Below, one piece after another: positions 1-45,309 of a stretch of 45,309 bases of DNA. The stretch covers positions 1 through 45,309 of the IMG/VR virus record IMGVR_UViG_3300043313_000945, one strand, 5' to 3'. A program made the position numbers and the translations under genes. The stretch is from a virus. How positions within the stretch are numbered: the stretch's first letter is position 1; each line of letters opens with the position of its first letter. The notes below the pieces were generated by a model. It saw only the letters and a list, made by a program, of their open reading frames with translations. It made no database searches and had not been told where the DNA came from.

Positions 1-96
1 GTCGCCTCTTGCCGTGGTACCACAGAGAGTCAAATTTCCAGGCCAGAATGTTACTACGCGTGACAGTGACCTAGGGTAACCCTTCGGCCATCACGG
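1..96. other. left end, probable packaging-site region
   Basis: This non-coding leader precedes the small terminase gene. It contains the short palindrome GGGTAACCC (75-83). In phages with this gene order the cos or pac site usually lies next to the terminase genes, so this stretch together with the last 46 bases of the window is the natural candidate. No overhang or terminase-binding site can be identified by eye. Confidence 0.35.
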
Positions 97-606
97 ATGG
101 TGACTATGCCTCGGACCAGGAAAGCCGCTGGCCTCGCAGTCGATCCCCGCAACGGGCGTCGCGCCGACCTGACGGTTCTCGGCGGCGAGCGCTTCGAGCC
201 GCCGGAGAACCTGTGCCCCGAAGCCGCTGCGGCCTGGGAGGACTACTGGGCCGACGCTGTTGCCCAGGTCCACACCCGCGTCGACCGCTCGATCCTGACC
301 CGCTGGGTCACCGAGATGGATCGCTATCACCGGCTACTCGCGCAGGCTGACGCCTCGCCGATCGTGTCGGGATCGCAGGGACAGCCGGTAGAGAACCCGC
401 TCTACAAGATCGCCTACGCAGCATTGAACGAAGTCCGCTACGTCGAGCGCCAGATGGGGATGGGCGCGCTGAACCGATCGGCGCTGGGCATCGCGGTCAT
501 CACCGAGCGAAAGTCCCTCGCGGATATGAACAGCCGGTACGGGGGTGTCGTCGATGACGGTCTCCGCTCCGTCCCGGCCGACGACCCCCGGGTCATCGAC
601 GGCTGA
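97..606 (+). CDS. terS: terminase small subunit (P27-like)
   Basis: The 169-aa protein matches the size and layout of P27-family small terminases. It has a basic N-terminus, a helical central part with conserved-looking WEDYWADAV and a long C-terminal helix containing YKIAYAALNEVRYVERQMG. Small terminases recognise the packaging site and hand the DNA to the large subunit. The gene is directly upstream of, and overlaps, the large terminase gene. ATG 97, GTG 100 and ATG 106 are all possible starts, and no clear Shine-Dalgarno site decides between them. Confidence 0.8.
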   Translation: MVTMPRTRKAAGLAVDPRNGRRADLTVLGGERFEPPENLCPEAAAAWEDYWADAVAQVHTRVDRSILTRWVTEMDRYHRLLAQADASPIVSGSQGQPVENPLYKIAYAALNEVRYVERQMGMGALNRSALGIAVITERKSLADMNSRYGGVVDDGLRSVPADDPRVIDG

Positions 607-2212
607 TCCGGGCTGTCAAGCGTGCGGCTGGGAGCCGGTCCTCGGGGATCTGTGGCCGAGCCACGGAGGTATGGCCGTGGAGTGGATCGAGGACAACTGC
701 ATCTGCGCCGAGGGTGACTTCTATGGCCAGAAGATCGTGCTGCGTCTGGATCAGCGGCGGTTCCTCTACCGGTGGTACGAGTTCTGCCCACGCTGCGGTC
801 AGTGGCACTTCGACGAGGCGCTCCGCGGTGAGGCCACCGGTGGCGGTAAGACGACGTTCATCGCCGCCGTGGTGGTGCTGGAGTTCGCCGGCCCCGACCA
901 GATCTCGGTCCGGTCGCCGAACATCCCGATCGCCGCGGCGTCCTTCGAACAGGCGAACCTGCTGTTCGGCACGGTCGCGACGATGTGCGGAGGCCGGGAC
1001 CAGTCGGCGAGGGAATCTCCGCTGTGCGGGTTCTTCGAGGTGTACGACACGGAGATCAAGTTCGCGGACGGGCGCCCAGGTCGGATCTTCCGGGTCGCCG
1101 CCGTAGCTGGCACGAACGAGGGCGGCCTGCCGTCGCTGTTCGTACGCGACGAGCTGCACGAGTGGGGCGACAACGGCTCGACGAAGGCCCGCGTCGCCAC
1201 GGTCATCGGCAAGTCGACCCGTAAGCGGCGCACCACGCGCGGGTGCGGACGGATCATCAGCCTGTCGACGGCCGGGTTCGACAAGGACCACTCATTCCTC
1301 GGGTCGCTGTACAAACTGGGAGTCAGGGCCCGGCGGGATCCGGCGCTGGCGCCGCGGTTCCTGTTCGACTGGAAAGAAGCTCCGGACGGCCTGGACTACA
1401 AACTCGCCGCGCACCGCGAACGCGCGGTCGCCGCGGCATCCGGCGCGGCCGGGGTGCTGTGGAACGTCGCGGACCGGGTCGCGGACTGGGGCAAGCCGGC
1501 GTTCCCGTCGCACGAGTGGCTGCGCTACTACGCGAACAAGTGGGTCGACATCGCCGAGGATTCGTGGCTGAAGGACCACCCGTCGGCGTGGGCGGACTGC
1601 GAGGGCACCTGGACGTCGGATCAGGCCAACCCATTCGTAGTTGCTGTCGACATGGCGTTGAAGCACGACTCGGTCGCGGTGTCGCGCATCGAGCAGTTGC
1701 CAGACGGACGGTTCGCGATCACGTCGCGGATCTGGCTACCCGATGACGGGCCGATCGATCACCTCGACGTGTTCATCTACGCCAAGGGCCTCGCCGTCGG
1801 TACCGGGTTCGCTGGGGTGGTGTACGACCCGCGGTTCTTCGAGGTGCCAGCCCGCACCCTGGAGGACTCGGGGATCCTCGCGATCCAGTTCGACCAGACC
1901 CCGCAGCGGATGGCGCCGGCGTGCGGCCTCGCCTTCGAGCTGATCATCGGCAAGCGAGTGGTTCACGATGGCGATCCGGACCTGGGCGCGCACATTAAGT
2001 CCGCAGCGAAGCGGGAGCAGGACCGCGGGTTCACCCTCTCGAAGGGCAAGTCCAAGCGGCACATTGATGCCGCGATCACCCTCGTGATCGGGCTGTGGAT
2101 CCTGCACGAGGTGCCCGAGCCGGGCCCGAACGCTCCAGCCACGGCCCCTTCGTCGCCAAGCTCCGCCGCCTCGGGCGCGTTCTTCCGCCCGAGCTCTCGA
2201 CTCGGAATATAG
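554..2212 (+). CDS. terL: terminase large subunit
   Basis: This is the DNA-packaging ATPase/nuclease. A Walker A motif (GEATGGGKTT, near residue 95-100), a Walker B motif (LFVRDE, near 200) and an RNase H-like nuclease domain with acidic residues in VVAVDMALKHDS, VVYDP and HIDAA are visible, as in siphovirus terminases. ATG 554 is preceded by a G-rich stretch (GGGGGTG, 541-547). GTG 545 in the same frame would add three residues. The N-terminal part carries several cysteines, including two CxxC pairs, which is not usual. The gene overlaps terS in another frame. Confidence 0.92.
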   Translation: MTVSAPSRPTTPGSSTADPGCQACGWEPVLGDLWPSHGGMAVEWIEDNCICAEGDFYGQKIVLRLDQRRFLYRWYEFCPRCGQWHFDEALRGEATGGGKTTFIAAVVVLEFAGPDQISVRSPNIPIAAASFEQANLLFGTVATMCGGRDQSARESPLCGFFEVYDTEIKFADGRPGRIFRVAAVAGTNEGGLPSLFVRDELHEWGDNGSTKARVATVIGKSTRKRRTTRGCGRIISLSTAGFDKDHSFLGSLYKLGVRARRDPALAPRFLFDWKEAPDGLDYKLAAHRERAVAAASGAAGVLWNVADRVADWGKPAFPSHEWLRYYANKWVDIAEDSWLKDHPSAWADCEGTWTSDQANPFVVAVDMALKHDSVAVSRIEQLPDGRFAITSRIWLPDDGPIDHLDVFIYAKGLAVGTGFAGVVYDPRFFEVPARTLEDSGILAIQFDQTPQRMAPACGLAFELIIGKRVVHDGDPDLGAHIKSAAKREQDRGFTLSKGKSKRHIDAAITLVIGLWILHEVPEPGPNAPATAPSSPSSAASGAFFRPSSRLGI

Positions 2213-2221
2213 GAGGCGACC

Positions 2222-2509
2222 GTGTACGTGCCCCTGCCCAAGATTTCTCCCGGCGCGCTGACGAACCTCCTCGGCGTGGCTGGCCTGTTCGCGATTGTGT
2301 TCGCGATCGGCTCGCTGACGAACTGGCGGTGGGGCGTATTGACCGCTGGCCTGTTCGCCGTGGTGTTGACGGTGATCGCGCAGGCGCAGCAGTCGCAGGC
2401 GACCCCGGCGGGCGCGTCGGTGACCCCGATCGCCGCTGCCCGGTCGCGGATCGCGGCCGAGGCCGAGCGCGTTCAGGCTGAGTTCCCACGGGTCGAAGCG
2501 ACCGGCTGA
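2222..2509 (+). CDS. small membrane protein between terminase and portal
   Basis: The product is 95 aa with two predicted membrane segments (about residues 15-32 and 35-53). An alanine/glutamine-rich linker and a charged C-terminal helix follow. The GTG start has a perfect AGGAGG five bases upstream (2211-2216), so the start is well supported. I do not recognise the family. Its place between terL and portal suggests a structural or packaging-related accessory, but that is only context. Confidence 0.65.
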   Translation: MYVPLPKISPGALTNLLGVAGLFAIVFAIGSLTNWRWGVLTAGLFAVVLTVIAQAQQSQATPAGASVTPIAAARSRIAAEAERVQAEFPRVEATG

Positions 2510-2512
2510 CCG

Positions 2513-2716
2513 GTGATCTCCATCGGGGAAGTCGAGGCACGCGTCGAGGCTCTTCGCGCTGGCGCTGGCGACGACCCCGAGGCGGACCACGGCGAGCGTG
2601 ACGGCCTGCTCCTCGCCGCGCTCCGAGCCATTGCAGGCGGTCATCCCGAGCCTCAGGAGATGGCGGCTGCGGCGCTGAAGGTGGCGGACGCCGACATGGT
2701 GCTGTGGTCCGCGTGA
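2513..2716 (+). CDS. small acidic protein, unknown
   Basis: The 67-aa acidic, alanine-rich, mostly helical protein starts with GTG three bases after the previous stop. It ends with a GTGA overlap with the portal gene if the portal starts at 2713. No motif is recognised. The tight packing between two genes supports real translation. Confidence 0.55.
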   Translation: MISIGEVEARVEALRAGAGDDPEADHGERDGLLLAALRAIAGGHPEPQEMAAAALKVADADMVLWSA

Positions 2717-4449
2717 GGCCCCTGTTCTTCCCGGCCCGGACCCGCGCGGTGGAAGCCGCGCAGCCCGCACGCGCGGTCGAGGCGACCCCGGATCAACTCG
2801 TTGCCTCCGGTGCGGTCATCGGCTCGTGGGGCCGCGACCCCGTGGACGGGGACACCGGCTGGAAGCTCCACGGCTCTGTCGGCCGCGAGGTCCCGTACTG
2901 GTCGCAGGAGAAGGCCCGCGCCTACTCGATCGCCGCGTACCGAATCAACCCGATGGCCCGCGCCATTATCGACACCTACACCAGCTTCTGCGTCGGCGAC
3001 TCCGGGGTCACCTTGCAGGTGACGAACCCCGAGGTCCGGATCGTCGCCGAGGAGTTCTGGAACGACCCGCGCAACTGCCTACAGATGCAGGATCTGTTCC
3101 TGCGGGATCTGATGCTCAACGGCGAAACCGCGTGGGAGATCATGCAGGGCGCCGGGTCTGGGGTGGTGCGCTACTCCCCGTTCGACCCGAGCTGGATCGT
3201 CAACGTGAAGCTCCTCAACGGCAACCCGCTGTGGCCCTCCGCCGTGGTGCTGGGACAGAACATGACCGCCGGCACTCAGGGCCGGGAACTGTCCGTGGTG
3301 ATGGTCGATGACGCGACCGGGCTGCGTGATGGTGAGGCCATCTTCTGGACCCCATGGAAAGCGCTCGTCACGGACCGGCGCGGGATGCCGTTCATGTCCG
3401 CGATCGTCGACCAACTCGACGCGTACGACACGATCATCTCCAACCTCATCGACCGCACCGCGCTGGCCCGCTACCTCGTCTGGGATGTGACGGTGACCGG
3501 CGGGCAGGACGCCGTGGACGCGTTCGTGACGTCCCGGGGCGGGATCCACATCCCGCAGTCGGGCTCCGTCGAGGTCCACAACGAGTCCGTGGTCTGGGAG
3601 CCGAAGACGGCCCCGACCGGGGCGATGGAGGACTCGCAGGCCGCCGGGACGGTGCTGACCGAGATCGCCGGTGGGGCCGGGCTGTCCAAGCATTGGCTCG
3701 CCGAGCCGGACGGCGCGAACCGGGCCACGTCGCACTCCATGGCCGAGCCGGTACGCCGCCGGGTCGGTGGTGTGCAGAAGACGTGGCTGGGCTACATGAC
3801 CGAGTTGGTGCGCCTCGCGGTGGACCGGGCGGTCGCCGCTGGGCGTCTACCTGCGACGGTGGAGGCGACGGATCCGCGTACGGGCGCGAAGTACCAGATC
3901 CCGGCCAGCCAGACCGTGACGGTCACCGGGCCGGAGATCGCCGCCGCCGACAGTCAGGTCACCGCTCAGGTGCTGCTGAACCTGTCGACGGGGCTGGGGA
4001 ACTTCGTCAAGAACGGCATCATGTCGGCGGCGGCAGCGAACCTCGCCGCCCGCAAGGCATGGGAGCAGTTCGTCGGCGTGCCATACACCGCCGACCTGGA
4101 CGGGCCGAAGACGAACCCGGACGACCTGGCCACCCACATCGAGGACAACAACGGTAAGACCCTGACCCCTCCGTCGTCGGCGACCGAGGCGCACACCGCA
4201 GCCGGTGAGCGCGGCGCGATTCGGCTGCGTGACTACTGGACGCACGGTGAGGGCCTGGCGAAGTGGGCGGACGCCCCGCAGCCGTGGACGACCTTGGAAC
4301 ACCACCTGGTGCAGTTCATGCCGGCGGACAAGGCGAAACGAACGGCGGCCGAGTGGTTCCACTCGGTGATGGGCTTTTGGCCCGGCGCTGATCTGAATCG
4401 TGTTGCGCACGGCAAGCCGCCGCGCGGCCATCTCGTCGGCCCCGGCTGA
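2713..4449 (+). CDS. portal protein
   Basis: The portal forms the dodecameric ring at the capsid vertex through which DNA passes. The protein (about 578 aa) has the usual portal order: an N-terminal part with WSQEKARAYSIAAYRINPMARAI, a central crown/wing region and a long helical C-terminal part with LVRLAVDRAVAAGRL. Size and position after terminase fit. GTG 2713 gives the 4-nt stop/start overlap common in this genome. GTG 2704 in the same frame would add three residues. Confidence 0.88.
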   Translation: MRPLFFPARTRAVEAAQPARAVEATPDQLVASGAVIGSWGRDPVDGDTGWKLHGSVGREVPYWSQEKARAYSIAAYRINPMARAIIDTYTSFCVGDSGVTLQVTNPEVRIVAEEFWNDPRNCLQMQDLFLRDLMLNGETAWEIMQGAGSGVVRYSPFDPSWIVNVKLLNGNPLWPSAVVLGQNMTAGTQGRELSVVMVDDATGLRDGEAIFWTPWKALVTDRRGMPFMSAIVDQLDAYDTIISNLIDRTALARYLVWDVTVTGGQDAVDAFVTSRGGIHIPQSGSVEVHNESVVWEPKTAPTGAMEDSQAAGTVLTEIAGGAGLSKHWLAEPDGANRATSHSMAEPVRRRVGGVQKTWLGYMTELVRLAVDRAVAAGRLPATVEATDPRTGAKYQIPASQTVTVTGPEIAAADSQVTAQVLLNLSTGLGNFVKNGIMSAAAANLAARKAWEQFVGVPYTADLDGPKTNPDDLATHIEDNNGKTLTPPSSATEAHTAAGERGAIRLRDYWTHGEGLAKWADAPQPWTTLEHHLVQFMPADKAKRTAAEWFHSVMGFWPGADLNRVAHGKPPRGHLVGPG

Positions 4450-4466
4450 CGGATCGAAGGAGAGAC

Positions 4467-4853
4467 ATGGATAGGAAAGAAGCCGCCGCGCTGCTCGGCT
4501 GCCCGGTCTTCGAGGTAAGGGCGGTCGCCGACGGGGTCATCACCACCCGAGACGGATCCCAGCACGAGGTGCCGGCTGGTCAGGTCGCGCACTGGGTGCG
4601 GACCAACCCGACGCAGACGCCGCCGCGCTACCGCGCCGTCCTGGTCGAGGACGAGCCCAGCGAAGACGACGAGGACGCCGGACCTGCGGTCGACACTGAC
4701 GGCGACGGCGTACCGGAGGGCACCGCGCTCCAGATCCTTGAATGGGTCGGCACTGACAAGGACCGGGCGGCGAAGGCGCTGGACGTCGAGGCGGCCAAGG
4801 GCGATTCGACGCGCAAGAGTCTCGTCGCCGCGCTGGAGAAGCTGGCCGGCTGA
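4467..4853 (+). CDS. acidic structural-module protein, unknown
   Basis: This 128-aa protein follows the portal and has a good ribosome site (AAGGAG). Residues 1-55 look like a small folded domain (VFEVRAVADGVITTRDG). The middle is strongly acidic (EDEPSEDDEDAG), and the C-terminus is a helical segment ending in KSLVAALEKLAG. The acidic middle resembles scaffold or head-assembly accessory proteins, but no family is recognised. It overlaps the next gene by one base at TGATG. Confidence 0.6.
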   Translation: MDRKEAAALLGCPVFEVRAVADGVITTRDGSQHEVPAGQVAHWVRTNPTQTPPRYRAVLVEDEPSEDDEDAGPAVDTDGDGVPEGTALQILEWVGTDKDRAAKALDVEAAKGDSTRKSLVAALEKLAG

Positions 4854-6607
4854 TGCCTACCGCCGCCGAGTTGCTCCGTGAGGCGTACTGGTCTGAGGAC
4901 ATGCACCCGCGCGCGGGTGCCGGTTCCCCGGCCGGTGGCCAGTTCGCGGCGAGCAGTTCCGGCGGCGGCGCGGCGACCAAGCCCGCGCCGAGGACCGGGC
5001 ATCGGGTGGCCCCAAGAACCGCGTCCAAGACCAACCCCGCCACCGGCCCACTGAAGGGCACCTTGGCTTACGACCGGGCTCACAACACCGGTCCCGGGTA
5101 CGACTCGCCTCACGGCGACCCGCACGTGCACCAGTTGCAGGAGGCGTTGACCCGGCTCGGCGTCACCGACCGCAAGGGCCGGCGCCTGGTCGATGACGGG
5201 AAGCTGGGCCCGCTGACCACGCAGGCGGTTAAGTCGGCGCAGGTTCGCCTCGGGATGGCCCCGACCGGTCGGGTCGACGCGGCGTTCCTGGCCAAGTTGC
5301 AGGGCCTGAAAGCGTTGCCGCCCAAGCCGGTCCGCCGCCGACGTCGGGCCAAGGCTTCGCTGAGCGCAGCGGATCTGCTGTTCGGATCCTCTCCTGCTCG
5401 GGAGGCGCTGGAAGCCTTCAACCCGAACGAGCCCCGCGAACCGCACACCGGTAAGTGGGGCCACGGTGGGCCAGGCGCCGCCAAGGACACCCTGAAGCTG
5501 TCCGGTCGTATCAAGCTCGACGTCGGCGAGCACCTCGTACGAAGCGACGTCCTGGCCACCGAGGACGGCAGCGTTGTCCCGGTGGCTTGGGTACAGACCA
5601 AGTCGGGTCGCACGCTGCGTATCGGTATCGGAATCAACGCGGAGGACAAGAAGCGCTGGCAGGGTGCCGACCGGGGAAACACCGTGGTCCTCGATGAGGG
5701 TGGGGTCGCGAAACTCACCGACGCGATCACCTCGATGCGCGCCGCTGGGCCCGAAGGCATGGCCCGGGAGAAGGCGCTGACCTCCCGCTCCGATGCGCTG
5801 TCCCGCAAGCAGCGCGGCCTGATCCGTCGGCAGTACCCGAACCTCAGCAAGGCGCAGGCCAAAGAGCTCGACCAGATCGATGCGCGCGACGTTGAGATGG
5901 CCTCTCGGATCGATAGTATGCGGGAGCAGAACCATCGCGGGTTTTCCGAGTTGTCGCCGAAGAGCCAGGCCGAATGGAAGCGCGTCGACGCCGAAATCAA
6001 GCAGATCTCGGATGATCGCGGGAAGCTCTACGAGCAGTTCTGGGCCGGCGGCGGACGCGATAGGGGTCTGCTGGATCAGGCGAAGACCCTCGACCGTCAG
6101 ATCGGTGACCTGCTCGACAATCAGGCGAATCTCCACAACGAGCGGGAAACGTCCGGCAAGGCCAAGGTTGGGTTCGTCGCGATGTACAAGCGGCGCAAGG
6201 AACAACTCGACAACCTCATGGAGGAGCGGGACCGTTCGCAGGCCCGTCGCGAGGAGTTGACCGGCGACCCGGTTCCGCTTTCACCGCAGGATGCTGCTGA
6301 GTTGGCGAATACGTCCGCCGAGCTGGAGCGTGTCGACCAGGAGCGATTCGACCTGATCGACGGCGGCGAGTTGGCCGGTGGCGTCATTTCCGGCCGTTGG
6401 GGCGACTTGGCGTACGAGGCCACCATGAACGACCTTCCGGGGGTCAGCTACCGCATCGCGGTGCGCCGACCGAATTCCCCTCCGGATTGGTCGCTGGGTG
6501 ACGACTCGACCGAGACCGAATTCACGGCCCCGGAACTCGACCAGCTCCTGAAGTTGCTTACGAGCAGCGCTCAGGAAACAAACTCGATAGCCGTATCTAA
6601 TGCGTAG
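4853..6607 (+). CDS. head-module protein with peptidoglycan-binding domain and coiled coil
   Basis: The 584-aa multidomain protein lies between portal and capsid. Near the N-terminus it carries HPRAGAGSPAGGQFA, a motif common in actinophage minor head proteins. About residues 90-150 form a PG_binding_1-like domain (HVHQLQEALTRLG, then DGKLGPLTTQAVKSAQ). A second short motif, EPREPHTGKWGHGG, starts another module. A long charged coiled coil fills about residues 290-500, followed by a small C-terminal domain. This position is normally held by a MuF-like minor head protein. A virion protein injected with DNA that binds or remodels cell wall is one reading. No catalytic site is obvious. Confidence 0.6.
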   Translation: MPTAAELLREAYWSEDMHPRAGAGSPAGGQFAASSSGGGAATKPAPRTGHRVAPRTASKTNPATGPLKGTLAYDRAHNTGPGYDSPHGDPHVHQLQEALTRLGVTDRKGRRLVDDGKLGPLTTQAVKSAQVRLGMAPTGRVDAAFLAKLQGLKALPPKPVRRRRRAKASLSAADLLFGSSPAREALEAFNPNEPREPHTGKWGHGGPGAAKDTLKLSGRIKLDVGEHLVRSDVLATEDGSVVPVAWVQTKSGRTLRIGIGINAEDKKRWQGADRGNTVVLDEGGVAKLTDAITSMRAAGPEGMAREKALTSRSDALSRKQRGLIRRQYPNLSKAQAKELDQIDARDVEMASRIDSMREQNHRGFSELSPKSQAEWKRVDAEIKQISDDRGKLYEQFWAGGGRDRGLLDQAKTLDRQIGDLLDNQANLHNERETSGKAKVGFVAMYKRRKEQLDNLMEERDRSQARREELTGDPVPLSPQDAAELANTSAELERVDQERFDLIDGGELAGGVISGRWGDLAYEATMNDLPGVSYRIAVRRPNSPPDWSLGDDSTETEFTAPELDQLLKLLTSSAQETNSIAVSNA

Positions 6608-6617
6608 GAGGTTGCAG

Positions 6618-8897
6618 GTGAGCACGCCGACTACGTGGCGGGACACCGTCATCGCCGCAGTCCACGAAGCCGCCGAACAGGTCGACCTTGACCCGTACGC
6701 CCTGTTGGATTCCCGGTCCTTCGTCGAGTCCCTCGACCCGCTCGTGGGGCTCGAAGGCGAGGCGCTGGAGCAGGCCGTCGCAGCGGCGGTCCGCGAGGCG
6801 GTCGGGCCGCCGGAAGATGAGAAAGGCGCCGAGCCGACCACCGAATCCGACCGGATTTCGGGGCGGGTACTGGAGGCGAAAGGCACCGACGAGAACGGTG
6901 GCCGCGTCTACCACATGCGGATCATCAAGTTCGGTGACTCCCGCAACGGCCGCCGCTACCCGGCGAAGGTCATGCAGGAGGCGGTGTCCAAGTACGAGGG
7001 CGCGAAAGCCTACGACCACCACCGCACCGCGCAGGAGCTCACCTCCTCGACGCTGACCGGACTGGTCGGCACCTACCGCAACGTGCAGGCCGGCGCTGAC
7101 GGACTGTACGCGGACCTGCACCTCCTTCCCTCGGCGACGCACACCGCCGAATGCCTCGACGAAACTCTGACCGCGCAGGCGGCCGGGAGGCCGGCGATCG
7201 TCGGCGTGTCCCACGACGTGATGGCGCATTTCCAGCCCGTCAACGACGCCGGGCGCCGCCTGCAGGAGGCAACCCAAATTGTCGACGTCCAATCAGCGGA
7301 CGTCGTAGCGAATCCATCCGCCGGTGGCATGGCCGTTCGGGCCGTGGCCGGTGGAACCAACACCGAAGAGGAGTCAGACGTGCCCACAAAGGCTGACGTG
7401 CTGGCCGCGTTCAAGGAAGCCACGGACGACGAGCTCGCCGCGGTTGGCCTTTCGCGGGCACCGACACCCACCACCGAATCTCTCGTCGCGGCCACGCCGC
7501 CCACTCGGGCGGTCGAGGCGGCCGAGCATGTGACCGAGGGCGGGTTCGACAAGAACTCCGCGCTCGGCCGGCTCATCGCCAAGGACAAGCTGGCCACCGC
7601 CGGCCTGTCCGCTGTGTCGGAGTCGTTCCTCGGCTCGCTGCCGGACCGGTTCACCGAGTCCGACCTCGACGGCCGGATCGCGACCATGAAGGAAGCGCAG
7701 GCGCACTACGAGCGCGCCGGCCTCATCCCGCAGGTCACCGCGCAGGTCGTCACCGAGTCCTTCGACAAGAAGGTCAAGGCCCTCGACGCGTTCTTCCAGT
7801 CCGACTTCCAGAACGGTTACAAGTCGTTCCGGGAGGCGTACCTGGACTTCACCGGCCACCGCCCGCAGTTCCTGGACGCCGACCTCAACCGCAAGATCCT
7901 GCGGGAGTCCTTCGCGCCGGACTACGAGTACAACAGCACCCGGGCAACGGAATCGCTGTCGTCCAGCTCGTGGAACCTGGTGCTCGGCGACTCGGTCACC
8001 CGCCGGCTGATCGCGGAGTACAACACGCCGGCCCTGATGGACTGGATGAAGATCGTTTCGTCGATGCCGCCAATCAACGACTTCCGTACCCAGCGCATCG
8101 AGCGCCTCGGTGGCTACGGCATCCTGCCGGTCGTCGCGCAGGGCGGCCCGTACCAGCCGCTGACGAGCCCCACGAACGAAGAGGTCACCTACACGATCGG
8201 GAAGCGGGGCGGCACGGAAGACGTCACCCTGGAGACGATCGCGAACGACGACGTGCGCTCCATCAGCAAGATTCCGTTGCGGTTGGCGTTGGCCGCGAAG
8301 CGGACCATCTTCGACTATGTCTTCGAGCTCGTGCGGCCCGTAGCGGCCGGCGCGGGCCCGCTGGGCACCCTGGGCAACCCGAACATCTACGACTCGTCGG
8401 CGCTGTATGTCGCCGGCCACAACAACACCGCCGCGACCGCCCTGAGTCAGACGAACCTGTCCCTCGCGCGAGCGGGGATGCGCAAGCAGTCCGGGTACGG
8501 CGACGTACAGAACATCCTGTCGGCCACGCCCCGGCTGCTACTGGTCCCCCCGACCCTGGAGGAACTCGCGTACCAGTTGTGCACCTCGGCGGTCGCGATC
8601 CCGGCCACCCCGGCGGGCGCGGCGAACACCCCGAACATCCACCAGGGCCTGGACTACTCGGTGATCGACTACTGGGACGCCCTTTCGGCCACCCAGTGGG
8701 CGGTTGTCGCCGACGTCAACTCGATCCCGACCGTCGAGGTCGGCTTCTACCAGGGTCAGCGCGACCCGCAACTGTTCACGCAGTCCGACCAGACGGTCGG
8801 CTCGATGTTCAACGCCGACAAGTTCACCTACAAGATCCGGCACATCTACGCCGGTGCCGTCCTCGACTTCCGCGGCTTCTACCGCGGTAACAGCTGA
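6618..8897 (+). CDS. fused capsid maturation protease and major capsid protein
   Basis: The N-terminal part of about 255 residues looks like a prohead protease: RVYHMRIIKFGDSRNGRRY, a possible catalytic His in KAYDHH, Ser in VGVSHDV and a final DVVANPSAGG. The rest resembles Mu gpT-like major head proteins, with LVLGDSVTRRLIAEY and YVAGHNN. Total length is 759 aa. GTG 6618 is six bases after a perfect AGGAGG (6606-6611). ATG 6600, which would place that site inside the gene, is therefore rejected. A second start inside the gene (GTG 7380) has its own strong ribosome site. Confidence 0.8.
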   Translation: MSTPTTWRDTVIAAVHEAAEQVDLDPYALLDSRSFVESLDPLVGLEGEALEQAVAAAVREAVGPPEDEKGAEPTTESDRISGRVLEAKGTDENGGRVYHMRIIKFGDSRNGRRYPAKVMQEAVSKYEGAKAYDHHRTAQELTSSTLTGLVGTYRNVQAGADGLYADLHLLPSATHTAECLDETLTAQAAGRPAIVGVSHDVMAHFQPVNDAGRRLQEATQIVDVQSADVVANPSAGGMAVRAVAGGTNTEEESDVPTKADVLAAFKEATDDELAAVGLSRAPTPTTESLVAATPPTRAVEAAEHVTEGGFDKNSALGRLIAKDKLATAGLSAVSESFLGSLPDRFTESDLDGRIATMKEAQAHYERAGLIPQVTAQVVTESFDKKVKALDAFFQSDFQNGYKSFREAYLDFTGHRPQFLDADLNRKILRESFAPDYEYNSTRATESLSSSSWNLVLGDSVTRRLIAEYNTPALMDWMKIVSSMPPINDFRTQRIERLGGYGILPVVAQGGPYQPLTSPTNEEVTYTIGKRGGTEDVTLETIANDDVRSISKIPLRLALAAKRTIFDYVFELVRPVAAGAGPLGTLGNPNIYDSSALYVAGHNNTAATALSQTNLSLARAGMRKQSGYGDVQNILSATPRLLLVPPTLEELAYQLCTSAVAIPATPAGAANTPNIHQGLDYSVIDYWDALSATQWAVVADVNSIPTVEVGFYQGQRDPQLFTQSDQTVGSMFNADKFTYKIRHIYAGAVLDFRGFYRGNS
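7364..7382 (+). promoter_or_regulatory. internal ribosome site and in-frame start for capsid alone
   Basis: GAAGAGGAG at 7365-7373 is followed, after six bases, by an in-frame GTG (7380). Translation from here would give a product of about 505 aa beginning VPTKADVLAAFKEATDDEL. It would contain the scaffold-like linker and major capsid domain without the protease. Nested starts in protease/scaffold genes are known from lambda-like phages. Confidence 0.55.
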
Positions 8898-8915
8898 TAG
8901 GGAAGCGGTAGACCA

Positions 8916-9329
8916 ATGCAGCTCAGCGAACTCTCTGGGAACCTCGGTCTTCAGATCCCGGTCCCCTACATCGTCGGCGCTTCGGCAGCGGCGGGCGGCG
9001 GGAACCTGGTGTGTCCCGGCAAGCTCCAGATCGTCTCGGCGAGCCTGGTCGTCAACGCGACCCTGACCGGTCAGGCAACCAACTTCATCACCGTGTCGTT
9101 CTTCAACCGCACGACCGGTGCGGGCACCATCGCGTGGGCGACCGCGATCGCCTACTCCTCCGGCGGCGTGGTGGCCACGAAGGCAACCCCGGTGGTCCTT
9201 ACGCTATCCACGACGGCAACGGACCTTCAGCCGGCGGCGGGTGACGTGCTCGCGGTGGAAATCACCACCACGGGTACGGGCCTGACCTTCCCCGGCGGCG
9301 TCGTCTCCCTCAACGCCACTTTCCGCTGA
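8916..9329 (+). CDS. probable capsid decoration protein
   Basis: This 137-aa, Thr/Val/Gly-rich, beta-predicted protein follows the major capsid gene directly. Composition and place fit a head decoration or cement protein that stabilises the shell. There is no diagnostic motif. The start ATG follows a purine-rich stretch (GGGAAGCGG). Confidence 0.5.
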   Translation: MQLSELSGNLGLQIPVPYIVGASAAAGGGNLVCPGKLQIVSASLVVNATLTGQATNFITVSFFNRTTGAGTIAWATAIAYSSGGVVATKATPVVLTLSTTATDLQPAAGDVLAVEITTTGTGLTFPGGVVSLNATFR

Positions 9330-9342
9330 TCGGGGGATCCAC

Positions 9343-9672
9343 ATGCTCCCGGTCGTTTCGCTGAACGCGGTGACGGAGGTCGGCGCCGGTTTCTCGCGGG
9401 AGATGGAGCAGACCTACGTCAACCACATGATGATCGCCTTCATCACGGGGTCGCCGACGGATGTCCTGCTCACCCTGGAGGGCTCACAGGACGGTGTGCA
9501 CTGGACCGCCTGCGAGGAGGTCACCTGGACGGCCGACAGCGGCATCGCCGACCCGTACACCACGTATACGACCGCACCGACGGGAATGCCCCTGAGGCAC
9601 GTGCGGGCCAACCTGGTGTCGTTCGCGGGCGGTACCGATCCGACGTTCACCGCGACGATCGCGAGCGCCTGA
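9343..9672 (+). CDS. small beta-rich structural protein
   Basis: The 109-aa protein alternates hydrophobic and Thr/Ser residues (LLTLEGSQDGVHWTACEE), the pattern of a jelly-roll or galactose-binding-like sandwich. Such single-domain proteins after the capsid gene are often decoration or capsid-spike proteins. Its stop overlaps the next start (TGATG). Confidence 0.5.
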   Translation: MLPVVSLNAVTEVGAGFSREMEQTYVNHMMIAFITGSPTDVLLTLEGSQDGVHWTACEEVTWTADSGIADPYTTYTTAPTGMPLRHVRANLVSFAGGTDPTFTATIASA

Positions 9673-9941
9673 TGGCAAACCAATCCACGCCGCTGGATGT
9701 TTCGGCGCTCGGGCTGCTCTTCACGGGCCCGTTCACCTGGCGCGGCTTCTCCATCGCCAGCGTGGCCGGCGCCGACGTCGTGATCTACGACAACACGTCT
9801 GCCGCGGGTCTGGTGTTGGCGGCGTTCACCCTCGGCGCTAAGGGCTGGGCAGCCGAGAACGTCAGCGATGGGATGCGCTGCACCAAGGGCATCTTCGTCG
9901 TCTCCTCGGCCGCGCTGACCGGGCACGTCAGGATCGGGTGA
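9672..9941 (+). CDS. small structural protein, unknown
   Basis: The 89-aa beta-rich protein resembles its upstream neighbour in size and composition. It overlaps that gene by one base, so the two are probably translated together. No family is recognised. Confidence 0.5.
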   Translation: MANQSTPLDVSALGLLFTGPFTWRGFSIASVAGADVVIYDNTSAAGLVLAAFTLGAKGWAAENVSDGMRCTKGIFVVSSAALTGHVRIG

Positions 9942-9949
9942 GGTGAGCC

Positions 9950-10930
9950 GTGGCAGCCCTGACCCGTGTGGCCAAGACCGCCGCGGCCACCCTCACGCAC
10001 ACCTTCTACGCCGGCACCGGCACCGCGTCGGAGGCCGCGACCGACTCGACCACCACGGTCACGGTCGCAGTCACCGACGCGAACGGCACAGCGGTCACGT
10101 CCGGGAACGCCGCCCACGGCGCGACCGGGGTGTACACGTTCGCGCTGCCACCGCAGGCGAACCTCGCGCTGCTGACGGTGGCGTGGTCAGCGACGATCGC
10201 GACCGCCGCGGTGGTGGAGAAGGATCTCGTCGAAGTGGTGGGCGGGTTCTTCTTCACCCTCACCGAAGGCAGAGCCTCCGACGCGTCCCTTTCGGACGTG
10301 ACGAAGTACCCGTGGGTGGATCTGGCCTGCGCGTTGACGGAGGTCGAGGTTGAGGCGGAGTGGATCTGCGACCGAGCGTTCGTCCCGCGTTACCGGCGGG
10401 TCCTGCTCGACGGTTCGGGTAGCGCCAGCCTGACCCTGCCGGACCCCGACGTGCGGACCATCCGGTCGGTGTCGGTGGCACCCCGGGCGGGGCAGACGTT
10501 CGTCGCGCTCACCGGCGCCCAACTGGCCGCGCTCGTCGTCAAGGCCGACTCCACGCTGAAGCGGGTCGACTCCAACATCTGGACCGAGGGCGACCAGAAC
10601 GTGGTCGTGGAGTACGAGTTCGGCCTGGACGTCCCGCCGATCCAACTGGTGAAGGCCGCGAAGACCCGGTTCCGGAGCAGGTTGACGTTCAACAAGTCCG
10701 CGATCCCGGACCGGGCATCCAGCTTCACCGCCGCCGACGGCGGCACGTATCGCATCCTCCTGCCGGACGCCTTCCGCACGGGTATCCCCGAGGTCGACGC
10801 GGCGTACTCCCGGTACTCCCGGCGGGTTCAGGCCAACGCGGGCGCTGATCAGGGCGCCCGGTACCCGGCCAGCCGCACTCTGAACTACGACCCGCAGCGC
10901 AACGCCCTGTTCCACGGCGGGATCCGGTAG
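9950..10930 (+). CDS. head-tail connector with N-terminal Ig-like domain
   Basis: Residues 1-95 have the pattern of an Ig-like or invasin-like domain (TVTVAVTDANGTAV, then GVYTFALP). The remainder has the DVTKYPWVDLACALTEVEVEAEW and QLVKAAKTRFRSRL helices with a central beta part. This fits the gp6-type connector that sits under the portal, since these proteins sit between capsid and tail genes in siphoviruses. The start is GTG, and the gene ends one base into the next (TAGTGG). Confidence 0.6.
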   Translation: MAALTRVAKTAAATLTHTFYAGTGTASEAATDSTTTVTVAVTDANGTAVTSGNAAHGATGVYTFALPPQANLALLTVAWSATIATAAVVEKDLVEVVGGFFFTLTEGRASDASLSDVTKYPWVDLACALTEVEVEAEWICDRAFVPRYRRVLLDGSGSASLTLPDPDVRTIRSVSVAPRAGQTFVALTGAQLAALVVKADSTLKRVDSNIWTEGDQNVVVEYEFGLDVPPIQLVKAAKTRFRSRLTFNKSAIPDRASSFTAADGGTYRILLPDAFRTGIPEVDAAYSRYSRRVQANAGADQGARYPASRTLNYDPQRNALFHGGIR

Positions 10931-11376
10931 TGGCCGGCACGAACGCCGCCGCCGCGAAGCTAGCGCTGATCAACCTCATCAAGGCGTCACCACCACCGAA
11001 CACCCTCGTCGACTACGCCTACGTCGGGAAGAGCGATTCGGCTTCCCGGCAATACCTGTGGGGCGGCAAGTCCACGTTCCAGCAGGACTACTCGGCGCTG
11101 CGTGGCGGCACGAAGCCCCGCGATGAGGTGCTGACGATCGACCTGCACCTGTCGGTGTATCAGCCCGGCGGTGCGTTCGAGGACACCGACGCGGCCTGTG
11201 TAGCCATCGGCCTGGTGGTCGAAACCCTCATCGCCAACGACGTGCAGTTGGGCGGCACGATCCCGGGCCTGCGCTACGCGGGGATCGAGGGCGGGGAGCT
11301 CGACAACTCCGCTGACGACGACGGCGTGGAGTCCCACATCACCTACCACGTGATCTTCAAGTCCCGGCTGTTCTAG
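10930..11376 (+). CDS. probable tail terminator/completion protein
   Basis: This is a 148-aa protein in the position of the tail terminator, between connector and tail tube. It has an N-terminal helix (AAKLALINLIKAS) and a beta-rich body with paired strands such as DEVLTIDLHLSVYQPG and ITYHVIFKSRLF, as expected for that fold. The start is GTG. Confidence 0.5.
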   Translation: MAGTNAAAAKLALINLIKASPPPNTLVDYAYVGKSDSASRQYLWGGKSTFQQDYSALRGGTKPRDEVLTIDLHLSVYQPGGAFEDTDAACVAIGLVVETLIANDVQLGGTIPGLRYAGIEGGELDNSADDDGVESHITYHVIFKSRLF

Positions 11377-11384
11377 GAGCACAG

Positions 11385-11699
11385 ATGCCCGATGTCGTGA
11401 GGCTACGAAACAACTACGGGCATCCGGTCGAGCTCGACCATGTGCCCGGCCCGAACCCGGATCACGGTGACGTGGTCGAGGTGCCCGGCACGCTGGTCAC
11501 CGATGAGGCCGAGTACCGGCGGCTGATGGGCATCCCAACCGACCCGTCCGCACCCGGCTACGTGGCGTTGCCCCCGGACGTGGGCGGCTACATCTGGGTG
11601 CTCGGCGCCGACGGGCAACTGCGCGGCTGGCCGATGAGTGTGTGGGATCTGGTCACCGAGGCACCGTCCACTGTGGACACGAAGGCGAAGGGGAAGTAA
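11385..11699 (+). CDS. small structural protein upstream of tail tube
   Basis: The 104-aa protein begins with VVRLRNNYGHPVELDH and contains short Trp-bearing strands (GGYIWVLGADGQ). No family is recognised. It abuts the tail tube gene without a gap, so a head-tail or tail-tube accessory role is likely from context. Confidence 0.5.
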   Translation: MPDVVRLRNNYGHPVELDHVPGPNPDHGDVVEVPGTLVTDEAEYRRLMGIPTDPSAPGYVALPPDVGGYIWVLGADGQLRGWPMSVWDLVTEAPSTVDTKAKGK

Positions 11700-12731
11700 A
11701 TGCCCGGCTCCGGTCTCGGAACCCAGCTCGGTCTCATCCCGGAAGTCACGGTCGGCACACCGCTGACCGTGACCCGGTTCTACGAGATCGACAAGCTGTC
11801 CCCAACGCATCAGAAGATCACCGCTGTGTCGCAGGGCCTGCGGGCGACCGCCCGGGGCCACCGCGAGCGGAACCGGACGATCACCGGCAAGGGCGTGCAA
11901 CTCTCCACGTCGCTGACGGTGTTCAGCAAGGGCTTCGGGATTTTCCTGTCCCATGCACTGGGGAGCAGCACGATCGCGCAGATCGCGGCGACGCCGACGT
12001 GGCGGCAGATCCACCTCGTCGGTGACCTGACCGGCAAGGGCATGACGATGCAGGGCGGCTTTCAGGAGTCGTATTCGACCACCGTGCGCCCGTTCACCTA
12101 CAACGGTTGCAAGATAACGGATCTGGAGTTGGCCTGCCAGATCGACGGCTTGCTGAAGATGAACCTCAGCATCGATGGCTGGAACTGGACGAACGCCACC
12201 GGGCTGGCAACCACCGCGTACCTGGGCACGATGGAAGAGTTCAACTGGAGCCAGGTCACCGCCACGGTCGGCGCGACGGCGAGCACGTCGGCCGGCCGCA
12301 CCACGGTTTCGGGTGGCACCGCGATCAAGGGCCTGCGCGGGATCTCCCTGAAGATCGGCAACAAGCTCCGCACCGACCGGCGGGTGGCCGGCGGCGCAGG
12401 GGTCAAGATCGAGCAGGCCGAGAACGACTTCAGGATGTTGACCGGGGACCTCGACGTCGAGTTCGCCGACCGCACCCAGTTGGTGGACCTGTTCGACCCG
12501 GACACCTCGACGACCCTTGTATTCACGTGGACCGGGGTCACGGATGACGGGTCCGGCAACAAGCCGGTCATTAGGGTCATCTACCCGAAGGTCAAGTTCG
12601 ACAGCGGGAACCCCGACGTGGGCGGCCCCGACATCGTCGATGGCAAGGTGTCGTTCACGGCGTACGAGCAGGACGACGGCCTGAACCCGTTGTGCCAGTT
12701 CGAGTACGAGTCGCAGGACACCGCAATCTAG
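11700..12731 (+). CDS. major tail (tube) protein
   Basis: At 343 aa this is the size of siphovirus tail tube proteins. Features are an N-terminal arm (GLGTQLGLIPEVTVGTPLT), long beta strands, a central Thr/Ser-rich stretch and a C-terminal WTG/YPKVKFDSGNP region. It precedes the chaperones and tape measure gene, the standard position of the tube subunit that polymerises around the tape measure. Confidence 0.75.
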   Translation: MPGSGLGTQLGLIPEVTVGTPLTVTRFYEIDKLSPTHQKITAVSQGLRATARGHRERNRTITGKGVQLSTSLTVFSKGFGIFLSHALGSSTIAQIAATPTWRQIHLVGDLTGKGMTMQGGFQESYSTTVRPFTYNGCKITDLELACQIDGLLKMNLSIDGWNWTNATGLATTAYLGTMEEFNWSQVTATVGATASTSAGRTTVSGGTAIKGLRGISLKIGNKLRTDRRVAGGAGVKIEQAENDFRMLTGDLDVEFADRTQLVDLFDPDTSTTLVFTWTGVTDDGSGNKPVIRVIYPKVKFDSGNPDVGGPDIVDGKVSFTAYEQDDGLNPLCQFEYESQDTAI

Positions 12732-12733
12732 TC

Positions 12734-13252
12734 ATGGCACTCGATGTTCAGATCAAGGGTGCGAACAAGCTCCGCGAGATGGCCATCCAACTGCGCCTGG
12801 CCGACAAGCAAGTCCTCGGCCGGGAGCTGAACAAGGCCATCAAGGACGCGGCCACCCCAACGCTGAAGGACATCCGCGACTCAGCGGAGAGCCTGAAGAC
12901 GACCGGGGTCCGCAAGCCCGGCGCGAAGCACCCGTTTACGAAGGTCATGCCGCCGAAAGGCTTGCGGCACAAGGTCGCCGAGTCTGTTGAGGCTCAGGTG
13001 TCCGTGTTCGCCGAGAACCCCCGGGTGCGGTTCCGCACAGGCAAAGGCCTCCCGCCGGAGCTGGCGAACATGCCCCGCAACCTCGACAGTCCCGGCACGT
13101 TCCGCCACCCGGTGATGGGCAACCGGGAGGTGTGGGTCAGCCAGCGCGGTGACCCGTGGTTCTGGAAGCCGATCGAGCGCAATCTCGGCACGTTCAGGGG
13201 CGAGATTGACAAGGCGTTGGACCGTACCCGCGAGTTCCTGGAAAGAGGCTGA
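12734..13252 (+). CDS. HK97 gp10-like head-tail/tail component
   Basis: The 172-aa protein starts MALDVQIKGANKLREMAIQL, very like the beginning of HK97 gp10-type tail components (a beta strand followed by an amphipathic helix). The middle has basic residues and RFRTGKGLP, and it ends in a helix (EIDKALDRTREFLERG). These proteins act at the head-tail joint or as minor tail components. ATG 12734 follows the tube gene stop by two bases. Confidence 0.55.
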   Translation: MALDVQIKGANKLREMAIQLRLADKQVLGRELNKAIKDAATPTLKDIRDSAESLKTTGVRKPGAKHPFTKVMPPKGLRHKVAESVEAQVSVFAENPRVRFRTGKGLPPELANMPRNLDSPGTFRHPVMGNREVWVSQRGDPWFWKPIERNLGTFRGEIDKALDRTREFLERG

Positions 13253-13663
13253 GTGCTGCACATCCGGCTGTCCGACGAGGATCGGGAACGCCTCGGCTGC
13301 CCCGAGTGGCTGGACATCGACCTGAACTCGGTCACCGCCCGGGAGGCCGCGGTCATGCAGCGCGGCTTCGACCTGGACGGAGAGAAGGCGGCCTTCCCCA
13401 CGCCTGGGGCGTGGCGGGTCGCGCTGGGTACCCCGCCGTGGAGTTTCGCCGGCTGGGTGTTCCTCGTCTGGTTCGCGTTGCGCCGTGCCGGTATCACGGT
13501 GCCGGTTGCCGAGCTGGACTTCGACATCGACCAGTTGACATACAAGGGCGACGAGTCCACCAGCGCCGAGGAAGACACCGACCCCGAGGCGAGCCCGGGA
13601 AAAGACGACGCGCCGCCGCCGCCGCCGAGCGAGAGCGCGCCAGCACCGACATCGACGCCCTAG
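13253..13663 (+). CDS. tail assembly chaperone, short form (gpG-like)
   Basis: The 136-aa zero-frame product lies between tail tube and tape measure. It has a folded N-terminal part ending near residue 100 (DQLTYKGDES), then an acidic and proline-rich tail (DDAPPPPPSES). This is the lambda gpG arrangement. These chaperones bind the tape measure protein before tube assembly. The reading frame carries a slippery heptamer near its end that yields the longer form. Confidence 0.75.
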   Translation: MLHIRLSDEDRERLGCPEWLDIDLNSVTAREAAVMQRGFDLDGEKAAFPTPGAWRVALGTPPWSFAGWVFLVWFALRRAGITVPVAELDFDIDQLTYKGDESTSAEEDTDPEASPGKDDAPPPPPSESAPAPTSTP

Positions 13664-13794
13664 TCCAGCAGTACATGACGCGGTTCATGCGCTGGTTCCC
13701 CGGCATCCCGTACGCCGAAATACCCGACATGCCCTACGAACTGTGGGCTGCGTGCCGGGCGAGCGTGGACAGGTGGGAGGCCGGCGGTGGCTAA
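13253..13794 (+). CDS. tail assembly chaperone, frameshifted long form (gpGT-like)
   Basis: A -1 frameshift at 13597-13603 joins residues 1-117 of the short form to 63 residues read in the other frame, ending at 13794. The extension contains DALVQQYMTRFMRWFPG, a helical T-domain of the kind found in gpGT, and DMPYELWAACRASVDRW. The extension frame has no sensible start of its own and overlaps the tape measure start by eight bases. The coding parts are 13253-13603 and 13603-13794. Confidence 0.72.
13597..13603 (+). promoter_or_regulatory. -1 ribosomal frameshift site GGGAAAA
   Basis: The heptamer G GGA AAA is correctly phased in the zero frame (ccG GGA AAA) and matches the X XXY YYZ rule. The tRNAs can re-pair on GGG and AAA after slipping. 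A run of GCC/CCG triplets follows directly and may act as a stalling stem. The resulting frame encodes the T extension. Confidence 0.8.
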
Positions 13795-15835
13795 AGACCT
13801 TGTTCTTGACGTAGTCGCGAAGAAAAACAGCCGGGACCTGTCGACCCTCGCCGATGAGTTCGACCGCCTCGCCAAGCAGACCGACGACGCCGGCAAGAAG
13901 ATGCACCAGACCGGCACCTTCAGCCAGTTCCTCGACAACGAGCTGAAGAAGACGAAGACCACGGTCAAGGAGCTCGGCGAGGAGTTCGAGAAGACCGGCG
14001 ACAAGGACGTCTTCGCGAAGCTGCGCGGAGCGCAGTCCAACGTCAAGTCCCTGGAGCGCATCAAGGGCGACCTGGCGAAGGCTCTCGAAGACGGCGGCAA
14101 GGACGGCGGCACTCGGGCCGGGGGAATCTTCGGGCAGTCGTTCGCGAAGCAGTTCTCCGCAACGATGGAGGGCTTCTCCGCGAACCCGTTCAGCGGACCA
14201 GCGCTCGGTATCGGCCTCGCGGTCAGCATCGCCGCGGCGGCCCCGATGGTCGGTGCCGCCGTTGACGCTGCCCTGCTCCTCGGTGTCGGCGCTGGCGGTC
14301 TGGCCATGGGCATCGTCGGGCAGATCCACGCCCCGATCGTGCAGTCGGCGATCGCGAGTCTGGGTCGGGAGTTGGGTGTCGACTTCAACGACGCCACGTC
14401 GTCGTTCGCCATCCCGCTCGCAGGTGCGGCGAACATGTTCCGTGACACGTTCCACGGCGAGGTCATGCCGGCCCTGAAAAAGGACTTCGACATCCTGAGC
14501 AAGGAAGTCGAGCCTCTCGCGGCCGGGCTCGGCGGTGCGTTGACGAACATGCTTCCCGGGTTCGATGCCGCAGTGGAGAAGTCCGCGCCGCTGCTGCACG
14601 AGCTCGCGATGGATATGCCGGACCTGGGCTCGGCGATCTCCGATTTCTTCGACTCGATGGCCGGCGGCGAGGAGGGCGCGGTCCAGGGTCTGCGGACGAT
14701 CCTGATGCTCACCGAGTCCGTGATCACCGGCACCGGGAATTTGATCGAGAACCTGTCCAACGGGTACACCCGGGTAACCAGCCGGGGGCTGGCGTTCACG
14801 TCGAACCTGGAGGCCATTTCTTTCGGCCTGCAAACCCAGTACCCAGCGCTCGCGGGGGTCACAGACAAGCTCGACGACATGCGCACCGGGTTCGACAACA
14901 TCATCAACGGTCCGCCGGAGCAGATGGCGAAGGCGTTGCACGGCGTGGGCGCCGCCGCCGCGCTGACCTCTGACGACTTCGCACAACTGACTCAGGACCT
15001 GAGTAAGACAACGGCCACCATGGACAGCGTTGAGGCGGCCATGGCCAACAAGATGTTCACCACGATCATGAACGTTGATCAGGCGAATCTTAACTGGCAT
15101 TCCTCGCTGCTGGACCTCGATGACGCGTTGAAGAAGAACCACCTCGCTATCGACAAGCACACCGCCCTCGTGGCGGACAACACTCGGGCGGGGATCGAAA
15201 ACCGTAAGGCGATTGACGCTGTCGCGCAAGGCAACATGGCCACCTACCAATCCAATGTCGCCGCTGGCATGGCCGCATCCGACGCCGCGAAACAGTACGA
15301 CGACAACACCGCCGCGCTGGAACGGCAGCTGAAGAAGGCCGGCTACACGCAAGCGCAGATCGACAGCCTGATTGGCTCGTATAAGGCGATCCCCACGAAG
15401 ATCGATACCGATGTGGCGACTCACGGCCTGACGGAAGCGATCCAGGGCCTCACTGACACAATCGTGCTGGCCAACCACCTCGACGGCCGGGTGTCACACC
15501 TGACGATCGAGGAGGAGCACCGCACCACCTACACCGGCGGCAACGACTACCACGGCCATGCCTCGGGCAGCTCGATCACCGGGGCGGGAATCATCAAGGT
15601 CGGCGAGATGGGCCCCGAGTACCTGTCCGTTGGCTCCGGTACGGCCCCGATGTACGTCACACCCAACAGCGCGATCAACGGCGCGGCGAACAGCGGGGGG
15701 CAGGACCTCGGCACGATCACCGTGGTCGTGCAGTCCGAGGACGGCAACGAGATCATCCGCAAGATTGTCGCCGTTGGGCGCAGCACCAACCGCACCACGT
15801 TCAACTCCCTGATCCCGGTCGGCTCGGCTCGATGA
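13787..15835 (+). CDS. tail tape measure protein
   Basis: The 682-aa protein follows the chaperones. It is helix-rich at the N-terminus (VKELGEEFEKTGDKDVFAKLRG). A hydrophobic Ala/Gly stretch around residues 140-180 (ALGIGLAVSIAAAAPMVG) is typical of tape measures that insert in the host membrane. The C-terminus is globular. Tape measure length sets tail length. At about 0.15 nm per residue this would give a tail of roughly 100 nm. GTG 13787 overlaps the chaperone frame. Confidence 0.88.
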   Translation: MAKDLVLDVVAKKNSRDLSTLADEFDRLAKQTDDAGKKMHQTGTFSQFLDNELKKTKTTVKELGEEFEKTGDKDVFAKLRGAQSNVKSLERIKGDLAKALEDGGKDGGTRAGGIFGQSFAKQFSATMEGFSANPFSGPALGIGLAVSIAAAAPMVGAAVDAALLLGVGAGGLAMGIVGQIHAPIVQSAIASLGRELGVDFNDATSSFAIPLAGAANMFRDTFHGEVMPALKKDFDILSKEVEPLAAGLGGALTNMLPGFDAAVEKSAPLLHELAMDMPDLGSAISDFFDSMAGGEEGAVQGLRTILMLTESVITGTGNLIENLSNGYTRVTSRGLAFTSNLEAISFGLQTQYPALAGVTDKLDDMRTGFDNIINGPPEQMAKALHGVGAAAALTSDDFAQLTQDLSKTTATMDSVEAAMANKMFTTIMNVDQANLNWHSSLLDLDDALKKNHLAIDKHTALVADNTRAGIENRKAIDAVAQGNMATYQSNVAAGMAASDAAKQYDDNTAALERQLKKAGYTQAQIDSLIGSYKAIPTKIDTDVATHGLTEAIQGLTDTIVLANHLDGRVSHLTIEEEHRTTYTGGNDYHGHASGSSITGAGIIKVGEMGPEYLSVGSGTAPMYVTPNSAINGAANSGGQDLGTITVVVQSEDGNEIIRKIVAVGRSTNRTTFNSLIPVGSAR

Positions 15836-17754
15836 CCGCGTGGGAGAACTACCACCTCGAATGGTCGCCGGATCCGCTGTCTGGGATCGTGGTCATGAAC
15901 AGCAACCCGTGGTTTGAGCCGTCGCTGAACACCACCGGGTGGTCTACCCAGAACAACGCCACCATCGCGGTGTCCTCGGCGCAGCCGCACGAGCGTACGC
16001 AGTCCCTCCTGGTTACTCCCGACGGTGTGACCGCCGTGCCTCAGGCGCAGAGCGACGACGTTGCCATCGTCGGGGGGCAGTCCTACGTTTTCAGCGCCTG
16101 GTTGCGGACCACGTCCGCCGCGACGAGGGTTGCCGGGATCTTCTGGTTCGACATCGGGCACGCGTTCATCTCGGCCAACACGGTCAGCACCGCGTTAGTC
16201 GCAGGGGTGTGGACGCAGTACGGGCCGGTCACCTACGTGGCACCATCCAACGCCGTGTACGCGCGGATCAAAACCAACGACCCGGGCATCCCGGCCGCAG
16301 CCAACCCGTGGTGGGTTGACGAGGCCACCATCACCAACGTGACGCCGGTACAGCCGACGTGGCTGGACATCACCCCGTACGCGCTGGCGCAGGGCGGCGG
16401 CTCACCGATCAGCATCACGACCGGCTCCCCGGCGGGGATGGGGTCCGCCAGCCAGCCGGCGACGATGTCCGTGAGCCTGGACAACACCGACCACCGGTTC
16501 ACCTTCGGCAACACCACGTCGCCGCTGTGGCCGAACTGGAAGCCGGGCCGGCGGATCCGCCACTACGAGACGATCAACGGTAGGCGGTTCAGCGAGTTCT
16601 CCGGGTTCATGCAGCCGCCGGAGACCGACGACTGGGCCGAGCAGGGCATGGACCAGGCGGTGACCCTGACCGCCGTCGACCGGCTCGGGAAGGCCGCGGC
16701 GGCGCCCGTTTTCGTTTCCACGCTCGCCGAGTACATCCGCTACAACAGCGCGGCCACCCTCCTCGCGTATTGGACGCTGGGGGAGCGGGTCGGCCCGACC
16801 TACCGGCCTTTGGTCAACACCAGCACCTACCCGGCCCTGGCCGAACTGCAGGTGACGTCGACAGACCCTACGGCAAGTCAGGCGCAGAACCACTTCGCGG
16901 CCGGCGGTTCCCCGGCGCTGCCCGGTGATGATCTGGCCCTGCCCCGGTTCGCGCCGCAACTCGTCGGTACCCCGGCGCTGGCGTTCGCTCAGACGCAGCT
17001 TCAAGCGTTCATCAACCCCAACATCACCCCGGCCAGCAATCAGGCCATTTCCGTGAGCGCTTGGGTAACACCGGACCCGGCCGCCCCGGATGCGGTGTGG
17101 GAGATCGTCCGGATCTACTTCTCCTGGTCGGGTGGTGCTCAGACCGGTCTACTTCGGTTGCGGCGCACCGATTCCACCGAAACGCCCGGGCAGGTGTGGA
17201 AGGCGTCGTTCCGTGACGACGGGGCCACGTTCACTGCCGAGGCGTTCGGCGGGCCGACGCCGGCAACCCCGACGCTGCTCACCGCCCATGTCAACATCGG
17301 CGCGAACACGCTGAACCTGTACGTCAACGGGATCAGCTACGACGCCACCGTTTCCACCGGCACCATGCCGACCTCGATCTCCCTGGTACAGATCGTGGTG
17401 GGGTCCACCTTCATGGGCTCGGTCGGGCACGTACAGATCCACCAGGGCGTTGTGTTCAACGGCCCTGACCACAACCTCGCCGCGCACGCCGCGCAGTACG
17501 CCGCTGGCCTCACCGGGCTGGCCGGGCAAGCCACCGGACAGCGGATCGTGACCCTGTCGCGCTACGCCGGGGCACCCACCACCGACCTCGGCCTCATCGA
17601 CCCGGGTACCGCAACCATGTCGAAGGCGCTGCTGGCAGGCAAGGCGCCCCTCACCGCGATGCGTGAGGCGGAAACCACCGAGCAGGGCCGGCTACGCACC
17701 AACGGCACCGGCCTCGTTGTCTTCGACCCGCGTACCCGGAGGTACAACTCGTGA
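15832..17754 (+). CDS. minor tail protein with carbohydrate-binding-like domains
   Basis: This 640-aa protein starts in an ATGA overlap with the tape measure gene. Residues about 20-165 look like a CBM4/9-type sandwich (NPWFEPSLNTTGWS, later QSYVFSAWLRTT). Residues about 390-550 look like a LamG/concanavalin-type domain (AISVSAWVTPDP, NTLNLYVNGISYDAT). Between them is a distal-tail-like part (WKPGRRIRHYETINGRRF). It is probably a baseplate or distal tail protein that contacts surface glycans. Confidence 0.68.
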   Translation: MTAWENYHLEWSPDPLSGIVVMNSNPWFEPSLNTTGWSTQNNATIAVSSAQPHERTQSLLVTPDGVTAVPQAQSDDVAIVGGQSYVFSAWLRTTSAATRVAGIFWFDIGHAFISANTVSTALVAGVWTQYGPVTYVAPSNAVYARIKTNDPGIPAAANPWWVDEATITNVTPVQPTWLDITPYALAQGGGSPISITTGSPAGMGSASQPATMSVSLDNTDHRFTFGNTTSPLWPNWKPGRRIRHYETINGRRFSEFSGFMQPPETDDWAEQGMDQAVTLTAVDRLGKAAAAPVFVSTLAEYIRYNSAATLLAYWTLGERVGPTYRPLVNTSTYPALAELQVTSTDPTASQAQNHFAAGGSPALPGDDLALPRFAPQLVGTPALAFAQTQLQAFINPNITPASNQAISVSAWVTPDPAAPDAVWEIVRIYFSWSGGAQTGLLRLRRTDSTETPGQVWKASFRDDGATFTAEAFGGPTPATPTLLTAHVNIGANTLNLYVNGISYDATVSTGTMPTSISLVQIVVGSTFMGSVGHVQIHQGVVFNGPDHNLAAHAAQYAAGLTGLAGQATGQRIVTLSRYAGAPTTDLGLIDPGTATMSKALLAGKAPLTAMREAETTEQGRLRTNGTGLVVFDPRTRRYNS

Positions 17755-18566
17755 GCTTCACCCGCGTCGATGACCTCGTCGCCAACGGCCTGGGCATCTA
17801 CCAGGTCATCGCGAAAGACTCCGGCACCGCCAAGGCCGCCGGGCAGGCGCACACCCCGTGGTACCAGACCGGGATCATCCCCGCCGGCGCCGCACCGACC
17901 GGCGGGCTGGCCGGCAACCTCATCATCGGCACGGTCGCCGGCCAGATCCCGATCCCCGCCGCGGTCGCCTCGACCACCGTGCGGATGACCCGGCTGGCTC
18001 TGACCCAGACCGGCAACATCGGCAACGTCTGGGTCATCGACAAGAACTGGGGCAACGTTCCCGTTGTCACCACCACTGGTTCGCAGGCGGTCGTGTCCCC
18101 TAACTGGTCGAACCGCGACGCGTCGGGGTCTACGAACGGCGCCAAAATCTACCTGGCGCTGGAGTGCAGCGCGGCCACCGGCAATGCGGGCGCGATCACC
18201 AACACCACCGTGTCCTACACCAACTCGGCCGGTACCTCGGGGCGCACCGCCACGCTGTCGTCCTGGCCGATCACGGCGGTCGCCGGCACCTGGCAGATGT
18301 TCTCCCTGCAGGCCGGCGACGACGGGGTGCGCTCCGTGCAGTCCATCACCCTGGGCACCTCCTACATCTCCGGTCAGGTCCACCTCGTCGCCTTCCGGCT
18401 CGTCGCCGAGCTCGCCACACCCAACACCAACGTGGCAAACGTGGCCGGGTTCGCCAACCTCGGCATGCCGACCGTGTGGGACTCCTCCGTGCTGCAGCTG
18501 GTGTACTGGCCGACCGGCACCGCGCTGGGAGCGGTCGCCGGGTCCTGCTCGTGGGCGCAGGGCTGA
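17751..18566 (+). CDS. minor tail protein
   Basis: The 271-aa protein is almost entirely short beta strands rich in Thr, Val, Gly and Asn, without cysteine clusters or catalytic motifs. It lies in the tail-tip block and overlaps the previous gene at GTGA. A tail-fibre or tip role is inferred from position and composition only. Confidence 0.55.
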   Translation: MSFTRVDDLVANGLGIYQVIAKDSGTAKAAGQAHTPWYQTGIIPAGAAPTGGLAGNLIIGTVAGQIPIPAAVASTTVRMTRLALTQTGNIGNVWVIDKNWGNVPVVTTTGSQAVVSPNWSNRDASGSTNGAKIYLALECSAATGNAGAITNTTVSYTNSAGTSGRTATLSSWPITAVAGTWQMFSLQAGDDGVRSVQSITLGTSYISGQVHLVAFRLVAELATPNTNVANVAGFANLGMPTVWDSSVLQLVYWPTGTALGAVAGSCSWAQG

Positions 18567-19234
18567 TGCCGTCGCAGGGTAAGGCGCTGCTGGACTTCGA
18601 CTCGGTGCTGTTCGAGGTCGACGACATGATCGGCCGACTCGACAGCACCGACACCGTTTCCGACGACCTCATCAACGACTATGTGTGGGGATCCTCAATC
18701 TTCCCGACCCCGGTTGTCCTGGACTACACGTGGGTGGTGCAGCGCATGGCGCTGCGCCCGGTCCCGCCGGTCAACTCGCAGACGATCAGCCGCACGGGCG
18801 GTGCGTCCGCGTACGCCACCAACACGGCGAGTGTCACCGAGTACGGCGTGTTCGACCCCGGTGCTGTCAACCTCGACACATCTCTGGACGCCGACATCAC
18901 CTCGCTGGCCGTGTTCAACACCACCTACCAGGGTTCGTTCCTGCAACGGCCGCCGCAGTTGGTCTTCGACCTGCTGTCCCGTACCGCGGCGGAGCAGTGG
19001 CGGATCCTATCTGTCACCGAGGGCGCCCGGATCATCCTGGTCAACACCCCGGCCTCGTTCCCGGCGCAGTGCGTGTCGACCTTCGTCGATGGCATCGCCC
19101 ACGTCGTCGGCCTGGACCAGAGGCTTGTGGTGTTCACCTGCAACCCGCTGATCGGGCAGGCCGCCGGGCAGGTCGGGCCGTGGTTCCGCACCGACGTATC
19201 AGTGACCGGCGGTACCGATGTCGTGCCTTTCTAG
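18566..19234 (+). CDS. minor tail protein
   Basis: The 222-aa protein begins MPSQGKALLDFDSVLFEVDD, with a later ALRPVPPVNSQTISRTGG segment and a C-terminal VFTCNPLIGQAAGQ. It overlaps its neighbour at TGATG. No family is recognised. It belongs to the tail-tip block by position. Confidence 0.5.
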   Translation: MPSQGKALLDFDSVLFEVDDMIGRLDSTDTVSDDLINDYVWGSSIFPTPVVLDYTWVVQRMALRPVPPVNSQTISRTGGASAYATNTASVTEYGVFDPGAVNLDTSLDADITSLAVFNTTYQGSFLQRPPQLVFDLLSRTAAEQWRILSVTEGARIILVNTPASFPAQCVSTFVDGIAHVVGLDQRLVVFTCNPLIGQAAGQVGPWFRTDVSVTGGTDVVPF

Positions 19235-19243
19235 GAGACCGCC

Positions 19244-19786
19244 GTGGCGCTGATCACCCTTGCCGACTTCAACGGCGGCACCATCCCGACGACCACGGTG
19301 AATCAGTGGATCGCGGCTATCAAACAGTTGCAACCGCTCGTGATTCCGATCAAAGCCCTCCGGATAACCAACACCGGGGCGCCGATCGCCACCACTTCCG
19401 CAGGGACCGAAATGGACTTGGCGAAGTACCAGTTCACCGGCCTTACCTTGACGACCGGTCGGTACTACATGTTGCGCTACAACATCACCTACACAAAGAC
19501 CGTGGCCGGCGACAGCTTCGACTTCAAGGTCCGCGTCAACACCGCCGTGTCCGGCACTCAGATCGGGCTGACGGGATTCAACCCAACCAGGTCGAGCACC
19601 GGAGCCGAAGAGACGCTGGAGTTTGTATTCCTGGGAGATTCCACCTACACGTCGCTGTACCTATCGGTTATCCGGTCGGCTGGCACGGGAACCCTGGCGT
19701 ACTTCGGCGCGAGCGGCACGCTCAACCGCGGCTGGGCGGAGCTGCTCGACCTGGGCGACAGCGCGAACTGGATTGACGTCGCATAG
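19244..19786 (+). CDS. minor tail/receptor-binding-type protein
   Basis: The 180-aa protein has a helical N-terminus (VNQWIAAIKQLQPLVIPIKAL) resembling a trimeric fibre shaft start. A beta sandwich follows (RYYMLRYNITYTKTVAGDS). It is the last gene before the terminator that closes the structural operon, a common place for a receptor-binding or fibre protein. The start is GTG after GGAGACC. Confidence 0.5.
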   Translation: MALITLADFNGGTIPTTTVNQWIAAIKQLQPLVIPIKALRITNTGAPIATTSAGTEMDLAKYQFTGLTLTTGRYYMLRYNITYTKTVAGDSFDFKVRVNTAVSGTQIGLTGFNPTRSSTGAEETLEFVFLGDSTYTSLYLSVIRSAGTGTLAYFGASGTLNRGWAELLDLGDSANWIDVA

Positions 19787-19789
19787 GGC

Positions 19790-19821
19790 GGCCCCGGCGG
19801 CGCACGCCACGCCCCGGGGCC
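19790..19821. terminator. hairpin terminator after tail genes
   Basis: GGCCCCGG (19790-19797) pairs with CCGGGGCC (19814-19821) around a 16-base loop. There is no T-tract, which is usual for actinobacterial hairpin terminators. It lies between the last tail gene and the lysis genes. Confidence 0.6.
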
Positions 19822-19853
19822 TGACGGACCACCTACCCCTGAGGGAGCCCGTA

Positions 19854-19892
19854 ATGGCTGATATTACGCATACCGGACCGGGTGTGGTATGA
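19854..19892 (+). CDS. 12-aa leader ORF before endolysin
   Basis: ATG 19854 has a good ribosome site (GAGGGAG) and encodes MADITHTGPGVV, ending in an ATGA overlap with the endolysin start. The endolysin lacks a ribosome site of its own, so this leader probably serves to couple its translation. Whether the peptide itself matters is unknown. Confidence 0.45.
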   Translation: MADITHTGPGVV

Positions 19893-20725
19893 GCCCGACC
19901 CGGATCCCCGGCATCCCGTACGCCAGCGCGCCCCGGTCCGAGTCCGCCGCGTATGCCTTGTCCTGGCCGCCGCGGCTGGTGGTCATCCATGACACCGGCA
20001 ACACCGCGAGCGCAGCTGCCGAGGCGAACTACGCGGCGACCCGCAACGACCCGCGCGCCAACTGGACGAGCTGCCATGCCTACATCGACGGCGGCGGCCC
20101 GCTGGGCTCCCTGTCGCTGGGCAAGCAGGCGTGGGCCGCGTTCGGGTACGCCAACGCCAACGGCATCCACCTGGAGATGTGCGGCATGAACGCCGGCGCC
20201 CCGGGTGCCGTCCCGGCGGGCACGATCGCGCGTACCGCCGCGTTGACCGCCGTCCTGTGCGACCTGGCCGGGATCCCGAAGACGCACCTGTCGCCCGCTC
20301 AGGTCGCGGCCGGAGCGCGGGGGATCTGCGGGCACTACGACATCACCCGGGGTCTGGGCGTGGGCGACCACGACGACCCCGGGCCTTCATTCGACTGGTC
20401 GGCGTTCATCGCCGCCGTGAACCGAGGAGGAAACGTGGACGAGATCGAGCGCAAGGCCGACAACGGCGACCGGTGGGGCGCCGCTGCCATCACCGGTGCC
20501 CAGCCGGCCACCTACCTGGGCAGCGACGGTGTGCAGCGCACAACCGGGAATTCGCTGCACACGAAGCTGGACGCGATCAGGACGGCGGTCACGACGCCCG
20601 TGTCGGTGTCGATGAGCCAGGCGGACCGCGACGCGATCGTGGCCGCGCTGGCCGGGCTGGTGCCGACCCTCCAGCAGATCGAAGACGCCGCGTTCCGTGG
20701 TGCGCAGCGCGCCGAGGACTCCTGA
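19889..20725 (+). CDS. endolysin, N-acetylmuramoyl-L-alanine amidase
   Basis: The 278-aa protein has an Amidase_2/PGRP-type catalytic domain in residues 1-175. Zinc ligands are probably His34 (VVIHDTGN), His149 (GHYDITRG) and Asp near 163 (DHDDPGPSFDW). It cuts the bond between MurNAc and the stem peptide during lysis. The C-terminal ~95 residues are a separate, mostly helical part that may bind wall or multimerise, and they can be translated alone from an internal start. No signal peptide is seen, so it depends on a holin or similar. Confidence 0.85.
   Translation: MSPTRIPGIPYASAPRSESAAYALSWPPRLVVIHDTGNTASAAAEANYAATRNDPRANWTSCHAYIDGGGPLGSLSLGKQAWAAFGYANANGIHLEMCGMNAGAPGAVPAGTIARTAALTAVLCDLAGIPKTHLSPAQVAAGARGICGHYDITRGLGVGDHDDPGPSFDWSAFIAAVNRGGNVDEIERKADNGDRWGAAAITGAQPATYLGSDGVQRTTGNSLHTKLDAIRTAVTTPVSVSMSQADRDAIVAALAGLVPTLQQIEDAAFRGAQRAEDS
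20424..20437 (+). promoter_or_regulatory. internal ribosome site and start inside endolysin
   Basis: GAGGAGG (20424-20430) is four bases before an in-frame GTG (20435). Translation from here would give a 96-aa protein comprising only the C-terminal part (VDEIERKADNGDRWG). Endolysins with an internal start that makes free wall-binding subunits are known in phages of Gram-positive bacteria. Confidence 0.5.
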
Positions 20726-20731
20726 CCAACC

Positions 20732-21061
20732 GTGCCCGAGTCCCCGCAGGAGGCGTACAAGCGGGGCCGGGTCGACGCGCGCCTCGACCAGATGGACCGC
20801 CACTTCGAGACGATCAACGGCTCGATCGAGAAGACGGCCAACGAGCTGCACGGGGTGCTGCTGGCCCTGCAGCGGATATCTGACCAGCAGGTTGCCAACG
20901 CTGCCACGGTGGTGACCACGGCCGCCGCACTGAAGGACGCCGAGGAGGCGCGGCGGGCCAGGACCGAGCAGTCGTGGTCGCCGTGGCAGAAGCTGTTCGC
21001 CGTCGTCGCCGCGGTCGGTGTGCCCGTCGGCCTGGTCCTGGCGTGGCTGGCGCTGCATTGA
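20732..21061 (+). CDS. holin-like protein with coiled coil and one C-terminal membrane segment
   Basis: The 109-aa protein has a charged helical N-terminal 80 residues (RLDQMDRHFETINGSIEKTA) and a single membrane segment at about 85-107 (LFAVVAAVGVPVGLVLAWLA). It directly follows the endolysin. Proteins of this layout often accompany lysins in actinophages as holin or holin-modulating proteins. The start is GTG. Confidence 0.55.
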   Translation: MPESPQEAYKRGRVDARLDQMDRHFETINGSIEKTANELHGVLLALQRISDQQVANAATVVTTAAALKDAEEARRARTEQSWSPWQKLFAVVAAVGVPVGLVLAWLALH

Positions 21062-21082
21062 CCCACCAACCTGAGGAGACCC

Positions 21083-21391
21083 GTGAGCTACACCGAGCCC
21101 AGCCCGAGCACGCCGTGCCCGTCGGGCAGCCCGTACCAGTCCCCTTCCCCGACCCCGTTCAGCCCGCACCCGGTGCCGACGTTCATTCACCCGCACCCGT
21201 CGAGCCCGCCGCCGTCCCCGGTGACCACGCACAGCCCCGGACCGTGGACCAGCACCTCTGCGACGCCCGTCTACCACACGACCGGGCATGACCTGCCGGT
21301 CACCGGCGCGCCGGTCGGGCTGCTCGTCACGCTCGCCGTGTTCCTGGCCGCTACCGGGATCGCCCTGCGCTTCGGCGCACGCCGCACCTGA
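21083..21391 (+). CDS. LPxTG-type surface protein, Ser/Pro-rich
   Basis: The 102-aa protein has a Ser/Pro/Thr-rich stalk in residues 1-66, then a complete cell-wall sorting signal: LPVTG at 71-75, a hydrophobic segment at about 76-95 and the basic tail RFGARRT. Sortase would cut at the Thr-Gly bond. No N-terminal signal peptide is seen, which is unusual for a sortase substrate. It may instead sit in the membrane through its C-terminus. GTG 21083 has GAGGAG upstream. It lies in the lysis region. Confidence 0.6.
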   Translation: MSYTEPSPSTPCPSGSPYQSPSPTPFSPHPVPTFIHPHPSSPPPSPVTTHSPGPWTSTSATPVYHTTGHDLPVTGAPVGLLVTLAVFLAATGIALRFGARRT

Positions 21392-21473
21392 TCCGCCCGC
21401 ACCATCGCACGCTCTAGCCCCCGGCGTGCGCACCCATCGCGGCACCTCGCGAGAGCAGGGAGAGAGATCTTGA

Positions 21474-21725
21474 GTGAGAGTCTCAGCGCTCCGGTCGGTA
21501 TGCCGGGACGTCGTGTCGATGGGAGTCGGCATCTTCATCGTGGTGTCGGAGGAGCTGTCCGGCCGAGTACACCCGGAGCTGATCACCCTCGCGGCGTCGC
21601 TGCTCGGGGGTCCGTCGATCATCGCCCTGATCCAGCTCGCTCGTGGCAAGTCCACACAGCCGGCGGACGAAGGTACTCCCGCGTCGTCGTCGCCATCTCC
21701 GGCGCGGCGGCCCTCGCCACCGTGA
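21474..21725 (+). CDS. small membrane protein, holin candidate
   Basis: The 83-aa protein starts with GTG after AGGGAGAGAG. It has one hydrophobic segment (MGVGIFIVVSEE) and a second region (LITLAASLLGGPSIIALIQLA), then a Ser/Pro/Arg tail. The pattern is like mycobacteriophage-type holins. A second membrane segment in the -1 frame follows directly and has no start of its own, so the annotated tail may not be the only product. Confidence 0.5.
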   Translation: MRVSALRSVCRDVVSMGVGIFIVVSEELSGRVHPELITLAASLLGGPSIIALIQLARGKSTQPADEGTPASSSPSPARRPSPP

Positions 21726-21763
21726 TCCTGGCGTGGGCCGAGGTGGCCGGGGTGCTGCGATGA
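21671..21763 (+). other. orphan membrane-segment reading frame, possible -1 extension
   Basis: In the -1 frame relative to the preceding gene, this segment encodes RYSRVVVAISGAAALATVIL and WAEVAGVLR and ends in an ATGA overlap with the next gene. No ATG, GTG or TTG precedes it within the segment. It could be the C-terminus of a frameshifted product of the 21474 gene, or a remnant after an indel. No canonical slippery heptamer is seen. Confidence 0.35.
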
Positions 21764-22032
21764 ACACCCCGGCGAACCGCACGGTGCTGCGCGTCGCGGC
21801 CACTGCCGTGTTCGCTGCGGTGGTGGCGATGATCCTGTCGATCACGTACGCCGACAAGGTGGGTCGTGACGCCGTGAAACGCGCGGACGAAAACACCCGC
21901 CAGTCGCAGCAGGCGTGGTGCGCGGTCATCGTCACCGTCGACAACGCGTACGTGGCGAACCCGCCGACCACGGAGACCGGCAAGCAGATAGCGGCGGGGA
22001 TGCACTCGTTGCGGCGCAGCTTCGGGTGCTGA
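21760..22032 (+). CDS. small membrane-anchored protein in lysis region
   Basis: The 90-aa protein has one N-terminal membrane segment (about residues 10-28), then an extracytoplasmic helix (YADKVGRDAVKRADENTRQSQQ) and a Cys-containing end (AWCAVIVTVDNAYV). One membrane anchor with an outside helix is a common layout in phage lysis cassettes. It starts in an ATGA overlap with the preceding open segment. Confidence 0.5.
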   Translation: MNTPANRTVLRVAATAVFAAVVAMILSITYADKVGRDAVKRADENTRQSQQAWCAVIVTVDNAYVANPPTTETGKQIAAGMHSLRRSFGC

Positions 22033-22041
22033 TTGCGGCGC

Positions 22042-22098
22042 TGGTGGAGGGGCCGGGCGGGAATTGAACCCGCTTGCCGTGCCGTTCTCGGCCCCTCC
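22042..22098 (-). ncRNA. tRNA-like minihelix with encoded ACCA, antisense to lysis genes
   Basis: Read on the minus strand, GGAGGGGCCG pairs with CGGCCCCTCC to form a 10-bp acceptor-like stem followed by ACCA. Inside is a perfect T-arm (GCGGG, loop TTCAATT, CCCGC). Only 15 bases replace the D-arm and anticodon arm, so it cannot be a working tRNA. It sits in the 112-base gap between two lysis genes. It could be a tRNA remnant, a tRNA-like RNA, or on the plus strand simply a stable hairpin ending the upstream transcript. Confidence 0.45.
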
Positions 22099-22144
22099 TG
22101 GGATCCCACGGCAACACCCCACCGTACCAAGAGAGTAGGACAGC

Positions 22145-22309
22145 ATGTTCGCCCTGATCGCCGCCATCATTCTGTTCCTGGCCGCGTTCGGTGTCCACGC
22201 CGGCACCGTCAACCTCGTGTGGCTGGCGCTCGGATTCTGGGCGCTGCACTTCGCGTGGGGCTTCATCCCGTGGTCGGACTGGCGCCGCTCGCCGGGGCCG
22301 ACCCCGTGA
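22145..22309 (+). CDS. 54-aa membrane protein
   Basis: The product has two hydrophobic segments (ALIAAIILFLAAFGV and LVWLALGFWALHFAWGF) and a short basic end (WRRSPGPTP). ATG 22145 follows AGAGAGTAGGA. It overlaps the next gene at GTGA. It is a possible second holin, because it is immediately upstream of a cell-wall-type hydrolase. Confidence 0.55.
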   Translation: MFALIAAIILFLAAFGVHAGTVNLVWLALGFWALHFAWGFIPWSDWRRSPGPTP

Positions 22310-22854
22310 CCCTGCCCGCGTTGCTCCCCGGGGACGTCCTGATCGTGCGGACCACCGGCGGGTGGTGGGCCCGCCTCATCGGCCGGCTGATCCGCTTCGG
22401 CGCCGCGACCCGAGACCAGCCCAACATGGACGACCACGTCGCGATCGTGCACCACGTCGACCCGGCGGGGACGCTATGGGTGATCGAGGGTCGGCCCGGC
22501 GGGGTCGGCTGGGCATCAGCCCAGCAGTACGACAACCCGTACCTGCTGCACAACGCCGAGCAGCCCAAGACCCAAGACCAGCGCGATGAGGTGTGCGCCC
22601 TGGCCGTCGGCCTGCTCGGCACACCGTACGACTGGTCGGCGATCGTCGCGGACGGCATGGCCGCGATCGGTGCCGGGACGCTCTGGCGCTCCAAGGACTT
22701 CGGCGACGGTCCGCCCGCGCACGTCGTCTGTTCCTCCCTCGCCGCGTGGCTGTACCACCGGGTCTCCCTCGCGGAGCCGGACACCACCAGGCGGGTCACG
22801 ACTCCTGGGGACTGGGCTGATTGGGTGCTGCGCCGGGGCTGGCAGCCGAGATGA
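22306..22854 (+). CDS. YiiX/NlpC-P60-like permuted papain-fold hydrolase
   Basis: The 182-aa protein begins LPGDVLIVRTTGG. A catalytic His44 is seen in DDHVAIVHH, a polar residue near 61 in WVIEGRPGG and a catalytic Cys142 in HVVCSSLAAWLY. The order His before Cys is that of the circularly permuted NlpC/P60 (YiiX/YebB-like) group. It could cut peptide cross-links of the wall or an acyl bond. In a lysis region a second lysin role is likely, but the substrate is not shown. Confidence 0.68.
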   Translation: MTLPALLPGDVLIVRTTGGWWARLIGRLIRFGAATRDQPNMDDHVAIVHHVDPAGTLWVIEGRPGGVGWASAQQYDNPYLLHNAEQPKTQDQRDEVCALAVGLLGTPYDWSAIVADGMAAIGAGTLWRSKDFGDGPPAHVVCSSLAAWLYHRVSLAEPDTTRRVTTPGDWADWVLRRGWQPR

Positions 22855-22865
22855 AGGAGAGCACC

Positions 22866-23081
22866 ATGTTGGCTCGTGTCCGCAAAGCGCTCGTGGCCGG
22901 TCTGGGCGCGTTCGCGTCCGGTCTGATCGCCGCCGGCGTACAGAAGGGCTCCGTGCAGCTCGGCTGGCCGGAGGTCCTGGCCGCCGCCGGCCTCGGGGTG
23001 GCCGCCGGCCTGGCGACGTGGCGGGTACCGAACTCACCGCGCCCGCCGGTTGGCGTGACCGGTCAGTACGTCGGGAAGTAG
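22866..23081 (+). CDS. small hydrophobic protein, holin-like
   Basis: The 71-aa protein has two Ala/Gly-rich hydrophobic stretches (ALVAGLGAFASGLIAAGV and EVLAAAGLGVAAGLATW) and ends with a Pro-rich tail. ATG 22866 has AAGGAG six bases upstream. ATG 22851, overlapping the previous stop, is the alternative start. It is the last gene of the lysis block, followed by a strong terminator. Confidence 0.5.
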   Translation: MLARVRKALVAGLGAFASGLIAAGVQKGSVQLGWPEVLAAAGLGVAAGLATWRVPNSPRPPVGVTGQYVGK

Positions 23082-23115
23082 GCTGGCCTCGGTCAGGTTC
23101 GCGGCTCGGTATGGC

Positions 23116-23157
23116 AAGCGGCCCGCTCGGTCCTTCACAGGATCGGGCGGGCCGCTT
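23116..23157. terminator. bidirectional terminator between convergent genes
   Basis: AAGCGGCCCG starts an 18-base arm (23116-23133) that pairs at 16 positions with 23140-23157. The loop is six bases and CTTCTTTG follows on the plus strand. It separates the rightward lysis genes from leftward genes. Confidence 0.85.
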
Positions 23158-23165
23158 CTTTGCGC

Positions 23166-23465
23166 TCAGACTAGGTCGGCAGTGTCGGCCGGCGAGTACG
23201 CGGACCACCACGTGACGGTGCCGTCGCAGTCGTGGCTGTAGTACTTGAGGCCGGCTCTGACGAGGGCCGGTGAGACGGCCGTCCCGCAGGCGGGGCAGGT
23301 GTCGCGGGCCTTCCACCACTCATCCTGCGCGTCGGTGGCCCGGTAGCCGGTCGCGGTCTGCTCGAAGCCGAGCGCCTCCTCGCGCATCTCGGCCAGGCCC
23401 TCGGCCTCCATCTCGCTGCGGTTGGCGTGGATCTCGGCGTAGTCGGTCTCGTCGTTGGCGTTCAT
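23166..23465 (-). CDS. small acidic protein with CxxC
   Basis: This leftward 99-aa protein has a strongly acidic N-terminal helix region (EIHANRSEMEAEGLAEMREE), then TCPACG and a later His/Cys (YYSHDCDG) that could complete a zinc site. The ribosome site AAGGAG precedes ATG 23465. No family is recognised. It is expressed toward the convergent terminator. Confidence 0.6.
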   Translation of the reverse strand: MNANDETDYAEIHANRSEMEAEGLAEMREEALGFEQTATGYRATDAQDEWWKARDTCPACGTAVSPALVRAGLKYYSHDCDGTVTWWSAYSPADTADLV

Positions 23466-23494
23466 GTCGATCTCCTTCGGTAGGTGGTGGGTGC

Positions 23495-23656
23495 TCAGGC
23501 TTCCTGGAGGGTGAGGATCGCGTCGCCGATGCCGTCGCGGTACCCGTCCTCCTCGGTGACGGCGAGGACGGCCTGCAGCTTCTCGACCATCTCGGCGATG
23601 ACCTCGGCGCGGATGGCGTCACGCAGGGCGTCGAGTGCGGCGGTGGTTGCTCTCAT
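23495..23656 (-). CDS. 53-aa helical protein, divergent from RHH regulator
   Basis: The small protein is amphipathic helix throughout (ALRDAIRAEVIAEMVEKLQA). The start ATG 23656 has GGGAGC upstream. Its promoter region is shared with the divergent ribbon-helix-helix gene and contains two operator palindromes, so it is probably controlled by that regulator. Function unknown. Confidence 0.5.
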   Translation of the reverse strand: MRATTAALDALRDAIRAEVIAEMVEKLQAVLAVTEEDGYRDGIGDAILTLQEA

Positions 23657-23671
23657 GGCTGCTCCCTCATC

Positions 23672-23709
23672 GGTGGACGTCCACCAAGCTAGCAGAGTGG
23701 ACGTCCACC
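23672..23709. promoter_or_regulatory. twin palindromic operators GGTGGACGTCCACC
   Basis: A perfect 14-bp palindrome at 23672-23685 and a near-identical 12-bp palindrome at 23697-23708 are 24-25 bp apart, centre to centre. They lie in the short gap between the leftward 23495 gene and the rightward RHH gene. Spacing of about two helical turns suits cooperative binding by RHH dimers. A third copy lies at 24028-24041. Confidence 0.7.
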
Positions 23710-23724
23710 CGCTACCCTCACCGC

Positions 23725-23946
23725 ATGGCCCAGGATCGCGCGCTCGACCGGCACCGCACCACCAACTACCCGTACCGCCCCGCCCCGCCTGACCTGCTGG
23801 AACGCCTCGACGAGCGGGTCGGCGCCGGGAAGCGCTCCGAGGTGCTGTCCGACCTACTCGCCCGCTACCTCGACGGCCGCGCGATGCCGACCCGTCCGTG
23901 GCGCGCCGGGAAACCGGACAAAGCGGGGCGGGATCACGGGGAGTAG
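23725..23946 (+). CDS. ribbon-helix-helix DNA-binding protein
   Basis: The 73-aa protein has the RHH layout: a strand-like PYRPAPPDLLERLDERVG, then GKRSEVLSDLLARYLDGR as the two helices with the usual turn, and a basic C-terminal tail. Such proteins bind palindromes as dimers and often repress their own gene. The three GGTGGACGTCCACC-type sites around the gene are the probable targets. The gene is isolated and divergent from its neighbours. ATG 23725 is the first Met after the operators, with no clear ribosome site, so leaderless translation is possible. Confidence 0.65.
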   Translation: MAQDRALDRHRTTNYPYRPAPPDLLERLDERVGAGKRSEVLSDLLARYLDGRAMPTRPWRAGKPDKAGRDHGE

Positions 23947-24133
23947 CCGCGTCCACTGTGGACTGTCCTTTGTGGACTGGTGCGGATCGGACATGGATCA
24001 CCGCTCGGCCGCCATCTCTGCCCGATCGGTGGACGTCCACCACTGGGCGAACTGGACACCTCGTCGAAGGTTGGCACGGGAAACGGACAGACCGGCGGCC
24101 GTCCGGAACGAATCGGGCTCACCGCAGAGTAAG
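23947..24133. promoter_or_regulatory. non-coding region with third RHH operator and half-sites
   Basis: No convincing gene lies here. The perfect palindrome GGTGGACGTCCACC recurs at 24028-24041. Just after the RHH gene, GTCCAC and GTGGAC half-sites occur in reversed order (23951-23963), with another GTGGAC at 23972. The terminator of the leftward genes follows. The region therefore looks like an extra binding or silencing element rather than a promoter of a known gene. Confidence 0.5.
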
Positions 24134-24172
24134 AACGGCCCCGCCTCAGTTTCCCCCCGAGGCGAGGCCGTT
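24134..24172. terminator. terminator of leftward 24.25-25.07 kb genes
   Basis: AACGGCC-CCGCCTC (24134-24147) pairs with GAGGCG-AGGCCGTT (24159-24172) with one mismatch and an 11-base loop. TT-rich bases flank both sides. It lies just downstream of the leftward operon that ends at 24253. Confidence 0.75.
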
Positions 24173-24252
24173 CCTTGGCGTCTCGACCCCGTGCAAGGGG
24201 GGAGACGCGCCCGCGCGGCAGGTCACCGGACCGCGCGCGGGTGTCGCAATGA

Positions 24253-24450
24253 TCAGGACATCGGGACGGCGGCACCGCAGCTCGGGCACCGCACCTCGGG
24301 CACCGGGCCGTACCCGACCCGCCACTCCTCGACGGTCAGGACCACCACCGGCTCGTCGGTGCGAGTCAGGACCTGCCCGTCGTATGTCCACCGGTCGCCG
24401 TGGCGGTCCACGGCTAGGTTGGCCGTCGCTAGCCGTCGATTAGCCGTCAT
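24253..24450 (-). CDS. small protein with C-terminal CPSCG
   Basis: The 65-aa protein has a beta-type body (DRHGDRWTYDGQVLTRT, VVVLTVEEW) and a single CxxC near its end (VRCPSCGAAVP). It is the last gene of a leftward operon and overlaps its neighbour at ATGA. Possible half of an intermolecular zinc site; function unknown. Confidence 0.55.
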   Translation of the reverse strand: MTANRRLATANLAVDRHGDRWTYDGQVLTRTDEPVVVLTVEEWRVGYGPVPEVRCPSCGAAVPMS

Positions 24451-24665
24451 CGGCTCGCCTCAATCCCCATCGCCGCACGGTACCGCTGTCCCTCGTCGCC
24501 GTCCTGGCACACCCGCCCCGGGCAGTGCCCGCAGTGCCCCTGCGGGAAGCGGATGTACAGCGCCGAGCGAACCCCGAAGACCTCCACGTCCGGTGGCGGC
24601 CGGTGGCAGTCCAGGCCGTGCCCGCAGGTGTAGCAGAACATCTGCTCGCAGAATGGGGCGCTCAC
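24447..24665 (-). CDS. cysteine-rich small protein
   Basis: The 72-aa leftward protein contains eight cysteines, including FCYTCGHGLDCH and GHCGHCPGRVC, enough for two zinc sites. GTG 24665 overlaps the upstream stop and the gene's stop overlaps the next start. Such small zinc-binding proteins are common in actinophages without assigned role. Confidence 0.6.
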   Translation of the reverse strand: MSAPFCEQMFCYTCGHGLDCHRPPPDVEVFGVRSALYIRFPQGHCGHCPGRVCQDGDEGQRYRAAMGIEASR

Positions 24666-24865
24666 AGCGACGCCAGGCCGAGCACGTCTTGCGCCTGGTG
24701 CACGAAGTGGCGGGCCGCGTCGCGGGGTCCGCACGGCCAGATCTTCACGGCCTTGACCTGGTAGCAGAACCCGCAGTACCCCTCGTCGGTGAGCTGGTGG
24801 TGCTCGGCGGTGTCCGCCATGCCGGCGGCCCGGGCCCGGATGCAGTGGACCTGCCCGGGGGTCAC
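24662..24865 (-). CDS. small protein with CxxC, unknown
   Basis: The 67-aa protein includes GYCGFCYQVKAVK and ends in a helix (HFVHQAQDVLGLASL). GTG 24865 is chosen because it gives the GTGA overlap with the upstream gene. An internal ATG (MADTAEHHQL) is an alternative. Middle gene of a four-gene leftward operon. Confidence 0.5.
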   Translation of the reverse strand: MTPGQVHCIRARAAGMADTAEHHQLTDEGYCGFCYQVKAVKIWPCGPRDAARHFVHQAQDVLGLASL

Positions 24866-25074
24866 CGGGGTAGTCCGAGCGGATACCGCCGGCCCTGCTT
24901 GTCGTGAGAGCGCCGCTCGATGCGGCGGTGCCGGCGGGTCTCTCGGCGGTACTCGCGGCGTTCCCGGCGGCCGTCCTCGCTGTGGCGACCCACCCACATG
25001 AGCAGGGCCAGGGTGGCCACCGCGAGCAGGGCCAGGATGGCGGGGTCGGCAAGGATGACGCTGATCGTGTGCAT
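24862..25074 (-). CDS. single-pass membrane protein with basic tail
   Basis: The 70-aa protein has one membrane segment (about residues 11-28: PAILALLAVATLALLMW) and a strongly basic cytoplasmic tail (RRERREYRRETRRHRR). ATG 25074 is three bases after GGAGGTG. A GTG seven codons upstream is the alternative. First gene of the leftward operon. Confidence 0.6.
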   Translation of the reverse strand: MHTISVILADPAILALLAVATLALLMWVGRHSEDGRRERREYRRETRRHRRIERRSHDKQGRRYPLGLPR

Positions 25075-25096
25075 GGGCACCTCCGGGTTGCTCACG

Positions 25097-25242
25097 GCGG
25101 GGACCGCGCCTCGAATTCGACCTCAGGACGCGGACCCCGCCTGCCCCTCCCTGACGGGGAGGTTCTGGGTGAGCGGCGGTCGAGGCGACCCACCCGCGCC
25201 CCTCACCGGTCGAAGGTGGTTTTCCGGCCCCGACCGCCGCTC
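25097..25242. other. highly structured intergenic region
   Basis: Three nested or successive inverted repeats fill this gap: GCGGGGACCGCG with CGCGGACCCCGC (25097-25108/25129-25140, one mismatch), CCCTCC with GGGGAGG (about 25145-25162), and a perfect 12-bp pair GAGCGGCGGTCG/CGACCGCCGCTC (25171-25182/25231-25242). It is the 5' side of the leftward operon and lies upstream of the GntR gene. It could be a leader RNA, an attenuator or a small RNA. Confidence 0.4.
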
Positions 25243-25291
25243 CGTGGGACCCATCCCGGGTTTTGCCGACTCAGGCCGGTCCCAGTCCGGC

Positions 25292-25313
25292 TAGACTATG
25301 GTCACTAAGTGAC
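25292..25313 (+). promoter_or_regulatory. promoter and GntR-type operator
   Basis: A -10-like TAGACT (25292-25297) is followed by the perfect palindrome GTCACT-A-AGTGAC (25301-25313), which would cover the start of transcription. A GntR-family gene begins 38 bases later, so self-repression through this palindrome is the simplest reading. Half-sites TAGTGACA and GGTCACAC occur again just after the gene. Confidence 0.5.
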
Positions 25314-25350
25314 GGTAGTCAACTACGCTCTTGCAGTAAGTGAGGTGATC

Positions 25351-25623
25351 ATGATGGGATCGGGGGTGCCGACTCAGGAGCGTCCCACCGTGACCGTCAA
25401 AATGACGTACCGCCAGATCGCCAACGACCTTGCCCAGCGCATTCGTAACGGCGAATACCCGCCAGGCTATGAGCTGCCGTCCTACGCCCAACTAGCCGAG
25501 CTGTACTCGGTGAGCACCGCGACCGCGAGCCGCGCGTACGGACTGCTGCACGACCGGGGGCTGATCGTCGGGTCACCCGGACGAGGGGTCTTCGTAGCCG
25601 ATCAACCTAGTGACACCCTCTAG
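25351..25623 (+). CDS. GntR-family DNA-binding protein without effector domain
   Basis: The protein (about 90 aa) is a winged-helix GntR domain only: MTYRQIANDLAQRIRNGEYP, LPSYAQLAELYSVSTATASR (recognition helix) and the wing GLIVGSPGRGVFVA. It lacks the C-terminal ligand domain of the family, as in short GntR proteins of actinobacterial plasmids and phages. GAGGTG (25342-25347) serves ATG 25351 or 25354. An upstream GTG at 25309 would lie inside the operator and is less likely. Confidence 0.75.
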   Translation: MMGSGVPTQERPTVTVKMTYRQIANDLAQRIRNGEYPPGYELPSYAQLAELYSVSTATASRAYGLLHDRGLIVGSPGRGVFVADQPSDTL

Positions 25624-25629
25624 ACACAG

Positions 25630-25974
25630 GTGGTCACACTGGCCGACGTGACCACCACCCCAGAGGAACCGATCGACTGGACACCGCGCGCCGAGCCCCT
25701 CGGCTCGCCCGCCGCACCCACCTCGGGCACACCCGTGCCCTACAGCCCGCCGCCGCTCCAAGGGCAGTGGCTCCCGCCGCAACCCGGCGGGTGGCTGCCA
25801 CCGCCGCAACAGGTCACGTACGTCCAGCCTGTGGCCCGCAAGGGGCTGACCGGACCGCACGCGGCCATCTACATCACGCTGATTATCGTCGGCGCGCTGG
25901 TCGTCCTGCCGACGCTGTGCTGCCTGATCCTCGGCGTCGTCGGCGCCGCCGGCAGTCACGCGCCAGTGCAGTAA
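25630..25974 (+). CDS. proline-rich N-terminus, one-pass membrane protein
   Basis: The protein (up to 114 aa) has a Pro/Gln-rich cytoplasmic part (PPPLQGQWLPPQPGGWLPPP) resembling actinobacterial DUF4190-type linkers. It then has a membrane segment at about residues 80-105 (IYITLIIVGALVVLPTLCCLIL). GTG 25630 follows the GntR gene by six bases. GTG 25648 is another possible start. Its position in the lysogeny region suggests a gene expressed from the prophage, but the role is unknown. Confidence 0.55.
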   Translation: MVTLADVTTTPEEPIDWTPRAEPLGSPAAPTSGTPVPYSPPPLQGQWLPPQPGGWLPPPQQVTYVQPVARKGLTGPHAAIYITLIIVGALVVLPTLCCLILGVVGAAGSHAPVQ

Positions 25975-26290
25975 CCCGAGCTCTCTTCGCATCGTTGATC
26001 CATCGACGGGCCCCCAGACCCCGGTCCCCCGCGCGGCTGCCCGAGAGCTGCCATAGCGCCCGGACCGGGGCTGGTCCTGTTCACCAGCCCCGGTCCGGGT
26101 GACCACATCATTCCCCCCTCAGTCGTTCGGCCGATATAGCCGAGGGACGCCGAGCGTGATACGGGATCTTTAGCCCCTCGGCCGTGACCGTACGGCCGGT
26201 CCCGATTACCGCTGGCCAGCGTTACGTTCAGATCTTCTCCTCGACGGGACAGGCGCCGGGGCTTCCGCTCAATGCAGAGGGGGCCGTGCT
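25975..26290. other. intergenic region with strong terminator and palindromes
   Basis: This 316-base gap holds no convincing gene. A perfect 16-bp stem (26059-26074 with 26084-26099, 9-base loop) is a strong terminator for the upstream genes. Further on, CCGAGGG/CCCTCGG (26140-26146/26175-26181) and GGCCGT/ACGGCC (26180-26185/26192-26197) are inverted repeats that may be operator sites for the next gene. No clear -35/-10 pair was found. Confidence 0.5.
26059..26099. terminator. perfect 16-bp hairpin terminator
   Basis: CCCGGACCGGGGCTGG pairs exactly with its complement across a 9-base loop. No T-tract follows. It closes the GntR/membrane protein unit. Confidence 0.75.
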
Positions 26291-26530
26291 ATGTCCGCGC
26301 CACGACAGGAACGAACGTCCGGGGCCGTTATCGCCGCCATCATCGGACTCATCACGATCGCCGCCGCCGCTCTAGGCGCGCTGGCCGCCGAGTTGGTGCG
26401 CGCGGCACCACCGCCGTTAGGCGCGATGCCCAGCGCGGTGTCCGACGACATCCGGCGGCTCACGAAGGAGTCCTTCGAGCTCGGGCGCCGCGTCGAGGCG
26501 CGGCGAGCGGAGGGCGGGAGTTCGCGCTGA
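26291..26530 (+). CDS. small membrane protein next to attP
   Basis: The 79-aa protein has one membrane segment (about residues 13-35, VIAAIIGLITIAAAALGALA) and a charged helical end (ESFELGRRVEARRAEGG). A G-rich ribosome site (GAGGGGG) precedes ATG 26291. Its stop lies inside the left 25-bp repeat of attP. As the gene nearest attP it could be a lysogenic conversion gene; that is inference. Confidence 0.55.
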   Translation: MSAPRQERTSGAVIAAIIGLITIAAAALGALAAELVRAAPPPLGAMPSAVSDDIRRLTKESFELGRRVEARRAEGGSSR

Positions 26531-26569
26531 CTCATGGGTGACTCATGATCTCCACGCAAGATCAGAAAC

Positions 26570-26603
26570 GGGCCAGGTCAGATATGCTCTGACCTGGCCC
26601 TTT
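26570..26603. terminator. terminator beside attP
   Basis: A perfect 13-bp stem (GGGCCAGGTCAGA and its complement, 26570-26582/26588-26600) with a 5-base loop is followed by TTT. It would stop rightward transcription before it crosses the attP core. Confidence 0.85.
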
Positions 26604-26609
26604 ACTGTG

Positions 26610-26651
26610 TGGGCGATACAGGGATTGAACCTGTGACCTCTTCCGTGTCAG
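26610..26651 (-). other. attP core: 3' part of a tRNA-Val(GAC) gene
   Basis: On the minus strand, the 42 bases carry anticodon GAC in loop CTGACAC, the 3' half of the anticodon stem GGAAG, variable bases AGGTC, T-arm ACAGG-TTCAATC-CCTGT, and the acceptor 3' strand ATCGCCC plus discriminator A. The 5' half of a tRNA is absent. Integration into a host tRNA-Val gene would restore it. The integrase gene is adjacent. Confidence 0.8.
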
Positions 26652-26740
26652 GGAATATCAGGCATAGTCCGCCACCTCGGAAGATCGCTCCGCGTGATCC
26701 CCCACCTGCACAAACTTAGTTTCACCATGTCTCACGATTT

Positions 26741-27940
26741 TCATGACCTACCAAGATCCTGACTCATGGGTGACTCATGATCTTGGACGGTCCGGGCTCG
26801 TGCGAGCGCCTGCCGGGCCCGGTCGAACCGCTGGTCGCTGGAATGGATGTAGCGCCGCGCCGAGCGCTGATCCCGGTGTCCCATCAACTCCATCCGGTCG
26901 TGCTCCGGTACCCCGGCCTCAGCCAGGCGCGTGCCATAGCTGTGGCGTAGATCGTGCGGGGTCGGCTGCGGGTCGGCCAGCAGGCGCGGACCCAGCGGCG
27001 CCTTGACCGGGCCGCGCTGGCCCGGCTGGCGGGTAGGTGGTGGGCCGTCATACGGGCCGTGCAACGCCGGCACCCACACCCGGGCGCGCCACCGCGTGTA
27101 GTCCAGCGGCCCGCCCTTCGGCGCGGTGTACACCAGGCCGCCCGCGCCGGTTGCCAGGACCACCGGGCGCAGCCGCGCCGCGTACCCCGGGCTGATCGGC
27201 ACCGGCCTGAACCCGGCGGACTGCCGCGACCGCGCCCCCTTCGGGTACTCGCGGATCGTCCCGTCGCGCTCCATCACCGGGCCGAGGTGCACCAGGTCGT
27301 GGCGCAGGTCGACCGCTTCCCGGCGCACCGCCGCGATCTCCTCCCACCGGCCGCCGGTCTCGATGAGCCCCTCGACGAACAGCCGCGCGTCGGCGCGGTC
27401 CGGGAACAGGTCATCCAGCCGGGCCAGTAGGAGCAGCTCCTCCTTGGAGGTGAGGACCCGGTCGACGTGCTCCGGGGCCACCGGCGGCTGGACCCGGCGC
27501 GCGGGGTTGTGCCGCACGTACCCGCCATCCACGGCGAGCTCGCACGCGGCCTTGAGGACGTTCAGCGCCGCGATGATGACCCACCCGCCGACCTTCGCCT
27601 CCTCCATGTCATTGACCCACTCCTGCACGTCGGGCTTCAGGATCGTCCCGACCGGCGCGCTCCCCCACCGTGGCTGGACGTGGTTACGCCAGATGCTCGC
27701 GTCGCGTTTGCGGCTGGCCATCTCCAGCCGCCGGGCCCCGGCGTGCTTGGTCCAGATCACCTCCAGCGCGGTCTCGGCCAGCCGGGGGTCGATGAACTCC
27801 CCGCGCGCCACGTTGGCTTCCTGATCCGCCGCCCACTTGTCCACGACGCCCTTGAGCCGGTCGGTCTCGGTGATGCGCCCGACCGGGGTGCGCACGGTGG
27901 CCGCCCACAGGCCGGAGTCGAGCCGGCGTACCCAGGCCAT
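26741..27940 (-). CDS. int: tyrosine integrase
   Basis: The 399-aa site-specific recombinase has an N-terminal arm-binding part, a core-binding domain (about 75-155) and a catalytic domain. Catalytic residues are Arg198 (ETGGRWEEI), probably Lys235, His329-x-x-Arg332 (PHDLRHSYGTRLAE), His355 (LMGHRDQRS) and the nucleophile Tyr364 (ARRYIHSS). It recombines attP with the host tRNA site. ATG 27940 overlaps the repressor stop (ATGA), so the two are made from one leftward transcript. A longer reading frame starting at 28177 is rejected as overlapping the repressor. Confidence 0.93.
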   Translation of the reverse strand: MAWVRRLDSGLWAATVRTPVGRITETDRLKGVVDKWAADQEANVARGEFIDPRLAETALEVIWTKHAGARRLEMASRKRDASIWRNHVQPRWGSAPVGTILKPDVQEWVNDMEEAKVGGWVIIAALNVLKAACELAVDGGYVRHNPARRVQPPVAPEHVDRVLTSKEELLLLARLDDLFPDRADARLFVEGLIETGGRWEEIAAVRREAVDLRHDLVHLGPVMERDGTIREYPKGARSRQSAGFRPVPISPGYAARLRPVVLATGAGGLVYTAPKGGPLDYTRWRARVWVPALHGPYDGPPPTRQPGQRGPVKAPLGPRLLADPQPTPHDLRHSYGTRLAEAGVPEHDRMELMGHRDQRSARRYIHSSDQRFDRARQALARARTVQDHESPMSQDLGRS

Positions 27941-28536
27941 CAGCCGGCCCGGCGGCGCTCGGCGCGGATGAGGCGCTGGATCATCTGCATGCGGCGCTCC
28001 TTGTCGTGCTCGCGTTCGGCGAGGACCGCCTCGATCAGCTCCTGCTTGATGCGCTGCGGGAGGTCCGCGACGAGGATCTCCTCCAGTTCCTCGTCGCGCT
28101 CGCGGGTCGGCTCGGTCGGCGCCGCAACGCCCGGGCGCAGTCCGGCTGCCGCGAGCGCCTCCTCCTCGTCCAGACACAGGATGGCGGCGAAGCGGGCCAC
28201 GACGCCGGCGTCCTCGGGCCGCTGCTGGCCGTTTTCCCAGCGCCAGACAGTGACCCTGTCGACCTTGAGTTGGCGCGCGAGCTCGGACTGGGACATGCCG
28301 CGACCTTCTTGCGCGGTCTCCCGCGCAGCCTTGGCGAACGTTGCCCAGGCGACACGATCTGCGGGCGGGTTGTTGCGCACACGCAAAGGATAGGTGCTCG
28401 GTCGCGGCCTCCGTTCCGGTCGGCCTGGTTGTGGGCTGGCCCTGTTGCGCTCACGACGCAGGGCGGCGCGCTGGCGTTGGTCGCGCAGCTTTTCGCGGCT
28501 GATATGGCTACTGGCAGTGGTCTGGGCCCGTTGCAT
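27940..28536 (-). CDS. XRE-family phage repressor
   Basis: A helix-turn-helix is clear at MSQSELARQLKVDRVTVWRWENGQQRPE, followed by a charged helical C-terminus (RDEELEEILVADLPQRIKQELIE) without a peptidase domain. The start is uncertain. ATG 28536 is seven bases after a -10-like TAGCGT and would be leaderless (198 aa). GTG 28380 is six bases after TATCCT and would also be leaderless (147 aa). Matching inverted repeats lie at both starts. The protein is the natural immunity repressor, transcribed together with int and divergent from the early genes. Confidence 0.78.
   Translation of the reverse strand: MQRAQTTASSHISREKLRDQRQRAALRRERNRASPQPGRPERRPRPSTYPLRVRNNPPADRVAWATFAKAARETAQEGRGMSQSELARQLKVDRVTVWRWENGQQRPEDAGVVARFAAILCLDEEEALAAAGLRPGVAAPTEPTRERDEELEEILVADLPQRIKQELIEAVLAEREHDKERRMQMIQRLIRAERRRAG
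28373..28386. promoter_or_regulatory. repressor operator-like site 1
   Basis: TTGCG-CACA-CGCAA is a perfect inverted repeat. It overlaps the alternative GTG start of the repressor and lies directly beside a -10-like TATCCT on the minus strand. It matches site 2 at 12 of 14 positions. Confidence 0.5.
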
Positions 28537-28546
28537 ACACGCAACG
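28529..28546. promoter_or_regulatory. repressor operator-like site 2
   Basis: CGTTGC-ATACAC-GCAACG is an 18-bp inverted repeat between the divergent repressor and Cro-like genes. Its centre is the same as site 1 apart from two bases. Half-sites GCAAC recur at about 28602, 28640 and 28669 in the start of the Cro-like gene. Confidence 0.55.
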
Positions 28547-28591
28547 CTAGGCCACCGGGACGCTACAGAAATCAACCGAAAGGATGACCCT

Positions 28592-28894
28592 GTGTCGCTA
28601 GCGCAACAGGTCAACTGCGCCTACGGTTATGTCGTGTCCGCAACAGATCAGCAAGCCCCGAGCGCCACAGGCGCAACACCCCGACTCGACGGGTCCGTAT
28701 TCGACGAGCGCTGTCGGCGGATCCTCGGGGACGGGGCCACCGAGCAGGCGAAAGCCGATCTCGTCGGTATCGACAGGGTCAGCCTGCACCGCTACCGCAA
28801 GGGCGAGCTCAACCCCCGACTGGAGGTCGCGCGCCGTTTCGCGACCCGCCTCGACGTCGAGATCGACGTGCTCTGGCCGGACGCCGCCTCATGA
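28592..28894 (+). CDS. Cro-like HTH regulator
   Basis: The 100-aa protein begins VSLAQQVNCAYG and carries a compact HTH (ATEQAKADLVGIDRVSLHRY and KGELNPRLEVARRFATRLD). GTG 28592 follows GAAAGGA by seven bases. It is the first gene of the rightward early operon, divergent from the repressor, which is the position of Cro. It overlaps the next gene at ATGA. Confidence 0.68.
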   Translation: MSLAQQVNCAYGYVVSATDQQAPSATGATPRLDGSVFDERCRRILGDGATEQAKADLVGIDRVSLHRYRKGELNPRLEVARRFATRLDVEIDVLWPDAAS

Positions 28895-29154
28895 CCACCA
28901 ACCTGCTATCCGTTAAGGCCGCCGCGCTGCGCCTGGACGCGTCGCCGATGACTGTGTATCGGCTGCTCTATGCCGGCCTGCTGACGCCTCACCACATCGG
29001 GCTGGGCAAGAGCCGACCGCGCATTCGCATCGCCGAGCCCGACCTCGATGCCTACATCGACTCGACGTACGCCGGCAAGCCGCCCGCCGGTCCCGGCACG
29101 CCGCCCCCGCCTCCCGGCCCGAAGCCTGCCACTCCGAGGAGGGCCGCGTCATGA
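28891..29154 (+). CDS. excisionase-like MerR-type HTH protein
   Basis: The 87-aa protein has an HTH_17/Xis-like domain: LLSVKAAALRLDASPMTVYRLLYAGLL, GKSRPRIRIAEPDLDAYIDS. A Pro/Gly-rich tail follows. Such proteins act as recombination directionality factors or regulators. Its place next to the immunity region makes excisionase likely. It overlaps both neighbours at ATGA. Confidence 0.65.
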   Translation: MTTNLLSVKAAALRLDASPMTVYRLLYAGLLTPHHIGLGKSRPRIRIAEPDLDAYIDSTYAGKPPAGPGTPPPPPGPKPATPRRAAS

Positions 29155-29681
29155 CCGTCGCGACCCGCGACTTCGCCGCCGACATGACCAGCGTCATCAC
29201 GGCCGAGATCGGCGACGGACCGTACGTCTCCGCCGTCATCGCGCTGCACATCGTGGAGAAGCTGCGCGCCACCGACCCCGAACTCCTCGCCGGCTGGCTC
29301 GACCTGCAAGCGGTCGGGATCCTGCGCGATGCGATCAGCACCCGATCGCGGTCGGAGAAGGCGTCGGCCCGTGCGACCCGGGGCCGTTCGGTCTTCGGTG
29401 ACGCTGCCCGCGAGCACGACGATGGGGACTCCACCGCGCTGACCAGCTTCCTCGACGTCCGCTACGTCGTCGACGAGGAGCACACCCGTACCCGGCTCGC
29501 CGAGATGCGTAAGCCCGAACTGCTGTTCGCAGCCGACGACTACCGCCGGCAGGCCAACGAGAACCTGCTCGAAGAGGCGTTCCTCCGCGCGCTGGCCAAG
29601 AAGGTTGGCGCCCGGCAGGTAGCGGATGTCTTCGACGACGACAAGCTCGCCGCGATGTGGCACTCCATCAGCGGCGGCTGA
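29151..29681 (+). CDS. early protein, unknown
   Basis: The 176-aa helical protein has an N-terminal helix-rich region (ALHIVEKLRATDPELLAGWLD), a basic linker and a charged C-terminal region (RKPELLFAADDYRRQANENLLEE). No family is recognised. It immediately precedes the C-rich tract and is part of the early operon. Confidence 0.6.
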   Translation: MTVATRDFAADMTSVITAEIGDGPYVSAVIALHIVEKLRATDPELLAGWLDLQAVGILRDAISTRSRSEKASARATRGRSVFGDAAREHDDGDSTALTSFLDVRYVVDEEHTRTRLAEMRKPELLFAADDYRRQANENLLEEAFLRALAKKVGARQVADVFDDDKLAAMWHSISGG

Positions 29682-29684
29682 CCG

Positions 29685-30218
29685 ATGACCACCCGCCCCG
29701 CTCCAGCCCCTGCCCTCCCAACCCGGCCCCGCGCCTGCCCCCCCGTCCCGACTCCGACTGCCCCATCCTTGCCCGTCCATCCCGTCCCTTTTCGACTGCC
29801 CATGCCACCCCAGACCTGCCCCCGTCAGCCCTCGCCTGTCCCGACTTCCCCCCCCCGCCCCCACCCAGCGCCTCCCGACCCGTCCCACCCGACTACCCAC
29901 CCCAGCCCCGGCCTTGCCACCCCGTCCCACCCGACACCCCGTCCCGACTATCCAGATCCGCCCACTCCGGCCCGCTTCCGACGTCCCGTACCTACCCAGC
30001 TCACGCCTTCCCATGTCTTCCCGACTGCCCGTGCCTACCCCTCCCTGCTCGTCCCAGCCCGACATGCCTTGCCTGCCCCCCACCGTCCTCGCCATCCCGC
30101 CCCAGTACGACAAGTCACCCCGAGCCCGCCCCTCTCGCGCCCTCCCCGACGACCCCAGCCGCCCCCTGCCACGGCCTTCCGGCCCCGCCCGCCCCGACTA
30201 CCCAGGAGTCATAGATGA
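29685..30218 (+). other. C-rich, G-poor 0.5-kb tract, possibly a proline-rich ORF
   Basis: By hand count, 29701-30180 is about 57% C and 16% G on the plus strand, while neighbouring genes have nearly equal C and G. All three forward frames are open for most of its length. One frame starts at ATG 29685, three bases after the previous stop, and ends at 30218 in an ATGA overlap with the next gene, giving a 177-aa protein about one-third proline with no domain. G is scarce at every codon position, which points to selection on the RNA or DNA itself. Degenerate units like CCCGTCCC and CCCGACT recur. Confidence 0.55.
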
Positions 30219-30880
30219 GCGTGTTTGAGAAATACCGCGACGAGATGTTTCCGTACCGGTTCACCGGCCAACTCCACGTCGGCGTCATCGCTGGCGGTAC
30301 CCCGACTGACCCGAAGGTCGCCGAGGGCTGGCTGAAGACGAAGCTCGGACTGGACAAGGACGACCTGATCCGGGAGAAGGTCGCCGAGGTCATGGTGGAA
30401 CGCGGCCTGACCGCCGACGAGGCCACCGCCGCCGTCAACGAATCCAAGCACCTCAACGGATTCAAGCGCGACGAGAACGGCCTCTACATCGAGGGCCGGC
30501 AGTTGAAGGCCGCGCTGAAGGAAGCGGCCAGCATCGCCGTCGCGGCCGGCAAGCTCACCTCGCGCGGGTGGGGCAAGACCAACAAGGGTTTGCTCTCATA
30601 CCTCGCCGAGCATGTCTTCGTCGTCGAGGACCGGCTGTACCTCGGGGTCGCCGAGGCGTCCGGAATCGCGCAGCGGTTTGTGCACACCTTCCGTGGTACC
30701 GGGATCCAGTACGAGGAGTACGTCGAGGACGCGAAGGTCGACTTCACTGTCATCGCCGATCACGACTTCGCCGCGAAGGAATGGGCCGCGATCTGGACGT
30801 GCGGGGAGCAGAACGGGATCGGCGCCTCGCGCTCGCAGGGTTTCGGCCGCTACGAGGTCACCCGGTGGGACAAGTCATGA
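30215..30880 (+). CDS. RAMP-like (Cas7/Csm3-type fold) phage protein
   Basis: The 221-aa protein has two RAMP-type hallmarks. YIEGRQLKAALKEAA (91-105) corresponds to the IPGSSLKGALR-type motif of Cas7/Csm3/Cmr proteins. GIGASRSQGFGRY (201-213) is a glycine-rich loop GxGxxRSxGFG at the C-terminus. Between them are GWGKTNKGLL and FRGTGIQYEEYVEDAKVDFTV, a strand expected before the final helix of the fold. AGGAG before ATG 30215 supports the start. No cas gene or CRISPR array occurs in the window. The assignment rests on motif recognition only, but I believe related proteins occur in other phages. Confidence 0.55.
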   Translation: MSVFEKYRDEMFPYRFTGQLHVGVIAGGTPTDPKVAEGWLKTKLGLDKDDLIREKVAEVMVERGLTADEATAAVNESKHLNGFKRDENGLYIEGRQLKAALKEAASIAVAAGKLTSRGWGKTNKGLLSYLAEHVFVVEDRLYLGVAEASGIAQRFVHTFRGTGIQYEEYVEDAKVDFTVIADHDFAAKEWAAIWTCGEQNGIGASRSQGFGRYEVTRWDKS

Positions 30881-31101
30881 CCCAGCCCACCGCCGCGACG
30901 ATCCCCGCGCCCCTGAACCCGCCGCCCCCACCGCCGCCGGCCCCGCGCCCGCCCGTACCCGGCAAGGTCGGCCACGCCACCACGCTGACGTTCGCGCAGC
31001 GCCGCGCCAACTACCAGCGACAGAACGGCAGCCGTCTGCTGACGGCCCGGCAGGATCGGCGGCTGTGGCAGAAGAGCCGCCGGTTCGAGGGTGCGTCATG
31101 A
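30877..31101 (+). CDS. basic proline-rich small protein
   Basis: The 74-aa protein has a Pro run in residues 10-28 (NPPPPPPPAPRPPVPG), then a basic helical end (FAQRRANYQRQNGSRLLTAR). It overlaps the RAMP-like gene and the next gene at ATGA. Basic and Pro-rich character would suit nucleic-acid binding, but no family is recognised. Confidence 0.55.
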   Translation: MTQPTAATIPAPLNPPPPPPPAPRPPVPGKVGHATTLTFAQRRANYQRQNGSRLLTARQDRRLWQKSRRFEGAS

Positions 31102-31190
31102 GCCCGACCCCGCCGCTGAGCCGCGCCTACGTGGCCTTCGTGCTGATCCTGCTCGCCGCCGCGTTCGTGATCGCCGTCTTCACCACCTGA
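31098..31190 (+). CDS. 30-aa membrane peptide
   Basis: MSPTPPLSRAYVAF is followed by one hydrophobic segment (VLILLAAAFVIAVF) and two threonines. It begins in an ATGA overlap and is followed by a long hairpin, so it is the last gene of this early segment. Confidence 0.5.
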   Translation: MSPTPPLSRAYVAFVLILLAAAFVIAVFTT

Positions 31191-31194
31191 GCCC

Positions 31195-31278
31195 CGGGTC
31201 GGGCGGCGAGCTTCCCCAGATCGCCGCCGCCCGACCCGGCCGAACGAAAGGGCCCCAACCGTCCGAGCGGCGGGGCCC
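31195..31278. terminator. two hairpins in the early operon
   Basis: The first hairpin (31195-31209 with 31221-31238) has a 15-bp stem interrupted by a 3-base bulge. The second (GGGCCCC 31250-31256 with GGGGCCC 31272-31278) has seven pairs. Neither has a T-tract. They may partly terminate or process the early transcript between the RAMP-like segment and the replication genes. Confidence 0.55.
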
Positions 31279-31315
31279 CCAGACCAGATCCATCAACGAG
31301 AAGGGATCAAGCCCG

Positions 31316-32005
31316 ATGACCAGCACGATACCCGAGGGCCCGAAGCCAGACCAGCGCGCCGAGTTCGTACGGCAACTCCTCGCGCTCGCCGAGTTCATCG
31401 AGAAGCGCGACGACTTGCCGCTGCCCGACCGCATCGACGTGCAGCACAGCATCGTTAGCGGAACGATCGCCAACCAGCAGGCCACGGTCACCGAGGCGGC
31501 CGGCGCGCTCGGCGTGGAGGTGGGGTACTACAGCGACAACGGTGGCCTGTACGCCCGCTACCACGACTCGGCTGGGTTCTCCTACAGCGTCGCGGCGACC
31601 TACAAGCACGCCAGCGACTACGTACCCGAGCCCACCCCGGTCGCCGAGGAGATCGGCAGGTTGAGCCACGAGGTGCGGGCCTTCCGTGCCGACAACCCGC
31701 CACCGGTCTTCACCGCTGCCGGCGAGCCGCTGCCGGAGCTGGGCGGGCCGTCGCACCCGGACGTGTGCGGCGCCGTGTACGCCGGTGGGCACGGCCTCGG
31801 GCTGGCCGACCAGCCGCCCTGCATCAAGCCGCCGGGCCACGCTGAGGGCGGTGCCGGGAAGGAACTGGAGCACTCCAACGGGTTGCTCAAGTGGACCGAC
31901 GCGGTGCCGCCGCGCATGTCCACGGACTTCCCCGGCACGCCGTTCGGGCGCGGCGACACGATCACGGTCCTGACCGGCTACGAGGACCCGGCGGTGACCG
32001 AGTGA
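31316..32005 (+). CDS. early operon protein, unknown
   Basis: The 229-aa protein has a helical N-terminus (AEFVRQLLALAEFIEKRDDLP) and a central beta part (VEVGYYSDNGGLYARY, SYSVAATYKHASDYVPEP). The C-terminal region has CGAVYAGG and CIKPPGH cysteines. The start follows AAGGGA. It resembles phage accessory proteins of variable architecture. No function can be given. Confidence 0.6.
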   Translation: MTSTIPEGPKPDQRAEFVRQLLALAEFIEKRDDLPLPDRIDVQHSIVSGTIANQQATVTEAAGALGVEVGYYSDNGGLYARYHDSAGFSYSVAATYKHASDYVPEPTPVAEEIGRLSHEVRAFRADNPPPVFTAAGEPLPELGGPSHPDVCGAVYAGGHGLGLADQPPCIKPPGHAEGGAGKELEHSNGLLKWTDAVPPRMSTDFPGTPFGRGDTITVLTGYEDPAVTE

Positions 32006-32235
32006 GCGCGCCGTGCACCGAAAGCCACGCGTACAAGCCGGTGCACTGCGACCGGTGCGGCCGGGACTACGTCTGCACCCCGCAGGACGACCACTACCAC
32101 GCCAACGACAACGGGGACCACTGCTGCGAACCGTGCCTGCTCCGTGGCTTGCCGCTGGTCGTTGTGCCGCCCGACCAGACCCTGACCGAGTACGTCGCGC
32201 CCGGTGGCGACCTGAGCGCGGAACACCCGGCATGA
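32002..32235 (+). CDS. small cysteine-rich, probably zinc-binding protein
   Basis: The 77-aa protein contains CDRCGRDYVCTP and DHCCEPCLLRG, two cysteine pairs around a His-rich loop (DDHYHAND), typical of a treble-clef or zinc-ribbon site. GTG 32002 overlaps the previous stop. Confidence 0.6.
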   Translation: MSAPCTESHAYKPVHCDRCGRDYVCTPQDDHYHANDNGDHCCEPCLLRGLPLVVVPPDQTLTEYVAPGGDLSAEHPA

Positions 32236-32654
32236 ACCACTACGTGCTCGACGGCAACCAGATCCGACCGGTCAGCCTCATGGAGTGGGGCCGGTGGTAC
32301 GAGACGCACGGTCCCGAGAAGCACATCGGCCTGACGCAGGTCGGCGACGTCGAGGTGTCGACCGTGTTCCTCGGCTTAGACCACAGCCACACTCTGGCTG
32401 GTCCGCCGGTCCTGTTCGAGACGATGACGTTCGGCGGCGGGCAGGTCGACCAGTGGCAATGGCGCTACCACACCCGCGCTGAGGCCGAGCGCGGTCACGC
32501 CACCATCGTCGATGCCCTTGAGCACGGCGAGACGCCCCCGGGCGAACTATGCGGTGGCCTTCTCGTGCTCACGATCGAGGGCGAGCGCCACGCTGGCCCG
32601 TGCCGACTTGAGTACGGCCATGAGGGCAACCACAAGGCGACGGTGCACCCATGA
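32232..32654 (+). CDS. conserved phage protein (GLDHSH family)
   Basis: The 140-aa protein has the pattern seen in a widespread phage family: VSLMEWGRWYE near the start, VSTVFLGLDHSH and PPVLFETMTFGGG in the middle, then YHTRAEAERGHATIVDAL. Members are usually annotated as hypothetical. It overlaps both neighbours at ATGA. Confidence 0.7.
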   Translation: MNHYVLDGNQIRPVSLMEWGRWYETHGPEKHIGLTQVGDVEVSTVFLGLDHSHTLAGPPVLFETMTFGGGQVDQWQWRYHTRAEAERGHATIVDALEHGETPPGELCGGLLVLTIEGERHAGPCRLEYGHEGNHKATVHP

Positions 32655-32887
32655 GCCTTTATCCCACCAAGACTAGGCTCCGGCTCCTGCGCGACGTCAA
32701 GGCGGGGCAGGTCTTCCGGGATTCCACCGGCCAGTCCTACATCAGCGGCACCGCGAAGGTCACCTCGGCCATGTACGAGCTGGAGCAGGCCGGCTGGGTT
32801 CACCTCGGCGACCATCCCAGCGGGATGGTGGTTTGGAAGCTCACCAGCGCTGGCCACGTCGTGCTGGAGAGCGGTGGTGCGTCGTGA
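32651..32887 (+). CDS. small wHTH-like protein
   Basis: The 78-aa protein resembles a small winged helix: RLRLLRDVKAGQV, KVTSAMYELEQAGWVHLGD and GMVVWKLTSAGHVVLE. The pattern of helix, Tyr/Trp-containing helix end and wing is like transcriptional or replication accessory winged helices. ATGA overlap upstream and GTGA overlap downstream. Confidence 0.55.
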   Translation: MSLYPTKTRLRLLRDVKAGQVFRDSTGQSYISGTAKVTSAMYELEQAGWVHLGDHPSGMVVWKLTSAGHVVLESGGAS

Positions 32888-32994
32888 CCAGCTGGCCGGA
32901 CGCGTTCGTGATCGTCGCCACCATCGCCATCATCTGCACCACCGTGATCATCCTGTCGTACCTGCTGCGCATCGAGGGAGACCGCGATGAGTAG
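32884..32994 (+). CDS. 36-aa membrane peptide
   Basis: GTG 32884 overlaps the previous stop. The peptide has one membrane segment (DAFVIVATIAIICTTVIILS) and a charged end (LLRIEGDRDE). The next gene starts inside it, eight bases before its stop, at ATG 32987, which follows GGGAGACCGCG. Confidence 0.5.
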   Translation: MTSWPDAFVIVATIAIICTTVIILSYLLRIEGDRDE

Positions 32995-33298
32995 CGCCGA
33001 CCTGACCGTCCCCGAGGTGCTACGCCGTGCCGAGCTCCGGATCGGGGTACGCGGGTGGAGGCAAGGACCACGGCCGATCCACTGCACCGACACCCGCCTG
33101 TGCCTCATCGAGGCCTTGGCCCTGGCGTCCCCGAAGGGGGTCACCGAGGTCACCTGGCGTGCCCGGACCGTGCTGAAGGTTCACCTCGACACCTGGAGCC
33201 TGGTCTTCTGGAACGACCAGGAGCAGCGCACCGAGGCCGAGGTCCGCGCCGCGCTGCTGGCCGCCGCCGAACGGGCGGAGGCGCCCGATGCCCGCTGA
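32987..33298 (+). CDS. DUF6197-like protein
   Basis: The 103-aa protein has the pattern of DUF6197: EVLRRAELRIGVRGWRQG, a central CLIEALALA with the conserved Cys, then LVFWNDQEQRTEAEVRAAL. The family is common in actinobacteria and their phages and has no known role. Confidence 0.6.
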   Translation: MSSADLTVPEVLRRAELRIGVRGWRQGPRPIHCTDTRLCLIEALALASPKGVTEVTWRARTVLKVHLDTWSLVFWNDQEQRTEAEVRAALLAAAERAEAPDAR

Positions 33299-33560
33299 GG
33301 TAATCACCGGGATCTTCGCCGGCTGCTCCTTCGCCGCGATCGTCTGGGTCGCCGTGTGGGCCATCCGCCGCGGTGTACGGGACCGGCTGGACAAGCGGGC
33401 GGCCGAGCAGGCGTGCGCGCTGACGGTCCCCGACATCGGGCCGTACGTGCCCGGGGTGCCGGCCGCGTTCGCACCGGAGCTGCCCGCCGACTACCTCCAG
33501 CAGTTCGCCGAGCTGGCCGACCAGCTACGGGCCATGACCACCGAGGAGACCCAGCCGTGA
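33288..33560 (+). CDS. membrane-anchored small protein
   Basis: The 90-aa protein has one membrane segment (about residues 6-27, TGIFAGCSFAAIVWVAVWAI), a basic stop-transfer region and a C-terminal helix (LQQFAELADQLRAM). It overlaps the previous gene by 11 bases. Confidence 0.55.
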   Translation: MPAEVITGIFAGCSFAAIVWVAVWAIRRGVRDRLDKRAAEQACALTVPDIGPYVPGVPAAFAPELPADYLQQFAELADQLRAMTTEETQP

Positions 33561-34087
33561 AGACCTTCCTGATCCTGACCGGTCTGTGCCTGATCGGCGG
33601 GGGCGCCGCCCTCTTCGGCGCCGGACTGCTGGCCCGCTACTGGCCGCGCCCCCGAGCACGGGCACCGCGCGATACGGAGCCCCCCTCTGCGGCGCTACGC
33701 CACCCTGCCGCCCGCTGGGCTCTACGGTTGCGGCTGCTCGTTCTGCGTACCCCTGCCGGCAAGGCACCGGGCGTACGCCGGCCTGTCCGCCACCAGGGCG
33801 CGGACCGGCGCTACGGCGCGGAGCTGAACGCCATGCGCCGGGAAGCGACGTGCGCTGAACTGCGGACCCCCGCCGAGCAGATGGTGATAGACCACGCCGG
33901 GATGGCCGCGATCGGCACCGCCGTCGCCGCTTTCGACCTCGAGGTTGACCGCCTCCTGGACGTGTTCCTGCGCGACCTGCCGCAGGTACGGATCCGGGTG
34001 GCGTCCGCCGCCGAGCAGACCGGGGAGTTCGACGCGACCGCGCTGCGGGAACTGCTGGGCGCCGACGACGGGCTGGTGACGGCGTGA
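33557..34087 (+). CDS. membrane protein, possibly two genes joined by a frame problem
   Basis: Read in one frame this gives 176 aa: a membrane segment (LILTGLCLIGGGAALFGAGL), an Arg-rich linker, and from Met at 33833 a helical domain (MRREATCAELRTPAEQM). Between about 33687 and 33827 another frame has clearly higher third-position GC. It encodes LRRYATLPPAGLYGCGCSFC and ends with TGA 33825, five bases before ATG 33833. That frame has no start. A +1 shift at the C6 run 33680-33685 would give an 89-aa protein, followed by a separate 84-aa gene. Confidence 0.5.
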   Translation: MKTFLILTGLCLIGGGAALFGAGLLARYWPRPRARAPRDTEPPSAALRHPAARWALRLRLLVLRTPAGKAPGVRRPVRHQGADRRYGAELNAMRREATCAELRTPAEQMVIDHAGMAAIGTAVAAFDLEVDRLLDVFLRDLPQVRIRVASAAEQTGEFDATALRELLGADDGLVTA

Positions 34088-34383
34088 TGGCCACCGTCGA
34101 CGACCGCGTGCGTTCCGGCGCCGCGTTTCTGGACGAGCGCTACCCCGAGTGGGTGGAGCGGATCGACCTCGACGAGCTCGACATGAACGACTGCAAGTCC
34201 TGCATCGTCGGGCAGGCCGTCGCCAACTACAGCACGTTCTTCTCCGACGCCGAAGAAAACTGCGGATTGCCTGGCGCGCTCGGGTTCAACCTCGACTACA
34301 CCGACGACTACGACAACTGGCCGGACCTCGAAGAAGCGTGGCGCTCCTACATCACCGCCCGCCGCGCCGAGGTGACGGCGTGA
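34084..34383 (+). CDS. conserved actinophage small acidic protein
   Basis: The 99-aa acidic protein has the pattern GAAFLDERYPEWVERIDLDE, then DMNDCKSCIVGQAV. This fits a widespread phage family in which Asp, Cys and the G-Q pair are conserved. GTG 34084 overlaps the previous stop. ATG 34087 directly after is the alternative start. Function unknown. Confidence 0.62.
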   Translation: MMATVDDRVRSGAAFLDERYPEWVERIDLDELDMNDCKSCIVGQAVANYSTFFSDAEENCGLPGALGFNLDYTDDYDNWPDLEEAWRSYITARRAEVTA

Positions 34384-34715
34384 ACACCTGCCGGGGCTGC
34401 CCCACCCGCTGGACGGGGCTGACCACCTCACACTGCGCCGGATGCCACGAGACGTTCACGACCGTGTCCAACTTCGACCGGCACCGGCGCGGCGGGGAAT
34501 GCGTACGCCCATCCTCGGCCGGGCTGATCGCCTCGCAGCGCGGCGGCAACGCGGTCTGGCACCAGCCGGCGGGGAAGTACGACATCGTCTCCGACCGCGA
34601 GTTCTGGGGAAACCTCCCCGGACCGGCGCTGCGCGGCGTCCAGACGGTGCGCACGGTGCTCGACGCGGACGAGCTGGCCGAAATTCTCGAGGAGAAGAGG
34701 GAGGCGGATCTGTGA
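34380..34715 (+). CDS. FDxHR-type zinc-binding protein
   Basis: The 111-aa protein begins with CRGCPTRWTGLTTSHCAGCH, followed by TTVSNFDRHRRGGEC. This is the pattern of the FDxHR putative zinc-binding domain of actinophages. GTG 34380 overlaps the previous stop, and it overlaps the Cas4-like gene at GTGA. Probably a nucleic-acid-binding accessory; the role is not known. Confidence 0.72.
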   Translation: MNTCRGCPTRWTGLTTSHCAGCHETFTTVSNFDRHRRGGECVRPSSAGLIASQRGGNAVWHQPAGKYDIVSDREFWGNLPGPALRGVQTVRTVLDADELAEILEEKREADL

Positions 34716-35581
34716 GGATCGTCAAGAAGCAGAGCGGTCGAAACCACTGGTACGTCGACCTCGACAACGGCGGCGCACGCGTACCCGGCGTCACCACGTT
34801 GACCGGCAACGGCCTGCCGAAGCCCGCCCTCCTGAACTGGGCCGGCGACGCCACCGCCGCATACGCCATCGACAATTGGGAAAAGCTCGCCGGACTCCCG
34901 CTGTCCGAGCGGCTCAACCTGATGAAGAAAGGCCGGTACGAGAGCACCGACAAGGCGAAGGCGAAGGGTACCGCGGTCCACAAGCTCGCCGAGCGGCTCA
35001 TCGCCGGGGAGCGGGTCACCATCCCCGACGGCCTCGACGGCTACGTCAGCGCCTGCGTGCGCTTCCTCGACGAGTTCGACCTGCGCGCCGTGCACGTCGA
35101 AGCCGTCGTCTACTCCGAAACCCACCGCCACGTCGGCACCCTCGACCTCATCGGCGACGTACGCCTGCCGGACATGCCGGAGTACGACCACATCCCGCGC
35201 GACGAGGACGGCTACTCCCGTGGCCTGTTCGACTGGAAGACCAGCAAGTCCGGGATCTTCGGTGAGGTCGCGTTGCAGCTGGCCCCGTACCGGCACTCCG
35301 AGTTCATGATCCTGCCCGACGGCGCGGTCATCGACATGCCGGGCGTCGACTTCTGCGCCGGTATCCACCTGCGTCCCGACGGCTACACCTGCGTCCCGCT
35401 GCTGTGCGAGGACGACACGTACCGGGACTTCCTGTACGTCCAAGAGGTCGCCCGGATCGTCGACGGCCTGCGGGACCTGGTCGGCGACCCGATCGTCCCG
35501 CCGAACGCGTCCACCTACGTGCTGACCAAGGCCGGCGCCGACGAGGGCTGGACCGAAGGCCCGGACGGGATGCAGCCATGA
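34712..35581 (+). CDS. Cas4/RecB-like PD-(D/E)XK exonuclease
   Basis: The 289-aa nuclease has the motifs of the family: KGTAVHKLAERL (His90), HVEAVVYS (Glu130), GTLDLIGDV (Asp145), FDWKTSKSG (Asp174-x-Lys176) and LQLAPY (Gln189). Those residues bind metal and cut DNA. The four-cysteine iron-sulphur set of Cas4 is not evident. It precedes an Erf gene with an ATGA overlap, so the pair probably makes single strands and anneals them during phage recombination. Confidence 0.82.
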   Translation: MRIVKKQSGRNHWYVDLDNGGARVPGVTTLTGNGLPKPALLNWAGDATAAYAIDNWEKLAGLPLSERLNLMKKGRYESTDKAKAKGTAVHKLAERLIAGERVTIPDGLDGYVSACVRFLDEFDLRAVHVEAVVYSETHRHVGTLDLIGDVRLPDMPEYDHIPRDEDGYSRGLFDWKTSKSGIFGEVALQLAPYRHSEFMILPDGAVIDMPGVDFCAGIHLRPDGYTCVPLLCEDDTYRDFLYVQEVARIVDGLRDLVGDPIVPPNASTYVLTKAGADEGWTEGPDGMQP

Positions 35582-36324
35582 CCGACCCGAAGAACATCGA
35601 CGAGGTGATCCTCGCCCTACAGGCCGAACTGCCCGTGCTGGCCAAGAGCAAGAGCGGCCAGGTCGGCAACCAGAAGACGAAGTACGCCGACCTCGTACAG
35701 GTCAACGACGTGGTCCTGAAGCGCCTCAACGCGATGCACACGATCTGGACGTGCCGACCACACCTGCAAGACGGCTCGTTCGGTCTGCACTACTCGCTGA
35801 AGCACGTCCCGTCCGGCACCGAGCACGCCGGCGTTTGGCCGCTGAAGCTGTCGGAGAACCCGCAGCAGATGGGATCGGCCACCACGTACGGCCGGCGGTA
35901 CGCGCTGCTCGCCGTCACCGGGATCGTGTCCGAGGACGAGGACGACGACGGTGCGGCCGGCGGCCCGCCATCGGCCCAACGCGCGGCCTCAGCACGTCGG
36001 CAGGCGCTGAACACGGCCAGCCCGGCGCGGCAGGACCGGCCGACCGCGCAGCGTACCCAACGGCCCGCTGGACCGCCGCTGCCCGGCGAAGAGGGCAACG
36101 GGATGACTCGGCCGCAGCAGGGCAAGATACACGCGCTGTTCGGCGAGGTCGGCATCGCGGATCGCGGCGACCGGATGACCTACGTCAACGAGGTGCTCGC
36201 CGACAAGGTGGGACCGGACCGGCAGATCGCCTCCTCCAGCGAACTGACCAAGGTCGAGGCCGGGCACGTCATCGAAGCGTTGCAGCGCTGGGCCGACCAG
36301 CTCGCGCCGGAAGGTGGCGAGTGA
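35578..36324 (+). CDS. erf: Erf-family single-strand annealing protein
   Basis: The 248-aa protein has the Erf signature: KYADLVQVNDVV, LHYSLKHVPSG and especially QQMGSATTYGRRYALLAVTGI-VSEDEDDDG. A low-complexity linker and a C-terminal helical domain (MTRPQQGKIHALFGEVGI) follow. Erf proteins anneal homologous strands and form rings. It works with the nuclease encoded just upstream. Confidence 0.9.
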   Translation: MTDPKNIDEVILALQAELPVLAKSKSGQVGNQKTKYADLVQVNDVVLKRLNAMHTIWTCRPHLQDGSFGLHYSLKHVPSGTEHAGVWPLKLSENPQQMGSATTYGRRYALLAVTGIVSEDEDDDGAAGGPPSAQRAASARRQALNTASPARQDRPTAQRTQRPAGPPLPGEEGNGMTRPQQGKIHALFGEVGIADRGDRMTYVNEVLADKVGPDRQIASSSELTKVEAGHVIEALQRWADQLAPEGGE

Positions 36325-36917
36325 TGGGCTACCTCTACGACCAGCCGGTCATGGCCGCATTCGGCCTGGACTCCGGACCCGAGGCGCCCAACTGGCGGCC
36401 GTCCGGCGCCTGCAACGCCTACGACCCCGACTGGTGGACCTCCACGGACCGCACCGAGCTCGGCGCGGCCGTCTGGGTGTGCCAGCACCGCTGCCCCGTC
36501 GCGGTCGCTCAGCAGTGCCTGGAATGGGCGCGGGGGCACCGCGAACTCGTCGACCAGGCCGTGTACGGCGGGGTGTTCTGGACCCGGGGCGGCAAGGACG
36601 AGAAGCGGGTCGACACCACACCCCGACCCAGCCGCAACCCGCCGGTACCGGTCGACCCGGCCCGCACGGCGCTGCCGACCAAGCGGCCCGAGGTCGGGTA
36701 CCGGCGGCCGGCGGGGGTGCTCACGGACAAGAACCCGTGCGGGACCGTCAACGGCTACCACCGGCACAAGCGGGCCCGCGAGGTGCCGTGCGCGGAGTGC
36801 CTCTCGGTGATCAACGCCCACCTCAGGGAGCGGTTCGGAACCCAGCCGTTGTCCACAGATACCCAAGCGCTGTCCACAGATGCGCTTGAATCCGGTACGG
36901 GCGAGGCGGCAGCGTGA
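36321..36917 (+). CDS. WhiB-like iron-sulphur regulator with C-terminal extension
   Basis: The WhiB-type region has cysteines 31 (SGACNAYDPDWW), 54 and 58 (VCQHRCPV) and 66 (QQC), and the turn motif as AVYGGVFW. The gaps between the last three cysteines are longer than the usual Cx2C and x5. The C-terminal half is a second module with NPCGTVNGYHRHKRARE and PCAEC, a possible zinc site. Actinophage WhiB proteins alter host transcription. Two DnaA-box-like repeats lie in the last codons. GTG 36321 or ATG 36324. Confidence 0.72.
   Translation: MMGYLYDQPVMAAFGLDSGPEAPNWRPSGACNAYDPDWWTSTDRTELGAAVWVCQHRCPVAVAQQCLEWARGHRELVDQAVYGGVFWTRGGKDEKRVDTTPRPSRNPPVPVDPARTALPTKRPEVGYRRPAGVLTDKNPCGTVNGYHRHKRAREVPCAECLSVINAHLRERFGTQPLSTDTQALSTDALESGTGEAAA
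36849..36878 (+). promoter_or_regulatory. pair of DnaA-box-like repeats
   Basis: TTGTCCACA (36849-36857) is an exact actinobacterial DnaA-box consensus. CTGTCCACA (36870-36878) differs at one base and lies 21 bp further, two helical turns. Eleven bases (TGTCCACAGAT) are identical in both. AAGCGC and GCGCTT flank the second copy as an inverted repeat. Confidence 0.5.
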
Positions 36918-37096
36918 CCCAGACCCACCACTACCAGGCCGACCCGGACCCGGACGCACGGACCCTGCGCGAAGCCGACCACCCGTGCACCTGCGGGATG
37001 CCGGTCGCCAACGCGGTCCACAAGGTCCCGGCCGTACCAGCACACGTCAGAGACACCGAATCACGGTGGCTCGGCGAACACGAAGGAGACCAGTGA
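36914..37096 (+). CDS. small protein with CTCG, unknown
   Basis: The 60-aa hydrophilic protein contains DHPCTCGMPVANAVHK. The motif with CxC and His is repeated in many actinophage small proteins. GTG 36914 overlaps the WhiB stop and the gene overlaps the next at GTGA. Confidence 0.55.
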   Translation: MTQTHHYQADPDPDARTLREADHPCTCGMPVANAVHKVPAVPAHVRDTESRWLGEHEGDQ

Positions 37097-37602
37097 CAAA
37101 GATCAAGCTCAACGGGTCGGTGGCCAACGCCGCCCTCGAAGCCCTGAGCCCCCACGTCAACCGGCTCTACGCCAGCCTCGGCACCCGCATCGTCGTCATC
37201 GCCGAGCTGTCCGCCGCCGAACGCAACCAGATCGCCGACGACGAAGACAAGGAGCCGGCGGTCACCCTGACCGTGAAACACCTGGAGGTCGCCTCCGACA
37301 ATCTCGAAGACGACGTCCGGGAGGCGCTGCGAGCGCTGCACACCCACCGCACCGCGTACGGGAAACTCACCGAAGACAACGACATAGAGCTGTCGGAGAA
37401 CACCCTCGCGCAGTTGGCCGGGAGCGTGAACGCGACCGAAGCGGCCCGGTTGCACGTCGGTATTGAGCGGTGGACGGACTACGGCCGCCAGGCGCTCGGC
37501 AACAGCAAGCTCACCCAGCAGCAGATGCGCGCGGAGTTCGACACCGTCAACGAGGCGCTACGCGGGCTCATCTACCCCGAAGCAAACAAGGTCAAGGGCT
37601 GA
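37093..37602 (+). CDS. early operon protein, unknown
   Basis: The 169-aa protein has a beta part (RIVVIAELSAAERNQ, AVTLTVKHLEVAS) and a helical C-terminal half (DDVREALRALHTHRTAYG, QQMRAEFDTVNEALRGL). It lies just before the replication initiator gene. No family is recognised. Confidence 0.6.
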   Translation: MTKIKLNGSVANAALEALSPHVNRLYASLGTRIVVIAELSAAERNQIADDEDKEPAVTLTVKHLEVASDNLEDDVREALRALHTHRTAYGKLTEDNDIELSENTLAQLAGSVNATEAARLHVGIERWTDYGRQALGNSKLTQQQMRAEFDTVNEALRGLIYPEANKVKG

Positions 37603-37605
37603 CCC

Positions 37606-38424
37606 GTGGCCCGAATCCGATCCGTCAAGCCTGCCCTGCGGACCTCGCAGGTCGTCGCCTCATGGCCCCGGGAGGTTCGGTACTTCTTCGTGCTGCTCTG
37701 GGGATACCTCGACGACGATGGGCGCGGACTGGACGTGCCGAAGACCATCGCGGGCGACTGCTTCCCGCACGACGAGGACGTACCGCCGGCCAAAATCAAC
37801 CGCTGGCTGGACCTGATGGCCAAGACGAAGGTCGACCCGACCAGGCCGCCGCCGATCTGCCGGTATGAGGTGGCTGGCCGGCGGTACATCCACTGCGTCA
37901 ACTTCGACGAACACCAACACCCGAACCGCCCGACGCGCTCAGTGATCCCCCGTTGCCCGGTGCATGAGTCACTCACTGAATCGAGCAGTGAGCCGGACAG
38001 TGAGCCGCCATTGAGTCCCCGGGTGCTGGAAGTTGACAGTAGGAAGTTGACAGCAGGGGAAGTTGACAGCAGCGGAGCCGAGGCGCCGCACGGCGAGCGG
38101 CTCACTGCCGCTGCTGCGATGATCGTCGATCGAACCGACGCAACCCCGGCCGAGGCCGAGGCCGTCGCCGCCCTCGTCGCCAAGGAACGCAAACCCCGCA
38201 ACCTGCCCGGATTCGTTCGATCCCTCGCCGACGACGAGCTGGCCAAGATGCTCGCCGACCTGCGCCGCAACGCCGAAGGAAGCGAGATCGCGGCACTCAT
38301 CGCCGCGGCACGCCGGGGGTCGCCGTGCCGTCACGGCGACCCCGGTGGTGCGTTCCCGCACCCAGCCACCGGCAAGCCGCTGTGCCCGCTGTGCCGCCAG
38401 CAGCCGACCAAGGAGCCGCAATGA
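37606..38424 (+). CDS. replication initiator-like HTH protein
   Basis: The 272-aa protein starts MARIRSVKPALRTSQVVASW and continues VRYFFVLLWGYLDDDGRGLD. This is the winged-helix start of phage replication proteins found in actinophages. A flexible linker (about 125-165) contains repeated sequence at DNA level, and a C-terminal Cys/His region (CRHGDPGG, CPLCRQQ) may bind zinc. It would open the phage origin and recruit host replication enzymes, since no phage polymerase or helicase is present. The start is GTG. Confidence 0.72.
   Translation: MARIRSVKPALRTSQVVASWPREVRYFFVLLWGYLDDDGRGLDVPKTIAGDCFPHDEDVPPAKINRWLDLMAKTKVDPTRPPPICRYEVAGRRYIHCVNFDEHQHPNRPTRSVIPRCPVHESLTESSSEPDSEPPLSPRVLEVDSRKLTAGEVDSSGAEAPHGERLTAAAAMIVDRTDATPAEAEAVAALVAKERKPRNLPGFVRSLADDELAKMLADLRRNAEGSEIAALIAAARRGSPCRHGDPGGAFPHPATGKPLCPLCRQQPTKEPQ
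38028..38069 (+). repeat. iteron-like repeats inside the replication gene, candidate origin
   Basis: GGAAGTTGACAG occurs three times, at 38028-38039, 38042-38053 and 38058-38069 (14 and 16 bp apart). Upstream, CAGTGAGCCG occurs twice at about 37987 and 37998. They lie in the linker-coding part of the initiator gene, as lambda ori lies inside gene O. Confidence 0.5.
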
Positions 38425-38891
38425 TCACCATCCACGTCCGCGGCACGCCCGCCCCTCAGGGCTCGAAGCGCCACGTCGGGCACGGCGTCATGATCGAGTC
38501 GTCGAAGAATGTCCGTCCGTGGCGAGACGCCGTACGCACTGAGGCCGCCATTGCCGCGGCGGACCTGCCCGGCTGGGGTGGCCCGCTGGACGGCCCGCTC
38601 GCCGTCGAGATGGTGTTCACCACGGTCCGGCCCCGCAGCCACTACCGCACCGGACGCAACGCCGCCCTGCTGCGCGACGGGGCACCCGCCCGACCGACCA
38701 GCCCCCCGGACCTGTCGAAGCTGGCCCGCTCCACCGAGGACGCGTTGAAGGACGCCGGGGTGATCGTCGATGACGCCCGGATTGTCGAGTACGACCGGCT
38801 CGCCAAGGTCTACGCCGGGGAGGACCCGGACGCCCTGGACACCCCCGGCGTCGTGATCCGCATCCGCCATGCACCACGCGCCGCACCGTGA
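38421..38891 (+). CDS. rusA: RusA-like Holliday junction resolvase
   Basis: The 156-aa protein has the RusA pattern: ITIHVRGTPAPQGSKRHVG, then PPDLSKLARSTEDALKDAGV and IVDDARIVEYDRLAKVY. The aspartates of DLSKL, of EDAL and of VDDARI correspond to the metal-binding set. It cuts four-way junctions produced by recombination. ATGA overlap with the initiator gene. Confidence 0.85.
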   Translation: MITIHVRGTPAPQGSKRHVGHGVMIESSKNVRPWRDAVRTEAAIAAADLPGWGGPLDGPLAVEMVFTTVRPRSHYRTGRNAALLRDGAPARPTSPPDLSKLARSTEDALKDAGVIVDDARIVEYDRLAKVYAGEDPDALDTPGVVIRIRHAPRAAP

Positions 38892-38971
38892 CCGGGGTCA
38901 GCACCATCGCCCGGTACGCCCACACCCTGTGCCCGGCCTGCTGGCCCAACGACGAAGGGAGCCGACCATGA
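38888..38971 (+). CDS. 27-aa peptide with CPAC
   Basis: GTG 38888 overlaps the RusA stop and the reading frame ends in an ATGA overlap with the methyltransferase start. The peptide ends LCPACWPNDEGSRP. The exact fit between two genes favours translation. A shorter peptide with a related PACWPAEG end follows the methyltransferase gene. Confidence 0.4.
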   Translation: MTGVSTIARYAHTLCPACWPNDEGSRP

Positions 38972-39811
38972 AACCGCCGGTGAGCTACTACGGGTCGAAG
39001 ATGACCCTCGCCGACCAGATCGTGCGACTCCTGCCCGCCCACCAGCACTACGTCGAGCCGTACTGCGGGTCGCTCGCGGTACTGCTGGCCAAGCCGCCGT
39101 CGAAGATGGAAACCGTCAACGACCTCGACGGGGAGCTGGTCACGTTCTGGCGGGTGCTGCGCGATCGCCCGGATGACCTGGCCCGGGCCGCCGCGCTCAC
39201 CCCGCACTCCCGGGCCGAACACCAGGCCTCCTACGAGCCGGCCGTCGACGAGTTGGAGACCGCCCGCCGGGTCTGGGTACGCCTCACCCAAGGCCGGTCG
39301 GGGTCGATGCGGCGCACCGGGTGGAGGCACTACGTCGATCCCGCCGGCTCGTCCATCTCGATGCCGGACTACCTCGAGGCCTACCGCGACCGGATGCACC
39401 CCGCCGCGGTGCGCTTGGCCGAGGTTTCCCTCGAGGCCCGCCCCGCCCTGGATCTGATCGCCCGCTACGGCAGGCACCCCGACGTGCTGCTGTACGTCGA
39501 CCCGCCGTACCTGCGCTCGACCCGTTCGGGTACGAACTACCGCCACGAGATGCCAGGTGACGCCGAGCACCGGGAACTCGCCGAGGCTCTGCGGGCGGCC
39601 CGGGCCGCCGTGGTCCTGTCCGGGTACCCGTCGCCGCTCTACGACGAGGTGTACGCCGGCTGGCACCGCATCGACCTGCCGACCGGCACCGGTCAGGGCG
39701 AGGGCTGGCAGGCGCGCACCGAAGTCCTGTGGTCCAACCGTCCGCTCGGCAACGCCCCCACCCTGTTCGACCTCGACCACGCCGGTGCGGCGTGAGCCCG
39801 GCCTGCTGGCC
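38931..39811 (+). repeat. 16-bp direct repeats flanking the methyltransferase gene
   Basis: GCCCGGCCTGCTGGCC occurs exactly at 38931-38946 and 39796-39811. The two copies bracket the methyltransferase gene, and each is followed closely by a GAAGG ribosome site and a gene start. Confidence 0.6.
38968..39795 (+). CDS. Dam-type (D12 class) adenine DNA methyltransferase
   Basis: The 275-aa enzyme has the class signature: PVSYYGSKMTLADQIV at the start (AdoMet pocket), YVEPYCGSLAVLLAKPPS and the catalytic DPPY at 178-181 (LYVDPPYLRSTRSG). It transfers a methyl group to adenine N6 in DNA. Its target is unknown, and the classic Dam target GATC is only a guess. No cognate nuclease is adjacent, so it probably protects phage DNA from host restriction. 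Bracketed by the 16-bp repeats. Confidence 0.88.
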   Translation: MKPPVSYYGSKMTLADQIVRLLPAHQHYVEPYCGSLAVLLAKPPSKMETVNDLDGELVTFWRVLRDRPDDLARAAALTPHSRAEHQASYEPAVDELETARRVWVRLTQGRSGSMRRTGWRHYVDPAGSSISMPDYLEAYRDRMHPAAVRLAEVSLEARPALDLIARYGRHPDVLLYVDPPYLRSTRSGTNYRHEMPGDAEHRELAEALRAARAAVVLSGYPSPLYDEVYAGWHRIDLPTGTGQGEGWQARTEVLWSNRPLGNAPTLFDLDHAGAA

Positions 39812-39833
39812 GGCGGAAGGAGCAACGAAGTGA
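39792..39833 (+). CDS. possible 13-aa peptide
   Basis: GTG 39792 overlaps the methyltransferase stop. The frame encodes MSPACWPAEGATK and ends in a GTGA overlap with the next start. It may only be a coupling sequence between two genes. Confidence 0.25.
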   Translation: MSPACWPAEGATK

Positions 39834-40105
39834 GCACCTCAACCACCAGCCCAGAGGTGGCCGCGCTTCTGGCCGCCACGACCGTACGGGTCGAGGACGT
39901 CGCCGCGTCCGCTCGCGAGTTCTTCGGCGAGGAGGCATACCGGGCCATCAGAATGCCCAGCGCGCTCGACGTCGACTACCGGCTGAAGTTCACCACCCCG
40001 GGTGGCGCCGAGGTCACGCTGCACCACGGCGCGACCGCCGCTGACGTCGCCGCGTACCTGATCCGTGACGCCGTTCCCGCCGCGCCGGCTGGAGGTGCCC
40101 GGTGA
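39830..40105 (+). CDS. small protein, unknown
   Basis: The 91-aa protein has a helical N-terminus (VEDVAASAREFFGEEAYRAI) and a beta part (DYRLKFTTPGGAEVTLHHG). GTG 39830 has GGAAGGAG upstream. No family is recognised. Confidence 0.55.
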   Translation: MSTSTTSPEVAALLAATTVRVEDVAASAREFFGEEAYRAIRMPSALDVDYRLKFTTPGGAEVTLHHGATAADVAAYLIRDAVPAAPAGGAR

Positions 40106-40314
40106 CCGACGCCGAGATCGCCACCGCCGCCCGGCGTATCGCCCTGGACAACATCCAGGAGCAGATCGACGACGCGATGGGCATCGGGGAGACGCTCGCC
40201 GAAACCCTCGATGATCTCACGGTCGAGGACGCGAGCGACCTGATCGATCGGGTCGCCGCCGAGTTGCGGGCCATCCGTGCCGGGCTCGCCGCGCAGTGGG
40301 GCGTGACCCGGTGA
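40102..40314 (+). CDS. small helical protein
   Basis: The 70-aa protein is all helix (AARRIALDNIQEQIDDAMG, DLIDRVAAELRAIRAGLA). Overlaps at GTGA on both sides. No function can be given. Confidence 0.5.
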   Translation: MTDAEIATAARRIALDNIQEQIDDAMGIGETLAETLDDLTVEDASDLIDRVAAELRAIRAGLAAQWGVTR

Positions 40315-40538
40315 GCCCCGGGACCAGCCCGACGCCGCTGCTGGCCGCCGAGCACAAGACCGCGCTGGTCGAGTGTGCCCGCTTCGGTGCGTGGTGGCCG
40401 CAGGCCAGGACCGACCGCAACGCCGCCGCCGAGCTGTGCGGTTACGGCCTGTTCAGGAGCATCCACGGCATTGACGGCTACCTGCTGACCGACCAGGGCC
40501 GCGCATGGCTGGCCGCACACCCCGAGGAGACGTCATGA
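40311..40538 (+). CDS. small winged-helix-like protein
   Basis: The 75-aa protein (LLAAEHKTALVECARFGAWW, AAELCGYGLFRSIHG, YLLTDQGRAWLAAHP) has the helix-helix-wing pattern with a final TDQGRAWL helix, like small phage wHTH proteins. GTG 40311 overlaps the previous stop. Confidence 0.5.
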   Translation: MSPGTSPTPLLAAEHKTALVECARFGAWWPQARTDRNAAAELCGYGLFRSIHGIDGYLLTDQGRAWLAAHPEETS

Positions 40539-41137
40539 CCGAGCCCAGTGCGGTGAGCCCCGAACCGGTTGACCTCGACGAGGTACGCCGGCGGGTTGAC
40601 CGGGAGGCCATACCGGACGGCCCTTGGGGGGTCGAGGACGGCACCCTGATTCGACAGGCCGGCACAGGAACGGTCATGGCCGAGGTTCCCCTCGCCACGC
40701 TGGGGCCGGTGATTGGGCGCGCGACCGCCGAGTTCATCGCCGCCGCCCGCACGCTGGTCCCGCAACTCGCCGCCGAGGTCGAGCGGCTGCGGTCCGAGGC
40801 GGGGACGCTGTACGGAACCGCCGCGGCGTACATGGCCGAGGTGGTGGAGCTCCGCGACGCCCGCAAGCAGCGCAACGAGGCGCTGGCTGCGCTTGCCGGA
40901 TGTCGCGCGTTGCTTGCCGAGGAAGACCAGGCGGTCGTCGACACCATCCGGGAGCGCGACCACGCCGAGGGATGGGCTGACCGGCTCGCCGGGGCGGTCA
41001 GCGCGCTGATGGGTGTCGACATCGGGGAGCACTCCAGCGCCCACAACCCGTGGGCGGTCGCGCTGGATGCCCTGCAGGCCCTGACCGTTGCACCCGCCGT
41101 CACCACGCAGGGAGAGATCACCGATGACCAGTCCTGA
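40535..41137 (+). CDS. Ead/Ea22-like accessory protein
   Basis: The 200-aa protein contains GRATAEFIAAARTLVPQLAA followed by EVERLRSEA, a pattern shared with Ead/Ea22-type phage accessory proteins. A coiled coil follows (VELRDARKQRNEALAAL) and then DRLAGAVSALMGVDIGEHSS. Variable proteins of this kind occur in phage accessory regions. Function unknown. ATGA overlap upstream. Confidence 0.5.
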   Translation: MTEPSAVSPEPVDLDEVRRRVDREAIPDGPWGVEDGTLIRQAGTGTVMAEVPLATLGPVIGRATAEFIAAARTLVPQLAAEVERLRSEAGTLYGTAAAYMAEVVELRDARKQRNEALAALAGCRALLAEEDQAVVDTIRERDHAEGWADRLAGAVSALMGVDIGEHSSAHNPWAVALDALQALTVAPAVTTQGEITDDQS

Positions 41138-42638
41138 GCCACTCCACACGTACACCGGGCACCCGAGCGGCCTGGACGGTGCCTGGTGTAGCTGCGAGGG
41201 AAGCAGCGAGGCAACCTGTACGGCGACCAGTCCTGAGCCCGCTGTCCCGGACCTGCGCGAGGTGGCCGCCCGCGCGGTCGCCGAGGACCGCGCGAACCGC
41301 TGGGGGTACGCCGCAACGCTGGACCCGCCGGAGCTGGACGCGTTCATCGCCAGGCAGGTCGCGGACTTCAACGTGCTGCTGGACGTCGCTGTCATCCTCG
41401 CCGCCGTGCTGCCCCTGCACCGCGGGCAGGTACTCGACGAGGCGGCCGACCACCTCGCCGGGTTGGCGTTCGGCGCACTCGGAGATGCGGGAGGCGGACC
41501 CGTCGCGGTTCTCGGCGAGCGCGCCGACACGGTCCGAAGCCTGGCCGCAACCACCCCCGCCACCGTCTGCCGGTGCGGTCACGCGTTCGCCAGCCACGAT
41601 GCCGGGGAGTGCTTCGACGGCGAGCAGTGCCCGTGCTCGTGGCAGGAGCCAGCCGCGAAGGTACCGTCCGGCCCGCGCAGTTCGACGGAGAGCTCCGAAA
41701 CTGGGTCGGTGGTACCTGAGGTAGGGGTAGCGGCTTCCGATCCGCCTGAGGCGGACTCCGGTGGTCGGGGCATCTCGTGGGCCGAAGCCGCCGACATCGT
41801 CCAGGCCGACGCCCGCGAGATGGAGGCACGCCGGGAAGCGCTCGCCGAACGGGACGCCGCCGCGTACGCCGCCGTCGGCCTCGGGGACGAGCCGGGCCGG
41901 ATCGCCGACCTCGCCGGCACGAGGATCCACCTCGTCTCCCGCGAGACCCTGCGGGCCGCCGAGGCCGAGCGGGACGAGGCCCACAGCGCTCTCGTCGCAA
42001 CCCGGCTGCTGGCCGCCGAAACGATGGCCGCTCTCCGCACCCGGATCCTGGTCGCGCTCGGTCTGGAAGACGACGGGCGTACCCAGATGACCGAGTACGT
42101 GGATGCTCTCGTCGCCGAGCTGGACAGCGCACGCCGCCGGCAGATCGTCGTCGAGGATCTCCAGGTCGACGTAGAGGCCGAGCGGGACCGGCTGGCCGAG
42201 ACCGTAGGCCAGCTACAGGTTGAGCGGGACCGGCTGGCCGAGACCGTAGGCCAGCTACAGGTTGAGCGGGATGACGCGCTGGCGCTGGTCGCCGCGTGCA
42301 CGACGACACAGCAACTCCGGCTGGCCGAGACCGTACGGCGTCTGGAGCCGGTCATCGAAGCGGCGAAGGCGTGGCGGGCTGAGCATCGGACACTACGCGG
42401 CGGGGCCACCATGCACGACGCGGCTGTCGGGCTTATCAGCGCCGTGGACGCCCTGTCCGACGCCGGCCCGCCGCACCGCTGCCAGGTCCCCGGCTGCCCC
42501 GGGCACTCCTCGCGGCTGCTGTTCTGCGGCACGACAAAGGCCGCCCCGGTCCTCATCACCGGTACGGGCCAGTCCCGCGACCCGCACGCGCCCGGGCTGG
42601 TCCGCGAGGACGAGGAGGGCAGCGATGCCGGCACCTGA
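41124..42638 (+). CDS. large coiled-coil accessory protein with zinc-type cysteines
   Basis: The 504-aa protein has two short Cys/His modules (GAWCSCEGSSEATC near 25, and VCRCGHAFASHDAGEC with QCPCSW near 150-170). A long coiled coil (about 215-420) contains a perfect duplication of 14 residues, and the C-terminus has HRCQVPGCPGH. It looks assembled from accessory-protein modules, similar in kind to its upstream neighbour. ATG 41124 overlaps that gene by 14 bases. Confidence 0.5.
   Translation: MTSPEPLHTYTGHPSGLDGAWCSCEGSSEATCTATSPEPAVPDLREVAARAVAEDRANRWGYAATLDPPELDAFIARQVADFNVLLDVAVILAAVLPLHRGQVLDEAADHLAGLAFGALGDAGGGPVAVLGERADTVRSLAATTPATVCRCGHAFASHDAGECFDGEQCPCSWQEPAAKVPSGPRSSTESSETGSVVPEVGVAASDPPEADSGGRGISWAEAADIVQADAREMEARREALAERDAAAYAAVGLGDEPGRIADLAGTRIHLVSRETLRAAEAERDEAHSALVATRLLAAETMAALRTRILVALGLEDDGRTQMTEYVDALVAELDSARRRQIVVEDLQVDVEAERDRLAETVGQLQVERDRLAETVGQLQVERDDALALVAACTTTQQLRLAETVRRLEPVIEAAKAWRAEHRTLRGGATMHDAAVGLISAVDALSDAGPPHRCQVPGCPGHSSRLLFCGTTKAAPVLITGTGQSRDPHAPGLVREDEEGSDAGT
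42180..42263 (+). repeat. 42-bp perfect tandem duplication
   Basis: 42 bases are repeated exactly at 42180-42221 and 42222-42263, with the first bases (GAGCGGGA) of a third copy following. They encode ERDRLAETVGQLQV twice, two heptads of the coiled coil, so the length of the coil can change without loss of frame. Confidence 0.9.
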
Positions 42639-42753
42639 GCGCCACGACCTCGGCGGCAAGATAGTCATCGGGCGGGGCGTCCTGTCGGCGTGGCGGGCCG
42701 GGTACGGGCAGGGACTGCGGGACGCGGCGGGGAGGGTGGCCATCGATGGCTGA
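42625..42753 (+). CDS. 42-aa protein
   Basis: The small protein (MPAPERHDLGGKIVIGRGVL, then SAWRAGYGQGLRDAAGR) overlaps its neighbours by 14 and 8 bases. GAGGAGGGC precedes the ATG. No function is recognised. Confidence 0.45.
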   Translation: MPAPERHDLGGKIVIGRGVLSAWRAGYGQGLRDAAGRVAIDG

Positions 42754-42964
42754 TCCCCGCGAGACGGCGCGAGCGTGGCTGGCCCGGGCGCTGGACACGG
42801 CGGCCACCTTCTGCGAAGACGCCGATGAGTACGCCGACGCGATCTTGAGCGCTGACGGGGTGGTGGTCGAGGGCCAGCCGGTCTACGGGGACGGGCCGCC
42901 GAAGGTCACCGCGCTACGGGTGGTCATCCGGCTACCCGCACAGCCGGTCGAGGAGACGCTGTGA
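42746..42964 (+). CDS. small protein, unknown
   Basis: The 72-aa protein has a helical start (ETARAWLARALDTAATFC) and a C-terminal strand (KVTALRVVIRLPAQP). It overlaps both neighbours. No family is recognised. Confidence 0.5.
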   Translation: MADPRETARAWLARALDTAATFCEDADEYADAILSADGVVVEGQPVYGDGPPKVTALRVVIRLPAQPVEETL

Positions 42965-43191
42965 GCGCCTATCGGCTCGACGTCCCGAAGCTGTACGCGG
43001 CCCTTGACCTGATCCGCCAGCACAACTGCCAGAGCTGGCGGGACGTGGCTCACCACACCGAGCTTTCGCCGTCCACGTTCAGCCGGCTCGCCGCCGGCAA
43101 CAGGCCGGACGCGGACGCTCTGTGCACGCTGATGATGTGGCTGAACATGCCGCTGCGCGGGTTCGTCGTGGTGGTCGGGGAGGCGCCGTGA
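42961..43191 (+). CDS. XRE-type HTH protein
   Basis: The 76-aa protein is a Cro/C1-type helix-turn-helix: LYAALDLIRQHNCQSWRDVA, HHTELSPSTFSRLAAGNRPD, ALCTLMMWLNMPL. It is a likely regulator of late early-operon genes. GTG 42961 overlaps the previous stop. Confidence 0.7.
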   Translation: MSAYRLDVPKLYAALDLIRQHNCQSWRDVAHHTELSPSTFSRLAAGNRPDADALCTLMMWLNMPLRGFVVVVGEAP

Positions 43192-43430
43192 GCAACATCA
43201 ACGGGACCGGCGAGTGGCGCATCGTCCGTGACAGCGCGTGGTTCTGGTCGTACCACGTCATCGACCCGCAGGGTTCGCTGGTGGGGATCCGCTGCGCCAT
43301 GTGGGCCGCCAAGTGGGCGCTGCGCAGGGCGAAGGCCAAGGCGGCGCGCATCGAACCGCTCGACGCGTGGTGGGACCTGCCAACCCTGTACTCCGAGCCG
43401 GCCGAGGAGAACGGGGCGGACGGTGGGTGA
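43188..43430 (+). CDS. small Trp-rich protein
   Basis: The 80-aa protein has seven tryptophans (EWRIVRDSAWFWSYHVIDP, AMWAAKWALRRAKAKA). The N-terminal strands suggest a small beta domain, followed by a basic helix. GTG 43188. Unknown. Confidence 0.5.
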   Translation: MSNINGTGEWRIVRDSAWFWSYHVIDPQGSLVGIRCAMWAAKWALRRAKAKAARIEPLDAWWDLPTLYSEPAEENGADGG

Positions 43431-43581
43431 GACACCCTGGAGCGCCGCCCTCCGCCGTGCCTGGGCACGCTACGACCGGCTCAAGCGCAAGGCCGCCAGG
43501 CGGCGGCTCGGACAGCGCCAGCACGAGCGGCACGTGCCCACCTCGCGGATGCACGCGGCGTACGGAAGGAGGAGGCGGTGA
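43423..43581 (+). CDS. very basic 52-aa protein
   Basis: More than a quarter of the residues are Arg or Lys (RLKRKAARRRLGQRQHERH), so nucleic-acid binding is likely. GTG 43423 overlaps the previous gene by eight bases, and its stop overlaps the next start at GTGA. Confidence 0.5.
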   Translation: MGETPWSAALRRAWARYDRLKRKAARRRLGQRQHERHVPTSRMHAAYGRRRR

Positions 43582-44327
43582 GCGACCAGCCGCTGTGTGC
43601 CAGCCCGAGGTGCCGCCTGCCCGGTCGCCACGCCGAGGGGTGCGACCAGCCCACCTGCCGAGGCTGCCTGCCGGCCCGCGCGGCGGATGGGTTGCGCCTG
43701 TGCACCGTGTGCGCCCGGCGGATCGGGGAGAACGCGACCAGGGCGGCCGAGCTGTACGACGATCTCGCCCTGGTGCTCAAGGCCGCCGGTCGCGGTGAGC
43801 GCTCCAGCAACAAGCCCGGCTCCGGTGGCCCGCCTCGGGACGCGGTGGTGGAGCAGCGGGCCACCATCCGCCACGTGCTGGTGTCGTGGTGCCGGCTGGT
43901 GTCGGAGGAGCGCGGGATCTCGTTGCCCGGCAACGACACGGGTGATCTGGCCGCCTACCTGGTCAGGCACGCGGAGTGGCTGGCGGCGTGCGACTACGCC
44001 GATGAGGTGGCCGACGAGTTGGCCGGGCTGGCTTCGCGGGCGTACGGTCTGGCGTACCCGTCGGGGTCGAGGCGGATCCGTGTCGGTCCGTGTCCCCGCT
44101 GTGGTGGCGTACCCGGACCGCACGGGCAGGCGATCCAGCGGCTGCCACTCGGCTTCATCGGGCCACCGAACCGCTCGGGCTGCCTGGTGGCCGTAGTGCG
44201 CGAGCAGGACCAGGACAAGCTTCCATCCGAGGTGGCCTGCGATCTGGTCGGGGAGCACAAATGGGATGCGATCCAGTGGCGGCAATTGGACCGTGAGGTC
44301 ATGGCGAAGAGGAGAGCGGCGGCATGA
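43578..44327 (+). CDS. zinc-ribbon actinophage protein
   Basis: The 249-aa protein has an N-terminal Cys/His region (LCASPRCRLPGRHAEGCD, TCRGCLPARAADGLRLCTVC), a long helical middle (VLVSWCRLVSEERGISLPGN) and a C-terminal CPRCGG site. Proteins of this layout are frequent in actinophage early regions and carry no assigned role. Protein or nucleic-acid binding through zinc is the probable mode. Confidence 0.65.
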   Translation: MSDQPLCASPRCRLPGRHAEGCDQPTCRGCLPARAADGLRLCTVCARRIGENATRAAELYDDLALVLKAAGRGERSSNKPGSGGPPRDAVVEQRATIRHVLVSWCRLVSEERGISLPGNDTGDLAAYLVRHAEWLAACDYADEVADELAGLASRAYGLAYPSGSRRIRVGPCPRCGGVPGPHGQAIQRLPLGFIGPPNRSGCLVAVVREQDQDKLPSEVACDLVGEHKWDAIQWRQLDREVMAKRRAAA

Positions 44328-44587
44328 GTGAATGGATCGGATCGATCGATGAGTTGATGGCGCAGGGTTGGCGAGAAGGCTCCTGCGCCGCTTGCGGTCA
44401 CACCGTGGTCACGGATGGCGCGGTCATTCTCGACCGCGACCCGACCGATGACGGAGACACCGTCATTCACTCTGACCGCCGTAAGGCTAGGGCGACATCG
44501 GTCATTCCGGATGACGTGGTTGGCCGTATACCGCTGTGGCGGTCGCACTTCTACACGTGCCCGCGTCACCTGGTCGAGACCAGGTGA
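44324..44587 (+). CDS. small protein with CAACGH motif
   Basis: The 87-aa protein contains CAACGHTVVTDGAVILDRDP and a later HFYTCPRH, probably one zinc site. It overlaps its neighbours at ATGA and GTGA. Function unknown. Confidence 0.55.
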   Translation: MSEWIGSIDELMAQGWREGSCAACGHTVVTDGAVILDRDPTDDGDTVIHSDRRKARATSVIPDDVVGRIPLWRSHFYTCPRHLVETR

Positions 44588-44775
44588 CCGTCGCCAACGT
44601 CCCCGGCTACCTCTGCGTCGCGGAGGCGGTGGAGTTCGTGGGCGTCAGCCGGGCCGTGATCTACCGGCTGGCCTCTCGATACGGCTGGCGTACGGCGAAG
44701 CGACCCGGACACCGCGAGGTGTACTACAACGTCGAGGACATGAGGGCGACACGCGACCGCGTCAACCATGCTTGA
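44584..44775 (+). CDS. excisionase-like HTH protein
   Basis: The 63-aa protein has the helix_turn_helix_17 pattern: YLCVAEAVEFVGVSRAVIYR followed by LASRYGWRTAKRPGHREVYY. It is the last gene of the long early operon and could be a regulator or a second directionality factor. GTG 44584. Confidence 0.6.
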   Translation: MTVANVPGYLCVAEAVEFVGVSRAVIYRLASRYGWRTAKRPGHREVYYNVEDMRATRDRVNHA

Positions 44776-44828
44776 CAACGAGATGTCCGAATGGGATATT
44801 GGCGACGGTTCCTAGATCAGGTCACACG

Positions 44829-44851
44829 AGCGCCGGCTGATGGTCGGCGCT
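44829..44851. terminator. hairpin after early operon
   Basis: AGCGCCG (44829-44835) pairs with CGGCGCT (44845-44851) across a 9-base loop, followed by TCGTCGTCT. It lies between the last early gene and the HNH gene. Confidence 0.6.
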
Positions 44852-44873
44852 TCGTCGTCTGTGGGTGGTGACC

Positions 44874-45263
44874 ATGCCACTGCGACGCTGCCTTGGTGTT
44901 GACGGGGCAGGCCATACAGCACAAGGCCACACCTGCGGGGCACTGACCACCACCCCCCGATGCGCCACCTGTGCCCCTGCCCACGAGACCACCCGCACCA
45001 GGGAGCGTAGGCAGCGCAGGCCCTACACAGCAGGGGAGCGGGACAGGCGCAAGGCAGCAGTCGATGCTTGGGTTGCTGAGCAAGGGCTGATCTGTCCAGG
45101 TTGGAAGCGCGAGGCCCATGTGGTGGAGCGAGGCGACCTCACTGCTGAGCATCCACATGCACACGCACGTGGAGGCGACGAAGGTCAGCCACTGCTCGTG
45201 CTATGTCGATCATGCAACAGCTCGAAGGGTGCGACGTCGGAGAGTGACGATCACGTAGGGTGA
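44874..45263 (+). CDS. HNH endonuclease
   Basis: The protein (129 aa from ATG 44874; 132 aa from GTG 44865) has an HNH fold at the C-terminus: LICPGW, EAHVVERGDLTAEHPHAHAR, LLVLCRSCNSSKG. The pairs C..C and the central His are all present. HNH proteins beside the terminase gene are common in phages with cohesive ends and assist terminase cutting. In the circular map it is directly upstream of terS. Confidence 0.82.
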   Translation: MPLRRCLGVDGAGHTAQGHTCGALTTTPRCATCAPAHETTRTRERRQRRPYTAGERDRRKAAVDAWVAEQGLICPGWKREAHVVERGDLTAEHPHAHARGGDEGQPLLVLCRSCNSSKGATSESDDHVG

Positions 45264-45309
45264 TGCCACCCCGGGGGGCAATGTCCGTTTTGACCGGGTC
45301 GGCCAGTGA
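45264..45309. other. right end, possible cos-like palindrome
   Basis: TGCCACCCCGGGGGGCA (45264-45280) is an imperfect GC-rich palindrome just after the HNH gene and before the end of the window. Cohesive-end sites often lie between an HNH gene and terS, so this is a candidate cutting site. The exact ends cannot be read from sequence alone. Confidence 0.35.

Follow-up and report, generated by a model that had tools for sequence, protein, structure and literature searches.

VIPR systems, described in a 2026 preprint (bioRxiv 2026.04.26.720920, PMC13142463), consist of a phage-encoded RAMP protein (Vipr), an accessory gene and RNAs composed of YNNGG repeats. These RNAs read DNA through their NN pairs, skipping one base between pairs, for the most part the codon wobble position; the targets reported are competing phages, prophages and other VIPRs, with lysogeny regulators among the genes concerned (PMC13142463). 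VIPR has been proposed as an ancestor of CRISPR, and experiments were presented for the systems of SUSP1 and of a Pseudomonas fulva prophage; the work has appeared as a preprint, and the functional claims are those of its authors (PMC13142463). In a literature search, this was the one description that fitted the combination of a RAMP gene, an array and an accessory gene found in the window, that is, the whole stretch of 45,309 nucleotides analysed here (IMG/VR record IMGVR_UViG_3300043313_000945). Very probably, the locus encodes an RNA-guided system of the VIPR kind that one virus uses against another. More specifically, a probability of roughly 0.88 is assigned to the reading that it is a phage-borne VIPR system, in which a Vipr-type RAMP, array-encoded guides and an accessory factor act on the genes of rival phages. 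The evidence computed here comprises the RAMP fold, the array and the 5-nt period on which it is built, the joint occurrence of array, partner gene and RAMP gene, the homology of this RAMP with the SUSP1 Vipr, and the matches to targets when units are read by the one-base-skip code. The window would represent a member of a kind of system already described in the preprint, possibly with a distinct scaffold and accessory gene.

The closest described system is the type II VIPR of Escherichia phage SUSP1, which was located in KT454805 (vipr 28474-29061, vap 28031-28471), with GGY/NN tracts on the gene strand. Both loci combine a single phage-borne RAMP of ~200 aa and a short partner gene with non-coding arrays of 5-nt repeats, each containing two variable bases, and in both, as judged for the window family from sequence matches, the pairs are read with one base skipped at the wobble position, with targets including lysogeny regulators and other VIPR systems. 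The scaffold differs, being NN-GGY in SUSP1 and NN-S-Y-C on the gene strand of the window array (NN-G-R-S on the antisense). SUSP1 encodes vrRNAs of ~100 nt with structured tails, whereas the window array has 5-9 repeats per 10-nt head, with a head every 33-49 nt. The partner protein of the window family, which has no PDB fold match, is a further difference. Alignment of nine SUSP1-type Viprs with the actinophage RAMP family by hhalign covered 149 columns with P = 3e-6 and a probability of 88% (not above 95%), and the comparison with the SUSP1 Vipr as a single sequence was weak. YNNGG tracts were found beside several of the nine SUSP1-type vipr genes. L219 (Mycobacterium phage LittleE, 2172-2366 and 3663-3948) and L232 also contain clear YNNGG tracts, with hairpin-like sequence behind several of them. 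These tracts adjoin Vipr relatives annotated only as 'hypothetical protein', so that annotated records of actinophages appear to include type II-like VIPRs.

The RAMP protein and its family

The original prediction had assigned the product of the 221-aa ORF (Table 1) to the RAMPs by eye, from two motifs. The ORF and both motifs are real, with an AGGAG sequence at 30204-30208 just 5' of the ORF, and the motifs rank among the best-conserved parts of the family. In a 64-member alignment the top-conserved residues include G94, R95, K98, A99, K102 and E103 in the first motif and G201, G203, A204, R206, S207 and G211 in the glycine loop, of which G201, G203 and G211 are invariant across all 64 members. 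Profile searches assigned the protein to no Pfam family and no meaningful PHROG family, and a sequence search of the PDB gave no clear match to any chain. In NCBIfam, a sub-threshold Cas6 match was confined to the glycine loop (E = 0.017; TIGR01877 score 15.6 bits against a curated cut-off of 58.65), with Cas6 matched in 4/21 family members and Csm4 in 2/21. The likeness to Cas6 lies in this C-terminal glycine-rich loop, the only part that matches, whereas the fold is nearer to Cas7.

Table 1. Coordinates of features in and around the window's RAMP locus
Feature	Position	Strand	Remarks
Partner gene (vap candidate)	29151..29681	+	176 aa; all-helical model; near RAMP gene in 58 loci
Non-coding guide-like array	29681..30205		11 parsed units; C every 5th base on + strand; head CCGAC[T/A]NCCC
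Array unit, 9 NN	29793..29841		TG AT AC AG TG CC AG TC TG; antisense of HELGHLV[I/M]H of ImmA/IrrE; common to L002, L009
Array unit, 8 NN	30060..30107		first six NN same as L004 unit 7296; no convincing target
Array unit, 9 NN	30147..30194		no exact IMG/VR match
Terminal bare head CGACTACCC, without tract	30195..30203		abuts ribosome-binding site of RAMP gene
vipr-like RAMP gene	30215..30880	+	221 aa, ATG start; predicted Cas7/Csm3-like fold with G-loop
Candidate target site in vipr gene, codons KVAEGWLK	30314..30336	-	16/16 to L009 unit 7924, skip at wobble
Conserved segment YIEGRQLKAALKEAA (RAMP helix)	30485..30529	+	residues 91-105; family alignments
Glycine-rich loop GIGASRSQGFGRY	30815..30853	+	residues 201-213; family alignments; weak Cas6 profile match, residues 176-214

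An AlphaFold2 model built from a 64-row family alignment (pLDDT 88, pTM 0.83) contains an RRM/ferredoxin-like core resembling known RAMP structures. The fold search that the original prediction had proposed was carried out with Foldseek against the PDB; the type VII Cas7 was the best match (E = 1.3e-7), followed by Csm3 (3.6e-7), and the best 50 rows were all Csm, Cmr, Cas7 or gRAMP chains. As judged from this model, the product is a RAMP of the Cas7/Csm3 type, and the assignment by eye was correct. As the TM-scores against PDB RAMPs are ~0.5, it is a distant relative rather than a Csm3 orthologue. The expectation of RNA binding is likewise upheld as probable. Csm3 and the type VII Cas7 share with it the predicted fold, the G-loop and a likely RNA-binding filament but employ a 6-nt register, as opposed to 5 nt here, and no CRISPR array or cas genes were recognised near the window gene. 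In agreement with the original prediction, the window's ORF list, read by eye, and a tandem-repeat scan revealed no cas operon beside the RAMP gene, nor any cas10, cas1 or CRISPR-type repeats that would indicate a type III system. A similar predicted fold is found in A0A8S5R426, a phage protein from Siphoviridae sp. ctcMb1 annotated as 'Cas system-associated RAMP superfamily protein' (E = 8e-10), although its identity to the window RAMP is 18%.

Relatives in IMG/VR numbered 21 loci by single-sequence search and 74 by profile. A single relative was found by tblastn in annotated phages (Microcystis phage Mae-JY09, 34%) and one in 84,980 species genomes, on a Streptacidiphilus carbonis contig; the prophage of S. 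carbonis NBRC 100919 is locus L076. The resulting 76 loci, comprising IMG/VR viral contigs, one phage isolate and one bacterial contig, show that the family is carried mainly by phages and proviruses, outside cas loci.

The array, its strand and its neighbours

The original prediction had described the RAMP as 'stand-alone', which does not hold: a periodic array directly 5' of the gene (29681-30205) and a conserved partner gene had been overlooked, and both are linked to the RAMP gene across the family. The ~520 nt between the end of the partner gene (29681) and the RAMP gene contain no convincing gene and are composed of 58% C and 17% G, with GC skew down to -0.57. The autocorrelation of C at lags 5, 10, 15 and 20 averages 0.18, compared with 0.00 (sd 0.02) in sequences simulated from the first-order composition of the array, which also served as the control for unit counts. 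Each unit begins with a recurring 10-nt head, CCGAC[T/A]NCCC, followed by pentamers of the form NN-S-Y-C, with 5-9 repeats behind each head; unit lengths favour 5n+3 and 5n+4. When 97 units from ten phages were aligned on the shared head, C occupied positions 9, 14, 19, 24, 29 and 34 in 88-98% of units, with a pyrimidine before the fixed C and two free bases after it. The unit parser placed all 11 of its units inside the array and none elsewhere in the 45 kb on either strand, against an average of 0.54 and a maximum of 4 in simulated sequences. An Rfam search of the array gave no relevant match, scans around it found no promoter or terminator, and the shared units provided too few pairs for substitution rates at NN and scaffold positions to be compared. 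Several arrays, amounting to >1 kb of guide-like sequence in total, are present in L044, L045, L056, L060 and L066, and in some of these phages they occupy both strands. By eye, a stem-loop seems to mark the head-side end of the arrays in L013, L044 (-), L047 (-), L067 and L068; in L013, L044 and L047 this end reads CCGG...CCGG followed by TACACGACTACCC. The stem-loop might serve the array transcript as a leader or tail.

This layout of repeat, spacer and repeat, with ~10-nt heads, preferred unit lengths of 5n+3 or 5n+4 and a bare head at its end, recalls crRNA handles and spacers, and, coupled with the RAMP fold, it could suggest a degenerate or novel CRISPR-Cas type formed of a phage-borne array and one Cas7. 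However, the repeats are too short and too degenerate, the spacers, in contrast to those of CRISPR, have a C at nearly every fifth nucleotide, and no cas1, cas2 or cas10 was recognised among the window ORFs read by eye. Targets are, moreover, read with a skipped base, and sequence homology to the SUSP1 Vipr (hhalign P = 3e-6) is present. A CRISPR-Cas type is accordingly very unlikely.

As to which strand of the array gives rise to the RNA, the indications point in both directions. The scaffold reads S-Y-C on the gene strand and G-R-S on the antisense, in register with the GG of GGY; an RNA from the gene strand is favoured by codirectionality with the genes, and one from the antisense by consensus homology to GGY. 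RNA folding of 25 arrays found the C-rich strand to be less structured than the other, but this asymmetry does not decide the strand, since it is also seen in type II tracts, where the RNA corresponds to the G-rich strand. The antisense head GGGTAGTCGG resembles the SUSP1 tail GGGTAGTTAG, but other type II tails differ and the likeness was set aside. Tentatively, and at well below even odds, the actinophage family may constitute a VIPR type beyond the seven described, distinguished by an SYC/NN (or GRS/NN) scaffold, short CRISPR-like heads that would split one transcript into many guides of 5-9 repeats, and a helical accessory without a known fold.

Most of the 76 loci have period-5 tracts adjoining the RAMP gene, 5' of it in the actinophage group and 3' in distant relatives such as the Microcystis phage and L065-L075; a few of the tracts are on the opposite strand. 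The density of parsed units is 16-fold higher within 2.5 kb of the RAMP gene, and 50 of the 59 loci that are flanked on either side contain at least three, most of the remainder containing a period-5 tract. The partner protein, modelled with a pLDDT of 94 as all-helical, has no match in searches of PDB folds, Pfam or PHROG. Directly 5' of its gene, a small HTH_17 protein (28891-29154; excisionase/regulator-like, phrog_66) is encoded, which adjoins an integrase-like ORF (26741-28177, -) in an arrangement reminiscent of temperate-phage lysogeny/early regions. Downstream of the locus, an exonuclease (34709-35578; phrog_298, E = 5.8e-36) and the ORF after it, which is ERF-like by eye, form a phage recombination cassette. 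A perfect 42-bp tandem repeat of 2.2 copies (42180-42271) lies within a coiled-coil-like ORF.

Candidate targets under the one-base-skip code

The code was examined by joining the NN pairs of every unit with 0-3 wildcards between pairs. In ~1 Mb of related loci, allowing at most one mismatch, seven units matched under the one-base rule, compared with 2, 3 and 3 under the other rules. A further comparison of the skip rules, over 1.2 Mb, is weakened by the choice of its loci, which had been retrieved by means of the one-base-skip pattern itself. Two long matches under the one-base rule were exact in the related loci. The first, L009 unit 7924 (TTxAGxCAxCCxTCxGCxACxTT), matches 16/16 positions in the vipr genes of the window and of six other loci. 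The second, L010 unit 7680, matches 18/18 positions of the P-loop RGPHGLGKS in a terminase-like ORF of L007, a reading of that ORF based on the motif, and 17/18 in its L018 counterpart. In addition, L013 unit 9836 matches a RecT-like ORF at 17/18 positions, in frame.

Unit 29793 is common to the window, L002 and L009. With its three variants merged, its one-base-skip pattern was found in >120 IMG/VR contigs among the matches listed, compared with 7 matches for the reversed pattern, although HELGHLVxH is so strongly conserved that any guide touching the motif yields many matches. Most of the listed matches translate, on the opposite strand, to HELGHLVM, HELGHLVL or near variants, the sequence at which ImmA/IrrE peptidases have their active site. 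A search of 150 Streptomycetaceae genomes with the exact window unit gave 5 matches, each in an ORF that encodes the ImmA/IrrE motif, and both of the two ORFs checked by Pfam were Peptidase_M78; the backward and two-base-skip controls gave 0 matches each in the same genomes. The versions of the unit fit HELGHLV[IM]H in the window, HELGH[IM]V[IM]H in L002 and HELGHLVLH in L009, and all three occur among the matches. For most window units no target was identified. Two other patterns with 18 fixed bases (units 30147 and 29686) had 0 matches in IMG/VR, and the 18 exact matches of unit 30060, which lie in unrelated genes, were taken as chance.

These matches bear on the possibility that the RAMP binds a periodic RNA in a non-guide role, for instance to autoregulate the mRNA that encodes it, or with the RNA as a sponge or scaffold, the NN bases being free to drift. 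Such a role would suit the position of the array, which in most close relatives sits in the leader of the vipr gene, and the weak structure of its C-rich strand. Against this, the NN pairs of unit 29793 match a conserved phage gene far above the control (>120 listed versus 7), their changes between phages fit natural protein variants, and L009 unit 7924 matches the vipr genes of rivals exactly but that of L009 itself at only 14/16 positions. A non-guide role is thus considered improbable. The original prediction had also raised interference with a type III system of the host, in which case the phage RAMP would serve as an anti-CRISPR or decoy that poisons the host effector. A Csm3-like fold would be compatible with this, but the RAMP is conserved together with a dedicated array and a partner gene, and the array units have phage-gene targets and lack CRISPR repeats. 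The suggestion, the least likely of the explanations considered, found no support; the one-base-skip code points instead to RNA-guided recognition of rival phage DNA.

Proposed mechanism and implications

In the favoured VIPR reading, the array would be transcribed into vrRNAs of 5-nt repeats, in each of which three scaffold bases would be gripped by one RAMP subunit, leaving two bases (NN) free. The RAMP would polymerise along the vrRNA, with the upstream helical protein as a putative accessory factor, and the NN pairs would read double-stranded DNA with one base skipped between pairs, usually at the codon wobble position. The bound complexes would most likely block transcription of genes in competing phages and prophages, for example those for ImmA/IrrE (a protease that inactivates phage repressors), the terminase or a rival's vipr. 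Expression of the RNA, formation of the ribonucleoprotein and transcriptional repression as the outcome are proposed here by analogy with the preprint. Cleavage of the ImmR repressor by ImmA sets off the downstream lytic genes (PMC6872733); silencing of ImmA would therefore be expected to keep a rival prophage dormant.

The window family extends the code of VIPR to a different and widespread lineage of temperate actinophages and provides an independent computational test of the one-base skip. Concrete candidate targets can be named from sequence alone: the ImmA/IrrE active site, the P-loop of a terminase and the vipr genes that rivals carry. Should the unusual scaffold be that of the gene strand, it would also indicate that RAMP filaments are able to change their base specificity. 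Inter-phage targeting of this kind also becomes testable in laboratory actinobacteria.

Follow-up and report, generated by a model that had tools for sequence, protein, structure and literature searches.

The C-rich tract between two early genes of this virus is, with a probability of roughly 0.55, a repeat-less guide-like RNA array belonging to a three-part cassette, together with a small helical protein (P176) and a protein of Cas7/Csm3 fold. The window, that is, the whole stretch of 45,309 nucleotides analysed, carries the tract in a rightward early operon, with the integrase and the repressor on the minus strand. The genes follow one another rightward as an HTH_17/excisionase-like gene (28891-29151), P176 (29151-29681), the tract, and the RAMP-like gene (30215). 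The tract starts directly after the P176 stop (29681) and ends at the RAMP-like ATG at 30215, which confirms what an earlier note on this DNA had claimed of its end. The features are listed below.

29151..29681, + strand: P176, all-helical in its AF2 model, 176 aa, neighbour of the RAMP-like gene in most loci
29685..30205, + strand: candidate guide-like array of about 11 units in a 5-nt register (NNYYC) with (C/T/A)CGAC boundaries, from pentad layout, phase statistics and composition
29685 (ATGAC), 29748/29754, 29792, 29841, 29889, 29944, 29978, 30021, 30059, 30107 and 30146, + strand: starts of the array units, with the last boundary at 30194
29792..29840, + strand: shared unit, common to L024 and L031 (the same contigs as L003 and L010), scores 27.4 and 25.2, with 18 reached in 0/5 shuffles
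30059..30106, + strand: shared unit, common to contig L026 (31 nt, ATGCC TTGCC TGCCC ...), in-phase score 18.4
30215..30880, + strand: RAMP-like gene, 221 aa, predicted Cas7/Csm3 fold from the structure model, Foldseek, VIA and weak profile matches

The core feature of the array is its pentad register, not its C-richness. When the window array was anchored on CGAC, the fifth pentad position was C in 49/51 cases, compared with 20/58 (0.34), 15/58 (0.26), 32/58 (0.55), and 48/57 (0.84) at the other four phases. None of 2000 random-phase controls reached the observed value. The autocorrelation of C, averaged over 14 loci, was +0.21 at lag 5, +0.16 at lag 10, and +0.10 at lag 15, and it was -0.02 at lag 6. 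Unit lengths also step by five, with clusters at 33/34, 38/39, 43/44, 48/49, and 53/54, and 176 of 255 lengths equalled 3 or 4 modulo 5. Across these 255 units of 30-57 nt, which were drawn from 290 distinct units at 48 loci and selected by their first nine positions and composition only, positions 10, 15 ... 45 were C in 86-95%. Units outside the stated length ranges were excluded from the composition counts. CRISPR-type direct repeats were not found; the only repeats were one of 42 nt (71-80% identity) and one of 33 nt, each in two copies, and the sole element recurring between units was the 4-10-nt CGAC motif. No further array cluster was found in the stretches of the window that were scanned.

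The RAMP-like protein was modelled with AF2 at middling confidence (pLDDT 75.7). A Foldseek search with this model gave a best E of 5e-5, and all 50 of the 50 matches listed were CRISPR effector chains of Cas7 type or complexes containing them. VIA-align placed the model on a type VII chain with Z 10.2 (rmsd 3.5 A, 135 residues) and on several type III-A chains with Z 9.0-9.7. Sequence profiles gave only weak Cas6/Csm4/Csm3 matches below the cut-off, the protein fell in no Pfam or PHROG family, and an hmmsearch of a RAMP profile against PDB sequences returned no credible match. By its modelled fold, therefore, the RAMP-like protein resembles the Cas7 family, whose members coat RNA as the backbone of CRISPR complexes, and sequence profiles place it in no Cas family above the cut-off.

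P176 was modelled as a helical protein with a pLDDT of 93.8. Its fold had no Foldseek match in the PDB below E 3.7, and VIA gave a Z of at most 4.6. An IMG/VR search with the window P176 sequence found no relatives, and the homologues were identified only by their position beside the RAMP-like gene, where they occur at 59/76 loci, duplicates included. In PADLOC and PHROGs the only match was to phrog_4604 (function unknown), with 15/50 members. A Cas11-like role for P176 would be a guess.

Most units were private to one phage, and a few recurred in other phages at different positions. Among 1474 units, 20 unit pairs across contigs scored at least 18 in phase, and five pentad shuffles gave 0, 0, 0, 0, and 0 such pairs. 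Two pairs of closely related contigs account for six of the 20. The remaining 14 had 3/101, 5/97, 15/93, 9/87, and 3/87 mismatches at pentad positions 1 to 5, respectively. Counted per unit family, 5/121 columns were variable at positions 1-2 versus 16/109 at positions 3-4 (Fisher p 0.006; nine families, a small sample). The pair finder pre-filters on shared 6- to 7-letter seeds, mostly at positions 1-3 but in some cases at 2-4 or 1-4, and this could bias the pairs towards conservation at 1-3; position 3 was still the most mismatched. Positions 1-2 were thus most variable between units and least variable between copies of one unit. This is expected of a message, not of filler. The flanks of L097 and L100 are ~88% identical, and their arrays, of ~0.4 and ~0.8 kb, share some units and hold many private ones. 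Several L097/L100 units were found at other positions in L101 and L102, two contigs that share ~52% RAMP protein identity with L097.

We searched for targets of the units under assumed pairing rules, and none was found in their own DNA, in 0.73 Mb of related phage DNA, in IMG/VR, in sampled actinobacterial genomes, or in rRNA. Spaced seeds matching 16 of 20 positions, with the fifth position skipped, gave 5 matches to related-phage DNA in a first set, compared with a mean of 1.9 in shuffles, and 3 of the 5 paired a unit with a copy of itself that had escaped masking. A larger set gave 2 own and 5 other matches versus 0.0 and 2.4 in shuffles; a single L074 unit, matching at two places, accounts for both own-DNA matches. 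With shorter seeds (12 of 15), own-DNA matches numbered 17, versus 9.2 +/- 2.9 in shuffles. The mean best match in own DNA, minus shuffles, was -0.0013 (se 0.0017) for positions 1-3 and +0.0032 (se 0.0013), a small value, for positions 1-4. In the low-GC own-DNA test, one strand of L102 scored 0.668 versus 0.638 +/- 0.011 (7 units), with nothing comparable in the other seven tests. No excess was seen in rRNA (E. coli rrnB, one Streptomycetaceae-family 16S locus, and one 23S locus). Three exact shared-unit patterns, searched in IMG/VR, returned two array contigs, two array contigs, and six stretches that all lay on cassette contigs. In Streptomycetaceae genomes, an exact pattern was found in 0/297, and with up to 2 mismatches in 4/121, three of which were the same sequence (control pattern 1). 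Three Streptomycetaceae-family genomes (L165-L167) have one 28-nt sequence in common, with two mismatches to a unit of L049, L051, and L079; it is probably one conserved gene that matches by chance.

These negative searches count towards the main rival reading, which we consider rather unlikely. Here the array would be a sequence-neutral RNA scaffold or decoy that only nucleates Cas7-like filaments, and the bases between the Cs would carry no information. Its purpose could be, for instance, titrating or mimicking host CRISPR subunits, or coating a messenger. A strong C register and low G would suit a protein-coated unstructured RNA, and PMC7937560 describes a type IV-B Csf2/Cas11 complex that assembles on heterogeneous RNA of regular length. 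However, a neutral scaffold does not fit with positions 1-2 that are near frozen in shared units though freest between units, nor with whole units that recur at new places in distant phages.

We also examined how the array is distributed. Taking an array as at least four unit starts within 3.5 kb of the RAMP-like gene, we found one in 66/75 contigs, 63 with a same-strand array and 3 with a reverse one only, compared with 3/375 first-order Markov-simulated stretches. For the association and neighbourhood counts, 11 duplicate loci of 86 were left out, leaving the 75 contigs. In six of the 9 without an array, the contig extends less than 325 nt upstream of the RAMP-like gene. The true exceptions without a scored array were L035, L036, and L048, and L048 has a short array by eye. 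No third recurring gene was found within 6 kb: barring antisense shadow ORFs, no other protein cluster occurred in more than 9 of the 75 contigs. In L097 and L100, the frame right after the array has the look of a putative PD-(D/E)XK-type exonuclease. The position of the array varies, and some lie downstream of the RAMP-like gene or are inverted. The cassette takes a divergent form in L058 and L064: arrays of opposite orientation lie on both sides, in a stretch that runs from ~900 nt ahead of the RAMP-like start to 1700 nt beyond it, and P176 has moved to the downstream side of the RAMP-like gene. In L060, L070, L091, L066, and L077, a single phage carries several separate arrays, distributed over different intergenic gaps; units therefore need not adjoin the cassette.

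It is distinctly unlikely that the array is a DNA-level element, such as an origin of replication or a site for partition or packaging, whose iterons, as double- or single-stranded DNA, are recognised by P176 or the Cas7-like protein. The spacing is iteron-like, some contigs have several arrays, and a few have reverse-oriented ones. Nevertheless, the arrays are mostly co-oriented with the cassette genes, the sense strand is low in G with weak predicted structure, and both the Cas7 fold and the private contents of the units speak against such an element. Moreover, a step of 5 bp amounts to half a turn of DNA, which would be an odd register for a site in duplex DNA.

The cassette is rare in cultured material and is carried by dozens of uncultured phages. 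A scan of phage records found it in 1/50,697 (Mae-JY09, L094, PP395641.1), where both proteins are annotated as hypothetical and the array region has no annotated feature. Mae-JY09 is labelled a Microcystis phage, yet the stretch read is 72% GC, and the host label is perhaps doubtful. The cassette was found in 0/72,556 plasmids. The scan of genome contigs gave 1 locus, in Streptacidiphilus carbonis NBRC 100919 (L093), and the single positive among 148 genomes of its class was this same genome.

The earlier note had described a C-rich, G-poor tract, and the counts bear this out. The tract at 29685-30214 contains 56.8% C, 17.0% G, 12.1% A, and 14.2% T, and C and G are 57.5% and 16.3% at 29701-30180. 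It had also suggested a sliding C-over-G skew check; in 500-nt windows over the 45,309-base record, the maximum starts at 29681 with (C-G)/(C+G) = 0.556, and the runners-up are its overlaps. As had been supposed for a single-stranded RNA, the sense strand is predicted to be unusually unstructured, with -0.139 kcal/mol/nt compared with -0.40 to -0.53 in ten nearby stretches. An Rfam scan of 29100-31000 gave no match, and scans of 28300-31300 for consensus promoters and terminators found none. After the RAMP-like gene, at 30877-31101 of the window, a short frame with a proline-rich stretch (APLNPPPPPPPAPRPPVPG) was observed, possibly a further C-rich oddity.

The C-richness is not kept in all relatives. 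In the low-GC relatives L053, L071, L097, and L100-L102, the register and the CGAC boundaries are kept with far fewer Cs in between, and even phages of 45% GC have arrays, though not C-rich ones. The C content of arrays rises with genome GC (r 0.69), and their G stays at 13-26%. In the lowest-GC set of 36 units, G is avoided at pentad position 4, C occupies position 5, and positions 1-3 are near free; because the register was one of the criteria by which they were picked, these units are no proof of it, and the evidence for it is the 255-unit set and the phase statistics of the window. A Fourier power search for periods in low-GC contigs was uninformative because the register resets at each unit boundary. 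The template-strand G-runs, pointed out earlier as able to form quadruplexes, do have that capacity, and they look like a by-product of composition: the motif was found in 51/80 arrays and in 0/10 arrays from contigs at or below 0.58 GC.

These results bear on whether the tract is a Rho-loading (rut) or antitermination site of the early operon, which we regard as very improbable. The sense strand is indeed C-rich, G-poor, and predicted to be unstructured, as a rut site requires. This accounts for the composition, but not for the partner protein or the units shared singly between phages, and Rho loading predicts neither a C at every fifth base nor lengths in strict steps of five. C-richness is lost in the low-GC relatives, and the array is downstream of the gene or inverted in some contigs. 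The earlier note had offered a long rut site or a binding platform; the platform fits best, with the adjacent RAMP-like gene as part of it, and the Rho part is not upheld.

The array is non-coding, and the open frames of the window follow from its composition. All forward frames had been said to be mostly open, and a 439-nt stretch of the array in fact lacks a stop in any of them. The pressure had been placed on the nucleic acid, not the protein, and we agree, given the 5-nt period, the lengths that are not multiples of three, and the sense-frame stops in all three frames of 39/80 arrays. A proline-rich protein from the open frame at 29685-30218 or 29657-30214, which the note had also raised, can be all but dismissed on the same evidence, since the period is 5 and not 3 nt, the unit lengths shift the frame, and those 39 arrays are stopped, even though the window frames are open.

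Returning to the guide-like array, we propose the following mechanism. The array would be transcribed in the sense direction with the operon, since it is co-oriented with it. The Cas7-fold protein would polymerise on the unstructured transcript, each subunit covering 5 nt and recognising the C that is nearly invariant in every pentad, and CGAC would be the unit boundary, as suggested by the register, the quantised lengths, and the fold. Cutting or parsing at CGAC may divide the transcript into complexes that hold some 6 to 10 subunits each. Unit-specific information that recognises a partner nucleic acid would reside in the bases that separate the fixed Cs, mainly at positions 1-2 and to some extent at 3, because positions 1-2 are conserved in shared units. 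Speculatively, the complexes would most likely bind or silence transcripts or DNA, whether of the host or of a competitor; this seems likelier than cutting because no nuclease recurs beside the cassette. According to PMC7937560, known Cas7 filaments flip one base every six nucleotides, so a five-nt filament would have a different pitch. It is conceivable, at somewhat less than an even chance, that this is a repeat-less phage RNA-guided system with a Cas7-like filament of five-nt pitch, in which the fixed C is read, the other bases find the target, and guide units are gained, lost, and exchanged between phages like the spacers of CRISPR arrays.

We compared the cassette with known systems. It shares with type IV-B, as outlined in PMC7937560, a backbone of Cas7 fold, a small gene for a helical partner, the lack of a nuclease, and carriage on mobile elements. 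Type IV-B includes csf1 and csf3, lacks an array of its own, and has a flipped base at every sixth nt, whereas the cassette has its own array and a 5-nt register, and the fold of P176 is unmatched to Cas11. The nearest folds to the RAMP-like protein were type III-A Csm3 and type VII Cas7 effectors; in contrast to those systems, the neighbourhood has no recurring Cas10, Csm4, Cas6, or other gene, and there are no direct repeats. With respect to Class 1 CRISPR-Cas in general, the Cas7 backbone was found by fold only, and a near-identical direct-repeat array was absent. Neither further subunits (Cas5, Cas6, Cas8/Cas10) nor Cas1-Cas2 were found among the protein clusters within 6 kb in the 75 contigs. 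The register, read from the sequence alone, has no six-nt step (lag 5 +0.21, lag 6 -0.02).

The cassette resembles TIGR-Tas in its phage-borne tandem guide-like units beside one or two small genes. As described in PMC12045711, TIGR-Tas combines a Nop-domain protein with two repeats of 8-12 nt that alternate, and its products are 36 nt long, whereas the cassette has a Cas7 fold, no repeats beyond CGAC, and units of 33-54 nt; neither a Nop-domain Tas protein nor two alternating repeats with 9-nt spacers were found. Viral mini-arrays and Racr single repeats are viral CRISPR-like RNAs that occur without a full system and copy host CRISPR repeats, according to PMC11656645. The cassette is likewise viral and CRISPR-like, but it seems to have no such repeat and has a phage-encoded protein. 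A literature search, mostly without subscription papers and preprints, found no description of such a system among the entries listed. Type IV-B, the type III and VII Cas7 systems, TIGR-Tas, and Racr each appear to fail at least one of the defining features considered; the array would be a type of its own, and the protein is a distant fold relative of a known one.

If this reading is true, the array would be a type of guide array defined by periodic protein contacts and not by direct repeats, with a five- and not a six-nt Cas7 step, and CRISPR finders based on direct repeats would not be expected to detect it. The evolution of Cas7 filaments and the use of nuclease-free guide systems to phages would then become testable. 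Even the modest reading, a conserved array with a Cas7-fold protein in dozens of uncultured phages, still points to an undescribed phage RNP. On these results, the array may be a relative of CRISPR without repeats that has so far gone unrecognised, and through which phages would carry guide-like RNAs.
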